Assembly: GCF_030463535.1 (NCBI RefSeq)
Contig: NC_132880.1
Location: 39,189,842 to 39,253,841 of the forward strand
Length of the DNA stretch: 64,000 nt
Source: Salminus brasiliensis
Taxonomy: Eukaryota; Chordata; Actinopteri; Characiformes; Bryconidae
Direction of reading: 5' to 3'
Below are positions 1-64,000 of this stretch, one piece after another; the first letter of the stretch is position 1, and each line of letters opens with the position of its first letter. A program made the position numbers and the translations under genes. The notes under the pieces were generated by a model. That model saw only the letters and a list, made by a program, of their open reading frames with translations. It had not been told where the DNA came from and did not search any database.

Positions 1-133
1 ACACTGACATTTATAAGCAGTGCACAAGTCACATCTCTTGCCGCTCTAGCCTACAGTAAACCAGAAGCTCAAGCAACACTTCCTCCTCTTCATGGGAGAC
101 ATAGAATTCCTTCACATACAGTATCCTCATTCA

Positions 134-9992
<9,859 letters not shown>

Positions 9993-10521
9993 TGCCTGCA
10001 GATGTGCTTAACCCTCCTTTTCCCACTGAATGACTGTGTTAGTTATCACTAGTCTTCAGTAGCTGGTTCACTACAGAGGATGAGACGCCATGCTAAACAT
10101 GTCAATAGTCTGAGGCAGCCCTGACCACTCGATCTGCTGATGCTGACTTTCTCAAAAGAGACTGCTCAAAAGGTTTTCATAGATTGTCAGAGATATTTTA
10201 ACTTATTTAGTGAGAGTTTACCTTTTAGATAAAATTTATTATTTAAGATTTATGAAATTTTTATTAATAAAAGATTAGAGCGCACTTTCCCATATACAAG
10301 TACGTAAGACAATATATTTACAGTAGATCCTGGGTCCTGACATCAGTGTGTTCATAAAAAACACTAATATGAAATTAAAAATAATATTAAAATATGAAGA
10401 CGGCGATAGTATGAAAGCACCCTCTGGGTTCGCTGTGAAAGCGCATCCACGCCTGTGATCGATTAGTTCGGTCTCAGGCTGTGTGTTTTCGCGACTGCGC
10501 AGACGGTGACGGTGGGTAAAC
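9993..10521. promoter_or_regulatory. Shared head-to-head promoter region of PEX1 and RBM48
   Basis: The two start codons face away from each other across 529 bp, so both 5' UTRs and promoters must fit here or use nearby noncoding exons. The RBM48 side (10420-10520) is GC-richer and contains an NRF-1-like half site TGCGCA (10496-10501). A possible acceptor CATCTGCAG just upstream of the PEX1 ATG leaves room for a noncoding PEX1 first exon. No TATA box is obvious. The head-to-head order is the same in human. Confidence 0.65.
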
Positions 10522-10995
10522 ATGGCGACCCTGAAGCAGAGCTCTGTGTGGGATACACCGCAAGTGTACAAACATCATGAACAGCAAAACGTTTGTCTTA
10601 CTCGACCAAAGTACAGAGAAGGGAGGAGACCAAAAGCAGTCAAGGTCGGTGTGTTGTTTTCGCTGGAGACCTCGTAATGAAATGAACCTAGCAGGTTAAA
10701 CGAGCAGCAGCTCTTATTTGTCTGTCCAAGCATCTCTGGTGTCGTTTAATTTCTCCAAATGTGTAGCAGCTAGCAAAGAAATCCACAGATGGTCGTCTTT
10801 TGGCAGCGTTAGATACGTCTTCTAGTACTACTGAGTACCAAAGAGTACTATTAGCTGCATTAGCTATGTGTTGAATAGGTAGCTAGCTCTGTAGGTGAAG
10901 TCTACTAGGTGAAGTCTACTAGGTGAAGTCTACTAGGTGAAGTCTACTAGGGTTTCCCCGAATCCTAACCCTAAACGCCCTAGTGAGTTCTGGAT

Positions 10996-11040
<45 letters not shown>

Positions 11041-13252
11041 CCCTCCATGTCATCACAAAGTGTTAGGATGGTGCTCTGGTCCCTCCAGAGTAAAACCAGA
11101 GAGTTTCTAAAATAAGAGGGGTGTTCTGTGGTGGAGCCTGTCAAAGTATTAAAAGTGCAATACTTTTCCTCTAACTCTAATACTAGTACTTAGTATTTTG
11201 CAATAAGTTTTGTTTTGATTAAGTAGATTAAATAATTGTTCATTATGTAGTGTAATGTCTGCTAAGCTGTAAAATGTGAACTGTTTGCCATAGTGTCATT
11301 TGCTATCAGGAGGCTACTACATCCTAGAACTTCATGCTGGTTTCAGAAGTCCTAACAGGTCCTTATGGCTCATTTATAATCCCACTGATCAAACTCATTA
11401 CAACCTTGCTCCGAAGAACTCAGCTCTGTGCTGAGGGGCTTTCTAGCCATGTAGCTGCAGCTTGGTCTTTTGGGCCAGTGGACTCCAGCACCTCTCTGAG
11501 AGCTACTTTCCTGCAAGTTTCAACTAACCCAAATGTAACACACCCTATTTAGCCAAATAAGGGCTACTAAAGGCCTTATGCTCATATGCAGCTCTGTTAT
11601 AATATCCCATTCTTTTGATGATGACCTATAGTGTATGTTCTGTTATATCAATCTTTAGGTATATACGATAAACCTAGAGTCTCGGTTTCTGCTGGTGCAA
11701 GGAGTGCCTGCTGTTGGGGTGATGACCGAGCTGGTGCAGCTCTTTGCTCTCTATGGAGTGGTTGAAGAGTACAGAGTACTGGATGAGTATCCTGCAGAAC
11801 AATTCACTGAAGTTTATCTCATTAAGTTCCAAAAGCTTACAAGTGCAAGGTGAGAATGAGACCTGTTACATGGTAAGATGTCAATTATCCAGCAGATGGG
11901 ATGGTTGTATTAAAAGTGACCTATGGGTGTTATTTAAAATGAGAATTGTTTGTTTCCGGTAATATGCATGCAATTTACTGTAGAATTACAAGAAAAGTTG
12001 ATCAGATAACATCATTTCAATGTTATCAGCTTTGTTTAAAGGTAAAATCTCAAAAATATATTTCAGTGAAAAGGCATCTACCATTAAACCATATAACATG
12101 CAATATAAAAATAGAAATTTAAAGGCTTTGAATTTGGAACCACCCTTTAATCTACATCTTGGAGAGATTGCTATGGCCAAGAAATCTTAAGGTGTGTGTT
12201 AATAGACAGATATCCCAAGACCCAGTGATAGCCGAGTATGATAGAAGTGTGGATTGTTTCAGGGCTGCCAAAAGGAATACAGACGAGAGAAGTTTCTTTG
12301 GGGGGCTGCTTCATGTGTGTTACGCCCCTGAATATGAGACAGTAGAAGACACAAGAAGGAAGTTACAGGACAGGAGAAGATATGTTACCACAACAGCTCG
12401 AAGATTAGGTATTTAATAAACTTGCCTACACTTTCTTTTGGTTTCTTTAATCCGTGTAACTAACCAGTTCGTACTGGTTTAACTACACCTTTGTTCCAGC
12501 AAAGGAACGTGAGCAAGAACAACCCACAGAGACAACACACTCTGACTGTGCAGAGACACCAGCTCCATCATCTGCCGAGTATGAAGACAGGACACATCCT
12601 CAAAGATCTCGAGAGGATAGTTCTAGTTCCAGCACTTCTCCTGGCTTTGCTTTATTGCCGTTGCCACCCCACGAAAGGGTTCCTCAGCAACATTTGTCAT
12701 CGAAATACTCGTTTAAATCTCAGAGTGTACATGGAGGCAGTGTACCTACAGAAGATAGGATGGGGTCCTTACACAGTTTCATCCCCAGTAGTGCCCCAGA
12801 CGATTGCAAGCAGACCTCACAATGGTCAAACCTGCCTTCCACAGGCAATGAAGAGAGAGAGAGTACCAGAAAACCAAAGAATCCTCCATCCACTACACCG
12901 AGGTTTATACCAAGGACTGCACACTTAGAAAACAGGAAAAGAAAAATGGAGGTCAGTACAGACTTGTTGGGGGTGGCAGACCGAAATGCCCCCTTGTATG
13001 GACCCAAACTACCAGAACTACCAAAGATGGACATGGAAGATGAATCATTAAACAAAACTGCAAACATAATCAGGCACACAATGGCAAAGGTTAGCTCTTT
13101 CACTTCTTTAATTTTATTGTTGATATAATATATATCTATATTATATGATATGAGTATATGGTGTTTGTTTATCTTGTATTTTTTTTCTTTAGGTTGTATC
13201 AGTTCCCTTAGAGAAGAAGACAACCACTGCAAAAGCACGACGAAGAATTTAA
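10522..13252 (+). CDS. rbm48: RBM48, RRM protein of the minor spliceosome, complete
   Basis: RBM48 works with ARMC7 in the minor (U12-type) spliceosome. Coding exons: 10522-10644, 11659-11849, 12263-12408, 12500-13089, 13193-13252; all have GT-AG ends and phases join to 369 residues plus stop, close to human length. Residues 1-41 include the family block KYREGRRPKAVK. The RRM (about 42-140) reads VYTINLESRFLLVQGVP in exon 2 and, in exon 3, the RNP1-like SFFGGLLHVCYAPE. Exon 4 is a long, Ser/Pro-rich low-complexity stretch containing FIPRTAHLE and [20 protein letters not shown], both family landmarks. The last exon gives the basic C-terminus KARRRI. The start is the first ATG after a GC-rich leader. 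Exon 4 also exists as a broken copy at 15601-16107. Confidence 0.96.
10894..10951. repeat. 15-bp tandem repeat, about four units, RBM48 intron 1
   Basis: The unit GTGAAGTCTACTAGG is repeated almost perfectly about four times. Confidence 0.95.
10998..11038. repeat. (CA)n microsatellite, RBM48 intron 1
   Basis: About 20 CA units. Confidence 0.97.
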
Positions 13253-13302
13253 TTTCCTCTGGCCTTCAGTGTGCAGTATTCACTGATGCACTGGAGCAGT
13301 GG

Positions 13303-13308
13303 TTTATT
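13303..13308 (-). terminator. Candidate EFCAB1 poly(A) signal
   Basis: TTTATT on the plus strand is AATAAA on the EFCAB1 strand, about 40 bp after its stop codon and about 50 bp from the RBM48 stop. Confidence 0.55.
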
Positions 13309-13346
13309 TGAAAATCACATCATTCGCTGTTCTTTACTTAAGTAGT

Positions 13347-14429
13347 TTAGTGATCTATTGACTCCTGGAATGCTTGTTGCTCAAATGCCAGAATACTCTG
13401 CAAAATAAACAAACATAGTAAGAGATTTATTTATTATTACAGCAAAATAAATGTTACATTTTAATGTACAAAACATTCAGAAGACCCGTGAATGTCATTA
13501 AAGCATTATTTCCTATTTAATTTGTAAAATCTTTTGACAAATATGAAAATAATATTATATGTTTAAAACAAATATCATGTTGCTGCTGCTGTCATACAAA
13601 TGACACCCATACAGAACATTTTCTCATTTACCTTTGCATCAGGAAGGCACGTTCCAAAAGCTTCCAATAACAGATTTTCATCTCGTACAGCCTTCTCGAA
13701 GTCAGCATATGAAAGTCTGCTGTCATGGTCATGGTCCTGAACACCGAAACCAGAAATAATTTTAGTGGATGTGTTAGTTGTTTGACTATGCCCAACTACC
13801 TCTCCATTTGTGGTCTCACCATTTTCTTCAGTATTATTTCCACAAGGTCCTTAATCCCTTCATCAGGTTCATCCTCTGTCGGCTGTCTGATCAGACTGTT
13901 CTTCAGCATGTGGAACATTTCCTCCCTCGATATGTACCCGTCTCCATTAAGGTCGTACACCTCGAAACAGTCTGGTCATTTGAGAGGGAAGAGCATAGAT
14001 TAAGAAGTGACCTGGAAATAATCTTATCACATAATTTACTCAGCCCAGTCTTACATTTGATCTTTTCATCCAAGGAGCCTCGAAGAAAGACTGACAGTCC
14101 TTCCACCCACTCCTTCACACTGATGTAGCTGTCGTTGTCGTTGTCAAAAGCGCGGAAAACTGTGGGTTGGAGAAATGTTAGCTTTGAAAACGCGACATTG
14201 GCTTCTGCATGCAGAATTAGTGCCCTACCTCTGTCCATAATCATGTCGTCGGTCAGTCCAAACGTGTTGTGAAGGATGTTTCGGAATTTTCCTCGGTCCA
14301 GGCCAGGCCCCACTCTCCTGTCAGTCTGCTCTCCCAACAACTCATTGAACAGTCGAATGAGGCACTCTGCCTCGGTTTTACTAACTGGAGAATGAGAGGT
14401 TTTCTGGTTATGGGCAGAATAGACTGAAC

Positions 14430-14468
<39 letters not shown>

Positions 14469-16626
14469 TGTAGATCAAAAAGTACTAAAGTAGTGAGTAA
14501 TGTATAGAACTGCTGATCATCTTCTCTTTTACGGTCTTGTTTTCATTTAAAATGGAATGATGGAATGATGAACTTTTGACTTACCTCAAAAGTTAGAGAA
14601 ATGACCATTTGCAAAGCAGTATAGATTGTCAACATATGTTGGCTGTACTAACATAAGAATTAAACACACAAACAATATTATTAAATGTTAAAAAAAAACT
14701 GTTTCATTTTCTCATCCTATAATGCTGCACATTTGCATGTCTCTCAATGGAGTAAGTTAATGACTAAGATGTAGTCCAGCTGTACCTAAAAGTAGCCTTT
14801 CTTGAGTGCATATAACTGCAGTTATTAGAGCTAGACACCCACCTAATAGTCAAAAAGCAACTGTTCTAGTGAGAAAACATTTGGACGTTTCTGATAGTGG
14901 TTATTTCACCTCTATCAACCAACAACGCTAACGTTGAACCTACACTACATCCACATGTTTTTGGACACCCCTTCCACCAAAAGCATTCAGCTACTTTATG
15001 TTGCACCCATTGCTGACACAACTGTCTAGTCCATGTTGAGAGGTATTACCAATAGGACTCTCTGGAGCAGATAAACATGAACCTGTTGGTACTGTGCCTG
15101 ATGCCAGACGTGGTCTAGTGGGGCTAATGCACCCCAGCATTAAGCAGTGGAGCAGTGTTATCTGGAATGATGGATAGTGCTCTATCCAGTACATTTGAGA
15201 TGAGCTGGGGATGGGGTGCGATGGTGATCACCCAACATCCTGATCTCCCTAATGCTCTTGCGGCAGTGCTCCAGTGCTCCAAACCCCAGTAGAAAGCTTT
15301 TTCCAGCCTGGATTAGTACAGGTCGTTACTCAAACGAACAAAAGCAGGATCAACTTTCTGAGTGCCCTTGATTTTGGGAGACACAATAAATAAGCAGGTG
15401 TCCCAATACTTTTGTCCATATAGTGTATTAAACGTGTGTATAGCGTTAATGTTTGAGTAATACTTTTTGTTAAGATAAACCAGCTTAGCTAACAGGAGTT
15501 GGAGGTCTCAGTAAAACATGACTGAAGGTGATTGGTTCTGGGGGGTTCAGGGGGGCTAAGCTAACTGATGAATGCTTTTAGATAAAGGTAGAGGGAAGCT
15601 CCTGGCTTTCCCTTGTTACCATTACCACCCCACTAAAGGGTTCCTCAGCAACATTTGTCATCTAAATACTCGTTTAAATCTCAGAGTGTACATGGCAGTG
15701 TACCTACAGAAGATAGGATGGGGTCCTTACACAGTTTCATCCCCAGTAGTGCCCCAGACGATTGCAAGCAGACCTCACAATGGTCAAACCTGCCTTCCAC
15801 AGGCAATGAAGAGAGAGAGAGTACCAGAAAACCAAAGAATCCTCCATCCACTACACCGAGGTTTATACCAAGGACTGCACACTTAGAAAAATGGAGGTCA
15901 GTACAGACTTGTTGGGGGTGGCAGACCGAAATGCCCCCTTGTATGGACCCAAACTACCAGAACTACCAAAGATGGACATGGAAGATGAATCATTAAACAA
16001 AACTGCAAACATAATCAGGCACACAATGGCAAAGGTACTAATACTTCTTTAATTTTATTGTTGATATAATATATATAAGAGTATATGGTGTTTATTTATC
16101 TTGTATAAACCAAAGGAACTTAACAGGAGTTGGAGGTCTCAGTAAAACATGACTGAAGGTGATTGGTTCTGGGGGGTTCAGGGGGGCTTAGCTAACTGAT
16201 GAATGCTGTTAGATGAAGGTAGAGGGAAGCTTTCATGGTTTACCGGGTTCACACTGTTTGAGAAAAGATTTCCAGGACTTTCCCATGACATTTTAAATTA
16301 TTTATCTAGATAGATATGCTAGCTATATTCCGGGCAGCAGACAGGCAATGATCATATTAAAAGCCTCTCAGTTTAAATTAATATTAACAGCTAGTATTAT
16401 ATGCTAATATTTTGACATGTCCAGCAGTCTTCTCTCAGTTTCCAGGTTTTTCAGATAGCTAGCTATCCTAGCTATAAGCTAGCCAACCCGCTAAGCTAGC
16501 CGATTGCTGAGGTTAATAAGTGCTAGATAATACTTCACCTGAATACTCACAGTGTTTAGCTTGTTTACACAGTTTTTCGGCCAGGTTTTGGTTCATTTTC
16601 TTGCTCATCGCCGACATCTCGCTCAT
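13347..16626 (-). CDS. efcab1: EFCAB1 / calaxin (CLXN), EF-hand protein of outer dynein arm docking, complete
   Basis: Calaxin is a calcium sensor in motile cilia and flagella that helps dock outer dynein arms. Coding exons, 5' to 3': 16551-16626, 14229-14384, 14055-14159, 13820-13971, 13632-13736, 13347-13397; phases join to 214 residues (human 211). Three EF-hand loops are visible: [24 protein letters not shown] and [12 protein letters not shown], each with acidic residues at the calcium positions. Other family blocks are [39 protein letters not shown] and [14 protein letters not shown]. The short last exon encodes a divergent tail ending ESIDH. Start: ATG at 16626 on a short first exon that splices in phase; a second in-frame ATG lies three codons on. 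Intron 1 (about 2.2 kb) holds a MITE and the RBM48 exon copy. The 3' end overlaps RBM48. Confidence 0.95.
13404..13409 (+). terminator. Candidate RBM48 poly(A) signal AATAAA
   Basis: First AATAAA on the plus strand after the RBM48 stop (152 bp downstream). A second AATAAA follows near 13445. Use of either would make the RBM48 3' UTR run antisense through the last EFCAB1 coding exon. Confidence 0.55.
14431..14466. repeat. (AT)n tract in EFCAB1 intron 1
   Basis: About 18 AT units, beginning some 45 bp upstream (EFCAB1 sense) of the exon 2 acceptor. Confidence 0.97.
14943..15425 (-). mobile_element. Full-length MITE (copy b) with both inverted ends and TA target site
   Basis: 483 bp, minus orientation. 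Left end CACTACATCCACATGTTTTTGG and right end CCAATACTTTTGTCCATATAGTG are the degenerate terminal inverted repeats. TA dinucleotides flank both (14941-14942, 15426-15427), as for Tc1/mariner insertion. It contains ATCCTGATCTCCCTAATGCTC, which corresponds to the transposase C-terminal coding part of a Tc1-like element. Confidence 0.88.
15490..15600 (+). repeat. 111-bp direct repeat, left copy, flanking the RBM48 exon copy
   Basis: Begins TAACAGGAGTTGGAGGTCTC and ends GTAGAGGGAAGCT. The same 111 bp recur at 16121-16231 with three mismatches that I can count. Confidence 0.95.
15601..16107 (+). pseudogene. Partial RBM48 copy (exon 4 and start of intron 4) inside EFCAB1 intron 1
   Basis: Corresponds to about 12641-13179 of RBM48. 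Identity is very high in the central part: long stretches of exon 4 are base-for-base the same. The copy carries intron 4 sequence (TTTAATTTTATTGTTGATATAA), so it came from DNA, not mRNA. It is dead: GAA became the stop TAA (15634-15636), three bases are lost near CATGGCAGTG, and 13 bases are lost near TTAGAAAAATGGAGG, which shifts the frame. The intron part also has deletions. It has no RRM, no promoter and no exon 5. It lies 2.3 kb from the parent in the same orientation, antisense to EFCAB1. Confidence 0.95.
16121..16231 (+). repeat. 111-bp direct repeat, right copy
   Basis: Second copy of the unit at 15490-15600; differences include GGGCTTAGC for GGGCTAAGC, GCTGTTAG for GCTTTTAG and GATGAAGG for GATAAAGG. 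A weaker match (ATAAACCA) extends a little further left of both copies. Confidence 0.95.
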
Positions 16627-16689
16627 TTTGAAAGCAGAAAGCGCCCCCCCACACACTCACACACAGCACCGCCGGGGTGTTTACACCGT

Positions 16690-16704
16690 GTTGCTATAGA
16701 AACC
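16690..16704 (-). promoter_or_regulatory. RFX X-box-like motif upstream of EFCAB1
   Basis: GTTGCTATAGAAACC matches 11 of 14 positions of the palindromic RFX site GTTGCCATGGCAAC. It starts 64 bp upstream of the EFCAB1 ATG. RFX factors drive genes of motile cilia, which fits calaxin. The match is by eye only. Confidence 0.5.
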
Positions 16705-16716
16705 CCAATCCACGTG

Positions 16717-16762
16717 CAGCAGCAGCAGCAGCAGCAGGAGGAGGAGGAGGAGGAGGAGGAGG
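16717..16762. repeat. (CAG)7(GAG)n trinucleotide tract in the EFCAB1 upstream region
   Basis: Seven CAG units run into eight or nine GAG/GGA units. On the EFCAB1 strand this is a CTC/CTG tract about 90-135 bp upstream of the ATG, in the promoter or 5' UTR. Confidence 0.95.
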
Positions 16763-16957
16763 AACAGTAACAGCACAGGAACAGCTGTTCGTCCAGCGGT
16801 GTGAAAAAGGTCCCCTATTCCCCTATGCTTCCTTAAACAGTAATGTTCCCCAGTAATTTAGCTAAATGTAGTCTTCTTATTTTGCTAAGGCATTTAATAA
16901 ACAGATCAACTGAGTTATTTCTCTCAAGACAAGACGACCATTTACACCATTTGTGAC

Positions 16958-17193
16958 ATTTTTGTCACACAGATGGAATTTAGCTTCTGCCTTTAACCCA
17001 GCTGTGCAGTGAACATACATACACGCCAGTGTGAAACACACACAATGGACAGTGAGCACACATGCCCGGAGTGGTGGGCAGCCATTGCTGCAGCGCCCGG
17101 GGAGCAGAGAGGGTGAAGGGCCTTGCTCAAGGGCCCAACAGTGGCAGCTTGCCAAGCCCAGTAATCGAACCCACAACCCTGTCATCAATAGCA
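16958..17193 (-). mobile_element. tRNA-derived SINE, copy 1 (head truncated)
   Basis: Shares CCTTTAACCCAGCTGTGCAGTG, GCGCCCGGGGAGCAGAGAGGG and CTTGCTCAAGGGCCCAACAGTGGCAGC with the copies at 28311, 39330 and 47677. The B-box complement (AATCGAACCC) is present, but the A-box end is missing. Confidence 0.85.
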
Positions 17194-17415
17194 CTTAAAA
17201 TTCTTAAAATTTCATTATCATTTTCTTTTTAGTATTATGTAGTTATAGCTCACTACACTACTGTACCTGACAAACTACCTACCCAGCGTTGTGACAGGTC
17301 AATGATTCTAAATGGATAAGCGTAAATGTGCACTAGATCCCCCCCAGTTCTTGTAATAAAAATCTAAAATCTTTGACTTTGAGGCTGTGAGACATTAGTG
17401 GAAAGACATTAGACA

Positions 17416-17448
17416 TTTATTGGACCAAAATCAGAACATCTGTTTATT
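17416..17448 (-). terminator. Two candidate granulin poly(A) signals
   Basis: TTTATT on the plus strand at 17416-17421 and 17443-17448 is AATAAA on the gene strand, 100-135 bp after the stop. Confidence 0.55.
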
Positions 17449-17550
17449 TGAGGAGATACACTATACCACAGAAATGTTCAAAATGATAATGGTAATACAT
17501 GGATTATTAGGTTTCTGTTCACATATGTGAATGTGTGTCAGTGCAAGGAT

Positions 17551-20304
17551 TTAGAGGAACAGAGCTGTTTTCCTGGGACGAGCTGGAACATTCGAGTAGC
17601 CTTTCTTGCACTGGGAGTAAGTGACGTCACATTTGTAGCCGTATTCACAGCAGTGCTTTCCATCTTTACAGCACTGACCCTTGAAAAGGAAATGCAGCAG
17701 GAATATTACTTCAAACTGTGGAGGTGAACCAAAGGATATATAATATAATATATAATGAGAATAACAATGTATATTAATGAATTCATCAGCTTACCAGTTT
17801 ATAGGGGCAGCATCCCCACCCGCCAGTTGGTGCCTTGCAGCAGGTGTATTCAGCTGGGCAATAGAAGCGACCATTGCAGCGTATGACCCCTGCCTGGATC
17901 TGAGTGTCTAAAGCCAGCTCTAGGGGAACCATTGGAGTGTGCTGATCAAAATCACTCACACAGGCTCTGCTCTCCTCATCACAGTGGAATCCATTGGGAC
18001 AACAGCCTGTGTCACTTAGACAGCATTGGTCCTGCTGAAGGTATTCAAAGTATAGATTTAGCATGTAATACAGAAAGATCACCAAACCATTTGGCCTTTA
18101 AATGGTCTTTATGCTCAATTGAATTTTCTGTCAGATAGCTACACACTTCTCTATTCTTTTTATCTTAGTTTATAAAGCGCTGCAGGTACTGTTCCATTGT
18201 ACTGTTGGCGATGGCTATTCAGAAAGACTTGTCAAAAGCTGGTCATCCAGACGGAAGCATACCCTATGCTGGTAAGCTAGCTGCTGTTAACCAGCTCTTG
18301 ACCAGCATGTTGCATTTGATTTTGGTCATACTTGGTGACCAGCATGATCTTGCTGGTCACGCTGGTCATACTGCTGGTCATAACAAGCTTGACCATGCTG
18401 GTTGTGCTGGTTAATCAGCTTTGTCTTGCTGGTCGACCAGCATGGTCAAGCTTGGTCACGCTGGTTGTCTAGCTTGCTCAAGTTGATCATGCATGTAGAC
18501 CAGCTAAACCATCAAACTCAAAAAAAGAAAACACACCACATGCTGGCTAGGAGAGGTTCGGAAATGGTGCTACAAAGAGTGCCACAAAGGGTTCTTTGAG
18601 TGATGCCATGTAAGAACGATAAAGAACCATGTTTATAAGGGAAATAAGATTGTGAAGAACCGTCAAGGTGTAGGTTCTTTAAATAGCTCTTCATATTAGG
18701 CATCTGCACAGTACTGTATCTAGCTTTGTGAATGTGTGCGACTGAAATGATAATATGAAGATATGGAGTTTATTTCACATGAATGTTTTGTCACTGATGT
18801 TGATACACCAGGAAACTAAAGATGACCTTGATTATAAAATGGTTATCTTTATTGCCAAGCACACAGGAAGGTCCTTGAACGTCTGATCTACTGAGTTTCT
18901 TCATTTCTGCATTTGTAATTGAATGCAAGCTAAAACTGACTCCTGATCAGTATGCGTGAATCATGATGTTCTACTTCCCTTTTCTACTTTCAGTCTTTAT
19001 TATTTCTACTCTGGCAATGTTTAACGTCTTTCCGGTTCAACTGCAGAACAGTCACTGATCCAGATACTCCAGAGTAATAGGACTTTTTACTTCATAGCGC
19101 CTGCAGAACATTGGCTCGGTTATGTACTGCAACACATGCTACAACACACACAGTATGACTGCTCTTTCATATACCTGTTTGCTGTGGATTAGCATGGGAG
19201 CATGTGAAAGAGCAGCAGGCAGACTCAGCGCTCCCTTCAGGCAATGAGTAGATGTTCTGTCACAGTATAAACCATACGGGCAGCAGTGGAAGCCATCTGG
19301 ACAACACTGACCCTAGAAGAATAAATATGATGACTAAGACAAAGCCAAAACTAGAAAAAGCTAAATTGTACCCAAATGCTTTTGTATACCCACCATTCTG
19401 TAGATGCAGCAGGTCCACTGTCCCTGAGGGGTCCTGCAACACGTTGTATCATCAGGGCAGGTGTGGTAGTTGTCACAATGCACCACAGAAGGTGAGGGAC
19501 CAGACAACTCCACTGCAGAAGGCTTTTCCTCAGTCTCCTCAGCAGCTATCTGAGGGGACATTGGAAAGCTGTACCATGGCAGCCCCTGTTTCACACAGTG
19601 CTGACTCTGTTGGTCACATTGGAAGCCTTCTGGACAGCAGTGGGCCTTGTCCGGACAGCAGACCGCCTTAACAATGACACATATAGCAGGTTCATTAGAG
19701 TTTACTTAAAAACAGGAGTGGGCAATTCTGGTACTGGAGGGCTGGATTCTCTCACAATTTAGTGCTTTTCCTGCTCAAGCCCACCTGATTCAACTAACCT
19801 GTTTATTGACAGGTTTAGTAAGTTTGTTAGATCAGGGAAATCAGCAAACCGCTGTACTCTGGCCAGTGTTGCCCACCCCTGCTCTAAAAGTAGGTTTTCA
19901 GAATCTCATCCCACACAATACAATTCCAAAATACAGTGTGGTTCTTTAACTCCACAATTCTCATTATACATACATACATTAGTTTTGGCCCAACTTCTTC
20001 CCATAGGTCACTCTCTTTACAGAGCCTAGTGAGTATATATATATTATATATATATGTATACTCTACTATCATAACATTGATATCATGAACCTCAAGCAGA
20101 TCAAAATAGTTCAGCCAATAAGACAAATGCCCATAAAACCCACCCTAAACTCTATTTTAATGTAATGTGACAATCAGTGTTGGTCCTGATTGGAGTTTTG
20201 TTTGTGTGTTTATGTTGAAGGTAAGCAATGCATACCTGTAAAAATAAATAAATAAAAATTTATCACAAAAAATACTTACTTACTTACTCTCTCTCTCTCT
20301 CTCT

Positions 20305-20375
<71 letters not shown>

Positions 20376-20575
20376 GATAATTATACAAATGCAAAAAACA
20401 GACCTCAAACAACTGTACCAAAAGGCAAATAAAGTCACCTTACATTAGGATATGGGCAGCAGGCATATCCAGTATCAACTTGACAGCAGGTATTTTTGTC
20501 TGGACATTTTTTCCCATCAGGACAGGTCACATCACTAGAGACCAGCCCTGCCATCAGCACCACTAATAAAATCAT
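17551..20575 (-). CDS. grn: Small progranulin, three full granulin modules plus one half
   Basis: A secreted, Cys-rich growth factor and lysosomal protein precursor. Coding exons, 5' to 3': 20444-20575, 19394-19666, 19175-19312, 17795-18034, 17551-17679; every junction is phase 0, giving 303 residues. Residues 1-15 (MILLVVLMAGLVSSD) are a signal peptide. Granulin modules: CPDGKKCPDKNTCCQ to QQSQHC; CDNYHTCPDDTTCC to DRTSTHC; a half module QCCLSDTGCCPNGFHCDEES with only the C-terminal part; and CNGRFYCPAEYTCC to VTYSQC. Typical paired cysteines (CCPYPNAVCC, HCCPEG) are clear. It resembles the short granulins of fish rather than the long seven-module progranulins. The 18034 boundary may shift by one codon (CAGCAG acceptor). 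No exon with the missing half module is visible in the 1.1-kb intron 18035-19174. The basic C-terminus ends RPRKTALFL. Confidence 0.93.
18236..18505. repeat. Degenerate CTGGTCA minisatellite in granulin intron 4
   Basis: Many imperfect units such as GCTGGTCACGCTGGTCATAC and GACCAGCATG on both strands, typical of a fish interspersed minisatellite. No coding sign. Confidence 0.8.
18565..18690. repeat. Probable GGTTCTT-type dispersed repeat, granulin intron 4
   Basis: AAAGGGTTCTTTGAGTGATG, ATAAAGAACCATG, AAGAACCGTC and GTAGGTTCTTTAAATAG resemble dispersed fish sequences built of AGAACC/GGTTCT motifs in both orientations. Similar text occurs around 38350 and 38690. Family assignment is uncertain. 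Confidence 0.4.
19801..19908 (-). repeat. Arm 1 of a long inverted repeat (granulin intron 2/1 side)
   Basis: Reverse complement of 23254-23361 over about 106 bp with one or two mismatches. Contains GTTGCCCACCCCTGCTCTAAAAG, text common in dispersed fish repeats. The repeat family itself extends left to about 19710. Confidence 0.9.
20288..20373. repeat. (TC)n(AT)n compound microsatellite in granulin intron 1
   Basis: About nine TC units followed by more than 30 AT units, 70 bp downstream (gene sense) of coding exon 1. Confidence 0.97.
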
Positions 20576-20879
20576 CTAGATGATGTAAACAAAAAATAAG
20601 ATAAATAAAAACATAGCAAGATTACATAGTATCTGAAGCAATATCAATATGTGTCAGTAAGAAAACACAGCAGTCCACTTTACATTATGTACTGTGATTT
20701 CCCTCTACACACTACACATATTTAGCCACTGTAATTATATATGAGGAATATACTGTACTATTTTTTATTTACCTGTTGTCTTGTGCTTATTGTAATAAGC
20801 TGTACTTTATTTGCTACAAACTCTGGGTTTTATGCTAATTATCCCATAATTGTAAACATTTAAGAAATCAAACATTTAC

Positions 20880-20950
20880 CTTGTTGTGGTAAATCTTGCC
20901 CCTTGCAACTGCTGTACGTTTCACTCTAAGCTCTGCATGTGACTGTAAAG
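20880..20950 (-). promoter_or_regulatory. Candidate noncoding first exon of granulin
   Basis: On the gene strand ACCACAACAAG is followed by the strong donor GTAAATG (GT at 20879-20878). An acceptor CATCTAG sits directly before the ATG at 20575. Together these suggest a 5' UTR exon here and an intron of about 300 bp. The upstream limit is a guess. Confidence 0.5.
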
Positions 20951-23253
20951 TAAGTGGATGTGAACCTCACCCACACAGAAAAAAGAGGAAGTGATTCTTT
21001 GATGGCGGTGTTGTGGACACAGGCATTCGCCTGGGAGGTAAACTGTTAGAAAGGGGGAACTCCTCAGTGTTGCAAAGTGCAAGACATCTCGTCCTTTACC
21101 ACGCTGCCAGCTCTCCTGACAATGATGATGTAATGAGCATGTGTATCCATATCACAAGGAATCATAAACTGTAATGAATATAGGAGCCTGACTACACACA
21201 TCTTGATAAACATGACTGACCTTCTACTCTCTGAGTCACTGCAGTGATCATGGGAAAAGCGACTCTGTGACTGATGTGACTTCTAATGAGAAAATCATTT
21301 TGTAGTGGAAATCAAATGCCACAATATCAGCATAACAGGGCAAAGTGTGAGGAGCAGTAGGTGGCCTGGCACAGAGCATTTAGTTGTTTTGTTGAAATAC
21401 TGTTTTCTGTCAGTTTACAATAAGTTAAGTAAACTTTGTGTCTTTGTAAGTGCTATAAAATCAGACCTTGGTCAAAGTACAGGAGAAAAAAGGGGGCTTC
21501 TGGAAACATGTAAAAAAAAAAACCCCATAGTATTGTGTTTTATCCCGCATTTATAATACATGTGATAAAGGCCTGCATTATACCTTGGGAGCCATACTAT
21601 ATCCCACAAGTCCAACACATCCCCTTGTTGTGATGTTAGCACTCAAAGCTCTCTGCTGTTAAAATGGTTTGGAATAGAAAATAACCATTTCAATTCAAGT
21701 GTATATACAAAGTGCTTTTATCAGAGATCTGGGTCTAATCCTTAGGTGAGTGAACCAATAGCGACAGTGACAGGAAAAGCTCCCTTAGAGCGAGAAGAAG
21801 AAACTTTAAGAGGAACCAAGACTCAAAAGAGGAACCCATCCTCCTCTGGTTGACACAGGATAGCACAACAGACAACGAAACAAAATCCAGAAATGAAGAA
21901 ATAGCTAAGAGATACATGGTAATCAGAAATGAAACAGACATGCTCAGATTTAACCTCTGAAAACATGTTACTAATGTTAGCAGTCTTGTCCCTGGAAATG
22001 AAGATTGAGTATATGGCTGCCATGTTAATATGAATGTGTAAAGAGCTCAGTATAATTAGTTCTGTTAGTAGTAATGGTTTTAATAAGAGTCTACACAGTG
22101 ATCAGTCTTATCAGGGGGATAAATAAGTGTCTCATGCTAGTGAGGTTTTCTTGGCTTGGTCGTATGGTGAATGGCACTTGCAGTCTGTTCCATGGTGGTC
22201 GGGTCAGTCTGGACAGCAGGCCGCAGGGAAATCAAGGTTGATCGTACACCAGCAGCAACCCAGATAGGAAAAGACAGCACATCACAGACAGTAGGATTGT
22301 GTTTGAGTGTGGACAGTGACTCCAGCAGGCCTTGCTGTAACTGATTGCCAAAAACTTGACCAAACAAGTATGTTTTCGGCCTAGACTAGGTCTAGACACT
22401 GACTGAAAGACAATTGTAAAGCTAGAGGGCTTTGAAGGTTAAAGCTCTTCCCCTGCAGTAGCATTAATAAAGCAGTATAGTAAGAGGCCAGCATCTTGTG
22501 ATCTTAGATCCTAGCTCTTATTAGGAGCTGCTAGCTCTTATCAAGCTGCTGTGTCCTTATAATGCATACATATTCACAATACATTTACATGAAAGGGCAG
22601 ATGGAAAAATCCAGTTGCTTAGTGTACAGGGTGTGATAGAGGACAAATCACAATCAAAACTGGTCCACCAGTTGACTAAATAAAAGCAACATGGCCTTCG
22701 CTGTAGCGTCTGTCGTTACCCGGCTTGATTGACCTGTCCGCAGGTGCTAAACTAAACTTATATGTCGATTCTCAATCTGCGCTCTTGTCTGTACTTGTGT
22801 TCTTGTGAACTGGTGAAACGTCATCAATTGCAACCCAAGTACTGCTCCATTCTAACGCTCACGTCTGGCCAAGTACAGTCTGATGTGTTCTTGTGCCACC
22901 CGTGTTATCGAGGATGCATGAGGATGTGATGTGTGTGCACTTGGCCCAGACAAATATCCCAGAATGCATTACGCACCAATCTGCTTTTCTAATTGCAACA
23001 TTTTCGTACAGCGTCCTCCCGTACTCGGGAGTTTGTATTCGTGAGTTGAACTTGACAAGTCAGTTCTACCACGTATACCAGTCCGAACTTGACATAATTA
23101 GTATTGAGAATCTGCCACACTGTTGAAACACATGCAGTCCACATCGGCTAGCGTCGTAAAAAGTAACTGACATGTAGACATGCGTGAAGGTTTGCACATA
23201 TGTAGGTAGGTTGTACAAAGCTAGCTAGGCAATATTTTGGAATTGCTATATGG
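20951..23253. other. Intergenic, nothing recognised
   Basis: Upstream of granulin. I see no splice-consistent coding sequence, RNA gene or known repeat with confidence. The stretch 22740-23110 is GC-richer than its surroundings and contains no long open frame with a recognisable product. Confidence 0.5.
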
Positions 23254-23361
23254 TATGAGATTCTGAAAACCTACTTTTAGAGCAGGGGTGGGCAACACTG
23301 GCCAGAGTACAGCGGTTTGCTGATTTCCCTGATCTAACAAACTTACTAAACCTGTCAGTAA
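23254..23361 (+). repeat. Arm 2 of the long inverted repeat
   Basis: ATGAGATTCTGAAAACCTAC to ACTAAACCTGTCAGTAAGC is the reverse complement of 19801-19908, 3.4 kb away on the other side of the granulin 5' end. Confidence 0.9.
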
Positions 23362-24325
23362 GCAAAGATAGCTAGCTTTTGTGTTACGTTAGGAAACACG
23401 CTGTGGCACATTTTTGAATGCAACCTCACACAAAACGCGTAGCTTGAAGCGTCTGCAAATGTTTTGGGCCCAAAACACAAGTATTGCAAAACACAGTCAG
23501 ATTATTAGCACACAGTTGTTTGGTTTTTTTTTCATTTTGTTTTGTGCAAGAACGTTCCTTTGGTTTTGTTCCTTTTTAATTAATACTTAGAAACTACATA
23601 CTTGGAAAATGTAAAAAGAAGGAGTGCAGAGTCCCTGAATCGTTACAGGACAGTGTAAATCACATTCATAACGGCGATCCTTGGCCCCCAAAAGATCAAG
23701 AAGTATTTCACAATGCTTGACTCCTGCAACCTTATGTTGTATTTCCCTTTTTCAATTCTGGATGGTTACTTCCTTCAGTGCTCGGAATAAAGACTGTGTG
23801 TTGGAGAAACCACGAGACTGCAAGTTCATAGAGTGCGCAGAGTTGGATCCCATCCTGAAAATCCAGACTTCCTGAGATCATTGGAAGAGTGTGACCTCTC
23901 AAAAATAGTTACTACAACTCTAAACTACTCTAAAGACCATTAAACTGATTCATCGCCTCTTCTGGAAGAGTTAAGGCTTACACATTTGTTTTATGCTATT
24001 AGCACTAATTAATTCCAGCTCTTGTAACTCTTAAGTGTCTACATCTTTCTTCAGCATTGCCTGGAGAAACGGAGCCAGCCAGCCTCCCCATTTGATCTAG
24101 TGTAGAGTTCCAAATCCGAGCCAGTCATCTTCTTCTAGCAATGAGGTGACATTTATTTATTGCTTTCTTCCTTCATGCACTGAGCGTGCCAACCTTCTGT
24201 CCCTGCCCGGTTCCTGAGTGGAACAGTCCTGAATCCTAACATCCTTGTAGAAATCATATTACATCTTTCTGATTTCTAATTCTTAATATCAACACTAATG
24301 TTACTTATGATTTTGGACAAAAGTA
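23362..24325. other. Intergenic, nothing recognised
   Basis: AT-rich with T runs near 23521. No gene, RNA or known repeat seen. Confidence 0.5.
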
Positions 24326-24328
24326 TAC

Positions 24329-24540
24329 TATACTATGGACAAAAATATTTGGACACCTGATCATGCATTGTTTCTGTTAATCAAGGGTGTTAAAAAATTG
24401 TTGGTTCTGCTTTTGTTGGAGTAACTGTCTCTATTTGAGGATATGATTGCATTCAGTGACAAAAGTGTTATTGAGGTCAGGATGTTGGATGATTACTTAC
24501 CCACAATGCCCCAACTTATCCCATAAGTATTGGGATAACA
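24329..24540 (+). mobile_element. MITE copy c, 5' half only
   Basis: ACTATGGACAAAAATATTTGG, TTTTGTTGGAGTAACTGTCTC and GAGGTCAGGATGTTGGATGAT follow the family order, then the homology stops. Confidence 0.85.
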
Positions 24541-24596
24541 ATAGTTAACAAGTAACAATAGTTATATATAATTATCATTATTCTTATTCTTATTCG

Positions 24597-24663
24597 TCTT
24601 CATCTTCATCTTCATCTTCGTCTTCGTCTTCGTCTTCTTCTTCTTCTTCTTCTTCTTCTTCTT
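24597..24663. repeat. (TTC)n-type trinucleotide tract
   Basis: TCTTCATCTTCATCTTCG grades into pure TTC units. The minus-strand open frame across it (poly-Asp/Glu) is a repeat artefact. Confidence 0.97.
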
Positions 24664-24782
24664 TATTATGAATCTGGCAGTTGTTATTTGCATTGTTTCC
24701 ACATCTCATAATGAATCGATCTATAGAAATGCTCCAAAATGACTTGGAATGAAATGTTTTACATTGACTACAGTTACAATAT

Positions 24783-25165
24783 ACACTATATCCAATATCA
24801 CCATGTCCAAATGTTTGTGGACACCCTTTATAATACAGATACAGCTTGTCTAGTCCCTGTAGACAAGAATATGACAAAAATAAACATGAAGATAAACATG
24901 AACCATGTCTAATACCAGGCCTGGGCATTGAGATGTGCAGCAGTGGAACTGTGTTCTCTGTAATGATGGTGCTCTAGCCAGTACTTTTGGTGTGAGTTGG
25001 GAAGTTGGAGATAAGGTAAAGTGCTGATCATCGAACATTGTGGTCTCACTAATGTTCTTGGCACAAATTGCAATCAAATCCTCATAGCAATGTTCCAAAA
25101 TGTATTAGAAAGCCTTCAAGGACAGTAGAGACAGTTACTCCAACAAAAGCAGGATAAACTCTTTT
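24783..25165 (-). mobile_element. MITE copy d, minus orientation
   Basis: Starts CACTATATCCAATATCACC with ATGTCCAAATGTTTGTGGAC, includes AACTGTGTTCTCTGTAATGATG and ATTGTGGTCTCACTAATGTTC, and ends CTCCAACAAAAGCAGGATAAAC. With copy c it brackets the TTC tract in inverted orientation. Confidence 0.85.
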
Positions 25166-25658
25166 ATCATATATTTATATTTAACACATAAAACACTCAC
25201 ACATCACCAACTGCAAAACTGCAAAATCCCATCATCTAACATCGTACATAGCACTTACTCATTTAAACCCTAGATGGCGATGTTGAATCACAGTATCGAT
25301 GAGCACACTCAACAGTGATGCACTGCAACCAGAACAGCCAGCCAATATGAGGTCTTCTAAGGGGGACCTGGACACTGGATCATATCAGCATAGTTTCACA
25401 GGGGTGCCAGAGAGTGTTGTAAAGAAATGTGGCTGTTTGTGTATCACACTGGCTAAATGTGTGTGTTTGTCTGCTTGCTCACGTGTATGTGGTGCGGTGG
25501 TGTGCACCCAGTGACATGCACTGGGCTGGCTGTGTGGAGCATGGCTCCTCTGGGCTGACACTGTGCAGGATGGAAAGATGTGGCCTGAGCCAGGAGTGGC
25601 TGGAAAGAGGCCATTGTGACTCTGCAACACAGCCAGTCTCTGAGAAGGAACTCTAAAC

Positions 25659-25700
<42 letters not shown>

Positions 25701-25982
25701 ACACTCCTGACTCCAACCAATCTACTGAGAACCTGTAAACAGAGGTACTGTAAGATGTTATGAACCTTAATGCAAACATTATCAAAGGGTGCCATCCAAC
25801 ATCGGACTGAATATGCACCAGGCATATTTCAGTGCACTGAATGTAAAAACACTGCATTATTAAAATACAATCATTTTATTACAAATTGTGTAAAATGTTT
25901 TCGAATATCAGTGTAATTGTTGAGCCACTGAGTAGTTTCTAAAAGAAATGTACATGCTTAATATGCACAGTCCAGTATGACA
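25166..25982. other. Intergenic; one (AC)n tract at 25657-25706
   Basis: Only the dinucleotide tract is recognised. Long open frames across it come from the repeat and have no family features. Confidence 0.6.
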
Positions 25983-26225
25983 TACTATATGGCCATAAAT
26001 ATATGGACAGTGCTTCTAATTAGTATGTTAGAGCTGCCCCTGTCAACCATATGTATAGCATGAGTAATAACAAGCAACAACAGCTTGGCTGAGAAGCAGT
26101 AGGCCACAAAAACAGCACCTTTAAGTGCTGATGTGCGTAGTGGCAATAAAAAAATTGTACTTGGTTGTAATCAAGAGCCACACTACTTCTGAAAGTGACA
26201 TCAGCACAAGCACGAGCTATTAGCC
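25983..26225 (+). mobile_element. Tc1-like transposon 5' fragment
   Basis: Starts ACTATATGGCCATAAATATATGG and contains TTAGAGCTGCCCCTGTCAACC, AACAACAGCTTGGCTGAGAAG and CAGTAGGCCACAAAAACAGC, which match the HTH-coding part of the salmonid-type Tc1 transposase (residues like LELPRSTV and GRPHK). Internally deleted and broken. Confidence 0.75.
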
Positions 26226-26504
26226 TTTACATTTATAATAGATTATTGTTGAATGTAAAATAAAAATGTACTTTACAAAATACAATCATTCTATTAAATC
26301 ATTTAAAATTGTCAAAATAAAGTGAAATGATTCTAAATTGTATTAAAACTAAAAACTGAAATACTGAATATTTAAGTCTTAACAAAATAATTAAATTCAA
26401 TTTAAATTCATATCAGACTTGTCTCAGGTCTGAGATTTTATGAGGCACTGAATTGTATGAAAAAGAAAAGTCACAGTATGAGAAGTGCATTCCTAAAATG
26501 CACA

Positions 26505-26945
26505 AAGTCCAGAATGGCAACTTATATTGCCACAAATATGTGGACAGGGATTCTAATTAGTAGGTGTATGTCATAAAATCAGACATTCAGGCAAGCAACC
26601 TCCACTGTCAGTAGCACTAACACTATCTGCTGACTGTACTAAAGAGTTCAGTGACTTTCAATGTGGAACTGTCATCAGTTCTTTGCAACAAGTCCAATAA
26701 ATATGAACAAATATGAAACTGTTAGAGCTGCCCCAGTCAACTGTAAATACTCTTATCATGAAGTGATAGAACCAGCAACTGCCTGAGACTGAGAAGTTGT
26801 GGGCAACAAAGAACCAGGACCACTGAGTGCTGAAGTGTGTAGTGCATGAACTAAGACCTATAAATCCCCATCAAGGTCCAAACTGCCTCTGGAAACAATG
26901 TCAGCAAGAAAATTGCTAAGTGATAGCTTAATGGATTAGATTTCA
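26505..26945 (+). mobile_element. Second Tc1-like 5' fragment of the same family
   Basis: TATTGCCACAAATATGTGGAC, AGTTCAGTGACTTTCAATGTGG, TTAGAGCTGCCCCAGTCAAC, AAACTGCCTCTGGAAACAATG and CAGCAAGAAAATTG keep the transposase N-terminal order with frameshifts. Same orientation as the copy about 500 bp upstream. Confidence 0.8.
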
Positions 26946-27869
26946 ATGGGATATCTGGGATACCTGTCTAAGGATTCAAATGATTAAAAAAAAACACTTT
27001 TAAATGCATAAATTAGAGATTCTATAGAGTCATTAATTAAAAGTGTAAATATATTAAATCTATAGTGTACATTCTTAAAATAGGTGCATATAATTAAGAT
27101 TTCATAAAGAGAGTTTAAACCTGCAGATGTAAATTAACAGTTTAAAAAATGAGAAGGAGGAACACAGATTAAACGTTTTACAAAGTATTTAAGCAATTTC
27201 AGCTGCAGCACATTTACTAATGTTTTTGAGACTCAACTCAGTATGAATTTCTGACCAACCGAGAGACAAAAGTACTAAAAAATGATGAGTTAAGAGAACT
27301 TTTAACTAAATTGAGTTGAGTTCACTTAAAAAATAAAACACTCGACGCAACTAAAACACACTAGTTTTTTCCTTCACTAGTTAGCACTGTGCAAACTGTT
27401 TCTCAAATGAGCACTCAGTGGGGGAAAAGAGAAAACCCCTTTTAATGTGGCATAAGTAAAGGGTTCGAGAGTAGAGCATGGTTGCTACACTTTGCTCATT
27501 CTTTTGTGACTGAGCACAACTCATAGTAAGAAAGACGGGGTATCAGACACCTGCTGTGCGAGGTCCTGGGAGCAACTCTATCTGTCTTATCTGCATCTCT
27601 ATGCTCTTGGAATGTAACAGGTATGCCAGAGGGTCACTAAGCGAAAAGCAGTCCTGGGAATACTTTGTTAGATGGCTTACAGCTGTCATGTCTCCCAAAA
27701 AATACAAGTATTATCCTGTCAACATTTTCCCTATATGTCCAGTATGGTATTTGCCTCATAACCCTAGATACCTGTACACTGTTTCTCAAAAGCCCAGCAG
27801 TTTGGTTATTGCTGTAATAAATCTACCATGCCTGGCTGTGCTCATATTGGGGTGTAAATCTCAGGCCTG
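26946..27869. other. Intergenic, nothing recognised
   Basis: AT-rich; no gene or repeat I can name. Confidence 0.5.
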
Positions 27870-28060
27870 GGTAGTGTGGTGGCACAGCAGGTAGTGTGGG
27901 CCCCCATGTCCATTTGGGTTAGTCAGGTTTCCTCTCAAAAACACCTTCCCAAAAACAAGTGGTGCCATGCACGGGAGTGGGGGGTGGGTATTCCTGCCTT
28001 GCGCCCAGTGTTTCCAGTCAGGCATGTGACCTACCGCAACCCTGACTTGGACCTGAGAGC
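27870..28060 (+). mobile_element. Degraded tRNA-derived SINE
   Basis: GTGGTGGCACAGCAGGTAGTG is an A-box-like tRNA head. TATTCCTGCCTTGCGCCCAGTG and ACCTACCGCAACCCTGACTTGG match the body of a fish SINE that I recall. The B box is lost. Confidence 0.65.
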
Positions 28061-28310
28061 TCCTAGAGTTGATTCTATGTATCTTTAGGAAAATCCCAAG
28101 TTCACATCCCAGCAAGGACTCCCACTGTGGGAACACCTGTGTTCCTGCAGGAATAAACAGTAAAAAAAATAAATGGGAGGGACTGGATATTAATATAATT
28201 TTAACTGCAGTTGATTAACTCATATTTTTTAGGCTCAACTCAATATGTATTGTTGAGAACTGAGATGCAGAGCTTAAAATGTGAGTTAGGAGAACTTTTA
28301 CCTGAACTAA

Positions 28311-28382
28311 AAGACAAAGATGCATGTATTTGTCACTGTACAGCAAAATGTGTCCTCTGCATTTAACCCATCTGTGGTAGTG

Positions 28383-28435
<53 letters not shown>

Positions 28436-28617
28436 GTGAACTAGGGGCAGTGAGTACACACACACAGCCAGAGTGGTGGGCAGCCAACTCCAGCGCCCGG
28501 GGAGCAGAGAGGGTAAAGGGCCTTGCTCAAGGACCCAACAGTGGCAGCTTGCCAAGCCCGGGAATCGAACCCACAACCCTGTTATCGTTAGCCCGGCGCT
28601 CTAACCGCTGAGACACC
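28311..28617 (-). mobile_element. tRNA-derived SINE, copy 2, with internal (CA)n expansion
   Basis: On the minus strand the head reads TGGTGTCTCAGCGGTTAGAG (A box) and GGGTTCGATTCCCGGGC (B box), an RNA polymerase III promoter. The body is GCTCCCCGGGCGCTGG and the tail reaches TTTTGCTGTACAGTGACA. A (CA)n tract at 28382-28434 has grown inside it. Confidence 0.9.
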
Positions 28618-30324
28618 ATTAACTGAGTTAATTCAACAATCGCTCTGTAATCAGTTACTGTATCATTTCACCTTGACCTGCTTTTACATTTTTCAGAGTG
28701 TAAACTCCTGTAACTGCCATTGTCAGCTATTATTGTACATTTCTATCATAAGCCAAGACCTGTTAGTCAGCTTTATTGTTATTACAGTTATTAGTCAAAG
28801 GTTCTTAGGAATTTTCTTTGGCTTGCTTCCAACACTATGAATAGTTGTTCACATAGCATATCACACTCCATATTTGTAACACAGACACATTAAAATAATG
28901 AGATAATGCCATCTGTAAGCTACAGTGCTGTGCCAAAGTTAAAGGTACCTACATAAATGTTTAAACCCAGGAACCACATTAAGACAAAACACACAGCACT
29001 GACTCTGACTCTGCTGAGCACACTTTTCTTTCCTCTCTGTACATTACTATCTTTTTGCCATGAGGCACTAGAAGACTCCGTTCCCCCCCTCAGCTCTTCT
29101 AACGGCAGCTTCTTCCCCCCAAACGTGCAACCCTCAGATAATCTTTCCACGTGTCCTCGCACAATTATACATGAGTGTATTCACTGCACACTGTAAAACA
29201 GTGAAATGCGAACCCTACTGAAAATTATAAGTCAATTTATTACTCAGCTTGAAGGTCAAAGGTTAGTCAAAGGTTCTTCTAACTCACATTATTAATAGAC
29301 TGCATTAGACTGTCCTTGGTACACATTTATTCCACTAGCCAGGATTATTTTCACCACTCAGCACTGCAAAGCATTTCCAGTTATGGACGGCTGCATCCAT
29401 ATCTCACAACTCACAATTTCTTGATGATGGGATAAAAGCTTAGACAGTTGCACCACTTAAGAACATTAGCACACGTCTTCGGTGACAGATGTGAGGCCAG
29501 CCACCTCCCTTTACAAACTGCCGCTGATGCAACATTGCTAGGCAGCCCCAAAAGTGCACCTCTACAGCTCCGATACAACAGCTAGCACAGACGCCTGTGT
29601 TAATGTGGGGAGGAGGAGGGGCTTTTAACCCACCTGTGCTCTCTGACTCCGGCTGCAGCAATCCTCAGATCGCAGAGGCAGCCCCTTAGTCCACTTGGAG
29701 CCCCTAAAATCTAACTTTATTTTACTTTATGTTTTTATGTTTTATATTTTGTTGTTCTCTAGTTCTATTACTGGAATCGTGTCACGCTACATTACGCAGG
29801 TGTAAGGGTGAGGTGCATAGTCCATTATAGAATTAGAGTATTTACACGTGACCTTACTATACATAGACTATACACACTTTATACACATGGTATACATACA
29901 CCATACACACTCGCTATTTACAATATTGCAATATTGTTTAAAGCAATTAAAGCAATTTAAATGTTTAGGTCTGATATAATCTGAAATGTTTACATTACTA
30001 TTTACAAAAGACACTAAATAGGTGTGAATACAGGTGTAGTGCGAGTGGGGCGAAGGCTTTGTGGGTGCGGTGTGACTGAGAATAAAAACAGTCCCAGTAA
30101 GTTTGAGGAAAACTGTTGTACTGTATTGTTGTACTGACTGTCTGCGTCAAACCAGCTACCACCTACCGGTCCAAACAGCAGGCCCCCCACCCACCACCAC
30201 CCATAGCAGACCAGCGGCTCACCCGCCTACCACTGCTACCTGTTTAGTGACCATGTTAAAAACATTTTTAACTATCTGTTGTATCTGGTTTGGTAATTTT
30301 TATCATTAATGTTTAAATAGTTCT
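28618..30324. other. Intergenic, nothing recognised
   Basis: No gene, RNA or repeat assigned. Short open frames here lack splice support or family features. Confidence 0.5.
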
Positions 30325-30578
30325 GACCAGAGGAGGACGGATCGGGTCCCCCTTGTGAGTCTTGGTTCCTCCCAAGGTTTCTTCCTCCAGCTCTGAGGGA
30401 GTTTTTCCTTGCCACTGTCGCCGTTGGCTGCTCACTGGGGGTCTTTGATCCATCATGTCTTACATTATTTTCTTCTTTCTTCTTTTATTAATCACTATGT
30501 TATTATGTAAAGCTGCTTTGTTATGACAACAGTTGTAAAAAGCTATACAAATAAATCTGACTTGACTTGACTTGACTA
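30325..30578 (+). mobile_element. Non-LTR retrotransposon 3' end with (TTGAC)n tail
   Basis: CCTCCCAAGGTTTCTTCCTCC, GGGAGTTTTTCCTTGCCACTG and GTAAAGCTGCTTTG, then AATAAATC and CTTGACTTGACTTGAC, form the common 3' UTR end of a fish LINE. 5'-truncated. Confidence 0.75.
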
Positions 30579-30655
30579 AAATAAACATTTGACACCTTTT
30601 TGTTCAGATGACAAACAAACAAACAAACAAACAAACAGATTAAAGTTGGATTATG

Positions 30656-30702
30656 TACAGTGCAGTTTTATACAGTGCAGTTTTATACAGTGCTGTTTTA
30701 AG
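30656..30702. repeat. About three units of a 15-bp tandem repeat
   Basis: TACAGTGCAGTTTTA is repeated with one change in the last unit; an (AAAC)n tract lies just upstream (30612-30637). Confidence 0.9.
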
Positions 30703-30904
30703 GCGCATATGCTTCAAGCATTTGTAGTGCAACAGTATTTTAGAAGTTTTACTAACTTTTAGAAGACTTACAGCAGTGATCTGAAGTATTGATCTTGATC
30801 CTGTGCACAGTTTTAGTGTTATAATTATTACAGCGTGTTAGGAGGGCGATATTACTAGACAGTTTCTGGTGACAAAATCTAACCACAAGCAGTTTGAGAT
30901 AATA

Positions 30905-30995
30905 TATGTGTGTGTGCGTGTGTGTATGTGTGTGTGTGTTTGTGTGTATGTGTGTGTGTGTTTGTGTGTATGTGTGTGTGTGTGTGTGTGTATAT
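30905..30995. repeat. (GT)n tract, interrupted
   Basis: TGTGTG runs broken by TA and TT. Open frames through it are artefacts. Confidence 0.95.
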
Positions 30996-31170
30996 GTGAG
31001 AGAAAGAGAAAGAGAAATGCAGTTCCCTCCCACTGTTAACCCTGTAAACTCTGAGACGTCTACACACTAACTACACTTGCTCCCTCTCATACAGCAGCTA
31101 TGGTTGCATAGATGAAAGGTCATTCAATGGGAAGATAACTCAGTTTGCAATTTGCAATCATGTAAAAGTT

Positions 31171-31671
31171 CTCATCAGATTGAACTGGAGTTTCATCGTT
31201 CTTTATGGAAAGCTTGCCCAGTCTAGCAACAGTTGCTACAAAACATTTTGTGGGAGGAGCATGGATATGTCACATTAGAGTAGTTAGTGACAGAGGAAGG
31301 TGAAAGTGTTAAAACAAAAAATAACTCAAGTAAATCATTTAACAGCAACAGTTAAATAACAAGAGTACATGCTATTAAATATAGTCAAGCATCAAAAGTA
31401 AAAGTACCGCCAGTTATCTCTGTTATGGCTGAAGCTTGGAGGCAGGATACATGTGTGGCATAGCTTTAATTAGGGCAGTCATCATTACTCTTTACTCATT
31501 CTCACAACAGGCAGAACACAAGTAGGCCACACTTATATAAACCAATTTGTGCTCAAAATGCCATAAAAAAAGCCAGGGTTAAAAAATGGGACAGAACAAA
31601 GCACTGTTCAGAAAATTTAACAGATCATAAACTGCATTCCATTCCACAGGGTCCCTGAGCAGTACCCCTAT
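31171..31671 (+). repeat. Copy 1 of a 0.4-0.5 kb dispersed duplication
   Basis: Shares an ordered series of blocks with 34459-34842: CTCATCAGATTGAA, TCTAGCAACAGTTGCTACA, GTGGGAGGAGCATG, GGCAGGATACA, ACCAATTTGTGCTCAAAAT, GGACAAAGCACTGTTCAGAA (with small changes) and GGGTCCCTGAGCAGTACCCC. Has an extra 120 bp or so in the middle. The match appears to resume at TTCCTCCAC (31896) after 224 bp not in the other copy. Confidence 0.88.
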
Positions 31672-31964
31672 ATGCCACACACACGCCGACTGACAAAGGG
31701 ATGTGGGTGTAGAGAACTGCAGGTGATTAAGTACCTTCATCAGAATGTCCTGCAATGTCATTATCATTAGACATGCTACTGTGACTGCATTGTATTTCTG
31801 TTGTTATATAAAAAATAAAAAACACCCCACTTTTTGAAACCTTGATTTAGGGAATGGATCATAAAAAAAACAGCAAGAAAATATAGGATTAAAAATTCCT
31901 CCACTCAACGTTTCAGAATATCAGAATATCAACATAACTCGGTCATGTAGATTTCTCCTGTACA

Positions 31965-32660
31965 ACATCCGGAGAATTCGACCCTTGCTCTCTAGAGAGT
32001 CGCCCAGGTGCTCGTTCAGTCTCTTGTCACATCAAGACTTGACTACTGCAACTCTCTTCTGGCTGGTCTCCCTCTGCGCACCACCAGGCCCCTGCAACTC
32101 ATCCAGAATGCAGCGGCATGGGTCGTCTTCAATGTTTCTAAATTCAGCCATGTCACTCCACTGCTGCATTCTCTTCACTGGCTTCCTGTAGCTGCTGCCT
32201 GCATCAGATTCAAAACCCTGACGCTGGCCTACAAAGCCAAGAAAGGACCAGCCCCTCCATACTTGATGGCAATGGTCAAAAGCCGATCCGCACCAAGAGC
32301 CCTTCAAGCTTCAAGTACGGCTCGGCTCGACCCGCCATCCTTCAAAATCCATGGAAGGCAAGCGTCCAGGCTTTTTCTGTCCTGCACCAAAGTGGTGGAA
32401 TGAGCTTCCCCTGGGTGTCCGAATGGCAGGGTCGCTCGCTGTCTTCAAACGCAGACTGAAGACCCATCCTCTTCCAAGAGTACTTGAGCAATAAGTAGAG
32501 TATTATGGTCTCCATATTGACTTGTGTTTAGTAGAGTCTAGAGGTGTCTTAAAATTTTTAGTCTATTTAAACTAGCTGAGGTTTTTCTTAAGTAAACAGC
32601 AAAGCACTTTTGTAAGTCGCTCTGGATAAGAGCGTCTGCTAAATGCCGTAAATGTAAAAT
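31965..32660 (+). mobile_element. L2-family LINE, 3' end of reverse transcriptase ORF and tail
   Basis: The frame from 32008 reads LVTSRLDYCNSLLAGLP, then IQNAAAWVVFNVSKFSHVTP, LLHSLHWLPVAAACIRFKT and LAYKAKKGPAPPYL, the C-terminal part of the fish L2 reverse transcriptase. It breaks near 32400, and the remainder (WNELPLGVRMAGSLAVFKR sense) is in another frame. The tail TCGCTCTGGATAAGAGCGTC TGCTAAATG is the conserved L2/V-SINE 3' end. 5'-truncated and inactive. Confidence 0.92.
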
Positions 32661-33737
32661 GGAAAGTCACCAGAGGTGCCCAGGACTTGAAACAGTAGCT
32701 AAGTTACGATTGGACAATTTATAGTTATGGGTGTGGTTTATTGAAAGGAACCTTATTATGGTTTTGACTACATGCCGTCGCTGTCAGGCAACAATCTTGT
32801 ACCTCAAAAATGGTAAATTTACAGGAGAAGGAAAAAAACTGCTTAACTTTCCATGGAAGTCAATGTAAAAAGATTCAATCTTAAGTTGTTTCGGAGCATT
32901 TCTATCAGTCATTTCATCATGAGATTGTGACAGAAAGTACGGAACAGCAGCCAAACTCAGATGATGTCAAAAAGTGACAAAGTCAAAAATGGAGATACGA
33001 AGTTCTTGAGTGACAGCGATAAAATTAGCATATATTATTTTAGCAAATCTTACTAAAAAAAGAGAACACAAATAGTGGATTGAAAAGTAGGATACTCTGA
33101 CATGTAAATATTATATTATAAATATGTAAAAATACTTTAAATACCTTTTTAAGAAGCACTTCATAAGTGCATGCCCTTCATTACTGTCCACACTCGGTTA
33201 CTGGATAACCAGCCTTACGATTAATAACTGATTAATAATCTTGTAAAACTCAACACCAGCATCAGTTGCCAAACATATCTTACTGGATTAAGCACATTTT
33301 GGTAGAAGGAAAACACTGTGTGCATTTGTTTTTTCAACCAAACCACACCTTTAATGCCTTGTGCTGAAGGAAGCGAAGGGGTTAACAGTGGAACTCCCTG
33401 TTCTGCAGTTCTGCATGTTGCATGCATTGGTGTGAGGCTCTCACACTGCCGCATGCTGACCACACATTTCTCTCATTCCTGCCTGCCCCGAAGACTTGTT
33501 GCACGTCTGAAGTGTATCATTCTTCACCTCGCTGCTGAGAGGACAGTCAGAACAGGAGTGTGTGTGCTTGCTTGTGCATGCTTGTGTCTCTCAGTGTGTG
33601 TAAGTGTAACTGCGTTAGGGAGGCTGTGGCGCGGCCTCACCCCTTTAACGCATTTTACTTTCACTCAGCTATCTCGCCCACGCACTCGCCATGTGACTGC
33701 TGCCAGCGACAGGAAATCAAGGATGTCAAATCCTGCT

Positions 33738-33775
<38 letters not shown>

Positions 33776-34458
33776 GCTCGCGCTCTCTCAGACATGGCTG
33801 CCTGGCCTAGGAGTCTCCCACGCTGAGCATTAACATATGTGTGTCTGCATGAGAACTCAAGAGTCAAAGTCTTTCTGACCACTGCTTTCGACTCACTCCA
33901 TGTGCTTTTTCGACAGTTTCCATGTGCTTTAATATCCATGGACATATTCATTAAAAATGATAACTCAGCAAAGTCATATTTACACAGTTGTCTGTTCCCA
34001 ACACTGTACGATCGCCTATGTCACAATTTATTAGACAGAATAATGGTACAGTACAATATCAGGTGGCAAGTGTGTGTTGTTCCCTTTTTTAACTAAAAAA
34101 TAATGCTAGTAAAAAAAAAACTATTATTTAAATTTATTTTAATAGTTGTATTTAAACTTTTTCAGTACTAATTTTGATTAGGCAGTCAAGAGCTGGAGTG
34201 AAGGCCTAAAGCTTTAGACCAATTAATACCATAACTCAGAAAATAACAGAATATAATCACATTCTGATTCCCAATCATTGGTGTTGAGAAAGTATAGCAC
34301 ATTTTTTGTTGTTAAAATACCTTAACCATATTCATTTCAACTGAGATGTATTTATTTGCAATTGTGTGAAAATCCACACTGGTAGAGGAGACTGGAGGTA
34401 GTCATTTGTGTAACTGAGCTACTGTTTTGTAGCAACTCCAAACAAATGCACTACAATT
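32661..34458. other. Intergenic; (CT)n at 33739-33773, nothing else recognised
   Basis: A 171-codon open frame here (33318-33833) runs through the CT tract and has no domain or splice support. Confidence 0.55.
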
Positions 34459-34842
34459 TCTCATCAGATTGAAGTGAAGTTTCGTTGGTTTTCTGTAAAG
34501 CTTGCCCAATCTAGCAACAGTTGCTACACAACAATACATTTGTGGGAGGAGCATGAATACATCAGTTTAGAGTAGATACTGACAGTAGAGGGCTTGAAGG
34601 CAGGATACACGTGTATTTATATGTACAGCTTTATTAAGGGCAGTCCATTACTCTTCATTCTCGCAACAAGTGGAACACAAGCAGGCCACACTAATACGGA
34701 CCAATTTGTGCTCAAAATACTGTAAAACACAGCAGGACACAGCAGGTCAAGATAAGACAGGACAAAGCACTGTTCAGAACTCAAAAATGTAACAGATCAT
34801 AAACTGCTTTCCATTCCACAGGGTCCCTGAGCAGTACCCCTA
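34459..34842 (+). repeat. Copy 2 of the dispersed duplication
   Basis: Direct-orientation partner of 31171-31671, 3.3 kb away; contiguous here across CCCCTATTCCTCCACGCAA where copy 1 is interrupted. Confidence 0.88.
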
Positions 34843-35031
34843 TTCCTCCACGCAATGTTAGAGAATATCAGACATTTCTGGAAATCACTGATTTCCAATG
34901 ATTGGGACCAGCATTGTTCTTGATCCATTAACAATGTAACGTAAGCAGAGAATTCTACAGAGGGAAGCTGCCACTTTATAGTACCTTCCATGGTTGTCAG
35001 GTGCTGGAGCTTTTTCTGCAAAATTACACAT

Positions 35032-35365
35032 CGATCAGCCATAACATTACCACGATAATCATAATTCTTAATATTGAGAAGGCCCCCCTTGTGCTGCAAA
35101 AACAGATCGGTCCATTCAAGGCATGGACTTCACTAGGCCTCTGAAGGTGTCCTGTGGTATTGGGTGCCAAGATGTTAGCAGCAGATGCTGTAAGTCCTGT
35201 AAGTTGTGAGGTGAGCCTCTGTAGATTGCATCAATGAGCCGTATGTGCTTAGGGTTCTCCTGGCATTTGCCAACGCCTGACTCTTCTGATAGAGAAGCGT
35301 GATTCGTCACTCCACAGAACACATTTCCACTGCTCCAGAGTCCGGTGGCAGTGTTCTTTACACCA
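35032..35365 (-). mobile_element. Two abutting Tc1-like fragments
   Basis: 35032-35235 starts CGATCAGCCATAACATTACC and contains AAGGCATGGACTTCACTAGG and TCTGAAGGTGTCCTGTGGTA, the end of another Tc1-like family. 35245-35365 (GTGATTCGTCACTCCACAGA, CACTGCTCCAGAGTCCGGTG) is the complement of the central transposase part of the salmonid-type Tc1. Both are broken. Confidence 0.7.
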
Positions 35366-36022
35366 CTATATCTCCATTTTAATGTCCGTGGAAGCATATA
35401 TACTAGATTCTGAAGCATTGCTGAGAGGATTTCATTGCATTTTGCGACAAAAGCATTAGTGAGGTCTGGTTGTTGGATGATCGACACCCCACCTCATCCC
35501 CAACTCCTCAAATGATCCCAAAAGTATTGGATGAAGCACCATCCATCACTCCAGAGAACACAGTTCCACTGCTCCACAGCTCAATATTGTCAATATTGTG
35601 ATTAGATTGCTGCTACCTTTTTTATTTCGCTGCTTTCCCACTTTTCCGATTAATGTCTACCCTCCTAATATTTTAGATTTTTTTATTATTATAATTTTAA
35701 TTATTTAATAATTGCTCATTAAGATGTAACTGGGACCTTGATATCTCAATTTTAATCCACCCCATGTACCACATGTGATATGAAAGACAATAAAGTCTCC
35801 TTGAATCAATGCTGGGGGGCTTTATACCCCTCTAACCCACGTCTGGTATTAGACAGTGGTGCCAATAGGTTCATGTTTATCTGCTCCAGAGATTCCTATT
35901 CTATTGGTAATACTTCTCTACAGGGACTAGACAAGTTATGTGCATTTGCACATCTGTGTCAGTAATGGGTGCAACTTAAAGAAGGTAAAAGCATTTTTGT
36001 CCACAAACATTTGGACATACAG
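35366..36022 (+). mobile_element. MITE copy e, split by a retroposon insertion
   Basis: Left part includes CATTAGTGAGGTCTGGTTGTTGG and GAACACAGTTCCACTGCTCC. The right part resumes at ATGCTGGGGGGCTTTATACC and ends CACAAACATTTGGACATAC. Interrupted at about 35586-35806. Confidence 0.85.
35586..35806 (+). mobile_element. Short retroposon-like insertion inside MITE copy e
   Basis: About 215 bp absent from other MITE copies, flanked by the candidate 5-bp direct repeat TCAAT (GCTCAAT / AATCAATGC). The 3' end AAAGACAATAAAGTCTCCTTG contains AATAAA and looks like a 5'-truncated non-LTR retroposon tail. Confidence 0.6.
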
Positions 36023-39000
36023 AATAATACAGTATACAACAAAATTTCTGTTGGCTTTTCTTTTTAGTTTTTGTATATATATATATATATATATATAAAC
36101 CCCAGCTTGATAACAGTATATTTTACAGTTTGAGACGCATAAACACATAAACAGGTCTTAAAAGATTCCTGACACTTAAGAACAGTTGCAAGTAAGTGTG
36201 TTATGAGTTAAGCATGCAGTATGCAGAATGCTCCATTACTTGTTCCATTACTCAGCTTCATAACGACTGCAAAACTAAGGAAACAAACTTCAGACACCAA
36301 ATCTATCTTGGCTGACAGACTACATTTTGAGGTGAACGGAAAACTCTGTAAATTACATTCTTTGCTGAAAGATTCCTCTGAACGTATCCATTCTTACTCT
36401 GAACTCATTAATATCTTTAGCCTTCAGTGTAATTCTGCAGAGTAGCTTTTGCAGCGGGTTCAGTCTATTCTGCAGAGTGGGCTGGTGAAGTACGATGCAG
36501 TGATTGCGTGTGATGTCAAGGCTGTTTGGTCTACTAAAGCAGACTGAGAGGCGAGGCGGAGGGAACTCCGGCCAACACTTCACTCTTCACTCACCTCATA
36601 CAGTGCTGTGCAGAATGCTAAGCCCAGTCCAACTGTTTATCTGGACATTTATTTGCTCATTAACATTAGAACGAATACAAATAAACTTTAGCTTAAACAT
36701 TCTTGATACATGACAGTTTAATAAAAAGACCATATGTTGTGTTTTCCTTTGAGGTCCACTTATTTGCATGATTTTAGGCATCAACAGTTGCAATTCTTTG
36801 TGCAACATTTCACAACCTCTCTGTGTCTTACAATTAATTGTTACTGTGCCTTAAAAGGTGTCCTAGAATGGAAACTGTATTTTGCAAGGCATATATATGA
36901 ATAATGAGAGTTTGGTACATGAGGAACACACTGTGAACCTCAAACACTGTTGTCTCTTCATTTAAATGCAGTGCCTGCTTTAGGAGAATATGGAAGTGAT
37001 GCTAAAAAGATAAAAGCTAACACTAGCCAAATGTAGTGCCACTGTATCCACACAGAAACACAACAAACACACTGCACTATGCGAGAGCAGACCAAAAAAC
37101 AGCAACACTATCCTGAAGGCCTCTGGAATAATTACAAAAAATGACATGTTCTTGTTACAGTGCTAAGCTATGCTATGCTAGGCTATGCTTTCATTATAAG
37201 GCTAAATAACAGGGTTGTAAAGTCTTGTAAGTCTTGTAAAACTGTATTTGAGCATTTTTCACGAATGTTATGCATTATGTAAATGTTTAATGAAATAAAA
37301 TACGGTATCATTATACTATAAAAAACATATACTGCCTAGATAAATAGCATTAAACAGTTTGCTTGTCTGGCCCAAGACTGTCTGGCACAGTACTGTATAA
37401 TGTGGCATGTTGTAAATGACAAGTAATACAGTAACTCTTCTCTTCATAGTAATAATGATCCTATAATAATAATGATCCTATGATATAATATAATAATATA
37501 ATATAATAATATAATAAGAACAATCCTATAATAATAATGATCCTATGATATAATATAATAATATAATAAGAACAATCCTATAATAATAATTATCCTATAG
37601 TCGACACACCCTTCTGGGTTTAAGGTTTAAGGAAACTGTGTGTTCCAGAGCGACGGCCTATATCAGGTACTGAAGGTGGAACAGGTCACGTCTGAAGCGA
37701 GGTGTGTGGCTCATGTGCTGTTCTCTCCTGCTGCTCCTGCAATAAATCATTTAACCAGGACAAGTCATTTTGCTCAGCTGGAATGTATTCGACTCACACA
37801 CATACACACACTCACTTACCCTCTCCGTTGTGGTCCCCTCACGTGTTGCTCTCCTCGTCTGCTGGCAGGCCAAGTTTGAACTCAGATGATGTAATTTAAA
37901 GAAGCGTTTTTTCCAAGCATGCAGCGCGCTATACAGACTAATGCGCTAGTCGCCAGCCAGTCAGCCAGACAGACAGACAGATCGAGCCACAAGTTTGCTG
38001 GCTCAGGCACTTTGCTCTGTCACCAAAGGATTCTCTAAGACAAGTCAGATGGGATTTCTTCAGCTAAACACATGCACACCCACACAGAAAGAGAGTGCTG
38101 AAAGAGCCTGAAAATATATAGGCCTACTGCAGCAGATTGCATAAGAGCAGAATGGACTTGATTTAAAATAAAGCTACCCCAGTACTTCACTACTCGCTAC
38201 TTTACTCTTCCTAAATGCTCCTTGGCTTGGACATACACTTCTTTAATAAATATAGACAGCTGTCATCTGGGGGTTCTTTTAATATTAAAAAACACTGTTC
38301 ACACTTATACCTCTCATTTTCAGACCAAATGGTTAAAGACCCACCAACAGAAAGGTTCTTCATGGTTTTGTCTATGGTATCAAACCTCTTTTTGGTACCA
38401 TTTGACACCTTTATTTTCCAGAGCAGTGAGTGGGAAAAGGCCTTCCATGTGGCATTTTGCTAACAAACATTGTTACTACACTGTAAACTACACTGACTGA
38501 CCATCATCACTGATTGCTTGACCAGACTGACACGTAATTCCCCCGATTATTATTTGATCTGTAATGACTGTGGAATTCTTTTCTGTGCTATATAGGGCCA
38601 TTTTAAATAGTCTGTATAAAACCTACTAAAGGTTTTTCACTAAACCCCTTGACTAGGCCAAGAACCATGTAAGCATCCAACTAGGTTCACTGAGGTGTTA
38701 TGGTTCTATGTAGAATCATGTCCTTTACTAATAAACCCTTGGATTGTGTATTTCAGTTAGTTTGAGTAAAGATTTGCACTTTACTCAAACTAATGTGGGA
38801 TAAAATACAACGAAGCCTCCCAGAAAAAGTAATGAGAGAATTCCAAATCTCTCCATGAACATTTAGAAACATCAGCTGTTTGGGAATCCAATGGATTCAT
38901 CAGAAACAAAAGTTTTATATAGTTGTATACTTTTTTATACAACTTTTTAATACTTTATATTTTTTATACTATATATACATTTGCCATGTTTGACGCAGAC

Positions 39001-39329
39001 TTCAATAATCGCATTTATTTGTTTTTATATATTTTTATTTATTCAAGTTGGAAGTCGTTTGGCTCAAACAGAATAGAACTGCATTGGAACAACTGTGCCA
39101 GACTGTTTAGCAACTTTTAAAACTAGCTTTACAACTTTCTGAAACTGCCCACAACTATGCAAAGTCATGTTTGTGCAAGAAACACTCATGCCTACGGCTA
39201 TGTCCCAAACCACACATCTCTATACTTTACATAGTACATGCTTACATGAACTTCTAATGGTGGTGCCCTATTTTTACAGCCTGTGTAGTCTGGTAGTGTG
39301 TGGTTTGACAAAGACACACATATTCACCA
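36023..39329. other. Intergenic; short AT-rich tandem at 37446-37600
   Basis: At 37446-37600 a unit of about 70-80 bp (AATAATGATCCTATGATATA with ATAATATAATAAGAACAATC) is repeated two to three times. AGAACC/GGTTCT-rich text near 38340-38740 may be a dispersed repeat. No gene recognised. Confidence 0.5.
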
Positions 39330-39515
39330 TTTCTGTTGGACACTGATGGAATTTGGCCTCCGCCTTTAACCCATCTGTGCAGTGAACACACAGTGACAGT
39401 GAGGACATGTGTCTGGAGCAGTGGGAAGACATCGCTGCGGCGCCTGGGGAGGTCAAGGGCCCAACAGCAGCTTGACGAGCCCGGGTCTCGAACCCACAAA
39501 CCTCATAAATAGCCC
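39330..39515 (-). mobile_element. tRNA-derived SINE, copy 3
   Basis: Contains GCCTTTAACCCATCTGTGCAG, GCGCCTGGGGAGGTCAAGGGCCCAACAGCAGC and the B-box complement CTCGAACCCACAA. The A-box end grades into the minisatellite. Confidence 0.8.
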
Positions 39516-39536
39516 AGTAATGAGTAACGAGTAATA

Positions 39537-41326
39537 AGCCCAGTGATGAAGATGAGGAACAGGATTGTAGTGTGTTAGCGATGAAGATGATGAGGAGGAG
39601 TGCAGTGTATTAGTGATGAAGATGAGGAACAGTATTGCAGTGTGTTAGCGATGAAGATGATGATGAGGAGTGCAGTGTATTAGTGATGAAGATGAGTAGT
39701 AGGAGAGCAGTGCGTTAGTGATGAAGATGAGGAACAGGAGTGCAGTGTGTTAGTGATGAAGATGAGTAGCAGGAGTGCAGTGTGTTAGTGATGAAGATGA
39801 GTAGCAGGAGTGCAGTGTGTTAGGGATAAAGACAAGATGAAGGAGAGCAATGTGCTAGTGATGAAGATGAGGAGGAGAAGTGCAGTGTGTTAGTGATGAA
39901 GATGAGTAGCAGGAGTGCAGTGTGTTAGTGATGAAGATGATGAGGAGGAGTGCAGTGTGTTAGTGATGAAGATGATGAGGAGGAGTGCAGTGTGTTAGTG
40001 ATGAAGATGAGGAGCAGGAGTGCAGTGTGTTAGTGATGAAGATGAGGAACAGGAGTGCAGTGTGTTAGTGATGAAGATGAGTAGCAGGAGTGCAGTGTGT
40101 TAGTGATGAAGATGAGTAGCAGGAGTGCAGTGTGTTGGGGATAAAGACGAGGTGAAGGAGAGCAATGTGCTAGTGATGAAGATGATGAGGAGAAGTGCAG
40201 TGTGTTAGTGATGAAGATGAGTAGCAGGAGTGCAGTGTGTTAGTGATAAGGATGAGTAGCAGGAGTGCAGTGTGTTAGTGATGAAGATGATGAGGAGGAG
40301 TGCAGTGTGTTAGTGATGAAGATGAGTAGCAGGAGTGCAGTGTGTTAGTGATGAAGATGTGTAGCAGGATTGCAGTGTATTAGTGATAAGGATAAGGAGC
40401 AGAGTGCAGTGTGTTAGTGATGAAGATGATGAGGAGGAGTGCAGTGTATTAGTGATGAAGATGAGTAGTAGGAGAGCAGTGCGTTAGTGATGAAGATGAG
40501 GAACAGGAGTGCAGTGTGTTAGTGATGAAGATGAGGAACAGGAGTGCAGTGTGTTAGTGATGAAGATGAGTAGCAGGAGTGCAGTGTGTTAGAGATGAAG
40601 ATGAGTAGCAGGAGTGCAGTGTGTTAGTGATGAAGATGAGTAGCAGGAGTGCAGTGCGTTAGTAATGAAGATGAGTAGCAGGAGTGCAGTGTGTTAGTGA
40701 TGAAGATGAGGAACAGGAGTGCAGTGTGTTAGTGTTGAAGATGATGAGAAGTGCAGTGTGTTAGTGATGAAGATGAGGAGCAGGAGTGCAGTGTGTTTAG
40801 TGATGAAGATGATGAGGAGGAGTGCAGTGCGTTAGTGATGAAGATGAGTAGCAGGAGTGCAGAGTGTTAGTGATGAAAATGAGGAATAGCATTGCAGTGT
40901 GTAGGTGATGAAGATGAGGAGTGCAGTGTGTAAGTGATGAAGACGAGGAGGAGGAGTGCAGTGTGTTAGTGATGAAGATGAGGAGTCCAGTGTGTTAGTG
41001 ATGAAAATGAGAAGCAGGAGTGCAGTGTGTTAGGGATGAAAATGAGTAGCAGGAGTGCAGTGTGTTAGGGATAAAGACGAGGGGAAGGAGAGCAGTGTGC
41101 TAGTGATGAAGATGATGAGGAGAAGTGCAGTGTGTTAGTGATGAAGATGATGAGGAGAAGTGCAGTGTGTTAGTGATGAAGATGATGAGGAGAAGTGCAG
41201 TGTGTTAGTGATGAAGATGAGGAGCAGGAGTGCAGTGTGCTAGTAATGAAGATGAGGAGCAGGAGTGCAGTGTGCTAGTAATGAAGATGAGGAGTGCAGT
41301 GTGTTAGTGATGAAGATGAGGGGGAG
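39537..41326. repeat. Minisatellite, about 50 copies of a ~35-bp unit
   Basis: Almost 1.8 kb of units such as TGCAGTGTGTTAGTGATGAA followed by GATGAGTAGCAGGAG (35 bp). Variants include GATGATGAGGAGGAG and GATGAGGAACAGGAG, with unit lengths of about 28-38 bp. Blocks of variants recur in the same order (a TAAAGACGAGGTGAAGGAGAGCAATGTG-like variant occurs near 39830, 40140 and 41070), pointing to higher-order duplication. The unit length is not a multiple of three and each unit has stops, so it is not coding. Confidence 0.97.
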
Positions 41327-41340
41327 GAGAGCATGGGTGT

Positions 41341-41346
<6 letters not shown>

Positions 41347-41386
<40 letters not shown>
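41347..41386. repeat. (TG)n tract
   Basis: About 20 units, directly after the minisatellite. Confidence 0.97.
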
Positions 41387-41724
41387 GCTGCTGTCTAATG
41401 AAAAGATTTCTCTATTGTTTGAGGGGAAACCCAGGCTATTTAGGAAGGTTTGGAGTTTACTGAAATTACCAGCTTCTAAATGTGTGTGTGGGACAAAACC
41501 TCTTTCTCCCCTTGCTTGTGTGTAAGGGTACTTTCACTTTAGTACAGTTTGTGTTCATCCCAATTCTGTCTTGGGAGGTTGCATCCAACTACAGTTCAGT
41601 TGCTTCTAAATGCAATATCACTTTCCATTTCTGCTCAAGCTGACCCACTCTCTACCACAGCTTCAGGCAGCCCGGTACTTTCAAGCACAGCTTCAGGCCG
41701 TCTGGTACTTTCTACCACAGCTAC

Positions 41725-41805
41725 AAAACAAACCTCAACAACCTCAGAGATCTAGGTTCATTATTTGATTCTAATTTCACTCTCCAGCTGAGGCACACTC
41801 ATGAC
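41725..41805 (+). mobile_element. Possible LINE fragment
   Basis: AACCTCAGAGATCTAGGTTCAT translates as NLRDLGSLFDSNFTL, like the region after the reverse transcriptase active site of L2-type LINEs (NLGV.FDS.LS). Short, so tentative. Confidence 0.4.
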
Positions 41806-44800
41806 ACAGGTAAATTCCACTGGATCGTTTCTGTGCTCAGCTGTCTGTCATCCACAGGCCTACAGAGAAAGGGCTTGAGTGCCATGTAATAGTTTCCAGA
41901 TGGTTCTGAGACAGCCTGGTAATGATTGGCAAATCAATGAGCTGATCAAAAGTGAAAGTGGCGGCACCTTCAAAAAAAGGTTTAAGCCCTTATCTTGTAA
42001 AGATAAAGAGGCCCTTAGCGCTGCAGATTAGATTCGCCTATATGGATTCGTGGCTACAATATTTAGGAAGTGTGTCTGAATGACATTAAGCTCATGATGT
42101 TTCAGTATGGTCAGTGAGAGTGGGATATTACAAGGTAAGTGAAACTATGAGCTGAACCAAAGTGAACACAAACAGAACGGGTCACCAGGCAACAAAGTCA
42201 GATATTTTGCAAATGATTAATGACGCCATCATCATTTCCTTCTTAGCAACTTCAAAACAGACACTAGCTGCCACAAAGTTCAGGAAACTAGTAAGTCGGA
42301 AAAGACTGCACCCAAAATATTGAACGTGGCTAAAACAATAGGCTGAAACACAAGTTTAGTATCAGTTCTTGATAAGATTATGACAGAGGTGGGAAGTTAC
42401 TCAGTTACATATTAGTCCAATTTTGATGGATTGGTATTTTGCTTGGTACAGGCAAGTCATTTTACTACTATTTTTTATACTACTACTTCACAAACTTTAC
42501 TACTAATGTTTTACTCATTTTTGATCATTCACATGTAGTTTTGCCTGTGACAAAATCTGCACGGATTTGCCTAGTTTAGTGTATGCAACCATCAATAACA
42601 ATACATGTTGGAGGCACTGTTGGACTAGTCGATTTACCTATTTGATATAAAGATTCCAAAGAATGCATTTACTGATTGTAAGTAAGTAAGTATGCTTAGA
42701 TGCCATTTACAACCCTGTTATATTGCCTCTTCATGCTAATTTCCACATTTATCATCTAGTTTACAGGACTGACGGTGGCTCACAATATTATAGCATGGCA
42801 TAGTTTTAACACTGTAACAGAAATACATGTCATTATTCCTGAGTTTTACCAGATAGCATTGTTACCGTCTCGTGTCCTGTCAGTGCAATGTGCTGAGGTT
42901 GTAGGTGGGTTAGCTTTTAGCCTTGCTCCCACTTGCTTCCAAAGGTTTGATTTTCAAGGGAGCGGACAATGAAGAGACAGGATGGTTATCGAGTGTTAGC
43001 TTTTAGTGTCAGCTTTAACTAGAGCTGTTGTTAGTGGGCTGGGTGGATGTAAAATGTTGCCATTAATAAAATATGTCAGAACCAATGACTGTAGAAACCC
43101 TGGACAGCACAACATCTCTCAAAAGTAGAGCAACTACAAGTCTAAGGTCTCTGCTAACTGGTTGCAGTATGACGTGTTGCTCTGCCCATCCCCATTCATT
43201 TCAATGACAAAACAGCCCATTGGTCTGAGAGACGCTTGGTCTTTGCTTGGTCTACTAAATGAATAGGTGAGTCTGGCTCTGTCTCTGGGCTGTACTACGC
43301 AGACAGTTTAGTAAACAGTTTCGGCTTCATTTTAATAGAACGGAAGGGAATGGATCCATGGTATTCATGTTTCTGCAGTCATTGATCAAGGTTTACGGTA
43401 AGACAGTTCCATGTACCGAAATCTCAGCAGAACCAATCAGAACCTCCATTTCCAATGCAGTAAAACCTCATATTGAATTCTACATCGGTTACAGTTTGTG
43501 TTCCACTCTGTGTGTAAATCACTTAATGCATGTCACAGTGTTCTAAGGATAATAAGTTATGCAGAGATGTTAGCTAGTACAATTAGAGCACTGTGTGAGT
43601 TTGCAGGATCAAAACACATGCTGAACACTGACACTGTTCATAAATAGGTGTATTGGGCAATGTCACCTTATTATAGCTCTGACAGAGGCTGTGCGGTGAG
43701 CTGGAAGTTAGTGTTAGTCAATCAGTCAGTGGCATCAGTCATTAACTGTAGCATCCACTTGGGCACTTTAGCCAAATTTTGCTAATAATGTAATTCATGT
43801 TATAAAAGAATTTCTCACCACCGGTATCAGGTTATTCAATAAAAATCTGTCCGCCCTCCTTGACACTGGGCTGCATGTGAGGTGGCCACTTACCTAACGA
43901 TATAGAAAATAGGCTAATGCTAATGGAGAAAATTAAGTTGTTTATAGGATTCAGCTCTTTTTTTCAGGGAAATCAATCCTACAGAAGTAGCTAAGTTGTA
44001 CTCAGTACTTGAGTAGTTGATTGGCTACTTTGGTCTTTTTACTGAATCTCTGGAAAAGTACATTTACTTGAGTGATTATTTCACTTGAGTATTGGTTTAT
44101 GATACTATGTTCTTATGCTGACCCTAATTCAACTCTCTCACACTTACTTGTGAATGAGATTGGAGTACAGTAGCCTATATATATGGCTCCCAGCATGCCC
44201 TGCTTTGGGAACAGTAGTGAATGAATGTGAGGGGCAGCTGTCAGCAGAGCACATAAAAGGGCCATGGAACATGAAGGGCATGGAGTTGGATAAACAGTAG
44301 ACAGCTGGGCTGAGACAATGGCACCTCAGTTAATCATTAATACTGTTAATGAACAGAGCACAAGAGCTCTCAGTACTTTCCATGAGCCTCAGCTCCCAGC
44401 CGGCCACCGACTGACCCTTTGTTGGCCTTTGCTGATGGTCAATAAGGGTGTGTGTGTGTGTGTGGGGGGGGGGCTATGGACAGAGAAATGGCAGTAGATA
44501 AGCATCATTCCATACATCCATTCTTTAGCTCCCAGTCTGCCTAAATCTCAGCATGTGTTCAATCTGTGCAAGAACAACAACACTGACGACAAAGCATTAA
44601 TGTGTTGAAAAACTGACAGTGGAAAATCCATCTGTCTGCTCCATCATGATGGACAGTGTGAGCTAAGACATCTGTTGGGTTCTTGCATCATGGCATCCTG
44701 ACTGATTCCTAACACTATAGCAAATGGCTAATAAATGGCCATTAATGGGAGTGATAACAGATGTGTGGGTCTCATTGGGAGCCAGTGAAAGTGTGTTTTG

Positions 44801-46125
44801 TGTGACGTGTAAATGCGCAGTGTGTTCGGGCGTCCCTCTGCAGAGGTGGCAGGTGTTCCTCCTTTCTCCACAGAGCAGGTTTTTATGTCCCTGCTCATGT
44901 TAGTTACTTGGTTTCCATGGAAATGCCCAACAGAAAGAGTCTTGTCTTAAGGGGCCTGTTCTGGGGACGGTTTTACTAGCTGACTGACCTGCACTTTAGC
45001 AAAGACAGAAAGGGGGGAAAAAAGAAAACAGAAAAAAAGCCAAGCCAGAACCGAAACAACATAGCATTGTCTCCAGTTTGATGCACAGACTCAATGGAGA
45101 TGTTCAGGACAGATGTTTCAAATGAACTAGCTCTGTGCCCTTCACACAGGGCCAGCCTTCGGACTCAATGCTCTATTTCACCCTGACATTCACTTTCAAC
45201 TCGCTTCCAGTATCATTGGAACATTTTTATGCATTTCTCCAAACTGACCCTATGTTCAGGAGTTGTTGGAAGCTTATTCAGTCATCATTGACATTTTAAC
45301 ACATGTAATGGTGTAGTTAATTTGAGGGATTGTCTCAATTTCACCTGTAGATTATTAAACTGTAGATTTCTTAACATTATATTAACTGGTAGTAAAAACA
45401 GGGTACTATGCATTGCAAGAGGGGCGAAAAACATAGCGAAAATGAACTGATGTAATAAAAAAGTAGTGAGCTCGCTAAAAGCAATGGAGCTAAAATACTT
45501 CACTGGTGTTTTGACACAACAAAAAAAATAAAAAGGACCGTGAGAGAGTCTGTCACTTCTGTACTTCTGTGGTACACAAGACTTTAACTGTAAACTTTTA
45601 GGGACTTCTAGTCTTTAGTTTCATCTTCAGTGCATGACATGCTAGAATGTCAGAATTCACTCTGCTGTTATTTTCAACAGTTACATAATTAGTAGATACA
45701 TTAGCCAATTTCAGCGGCTGCCATGTATTCCCAACACATTACCCTTTTTTTAAGTTTTTCAAGGTACCTTAGGATCATGTTGTGTTATCATTTGGATCAT
45801 GAGGAACACAGATTTATGGATCTCAAAAAATCCAGAACTTTCCAAGCAGTTATGTAAGCTTCACAATGTGCTAACTTCTTGATGTCTTGATTGGTCTGGA
45901 CATTTTCTTTTCTTTACAACTGAAAGCATTTTTGGTCATACACTTCCTTGCCTTATTAGATAAGCTTCTCAAATATTTTCCACTGTATAGATTTTGGCAT
46001 GATAATGTGTGATTAATCTTGTCAGCATCATTTTTTCTGATTTGTCAGCCTGATAAACAAAGCACCGCAATGTACGGTCTACTGATACTTCCCTGAAATG
46101 TCACTAAAGTCAGGGAACTATTACT
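41806..46125. other. Intergenic, nothing firmly recognised
   Basis: 43980-44100 has TACTTGAGTAGTTG / CACTTGAGTA text as in dispersed fish repeats, and 44450-44471 a GT/G run. No gene seen. Confidence 0.45.
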
Positions 46126-46129
46126 CTCC

Positions 46130-46700
46130 TGCTTCAACCATTGATCCTAGCAATCTGACAATACCCAGTCTGTAAGTATAAGTAATATGGTGTCCCCTAG
46201 ATTCTGTTCTAGGGCCAAAGCTATTTTCTTTTGCTGAGTTATTCATAAATGTGGCATTTACTTACTACCCTTGCAATGCTGATGACACATGACTGATGAC
46301 AACTGTATGTTATCAATCATAGCAGATAATGGACACTTGTTTACTGATAATACTGGGGACAAACAAAAGATTGCAGTTTGAGCTGTTGAGTAAAATGTTC
46401 ATATTTAATTAAGTCAAAGAAAAAATGCATTTGTTTCAGATACTTAATACTAGGTTTTCACATCAACATTAATGAATTAATAAGGACAAAAATGACATAG
46501 GTTGAGTTCTAGCTCTCATTCAGTTCACATTACCACAACACACTTCTTAGATCTACAAAATGATACTAAATTAAAAATAAACTACAGTCATACTGCACTA
46601 ACTGGATGTACCAGAAGGTATCTAAATGAGCTCCAGCTAGTCCAGTTAGAGAGCAAATTCATACTGCAAGCAAAGTATTTGACTAGTCTTTTGTTATATA
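46130..46700 (+). mobile_element. Degenerate LINE reverse transcriptase region
   Basis: TATGGTGTCCCCTAGATTCTG is like the reverse transcriptase motif for VPQGSVLGP. AATGCTGATGACACA gives ADDT, the catalytic motif with the leading Tyr changed to Asn. Further on, AATGAGCTCCAGCTAGTCCAG gives NELQLVQ, as in the L2 part before QNAAA. Many stops. Confidence 0.6.
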
Positions 46701-46896
46701 AGCAGTTTAAACGCTAAAAATGTATGATGCATGCAATGTTTGATATCTTCAATTGAGCCACGTTACAGAGGTACATGGATGTGGTGTTAGGATTCTTTTC
46801 TGGGGACTCAGATCAAAGACAGGTTTCTTATGTATGCTTCTTAACCATGATTAAGCTACTTTAATGACACTAATGATACTTTGACTTAGGCAAAAA

Positions 46897-47330
46897 TGAA
46901 TATAGATAGATAGATAGATCACTTTATTTATCCCACAGGGAAAGTCAGTTTTTACAGCAGCAAAATCAAACAAGAGAGCAGCATGATAGAGGCATAAAAG
47001 CGTAAAAAGTGATTGTAGTGCAGTAATAATTACATTAATATAATGTAATATACAGAATGAATTATGTGTAATGTAACAGTGCAGTAACTACATTAATATA
47101 ATGTAGTGACGTAAGGCATCCTGGGGTATCATTACAGTATAGAGTTTTAAAGTGGCAGTGCAGATGACAGAGCTGTGTGGCAGTACATACTGATGAACAG
47201 AATAGTGTCCGATTGAGAAACAGCGGGACTGTTCTATTAGTACACTCAGTGCACAATAATGTCCCGGCACAGTGACGAGGCGTTGTACAGCGAGATCGCT
47301 GTTGGGAGAAACGTTCTCCTTCAGTATCCA
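46897..47330 (-). mobile_element. LINE 3' end with (TAGA)n
   Basis: On the minus strand it runs from AGGAGAACGTTTCTCCCAAC through ACAACGCCTCGTCACTGTG to GACTTTCCCTGTGGGATAAATAAAGTGATC and a TCTA tail, a common 3' end of a fish non-LTR element. Confidence 0.65.
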
Positions 47331-47676
47331 TATGTTAGGTGTGACAGATGTGTGAATTGCTACCCTTATCTCTTACAAGCTAAAAAAACACAAATATGCT
47401 TCAAAAGTTGCATCAGGTTTGCATCAGGATTCATAAGTCTGTAATTTTCTATAATATAGAAAGGGTTAAGGTACCCTAACCCACCCTATCACGATAGAAC
47501 GACTGTATTTGATACAGGCTTTGATACAGGATGCAAGCAGAAGTAGAGCTGGATTTAAAACAAAGCTGAAATCTGAACTTAAAATTTTAAAAGGCAACAA
47601 AGATCAAAGCAGACATGGGATGCAAGACCAGGCAAAGCAACATTGAAACAAAGAGACTACTTATATACACTTAAGG

Positions 47677-47916
47677 TAAAGGTGCACGTATTTGTCACTG
47701 TACAGCGAAATATGTCCTCTGCATTTAACCCATCTGTGGTAGTGAACACACACACACTAGTGCACTAGGGGCAGTGAGTACACACATCCAGCACCCGGGG
47801 AGCAGAGAGGGTAAGGGCCTTGCTCAAGGGCCCAACAGTGGCAGCTTGCCAAACCTGGGAATCGAACCCACAACCGATATCGATAGCCCGGCGCTCTAAC
47901 CGCTGAGCCACCACTG
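47677..47916 (-). mobile_element. tRNA-derived SINE, copy 4, best preserved head
   Basis: The minus strand reads GTGGTGGCTCAGCGGTTAGA GCG (A box TGGCTCAGCGG) and GTGGGTTCGATTCCC (B box), then the body CCACTGTTGGGCCCTTGAGC and the tail ending near ACAGTGACAAATACGTGC. Confidence 0.92.
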
Positions 47917-48676
47917 CATCACTTATATATGATAGGGCATGACTACAGGTGGACTGCACATAGGTGGGAACACTAATGACAAGGTGGGGCTAGGGTGAAG
48001 ACAAGGGAACTAAGCCATATAGGAGAATGTAAACAAAGGAACACAAACAAAGACGAGGTAGGGCTAGACGTTACAGAAGACCCTCGTCTAACAGAACCTG
48101 CAAAGGGAGCTGACCCAGGAACTGGGTGATAGTCACAGGACAAGAGATGGGAGAAAAGACTAGACCAAAGACAAAAGACTAGACAGAGGAGAAGACACTG
48201 GACTGAACAGGACACATGGGATTGGATAGGAAACAAGACAGGTTACTGGAACTGACAGACAACATTATGGACACTGAATGTGAGACTGGACATAAGGGTG
48301 GACATGGGACTGGAAAAAGGGCAGGGAAGGAGGCCAGTTCAGAGATAGTACAGGAGGTCAGTTCAGAAGCAGACCAGCCTGAAGCAGTGCCCTCAGAGGC
48401 AAGCCACCTGCAAAGGCATCTCCACGGTTTCTTTGACTGCAGTGGTCCACAGGGGATTGGACTGCCATGTGAATGTCCTGTCATTAGGATGGCAGGGAGG
48501 TAAAGCAAAGCAGCGAGAGTATGCCGCCATCGACCCTTCATGTTTGAGAGCTAGGGTCCAGCTATCTGGCTTCAGCCTGCACACTAGGTCTGGGGTAGTC
48601 TATTGAGTGTTTAGGATCATTATCCTGCTGCAGAAGCCACAAGCTTCGAGTCATATGCAGTCAAACATAGATTTAT
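47917..48676. other. Intergenic, nothing recognised
   Basis: Contains unusual runs of GACA/GGACA words (48100-48330), with no clear tandem period. Open frames on both strands lack family features. Confidence 0.45.
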
Positions 48677-49151
48677 ACTATATGTCCGAATGTTTGTGGA
48701 CACCCCTTCTAACAAATGCACTCAGCTACTTTAAGTTGCACTCACCGCTGACACAGATGTGCAAATGCACACACACAGCTCATCTAATCCATGTAGAGCA
48801 GTACTGCCAATAGAATAGGAATCTCTGGAGCAGATAAACATGAACCTACTGGCACCATGCCTAATGCCTGGTGTGAGCTATATGGGTAAAGAGCCCTCCA
48901 GAATTGAGCTGTTGAACAGTGGAACCATGTTCTCTGGAATGATGGTGCTCCATCCAATACAGGATCTTTATATCCTGACCTGACTAACACTCTTGTCACT
49001 GAATACAATCAAATCCCCACATCAATGCTCCAAGCCTTTCATGGATAGTAGAGACAGTCCAGCAAAAGCAGGATAAACTCTTTTTTAATAACCTTCAGTT
49101 CAGAAGAAACAATGAATGGTAAGGTGTCCCAATACTTTTGTCCATATAGTG
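48677..49151 (-). mobile_element. Near full-length MITE (copy f), minus orientation
   Basis: Ends ACTATATGTCCGAATGTTTG and CAATACTTTTGTCCATATAGTG; the internal order is the same as copy b. Confidence 0.88.
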
Positions 49152-51276
49152 TGGCTTTGTAATTTCATGACAATTGAGAGTTATTAAGAAGGTTATCATA
49201 TAGTTAGCATCCAAAATACCCTGTACAACAATGTCAAAGATAAATGGACATCAACACAAACATACTGCAACTCAAAAAATCTGAGAAGTGATTCTGTGCT
49301 TCTTAATTGGAAGCAATGAAGCAGAACGAGCGTAAATGTGGAACGTAACACGAGACCATTAGCATCCCTTACACACCTGTTGCCTTGCTGTGGGAGTGAA
49401 TGTGATTTAAGAAAGGTGATCTGAGAGGCGGCCAGGCTGAAGACTAGCTCTGCCTGAATGTGTCTGGAGCTGAAAGTGAATATGGGCAGTATGTCACCTG
49501 TTTTGAACTGGCACAGGACTGGAGAAAGGCTCTTTTACATGGACAGACAGCGGTCCATCTGTGACTGAAGCTTCTCAAGTTACCACAGTGTTTGTGATTT
49601 AAAAGGCTCAGATAATCTAGCAGGGGGCCTATTCAGCCAGGCAGAAACATCTGTAGCTCCACATTGTTGCATTTATGCAGTTAGCTCTTTACTTATATAC
49701 TGTACACACACTGCTGTTTGGAATTGCTTGTCATATTAAGTTGATATTAATAGTTTGTGTTGAAGAATAACACATATAATGTACATGTAAATATTAGAAA
49801 CTACACATAAAGTTATTTTAGATGTCTTAGTCAATGTTGTCATCAACGAAAATAGGAACTGATATGTAAAATATATAATTTTTTGTAATTATCTAGACGG
49901 TCCATTCATAATAATTTAGGGTTTTTTTTGGGTTATTATCCATAAATTGAAAGAAAAAAATATTTGTCTAATATTAACAAAATGAATTATCATTTAGTAC
50001 TGAAATATCCACACTACACACTTTATTTCACTGAGAAATATGTATTGATGAGAAAATATGTATTGATGTTTTTCAACATAATTAGTAAGTAAATTGTAGT
50101 AAATTAGTAAATTGACTTATTATATTATATTAACTATATTATTGATGTTTATCTACAGCTCTGTTCTCCATACTGCACCCATCAAACAAAAAGAAAATCA
50201 TGGTCCGGATTAACAAAAGCTTTCCTAAGAAAATAATGATTATTCATCTTAACATTCAACACAAAGATATTAATAAAAATCTTCTTAAATTATTTTTTTA
50301 TAAATTTCTCAAATATTCTTAATTATTTAATGTAAGATTTTCTTAAGACACTCTTTGTTGTTTTCTTATTTAGGTCATTTATAACATAGTCTTTTATGCT
50401 ACATTTTACAGCTTATTGACAATAACATTCCAAAATTCAATCAAACCCAAAGTTAGAAAAAAACAATTAAACTTAGTGTTCATTTACATTTTCAGTAAAA
50501 AAAATCTAGAATAATGGATTACATCTTAATTTATGGATTAAAATGTCCCTCATGTAGACAATTACAGCACTTTAGAAACAATGTCCACTTTTAATTCTGT
50601 GAAATTAGACATTAATTCTATGATTTAGTGATTTAAACTTATCATTTTAGAAGCTGACCTATTGAACACACCTATTGAAGACAAGCGTGAGGTTATTGTA
50701 TGGTTAAGAAAATATTTAAGAACCAACTTTTTTGAAGAATGCCAATTGTTCTTAGAATTGTTTCTAAGTGAAAGGTTTGAAAAAGAGTTAAAGAAAAAAG
50801 CACTTTTTAGTGCTTAGTTTTGGGAATTCAGCACCTGGTTCTTAGTTTCCTTCTAATTATTTGAAACTGAAAATCTACTGGAAACCATAAATCAGAACCA
50901 CTGAATGCATTTATCTGCAACCAAATTTTGTTGAGGACATTAATTATTATTAGGTAGTATAATAACGTAGTTGCTTCACACTGTAGCTGTAATGATTTAA
51001 ATGGGGGGGGGGGGCAATAGTAAAACAAATAAGGAATAAAAGTATAAGTGATAGGGGGTGTGGTTTATCCTATAGACACCCCCACATTGATTATTTCAAA
51101 AGTCAGTTATACATTCTAGGGGTTGCAGTATCCCAGGATTTACAGCACTGGCATGGTAGTGAAGTTCAATTTGTGCTATAGCTACAAGAGCTGCTACTGT
51201 AAATTATAAAACATATTAAAATAAACATAAGTAAAAATCAAACTTTAATCTTGGAATTGAAATCTTCAATGAATCT

Positions 51277-51317
<41 letters not shown>

Positions 51318-51999
51318 GTCACATCTGTCATTTACACCTCAGTAGTGATTCAAAGTAAAGGAACATTGTGTAAGAATGCTAGATTTACATTCCTGGCAAA
51401 GCCAAGTGCTAATGGACTGTGAATGTCTACAGCTTCTATGGCTTTTTTAATGGTATCTCAACAACCACAGTCAAATGTGAACCAGGACAATACTGCTTTA
51501 TCACACCAGCATTCAGCCAACCGAATCTGGCACATTCAGCAGACTGTTTAGTCTTCACCTTATCAATAACTGCCAAAGTATCTTGCTAAGTTCTTGGTGA
51601 ACAGGCCAATCAGCCCTGTAGTGTTTTGTTAGCCATGACAAAAGGGAAGAACATTTGCATATTTGCATATCCAGCAGCTTCCAAAGAAAAATATTTTTAA
51701 TGAAGCCTGTCTGTTTAACTTCCAAGCTCACTATATGGTTCATTTATTTGCATGGACTGTTGAAGTGTTTGTTGAGACACAATTTAGTGCCCCAGCACGT
51801 AATTTACCCACAAAATCCCCTTTTGTTGTTACACAGATATAAACAGAAAAGCGAGGCGATATTACGTACTGTGTTACGGGAATGTTTGTTTACTAATCAT
51901 ATGTACTCATCTCGTTCATATGTATCTTTATGACACATATATGATATCTCACTTCATTTCTGGTCACCAAATCTGAAATGAGTTTTCATGTCTTAGAAT
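49152..51999. other. Intergenic AT-rich DNA; (GT)n at 51277-51316; octamer cluster near 51655
   Basis: 49740-50820 is very AT-rich. ACATTTGCATATTTGCATATCC (51650-51671) holds two overlapping octamer motifs ATTTGCAT, with a third at 51744-51752. No gene recognised. Confidence 0.45.
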
Positions 52000-52009
52000 G
52001 ACTGGTCAC

Positions 52010-53035
52010 CAGATCTAAAAGCTCTAAGTATTTGGACATTGGCACAATGGGTTTGAAATGATCAATCAAGCAATGTGTGGCTTTTAACAAAAATATTGCC
52101 ATAACTGTTTAAGACTAAAAAAAAAATAGTTATACACAGTCCCTCAATTTTCACAGGCTCAAAAGTAATTGGACAACTCACTGATAAGCCGTTTCAAGGC
52201 CAGGTGCAGCATTAAATAACAACTGAAGTAGGTAAAAGGTCTGATGGTGCTTCCAAGTGTTGGATTTGCCTTTGGTAGCCGTTCATTGGAACTCCCAGTA
52301 GGCATTCCAAAGAGGTGTGGATGCAAGTGAAGGGCGGCGTCATTAGGCTGTAAAAAATAAATAGAGACAGCAGAAACATTCAACAGTTTGGTACATATCT
52401 AAAATCTGAAGCAATGCACTGGCTAGCTCTGCTCAACACACAAAAAACTGAATTGATTATGAAGAAGGAAAGATCACACACATCATCTGTCAAACATGTT
52501 GGAGGCACTGTTGTGGCATGGGCATGTATGTGGCTGCCAACAGAACTGGGTTACTGTTTTTTTGACAGCTAAAACAAGTAGTGGTTTAATTCTGAAGTAT
52601 ATAGTGCTCTACTTTTGCCACAAATTTCACCAAATGCTACAAAACTGGTGCCTCACAGTACAGCTAGACAACCTAAAACATACTCCAAAATCAACCCATG
52701 CTTTTCACTTACTGAAGATGAAATACACCAAAACAGCAGCAATAAAGGCCTCTAAAGAGAATAAATGCAACATTTGGTGACGTCTGTGGGTTCTAGACCT
52801 CAGGCAGTAAGTGACTGCAAATCAATTGCATTAAAAACAACCATAATATTTATAGTTATGATAGTTGGTCGAATTACTTTTGAGTCTGTAAAAAATGGAG
52901 TGTAGAAATGGCTCTAATTTCTAAATGGTTAATTCAGTATTTAATATTCAGCTTTATTTAAATTGTACTGTGAACTGAAAGGTGGCCTACAGAGGCAACA
53001 TTACAAAAATCGTGTCACTGTCCAAACACTGTATG
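52010..53035 (+). mobile_element. Degraded mariner/Tc1-type transposon relic
   Basis: The frame 52496-52780 contains VGGTVVAWACMW-like text (in a neighbouring frame) and VQLDNLKHTPKSTHAFHLL, resembling the QDNDPKHT catalytic block of IS630/Tc1/mariner transposases with Asp-Pro altered. Left text AAAAGTAATTGGACAA and right text TCACTGTCCAAACACTG look like worn terminal repeats. Inactive. Confidence 0.6.
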
Positions 53036-54351
53036 TACGCATACCACACACAACCAGTTTAATTGCTTTCCTTTTCCATATGAAATCAGGAATATGCATG
53101 CTAATGTATTCAGGCTAGGCGATGGCTCTCAGAGTCCATTTAAAATGAACAAAGATGACACATAAATGTAAAGCAATGCATTTACAGTTATTGGATGAGA
53201 AGCCATTGTCTGAAAAGTGTGCTTTGTGATGCAAATGCTGAAGTTTGAGTTGCCCAAAGGGGGGTAGGGATGGGCTAACCATATGGCCACACTAGCCCAT
53301 CTTCTATCCTCCCCTTCACTCTCATTGAAATGAATACCCCTCAGTTTCTCAGGGTATTTAAGACCTAAGTGGGTTCATTCACACACACCTCCCAGAACCA
53401 CCCCTAAATAACTTATTTAGGAAGCTTCCCCAGAGATATTCTCTGCCTGATTTTCTACGGTTTTACGCCATTCTTTTCAACATATTTATGCTAATGTGCC
53501 ATGGAGCCGTAATTGGACCTTCATTAGGATACTTTGACCACAAGCTTTGTCATTTTAATTTGTATTGGAACTGGTTCCGTAGAGGAACCCAAATCTATGC
53601 CTCGCTGTATTGTGATCATGATCATTTGCAAGGTGCTGAAATGACCTCTTGGCGAAACAAAAAGAAACTGAAATCTGAATGACTGTTTGATCACAAATCT
53701 GTCACCACCGACATTGTGCAAACACATGGCATTTTCATCATCCAGATTTTGTCTTCACGTTTAAGTAGCTATAGCATCCATCACAAGGGGAGTTAATGAG
53801 ATGACAAGGAAATCTAATTTTATATAAACTTTTGCAAAAAAATGAAGAAAATAGATTTGAAATAAACGATAAGAGTTATAAACACTACATATAGGAGGCT
53901 ATTATAATAGCACCCAAAAAGAAATACATAGACTTCCATTGCACTGCAGATGTTTTCCATTCATTACTGAAGCTACTTCTGTTGAAAGGTCATAAAATTC
54001 ACACCATCATAAAATTCCTCTTAGTCCTCTGGCTAATACACCTTTTGTGTATAGTTTACTGTTAGTTAGTACATTGTAGCTAACAAGTGTGCTAATACCG
54101 GACGCTAATAGCTACCCCTCCACTAGTTAGCATAGTGCTAGCTACCCAAATTAATGCCTAATCGTTAAACACTTGCCTAGACCATGATGAGATATTTAAT
54201 AACTTAATAGACTCATTAGAGTTATCTAAAATGTATGACATACTGTTACCTACAGAACTATAGAGTACGGACAAATTTCAGGCTTTGCGGCAAGTTAGTT
54301 GCTACTAGGCTAAATTCCTGGTCCAATTCATAAAATAAAACCAATGAATAT
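53036..54351. other. Intergenic, nothing recognised
   Basis: 53480-53720 has balanced base composition and open frames on both strands but no splice sites or family features; it could be a conserved noncoding element. Confidence 0.4.
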
Positions 54352-54507
54352 ATTAAAGTTTATTGGTGACATATGTAGTCGGAAACTGAGAAAACAGTAG
54401 ACTGATTTGTCTAGTACTGTCCAAACATGTAAAACAAAATAGAAGATGATGAAAAATATAAAAGTCAAAAAATAAAGATGGGATTAATCCTTATTTGATT
54501 TAAATGG

Positions 54508-54580
<73 letters not shown>

Positions 54581-54853
54581 CGAGAGAGAGAGACATAGAG
54601 GCAGGGAAGATTGTGGATTATTCATGCCAGAAACCACATAAATATGTAAATAAATAGGTGGAATAAATAAGTGTTTTTATTTACATTAGAATTAAAGTTT
54701 ATTGGTGACATATGTAGTCGGACACTGAGAAAACAGTAGACTGATTTGTCTAGTACTGTCCAAACATGTAAAACAAAATAGAAGATGATGAAAAATATAA
54801 AAGTTAAAAAATAAAGATGGGATTAATTTGATTAAAATGGGGTATATATATAT

Positions 54854-54904
<51 letters not shown>

Positions 54905-54999
54905 GAGGCAGGGAAGATTGTGGACTATTCATGCCAGAAACCACATAAATAAGTAAATAAATAGGTGGAATAAATAAGTGTTTTTATTTACATTAGAAT
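54352..54999 (+). repeat. Tandem duplication of a 0.3-kb unit (54352-54690 and 54691-54999)
   Basis: Both units start ATTAAAGTTTATTGGTGACA, share GACTGATTTGTCTAGTACTG and the (AT)n(AG)n core, and end TTTTTATTTACATTAGAAT. Apart from microsatellite length, only a few bases differ. About 2 kb upstream of the CDK6 start. Confidence 0.95.
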
Positions 55000-55395
55000 G
55001 TGATTTGGGGACATGGCAGTGCTTTTGGGACATGGTGTTTGCACAGTGCTACTATGTGGTATAAACCTGTTAGCCTACGTTTGAGCTACATTCATCATTA
55101 TTATTATTATAACTATTATTATTAATTATTTACAATGAATTGATCCAGCTATCTGTTCGCCTATCATTTGAATTGATCGTTAGCCACAGCTCAGACCACA
55201 GTGTGTGTGTTCTTGCGACTGAAACGCAGCCCGAGGGCCTTGAACATGGCCTTTAGTGTGGAGGAGTGATTCCCAACGTTTAAGATGTGCTCATGCATTC
55301 CCCCAGCCTTTCCCCCCTGCGGTGATCCTGTTTTTGACACGGAGGGAGAGAGAAAGGGGAGAGAGAGCCGTGTGAATGGTGGAGGAGCAGGCAGG

Positions 55396-55396
<1 letters not shown>

Positions 55397-55447
<51 letters not shown>

Positions 55448-56856
55448 AGCCTTTGTAGTCAGTGAGGAATGCGGAAACGTCCCTGCTCTGTGTCAAAGCT
55501 CTCTGGAGGGGGTCAGGCCACACTGCGCCAGCGTGGGAAAGCAAAGCGGGAGCCCGCACCCAGCGAAGCCGCGGCCGGGTGGAGAGCCGCGCACAGCCCC
55601 TTGCTGAAGCGGACGGAGGAGCGCTCTTCAATCACTGCTGCTGTTGTTACAGGAGCACGAGGAGATCAGGATAGGAGGAGAGGGAGGAGGAGGAGGAGGA
55701 GAATGGCTAAAGCATGCATGCATCAGCCGACTACCTGTGTGGCCCTCTAGGACAGTGGGAGATCTGTGATGTAGGTGAAGATTCCTGGTGGGGGAAACAC
55801 ACACACACACACACACGCCCGCACGCGCGCGCACACGCTCACGCACGCACGCACACACACGCACACGCACAGATACAGGGCACCGCGTCTCATTCGCAGC
55901 TCGTAGAGGGATTACCGTAACCGTTTCGGGCGAACTGAATGGGTAAATACAGCAGTTGCAGATTTTATTCTTTTTTTCCACTTTTAAAAGCTTTGCAGTC
56001 GCGTGTGAGCTGTTTTGTTTAATTGCAAGAGTTAGAATTAGCCTGCCTTTCGCAGGCGCAGCGCGAGGCACGGTTAGCATGCATTCTAATAAAAGTGGTT
56101 TAAGGATTTTGTGCGTTTCCCGTGCGAAGGGGTCCTTTTGACCGAGACGAGCATGCACACGGAGCCTGCGAGGGTTTGCTTGCAGCTGACAACTTTTATT
56201 GCTCCGTTTTAAGACAATGAGATGAGCGCAGAGCCACGTGCTCGGGCTACTTGCTGGTGGCACAAAGCAGGGCGCGAGCATCACCACTGCCAGCGCGGTG
56301 TCAGAAGTAAACACAAAGCTAACTAACTGGCCACCGAGGAGCTCTATGGTCATTATTGCTGAGCGACAATTCGCCCGTTTTAGCCGTGCGTCCTCACCCC
56401 CGCATTCCCAGCTTGTTTCAGCGCTCGCCGGTGACCACCAGCCTCGGTTACAGCCGCCAGAGTCTGTTTGTTCACGAGACTGATGCATGAAAGGCGCTCA
56501 ATTCAGTGAGATTCCAGATGCTCGTGCGGTAACGGGGGGCACGACTTGCCTTCACTTGCTGGCTGGAGGGGGAAAAAGCTGGGACTTTGGCCCGCTTTGA
56601 GGCTCCGTGTGTGGGTGGACAGCCTGGCTGGAAAGCAAGGGGAAAAGTGCACACTGGATCCAGCCGGCTGCCCTTAAGAAGTGAGCTCAGAGCCGCAGAG
56701 CTCGTCTTTGCTATCCTGGCCAAGGCAGCGTGAACCAGGCTCTGGGATTCCCCCTGCAATCCTCGCCCCCCTCCTCCACACCCCTCCACAGCAACAGGCT
56801 GCAGCCGAGAGAGCGAGAGAGAGAGAGGAGCACGTGCAAGAAGGAAACTCAACAAC
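55397..56856 (+). promoter_or_regulatory. GC-rich CDK6 promoter and 5' UTR region
   Basis: Base composition changes to GC- and CpG-rich from about 55460 to the CDK6 ATG, as in a CpG-island promoter. It contains a (GA)n tract (55397-55443), a CA/CG tract (55799-55875) and two CACGTG E-boxes (about 56235 and 56831). A purine GAGAGA run lies just before the start codon. Several upstream ATGs exist (for example 55703), so the 5' UTR may carry short upstream frames if transcription starts early. No TATA box is evident. Confidence 0.7.
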
Positions 56857-59800
56857 ATGGACAAAGAAAGCATGATCCAGCAGTACGAGCCCGTGGCCGA
56901 GATAGGCGAAGGCGCCTATGGGAAAGTGTACAAGGCGCGTGACCTGAAGAACGGTGGGCGCTTCGTGGCCCTGAAGAGAGTGCGGGTGCAGACCGAGGAA
57001 GAGGGGATGCCACTGTCCACCATCCGCGAGGTGGCGGTGCTGAGGCAGCTGGAGTCCTTCGAGCACCCCAATGTTGTCAGGTAAAACCCCTTAAACTCTG
57101 GGGACCAATCAGAGGCCCCTTCAGAGGTTACACATTGAGTCATTCATCGTAATTACTGGATAACAGTCTTTACAGATTAGTAACAGGGTGATAAGGCCAG
57201 ATGTAATAATTGATGTCTTTTACGTCATTTTTTTACAGTAATACGCCACCTTGGTTTGTTGGTCATTAACATTACAGCATGTTACTGTACTTTGCTCTGA
57301 ATTCTGGGAGTTGATGTCCACACTGAACATTTCCTGTAAAATCGGTTGTCTTGGAATTCCCCAGACTAAAGCGTTGTTCACACTGCAGAGTAAATCAGAG
57401 TTGTCAGCGTCTTCAGTGTTCAGATTTCAAGTTACAAATGACCAAATGTGCTTTATATGGTTGGACTGTAGTCACGTTGAACCCGCAGATCCCCATCGGT
57501 TGCCACTAGCTAGCTAACAGGCCAGTGGGCCCTTTCAGTAATATTCAAAAGCAGCCTTTAAATCCGGCTCTTTACAGAAGGAGTCACTGTAAAACTACAC
57601 CCCTAAACGCACAATAAAGGCTTGAGTTAGTTGTTTAAGCTATAATTTGAGATATGCACTCACTGTTGTCAGGTAAAACCCCTTCAGCCGTGAGGACTAA
57701 TAAGCAGCTTCTCTTATAAATGTTACACATCAGTGCCACACTGGCCATTCATCATAACTACTGAATAATAAGCCTTCAGATTGCTAACAGGATGATAATC
57801 AAACTGTTGATGTCATTTACAATAATAGACCATTTTGTTCAGTTGATGTTAACACGTCAGCATTATTGTATATTGCTCTGAATTGTGGGAGTTGATGTCC
57901 ACTCTGAACGCTTCTCTGTATAATTCATCATCCTGGAATTTCATCAGATCAATCAGATTTGTGGCTTAAATATTCAGATATGTTCAAGTTACAGACAACC
58001 AAATATGACTGGTCACCTCTATTGCTGGATCGCATTATTTGGCATGTTAAAAACTGGTTTTTACCTGGTCAGCAGGTAATGCTATTCAAACACAGGTCTT
58101 ACTGAAGCAGCCACTGGAAAACTACAACCCCTAAACATGCCACCTAAACATCTGCGAAACACTAAGTTTAAATATGTGAATGTACGCCTCTACACAACGG
58201 CAGCAAAAAAACTCAAAATGAGATCTGACAGTTCAAACTGAGTTCTCAGTCAGTACTTGGTGTGAGGACTGTTATAATTATCTGCAGGGTGTAAGTTCAC
58301 TCAAAAAGGGGACCCTGTGGAGCAGTAGCTTGATATTGTGGGTAGTGTTCAAGCTGTCTGTGGACTGTAGCATAGTGGATAACAACACTGCCTTCCCTGT
58401 GGCAGACTAGGGTTCAATTCCCCAGCTGGTCCAGCACACCAGTCTGCGCCAATACGAGTCCTGGGACAAGACTCCTAACACTGCCTGCTTACCTGTGTAA
58501 CATGATCTGAAATGCCAGTGACGCTCTGGATAAGACTGATGGGCATATTTCTAAATGAAAGTGTACTTATAAGACTTGGAGTCAGTCACTCATAAGGTTG
58601 AAGTTGTGGGTAGGGTTATAGTAGAGTATAGTCTGTGAATCAGTAGTTTGGTTGTTCTTAGCGCTGTAGGGTGTGTCCCTCACAAGTTGAGATTGGTGTT
58701 GCCCAAGCTGTCTTGGTATCAGGCCACGATGTAAGTTGACCGTTTATACCACGGTTCTTCATGCCTTCACACGTGCTTATGTACGTTAAAGTGCTGTAAA
58801 ACATCTCTGATATTAGTATGGGGACATTACTGTACCCCTGCATATACTGTGCAGTACTTAACTGGCAAACAAGCTGCTGACTGAAAAAACATGCCACATG
58901 TAGCTATGTAGGCTATGATTGACAGTCACCAGGCCTTACCAAAGAAGTCATTGTGCTTATGGACACTGTCCACAAATAGCCCACTTCTCCATTTCTTTTA
59001 TGATGTTACAGCTTTCATTTGTCATATCAAAATGGAGTTGTCTGTCATTTTATGCTGAACTTACTACAGTGTAATGTGGCCCTTTACAGGGTCTAGGTTT
59101 ATGATGCTCTACAGCTGCACATGTTTAATGCCTTGGTCAGGAAATGCAAGCACAGCAGTGTCCAACACTTTGTCCACTGATAACCTGCTGTCACACTGAT
59201 AACCACTGGTGCACTGGTGCTCTGTGAATGCTCCTTTTCTTTGGTCACTTTTGCTTAAAGCTGTGGTTTCGAGATCACAGATTGTGTACAAGTGCCATTC
59301 TTGCACCCATGGATAGTTGGTCAGCAAGTTAGCCTTTTCTAGTAGTAAGCATGGGACCAGTGTCACAGCTTGGCCTGACCTGGGTTGAGTTTCATTTTGA
59401 GCAGTAAACAGGGAGAGCGATGGGTGATTGTGTTTCATCGTCTTTCATTTTGTGTAAGAATTACTTCACTTTCGTTTACAGGCCTTGGTCATTTGAGTAT
59501 GTTTTCTGAAAAAAAAATGCTGTGTCAAGAACTGGGATATTTTAATCGTAGATGAAACATGTAGGGGAGAAATCAGTAGCAAAGAAAGTGTTTCTAAACT
59601 GCAGACTAAATACAGTCTCTGTTCTCAGATGTTAAGCTGTAGGGGGCCCAGGAAACCTAGAGTGCAGTATATTCAGGACCTTGTTTAACTACAGGCAACC
59701 CCTGAATACTTCTCATGAGAGCATTATTCATCCCATATGTTTTATGTCTGTTAAGAGACTCCATTGTGAAGGAACAGTTTGTGTTCCTGGAGGTAGTTTT

Positions 59801-61892
59801 TTTTTTCTTGGAGAAAAGTAGTGCATGATGTCATGAGAAGCAGAGACCCTTTGCCATCAAAGTGTCAGTCTGCAGGACATTAAACATCATCTCCTAATTT
59901 ATTTTGCTTAGTGGGGCCAGTGCGTTCAGTCAGAACCCTAGCAAAAATCTGAAAGCACAGCTTTCTCAGAACTTTCTTCACAGTGAGTTATTTGTCTCTC
60001 TGTAATCAAAACCAGGTTATGATTGAATTGTCTTTCACCCTGCTTGTCTTTTGATGGACGAAATTTCACAACCATACACTGCCTTACCCTACTGCCGCTG
60101 TGTATGGACAGCATGGGTACGAATCAGTAGTTTCACATTCAAGCGTTGCTATGATGAGAGATTCTGGTCACCACCGGTCTCTGCTTGAGTTACCATGGCA
60201 CATCACGAGTTTCTATGGTGCTGAGAGAGGAATGTATTCTGTGGTCCTTGGATCTTGACTGGGGACACTAGATGTTTGTTCTTTCTAATTCTTACCAAGC
60301 TTGTCTAATTTACAGAAGCATGTATTGTCTGGTGGCTTGGCTTTTGTATTAACTGCGGTCTATTAACTATATGGATTTCATTCGTACCGTATTACGCGTG
60401 GCACGAACGATCAGAACTCAAGCTGCTTTCTGAATCATCTGTGAATAAATGTATTACCTGTTTTATTCCTGGAAGACCAGGCTACTTTGATATCTAGTAA
60501 TATGTGTCCCTCAACTGTGGAAACTGAGTCCCTTTCCAGACCCCTGTTAATCTTTTTAATGGTACAGTTTGGGATGCCAAATCTCCATGGTGCAGGACGT
60601 AACTTAATCTTTCTCCATACTACTGTGCAAACTCTTGAGTTGACAGTAATGTATTGTTTTTGCCTACAAATCGACACTATCTGGACACAAGTATTGGGAC
60701 ACCTGCTCGTTGCGTTTTTCTTCTGAAATCAAGGGTATTGAAAATAGTTTGTCCTGCTTTTGTTGGAGTAACTGTCTCTGTCTCTACTGTCCAGGGAAGA
60801 TGTGCTATTAGATTTTGTCTAATAGTGTTGCTTTGAGGATTTGATTGCATTCAGCCACAAGAGCGTTAGTGAAGTCAGGATGTTGGATGATCACCACCTT
60901 ACCTCGTTCCCCAACTCACCCCCAAAGAATTGGATGGTGCACCAACCATCATTCCAGAAAACACAGTTCCACTTCTCCACAGCTCAATGCAAGGGGGCTT
61001 TATACTATCCAACTTTCAAGCCCACACCTGGCATTAAGCGTGGCACCTGGTTTCCTATTGGGGCTACAGGGTCTGGACACGCTGTGTGAATGCATTTGTG
61101 TGCAACTTAAAGTAGCTAAAAGCATTCATAAGAAGGTACATGTACATGTACATGCACATATCCAGGCTTGTGCTATGTAGAACTAAGAACTATTTGTTTA
61201 GAAAAAAGCTGCTAATCTTAAAAACAAGTGAGGCTGTGTCATTTCGAAAGTGCAGCATGAAGTCATTACCTTTAAAACGAACAGCTGATTTAGAAATGTT
61301 AGATGTAATGCTCATTTTAAACACTTTCAGATGTTAAAACAGAGAGAGGAACAGTATTCTAGGATCATTCCACTCATAGCCTGGTAATGTTGGAATACAG
61401 GAGGATATTTTGTAGCCAAGAAGTTGATCAGTCATGAGGTTAGAGCTGGAGACCCTCATTGGCTCTTTTCACTTTGCCAACAAGGCTCTGGTATCTGAAG
61501 CATAGCAAGCATTCTTTCAAACAGTCAGGAAAACTAGTCTGGACAGTTAGCTGATTCTTTAGAATTTTTCCCTCTCAGCTGCATTGTTTGGCTCATTTAC
61601 CACTTGAAATCTCAGGAAACGGTGGCTGGCAAAATGAACAGCAGTGTCAACAATTCTTTGTCCAGCTATAAATACAATGGGCACAGTATGCTTATAATAA
61701 TTGCAATTATTGGATGTATTAATAATATGTCTTATTACTGTATTCTCTCACTCTAGGCTATTTGATGTCTGTACGGTTTCTAGAACTGATCGGGAGACCA
61801 AGCTTACTCTGGTCTTTGAGCATGTGGACCAAGACTTGACTACATACTTGGAGAAAGCACCTGATCCAGGGGTGCCACCAGAAACAATAAAG
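56857..61892 (+). CDS. cdk6: CDK6, cyclin D-dependent kinase; first two coding exons
   Basis: CDK6 with D cyclins phosphorylates RB to drive the G1/S transition. Coding exons 56857-57080 and 61757-61892 (splits AG|G within Arg75) encode 120 residues; the remaining kinase exons lie to the right. Seen: start [12 protein letters not shown]; Gly-rich loop [12 protein letters not shown] (16-27); catalytic Lys40 in VALKRVRV; the CDK4/6-specific cyclin-binding helix [27 protein letters not shown]; and the hinge [15 protein letters not shown], all nearly identical to human CDK6. CDK4 would differ in the hinge and the Gly-rich insertion after the loop. Intron 1 is 4.7 kb, with a duplicated 5' part, a V-SINE and a MITE. 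Confidence 0.97.
57072..58195 (+). repeat. Diverged tandem duplication at the start of CDK6 intron 1
   Basis: Copy 1 (57072-57663) and copy 2 (57664-about 58195) share TGTTGTCAGGTAAAACCCCTT at the start, then TTACACATNNAGT, ATTCATCGTAA/ATTCATCATAA, AACAGGGTGATAA/AACAGGATGATAA, TTGCTCTGAATTNTGGGAGT TGATGTCCAC, and AAAACTACACCCCTAAAC/AAAACTACAACCCCTAAAC near the end. Identity looks like roughly 70-75%. Copy 2 thus includes the last nine bases of exon 1 and the donor. Confidence 0.85.
58305..58565 (+). mobile_element. V-SINE-like element in CDK6 intron 1
   Basis: A tRNA-like head with B box GGTTCAATTCC (58411-58421) and upstream GCATAGTGGATAACAACACTG. Its end GACGCTCTGGATAAGACTGATG is a worn version of the L2/V-SINE tail seen intact at 32610. 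Confidence 0.7.
58566..60674. other. CDK6 intron 1, nothing recognised
   Basis: No exon, RNA gene or named repeat seen. Confidence 0.5.
60675..61137 (+). mobile_element. MITE copy g, 3' end lost
   Basis: Starts CACTATCTGGACACAAGTATTGG and keeps the family order to AGCATTCATAAGAAGG. The terminal repeat is replaced by TACATGTACATGTACATGCA. Confidence 0.87.
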
Positions 61893-63039
61893 GTACCTCA
61901 TTTCAAATATTTGGATGTGATATATGAGGTCATTTAAAGTCAACAAATGACTGAACATATGAATAATAATTATGATTTATCCCCCCTCTCAAACGTCTTA
62001 TACTTATCCCCCATATCACAACGCAACGTAACCCATTAAACCATGTGTTCTGGCTTTGCACTCTGAGGCCAATGAATAAGAATATAAATGCTTTTTTGGC
62101 CTGCTTTAAGGAAGCAGATGGAGGATGAAAGTCCCAGAGATCAGGGTGAGGCCTGGCCTTTTGATGGGCAGTGCATGTGGTAGATGGGCTTCTAATTAAA
62201 GAGCTGGGCCCTTGTGTGCGCCTCTATTTTCATTCAGTTCTGGCTTTCACTGAAGACTGGCCAGAGGAATGTTGTTTCAGAGTGTGTGTATGTGTGGTTC
62301 TCCCTGCGATCCTCAGTTGCTCTCAAATTTTGTTGTGAGTAGAGAGCCTTCTTTAAGGTGCAGAAAGTAAGCAATCCTTATTTAGCTCAGATATAGATAA
62401 TCTGGCAGTGTCAGTATTTTCTTACCTACATCCAAAACCACCGAGCGGAAATGCAGGGTATTTGTCCTGAACAGCTTCTCTCCCATCATCTATTCAAACC
62501 CGTTCCCACACACTAGTCTTACAAATCCATTTATCTCTCTTCCCTGCCTTTTGCCTAAAGGATATGTTACATTAAGTCCTGAAAAGACTCATATCTCCTC
62601 CTTTCAATTGTGTAGAGTTGGAAGTAGAAACCGAGATGTTTCTAAACTGCTTTTTGAGACCTGAGGGCTTTCCTTTGCAAGTTTTGTGTATCATCATGAA
62701 AATGACATTAGACCTGCGTAGCATTCTAACTTACCATATTTACAGTATAACTATCAAAAAAGCATGTGCTCATAGATGTTAAAAACTTTAATGGAAACTG
62801 ATGTTTGCCAAAGTTCATTCACAAAACATATGAAGGAAAAGGATGTCTTGTTTAACTTACAGCAGCAGTATTCACTCTTTATTAGCCCAAACCTGTTTTA
62901 AAGGCCTCCAACTTCACATATTTCTAAATGCTCTCAAGATGAAAATGTGGTTTTAACTAGTCATTTTCTTGCATTATTTTTATTTATTTATATTTATTTC
63001 TTAGTACTAAACAGGCTTTTTGGTTTCTGTATGCATACA
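61893..63039. other. CDK6 intron 2, nothing recognised
   Basis: No exon or named repeat seen before the Tc1 relic. Confidence 0.5.
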
Positions 63040-64000
63040 CACTTACTGAACACTTCATAAGAAACACCTGTACACCCGCTTATTCATGCAGCCCAGCAGT
63101 GTCAGTTAATGTTCACATCATTCAATAGAATTGGTGGATTTTGAGCATGGTATGATTGTTGGTGTCAGATGGGCTGGTTTGAGTATTTCTAGAACTGCTG
63201 ATCTCTTGAGATTTTCAGCACAACAGTCTGTAGAGTTTACATATTATGGTGTAATCAAGAAAAAGCATCCAGTGAGTGGTAGTTCTGCAGATGGAAACGT
63301 CTTGTTAATGAGAGAGGTCAACAGAAGATGGCCGGGCTGGTTCGAGCTGTCAGAAACATTACAGAATCTCAGATAACTGCTCTCTACAATTGTGATGAGG
63401 AGAAAAAAACATCTCAGAATGCACAACAGTTACAACATTAAGGTGGATGGGCTACAACAGTAGAATGTCACATTGGGTTCCACCTTTGTCAGCCAAGAAC
63501 AGAAAGCTGAGGCTGCAGTGAGCTCAAGAACTGGACAGTTGAAGTCTGTAAAAAAGGTAGCCCGGTAGCCTGGCCAACATCTTGAATCCATGGACTCAAT
63601 CTGCCTTGTGTCAACAGTCCAGGCTGGTGGAAGTGGTGTAAAGGTGTGTGAGATGTTTTCTTGGTACACTTTCGGCCTGTTAATACCAATCAATCATCGC
63701 TTAAATGCCATGGACTATTTGAGTATTGCTGCTGACCATGCACATCCCTTCATGGTCACAATTTACCAGTTGTCTTAACAGCAACTTTTAGCATGATGAC
63801 ACATCATGTCCTAAAGCTAAAGTCATTTCATGAACATGACAGTAAATTCTTCAGTGTTCTTCAGTGGCTCTGCCAATCATCACCAATAAAAAAAAATCCT
63901 GTAGAACAGCTTTGGGATGTGGTGGAACGGAAGATCTGCAGCTTGAGAATGCTTTTGGAAAATCTGCAGGAAAATTGTGTGATGCAGTCAAGTCATCATG
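63040..64000 (+). mobile_element. Degenerate Tc1-like transposon in CDK6 intron 2 (runs off window)
   Basis: Starts ACTGAACACTTCATAAGAAACACC, the terminal repeat. Transposase remnants in order: VDFEHGMIVGVRWAGLSIS, VLLMREVNRRWPGWFELS (frameshifted), then LPCVSTVQAGG-type text and PINHRLNAMDYLSIAADHA. Several stops and frameshifts, so inactive. Same family and orientation as 5259-6507. Confidence 0.9.

Follow-up and report, generated by a model that had tools for sequence, protein, structure and literature searches.

A truncated RBM48 pseudo-exon between long direct repeats in EFCAB1 intron 1 of Salminus brasiliensis: a probable product of proximal repair-mediated duplication

Gene setting of the locus

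The window, meaning the whole 64,000-nucleotide stretch of Salminus brasiliensis DNA analysed here, contains RBM48 on the plus strand and EFCAB1 (calaxin) on the minus strand, arranged tail to tail. The stretch at 11659-11850 (plus strand) matches a PDB chain named 'RNA-binding protein 48' (E 9e-27), as does the RBM48 exon stretch at 12502-13092 (same chain, E 2.4e-10), while the minus-strand neighbour gives matches to 'Calaxin' and 'EF-hand calcium-binding domain-containing protein 1' (E 7e-25 and 5e-24). Among five stretches submitted to Pfam, EF-hand models were returned for two, both of them pieces of EFCAB1; the other three, two from RBM48 and one from EFCAB1, had no Pfam match.

Parts of a paper on progranulin (PMC4527844) list rbm48 and efcab1 among the genes that neighbour short-form granulins in fish, and the granulin-like cysteine-rich open reading frames found in the window from about 17500 onwards fit that neighbourhood. 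By eye, the minus-strand open reading frames at 17551-18097 carry cysteine patterns resembling those of granulins. The parts of PMC4527844 in question cover the gene neighbourhood and not the insert described below.

Read by eye, exon 1 of EFCAB1 is placed near 16550-16620 and the exon after it near 14250-14390; the interval 15475-16231 is therefore inside EFCAB1 intron 1, the splice sites of which are ordinary in appearance by the same inspection. The order at the locus is A-B-C-A'-C'-D, made up of the following features.

12500-13089, plus strand: donor exon, the second-to-last RBM48 exon seen (splice signals read by eye)
12638-13179, plus strand: donor segment (A), the 3' part of this exon and the next intron minus its last 13 bases (by alignment to 15599-16106; RBM48 identity from the PDB matches, exon borders by eye)
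13090-13192, plus strand: RBM48 intron after the donor exon (read by eye)
near 14250-14390, minus strand: next EFCAB1 exon (read by eye)
15475-15600: left acceptor-site repeat (C), consisting of ATAAACCA, an unmatched 7-bp block and a 111-bp core at 15490-15600 (leftward extension beyond the core putative)
15599-15600: junction 1 (C to A'), 2-nt microhomology CT; acceptor end ..AAGCT, donor TTCT/CCTGG (from sequence context)
15599-16106, plus strand: inserted copy (A'), a putative truncated pseudo-exon with a stop and a frameshift, antisense to EFCAB1 (by alignment)
15664-16036, plus strand: central tract of A', 373 aligned bases free of substitutions relative to RBM48 and with 3-bp and 13-bp deletions inside (by alignment and random placements)
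16105-16106: junction 2 (A' to C'), 2-nt microhomology AT; donor ..TTGTAT, acceptor ..TAAGAT/AAACCA (from sequence context)
16105-16231: right acceptor-site repeat (C'), consisting of ATAAACCA, an unmatched 8-bp block and a 111-bp core at 16121-16231 (by sequence comparison)
near 16550-16620, minus strand: EFCAB1 exon 1 (read by eye)

An RBM48 copy in the neighbouring intron

The inserted copy aligns with its donor over 508 bases, 494 of which are identical and 14 substituted; with gaps counted, the BLAST identity is 91.1%. Relative to RBM48 the copy has four deletions (3, 13, 4 and 14 bp), each flanked by matches of 1-6 nt at its ends. A sequence-only reading of the window had reported a copy at 15601-16107 taken from 12641-13179, carrying a stop and a 13-bp deletion. 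The copying and both lesions are recovered in the alignment, with GAA changed to an in-frame TAA and the frame shifted by the 13-bp deletion, whereas the limits move to 15599-16106 and 12638-13179. The copy begins inside the RBM48 exon and the splice acceptor is therefore absent; its end falls at the onset of the intronic T-rich tract of RBM48, 13 bases short of the next exon. Judged by its sequence, A' is a pseudo-exon.

Donor and copy lie on the same chromosome, approximately 3 kb apart from start to start; B, which separates A from C, measures approximately 2.3 kb. Intron sequence is kept in the copy, and the template was therefore DNA or unspliced RNA. This bears out the earlier proposal of a transfer across about 2.3 kb with the intron retained, and hence no source in spliced RNA. 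Inspection of the locus revealed no poly-A at the copy. A LINE-mediated processed pseudogene, or any other retroposed spliced RNA, was rejected as an origin on the retained intron together with the lack of poly-A and of a short target duplication. The protein of the RBM48 exon had no confirmed relative among five pattern matches in viral_contigs or 58 in genome_contigs, which are viral and prokaryotic collections and thus little informative for this question.

Long direct repeats around the copy

The cores at 15490-15600 and 16121-16231 are direct repeats of 111 bp with 97.3% identity (BLAST E 2e-47). BLAST and alignment both confirm the three differences between them noted from the letters alone, which fall at 15558, 15577 and 15584 in left-copy positions; the left 68 bp of the two cores are identical. 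The description of the copy as exactly bracketed by these repeats holds on the left and fails on the right, where 14 bp (16107-16120) intervene between A' and the core. The similarity also reaches further left than the cores. The motif ATAAACCA is present at both 15475-15482 and 16105-16112, followed by a block that does not match between the two sides, of 7 bp (GCTTAGC) on the left and 8 bp (AAGGAACT) on the right. Because ATAAACCA stands to the left of both cores, the duplicated acceptor unit would comprise 126/127 bp, made up of ATAAACCA, the unmatched block and the core.

We also sought another small template from which the unmatched 8-bp block might derive, and rejected this idea: a 9-bp match, CAAAGGAAC, occurs at 12500 and is meaningless, as 810 of 2,000 random 20-mers from the window reach matches of at least 9 bp. 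The C region folds no better than its shuffles (z 0.24; 114 of 200 at least as good), and the idea that the acceptor DNA is structured was rejected on this result. When the window was searched with C, the matches other than its two copies were all 12-14 bases long (best E 0.02), and a pattern derived from C had no relative in viral_contigs, a viral collection that is little informative here. The window contains 16 direct-repeat alignments in which the copies are 20-2000 bases apart; a single minisatellite accounts for 11 of these, and just one of the 16 encloses a copy of another stretch of the window.

Adjoining the insertion site, at 14940-15435, is a MITE-like element; its ends (CTACACTACATCCACATG..CATATAGTGTATTA) are roughly inverted, and it has relatives at other places in the window.

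Differences between copy and donor cluster near the junctions

The substitutions separating A' from RBM48 are unevenly placed. None of the 14 is more than 70 bp from one of the two new junctions, which gives 14 substitutions in 135 junction-near aligned bases and none in the central 373. None of 200,000 random placements produced a substitution-free run as long as the observed 373 of 508 aligned bases. A Fisher test of the clustering gives 1e-8, a value that is inflated since the 70-bp limit was picked after seeing the data. The clustering is real. Its cause may be that an older copy underwent conversion in its middle, or that a young copy was mutated near its junctions. Of the two options in the sequence-only reading, a young event or gene conversion, the first disagrees with 14 in 135 against 0 in 373 if divergence is taken to be uniform; age combined with conversion, or mutation at the junctions, agrees with these counts.

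An old event, after which gene conversion with RBM48 homogenised the centre, is a plausible account that we hold tentatively; it is compatible with proximal repair-mediated duplication of the locus. The contrast between the 373 bases free of substitution and the flanks is what such a history would leave. Furthermore, six of the eight exon substitutions change the third base of a codon (P 0.02, a count that includes the third-position change of codon GCT/CCC), and the same six are of synonymous type (P 0.004-0.016, depending on the transition/transversion weighting), as if the divergence had partly arisen in the working gene. On the other hand, the identical left 68 bp of the C cores would have escaped divergence too, hence a second conversion would be required, and the 3-bp and 13-bp deletions sit within the supposedly converted tract.

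A young event with error-prone synthesis around both junctions, also compatible with proximal repair-mediated duplication, is possible but rather doubtful. In its favour, the 14 substitutions and the unmatched 7/8-bp block fall within 70 bp of the junctions, as do the three C/C' differences if they arose in the left copy, where they would lie 16-42 bp from junction 1. In the left cluster, moreover, parent G differs in 6 of 13 cases against 2 of 55 for the other bases (P 0.0004, in a test chosen post hoc). Against this history, purely random error-prone synthesis would not favour third codon positions as seen in the exon part, and the distance to a junction is 94 bp for the 3-bp deletion and 222 bp for the 13-bp deletion. 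These two of the four deletions, both inside the substitution-free centre, are poorly predicted by simple conversion and by junction-only error alike, and in this respect they count against the repair reading as a whole.

Proximal repair-mediated duplication as the probable origin

The insert probably arose by germline proximal repair-mediated duplication, through template switching or a widely staggered break. This interpretation is based on the layout, the short microhomologies, the retained intron, the proximity of the donor and the lack of any further match in the own genome, where a search with the 742-bp unit (both core repeats inside) returned two matches, itself and RBM48; this search skips very common words, such that its counts are lower bounds and diverged or short lone repeat copies may be missed. 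A break repair or template switch that duplicated the acceptor locus, as the sequence-only reading had suggested, is supported in that A-B-C-A'-C'-D is the order which such an event leaves.

The event may have begun with a break with staggered ends (about 126 nt), or with a stalled fork, in EFCAB1 intron 1. A 3' end would have left acceptor segment C at the 2-nt CT match, used as template about 540 nt of RBM48 lying approximately 3 kb upstream on the same chromosome, and returned to the start of C at the 2-nt AT match, after which C would have been copied again to yield A-B-C-A'-C'-D. By an alternative route, staggered ends of about 126 nt would have been filled in and joined through the templated insert. 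From the present arrangement we infer the involvement of staggered ends or template switching, the order of the steps, and a single C before the event, that is, an empty site. The 2-nt matches are weak evidence for any single mechanism.

The locus shares much with the proximal duplications of Pace et al. 2009, parts of which (PMC2671141) report 824 such events in human and 80 in zebrafish, with donors at less than 5 kb, inserts of up to 619 bp and microhomology of 2-9 nt. Here too the donor is within 5 kb, the copy is 508 bp long, exon and intron were copied together without poly-A, 2-nt microhomology is found at both junctions with an unmatched 8-bp block near junction 2, and the insert matches one other place, RBM48 (own-genome counts being lower bounds). 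In those parts of PMC2671141, target duplications accompany 6 of 39 examined proximal cases and measure 4-21 nt over Table 1, which is an observed range and not a requirement, whereas the acceptor duplication here has a 111-bp core and about 126 bp in total. A landing-site duplication several-fold longer than these values favours a widely staggered break or a fork at which this site was copied a second time. The acceptors described there (PMC2671141) are interrupted transposable elements, in contrast to the intron stretch hit here, for which the whole-unit search gave no further match.

The locus can also be compared with insertions with tandem duplication at staggered breaks in rice (Vaughn and Bennetzen 2014, as cited in parts of PMC7407515 and PMC5730883), for which both local and ectopic donors are reported, and with the duplications that paired nicks induced in mouse cells (Schimmel et al. 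2017, from parts of PMC5730883). In these systems, as here, the acceptor is duplicated at the break, which the same sources explain by offset nicks in opposite strands. The local donors in rice are at most 200 bp away against approximately 3 kb here (PMC7407515, PMC5730883), and the experimental overhangs in mouse are 46 nt against about 126 (PMC5730883). A further comparison is with FoSTeS/MMBIR as outlined in parts of PMC8421209, where a polymerase departs, copies a nearby template and re-enters at microhomology. The 2-nt match at each junction agrees with the microhomology expected at switch points but is too short for specificity, and FoSTeS/MMBIR, synthesis-dependent annealing and end joining are indistinguishable here without an empty allele.

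The locus is thus most likely a new case of a known repair by-product, with an unusually long landing-site duplication. We consider it unlikely that it represents either repair with about 126-nt staggered ends, a template some 3 kb distant and a dense halo of mutation at both switch points, or a pseudo-exon still exchanging with RBM48.

Other origins

The same order could have been reached in two steps, by tandem duplication of the approximately 3-kb A-B-C segment (12638-15600) followed by loss of the approximately 2.3-kb B from the second copy. This scheme yields the observed arrangement exactly, the C to A junction being that of the duplication and the A to C junction that of the deletion, each with a 2-nt microhomology, but it requires two events where one suffices, and no remnant of a second B lies between A' and C'; we regard it as improbable. 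An assembly or polishing artefact, in which the copy was misjoined or falsely homogenised, is very improbable: reads from RBM48 that mapped to the copy could, in principle, have made its centre uniform, yet the window lies in a 52.5-Mb contig of a 1.07-Gb assembly, and the separate junctions and deletions are unlike a duplicated assembly block.

LTR retrotransposons and TRIMs are defined by repeats ending in TG..CA and by a target-site duplication of 4-6 bp. A gene fragment between long direct repeats does recall the layout of TRIMs, but a mobile element of LTR, TRIM or other terminal-repeat type with a captured RBM48 fragment is scarcely credible, as the cores run TAACAGG..GGAAGCT, the flanks (CTTAGC on the left, TTCATG on the right) form no short duplication, and the whole unit was matched nowhere else in the own genome (lower-bound counts). 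The LTR retrotransposon and TRIM classes were rejected on their repeat ends, target-site duplication and dispersed copies, the last as judged by the whole-unit search. No repeat family was seen with the whole 742-bp unit as query under the same lower-bound counts, and the suggestion of an unknown element carrying the exon is not supported by these results.

Significance and other features of the window

The locus offers a readable example of how imperfect repair places exon pieces into neighbouring introns in fish, and its sharply clustered differences make it, in comparison with related species or alleles, a small test case for gene conversion versus mutation during repair. If exchange were ongoing, the pseudo-exon could pass its stop and frameshift back to RBM48, approximately 3 kb away.

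The window contains further repeated sequence. From the offsets in a self-BLAST, 39542-41341 is a minisatellite of about 35-bp period and about 1.8 kb in length. An adjoining tandem duplication of approximately 310-340 bp (54352-54692 and 54691-54999), 88.6% identical in its aligned part, includes TA and GA microsatellites. Finally, two inverted 134-bp copies with 94% identity are found 3.3 kb apart, at 19800-19933 and 23233-23364, and may represent either an interspersed repeat or a further proximal duplication.
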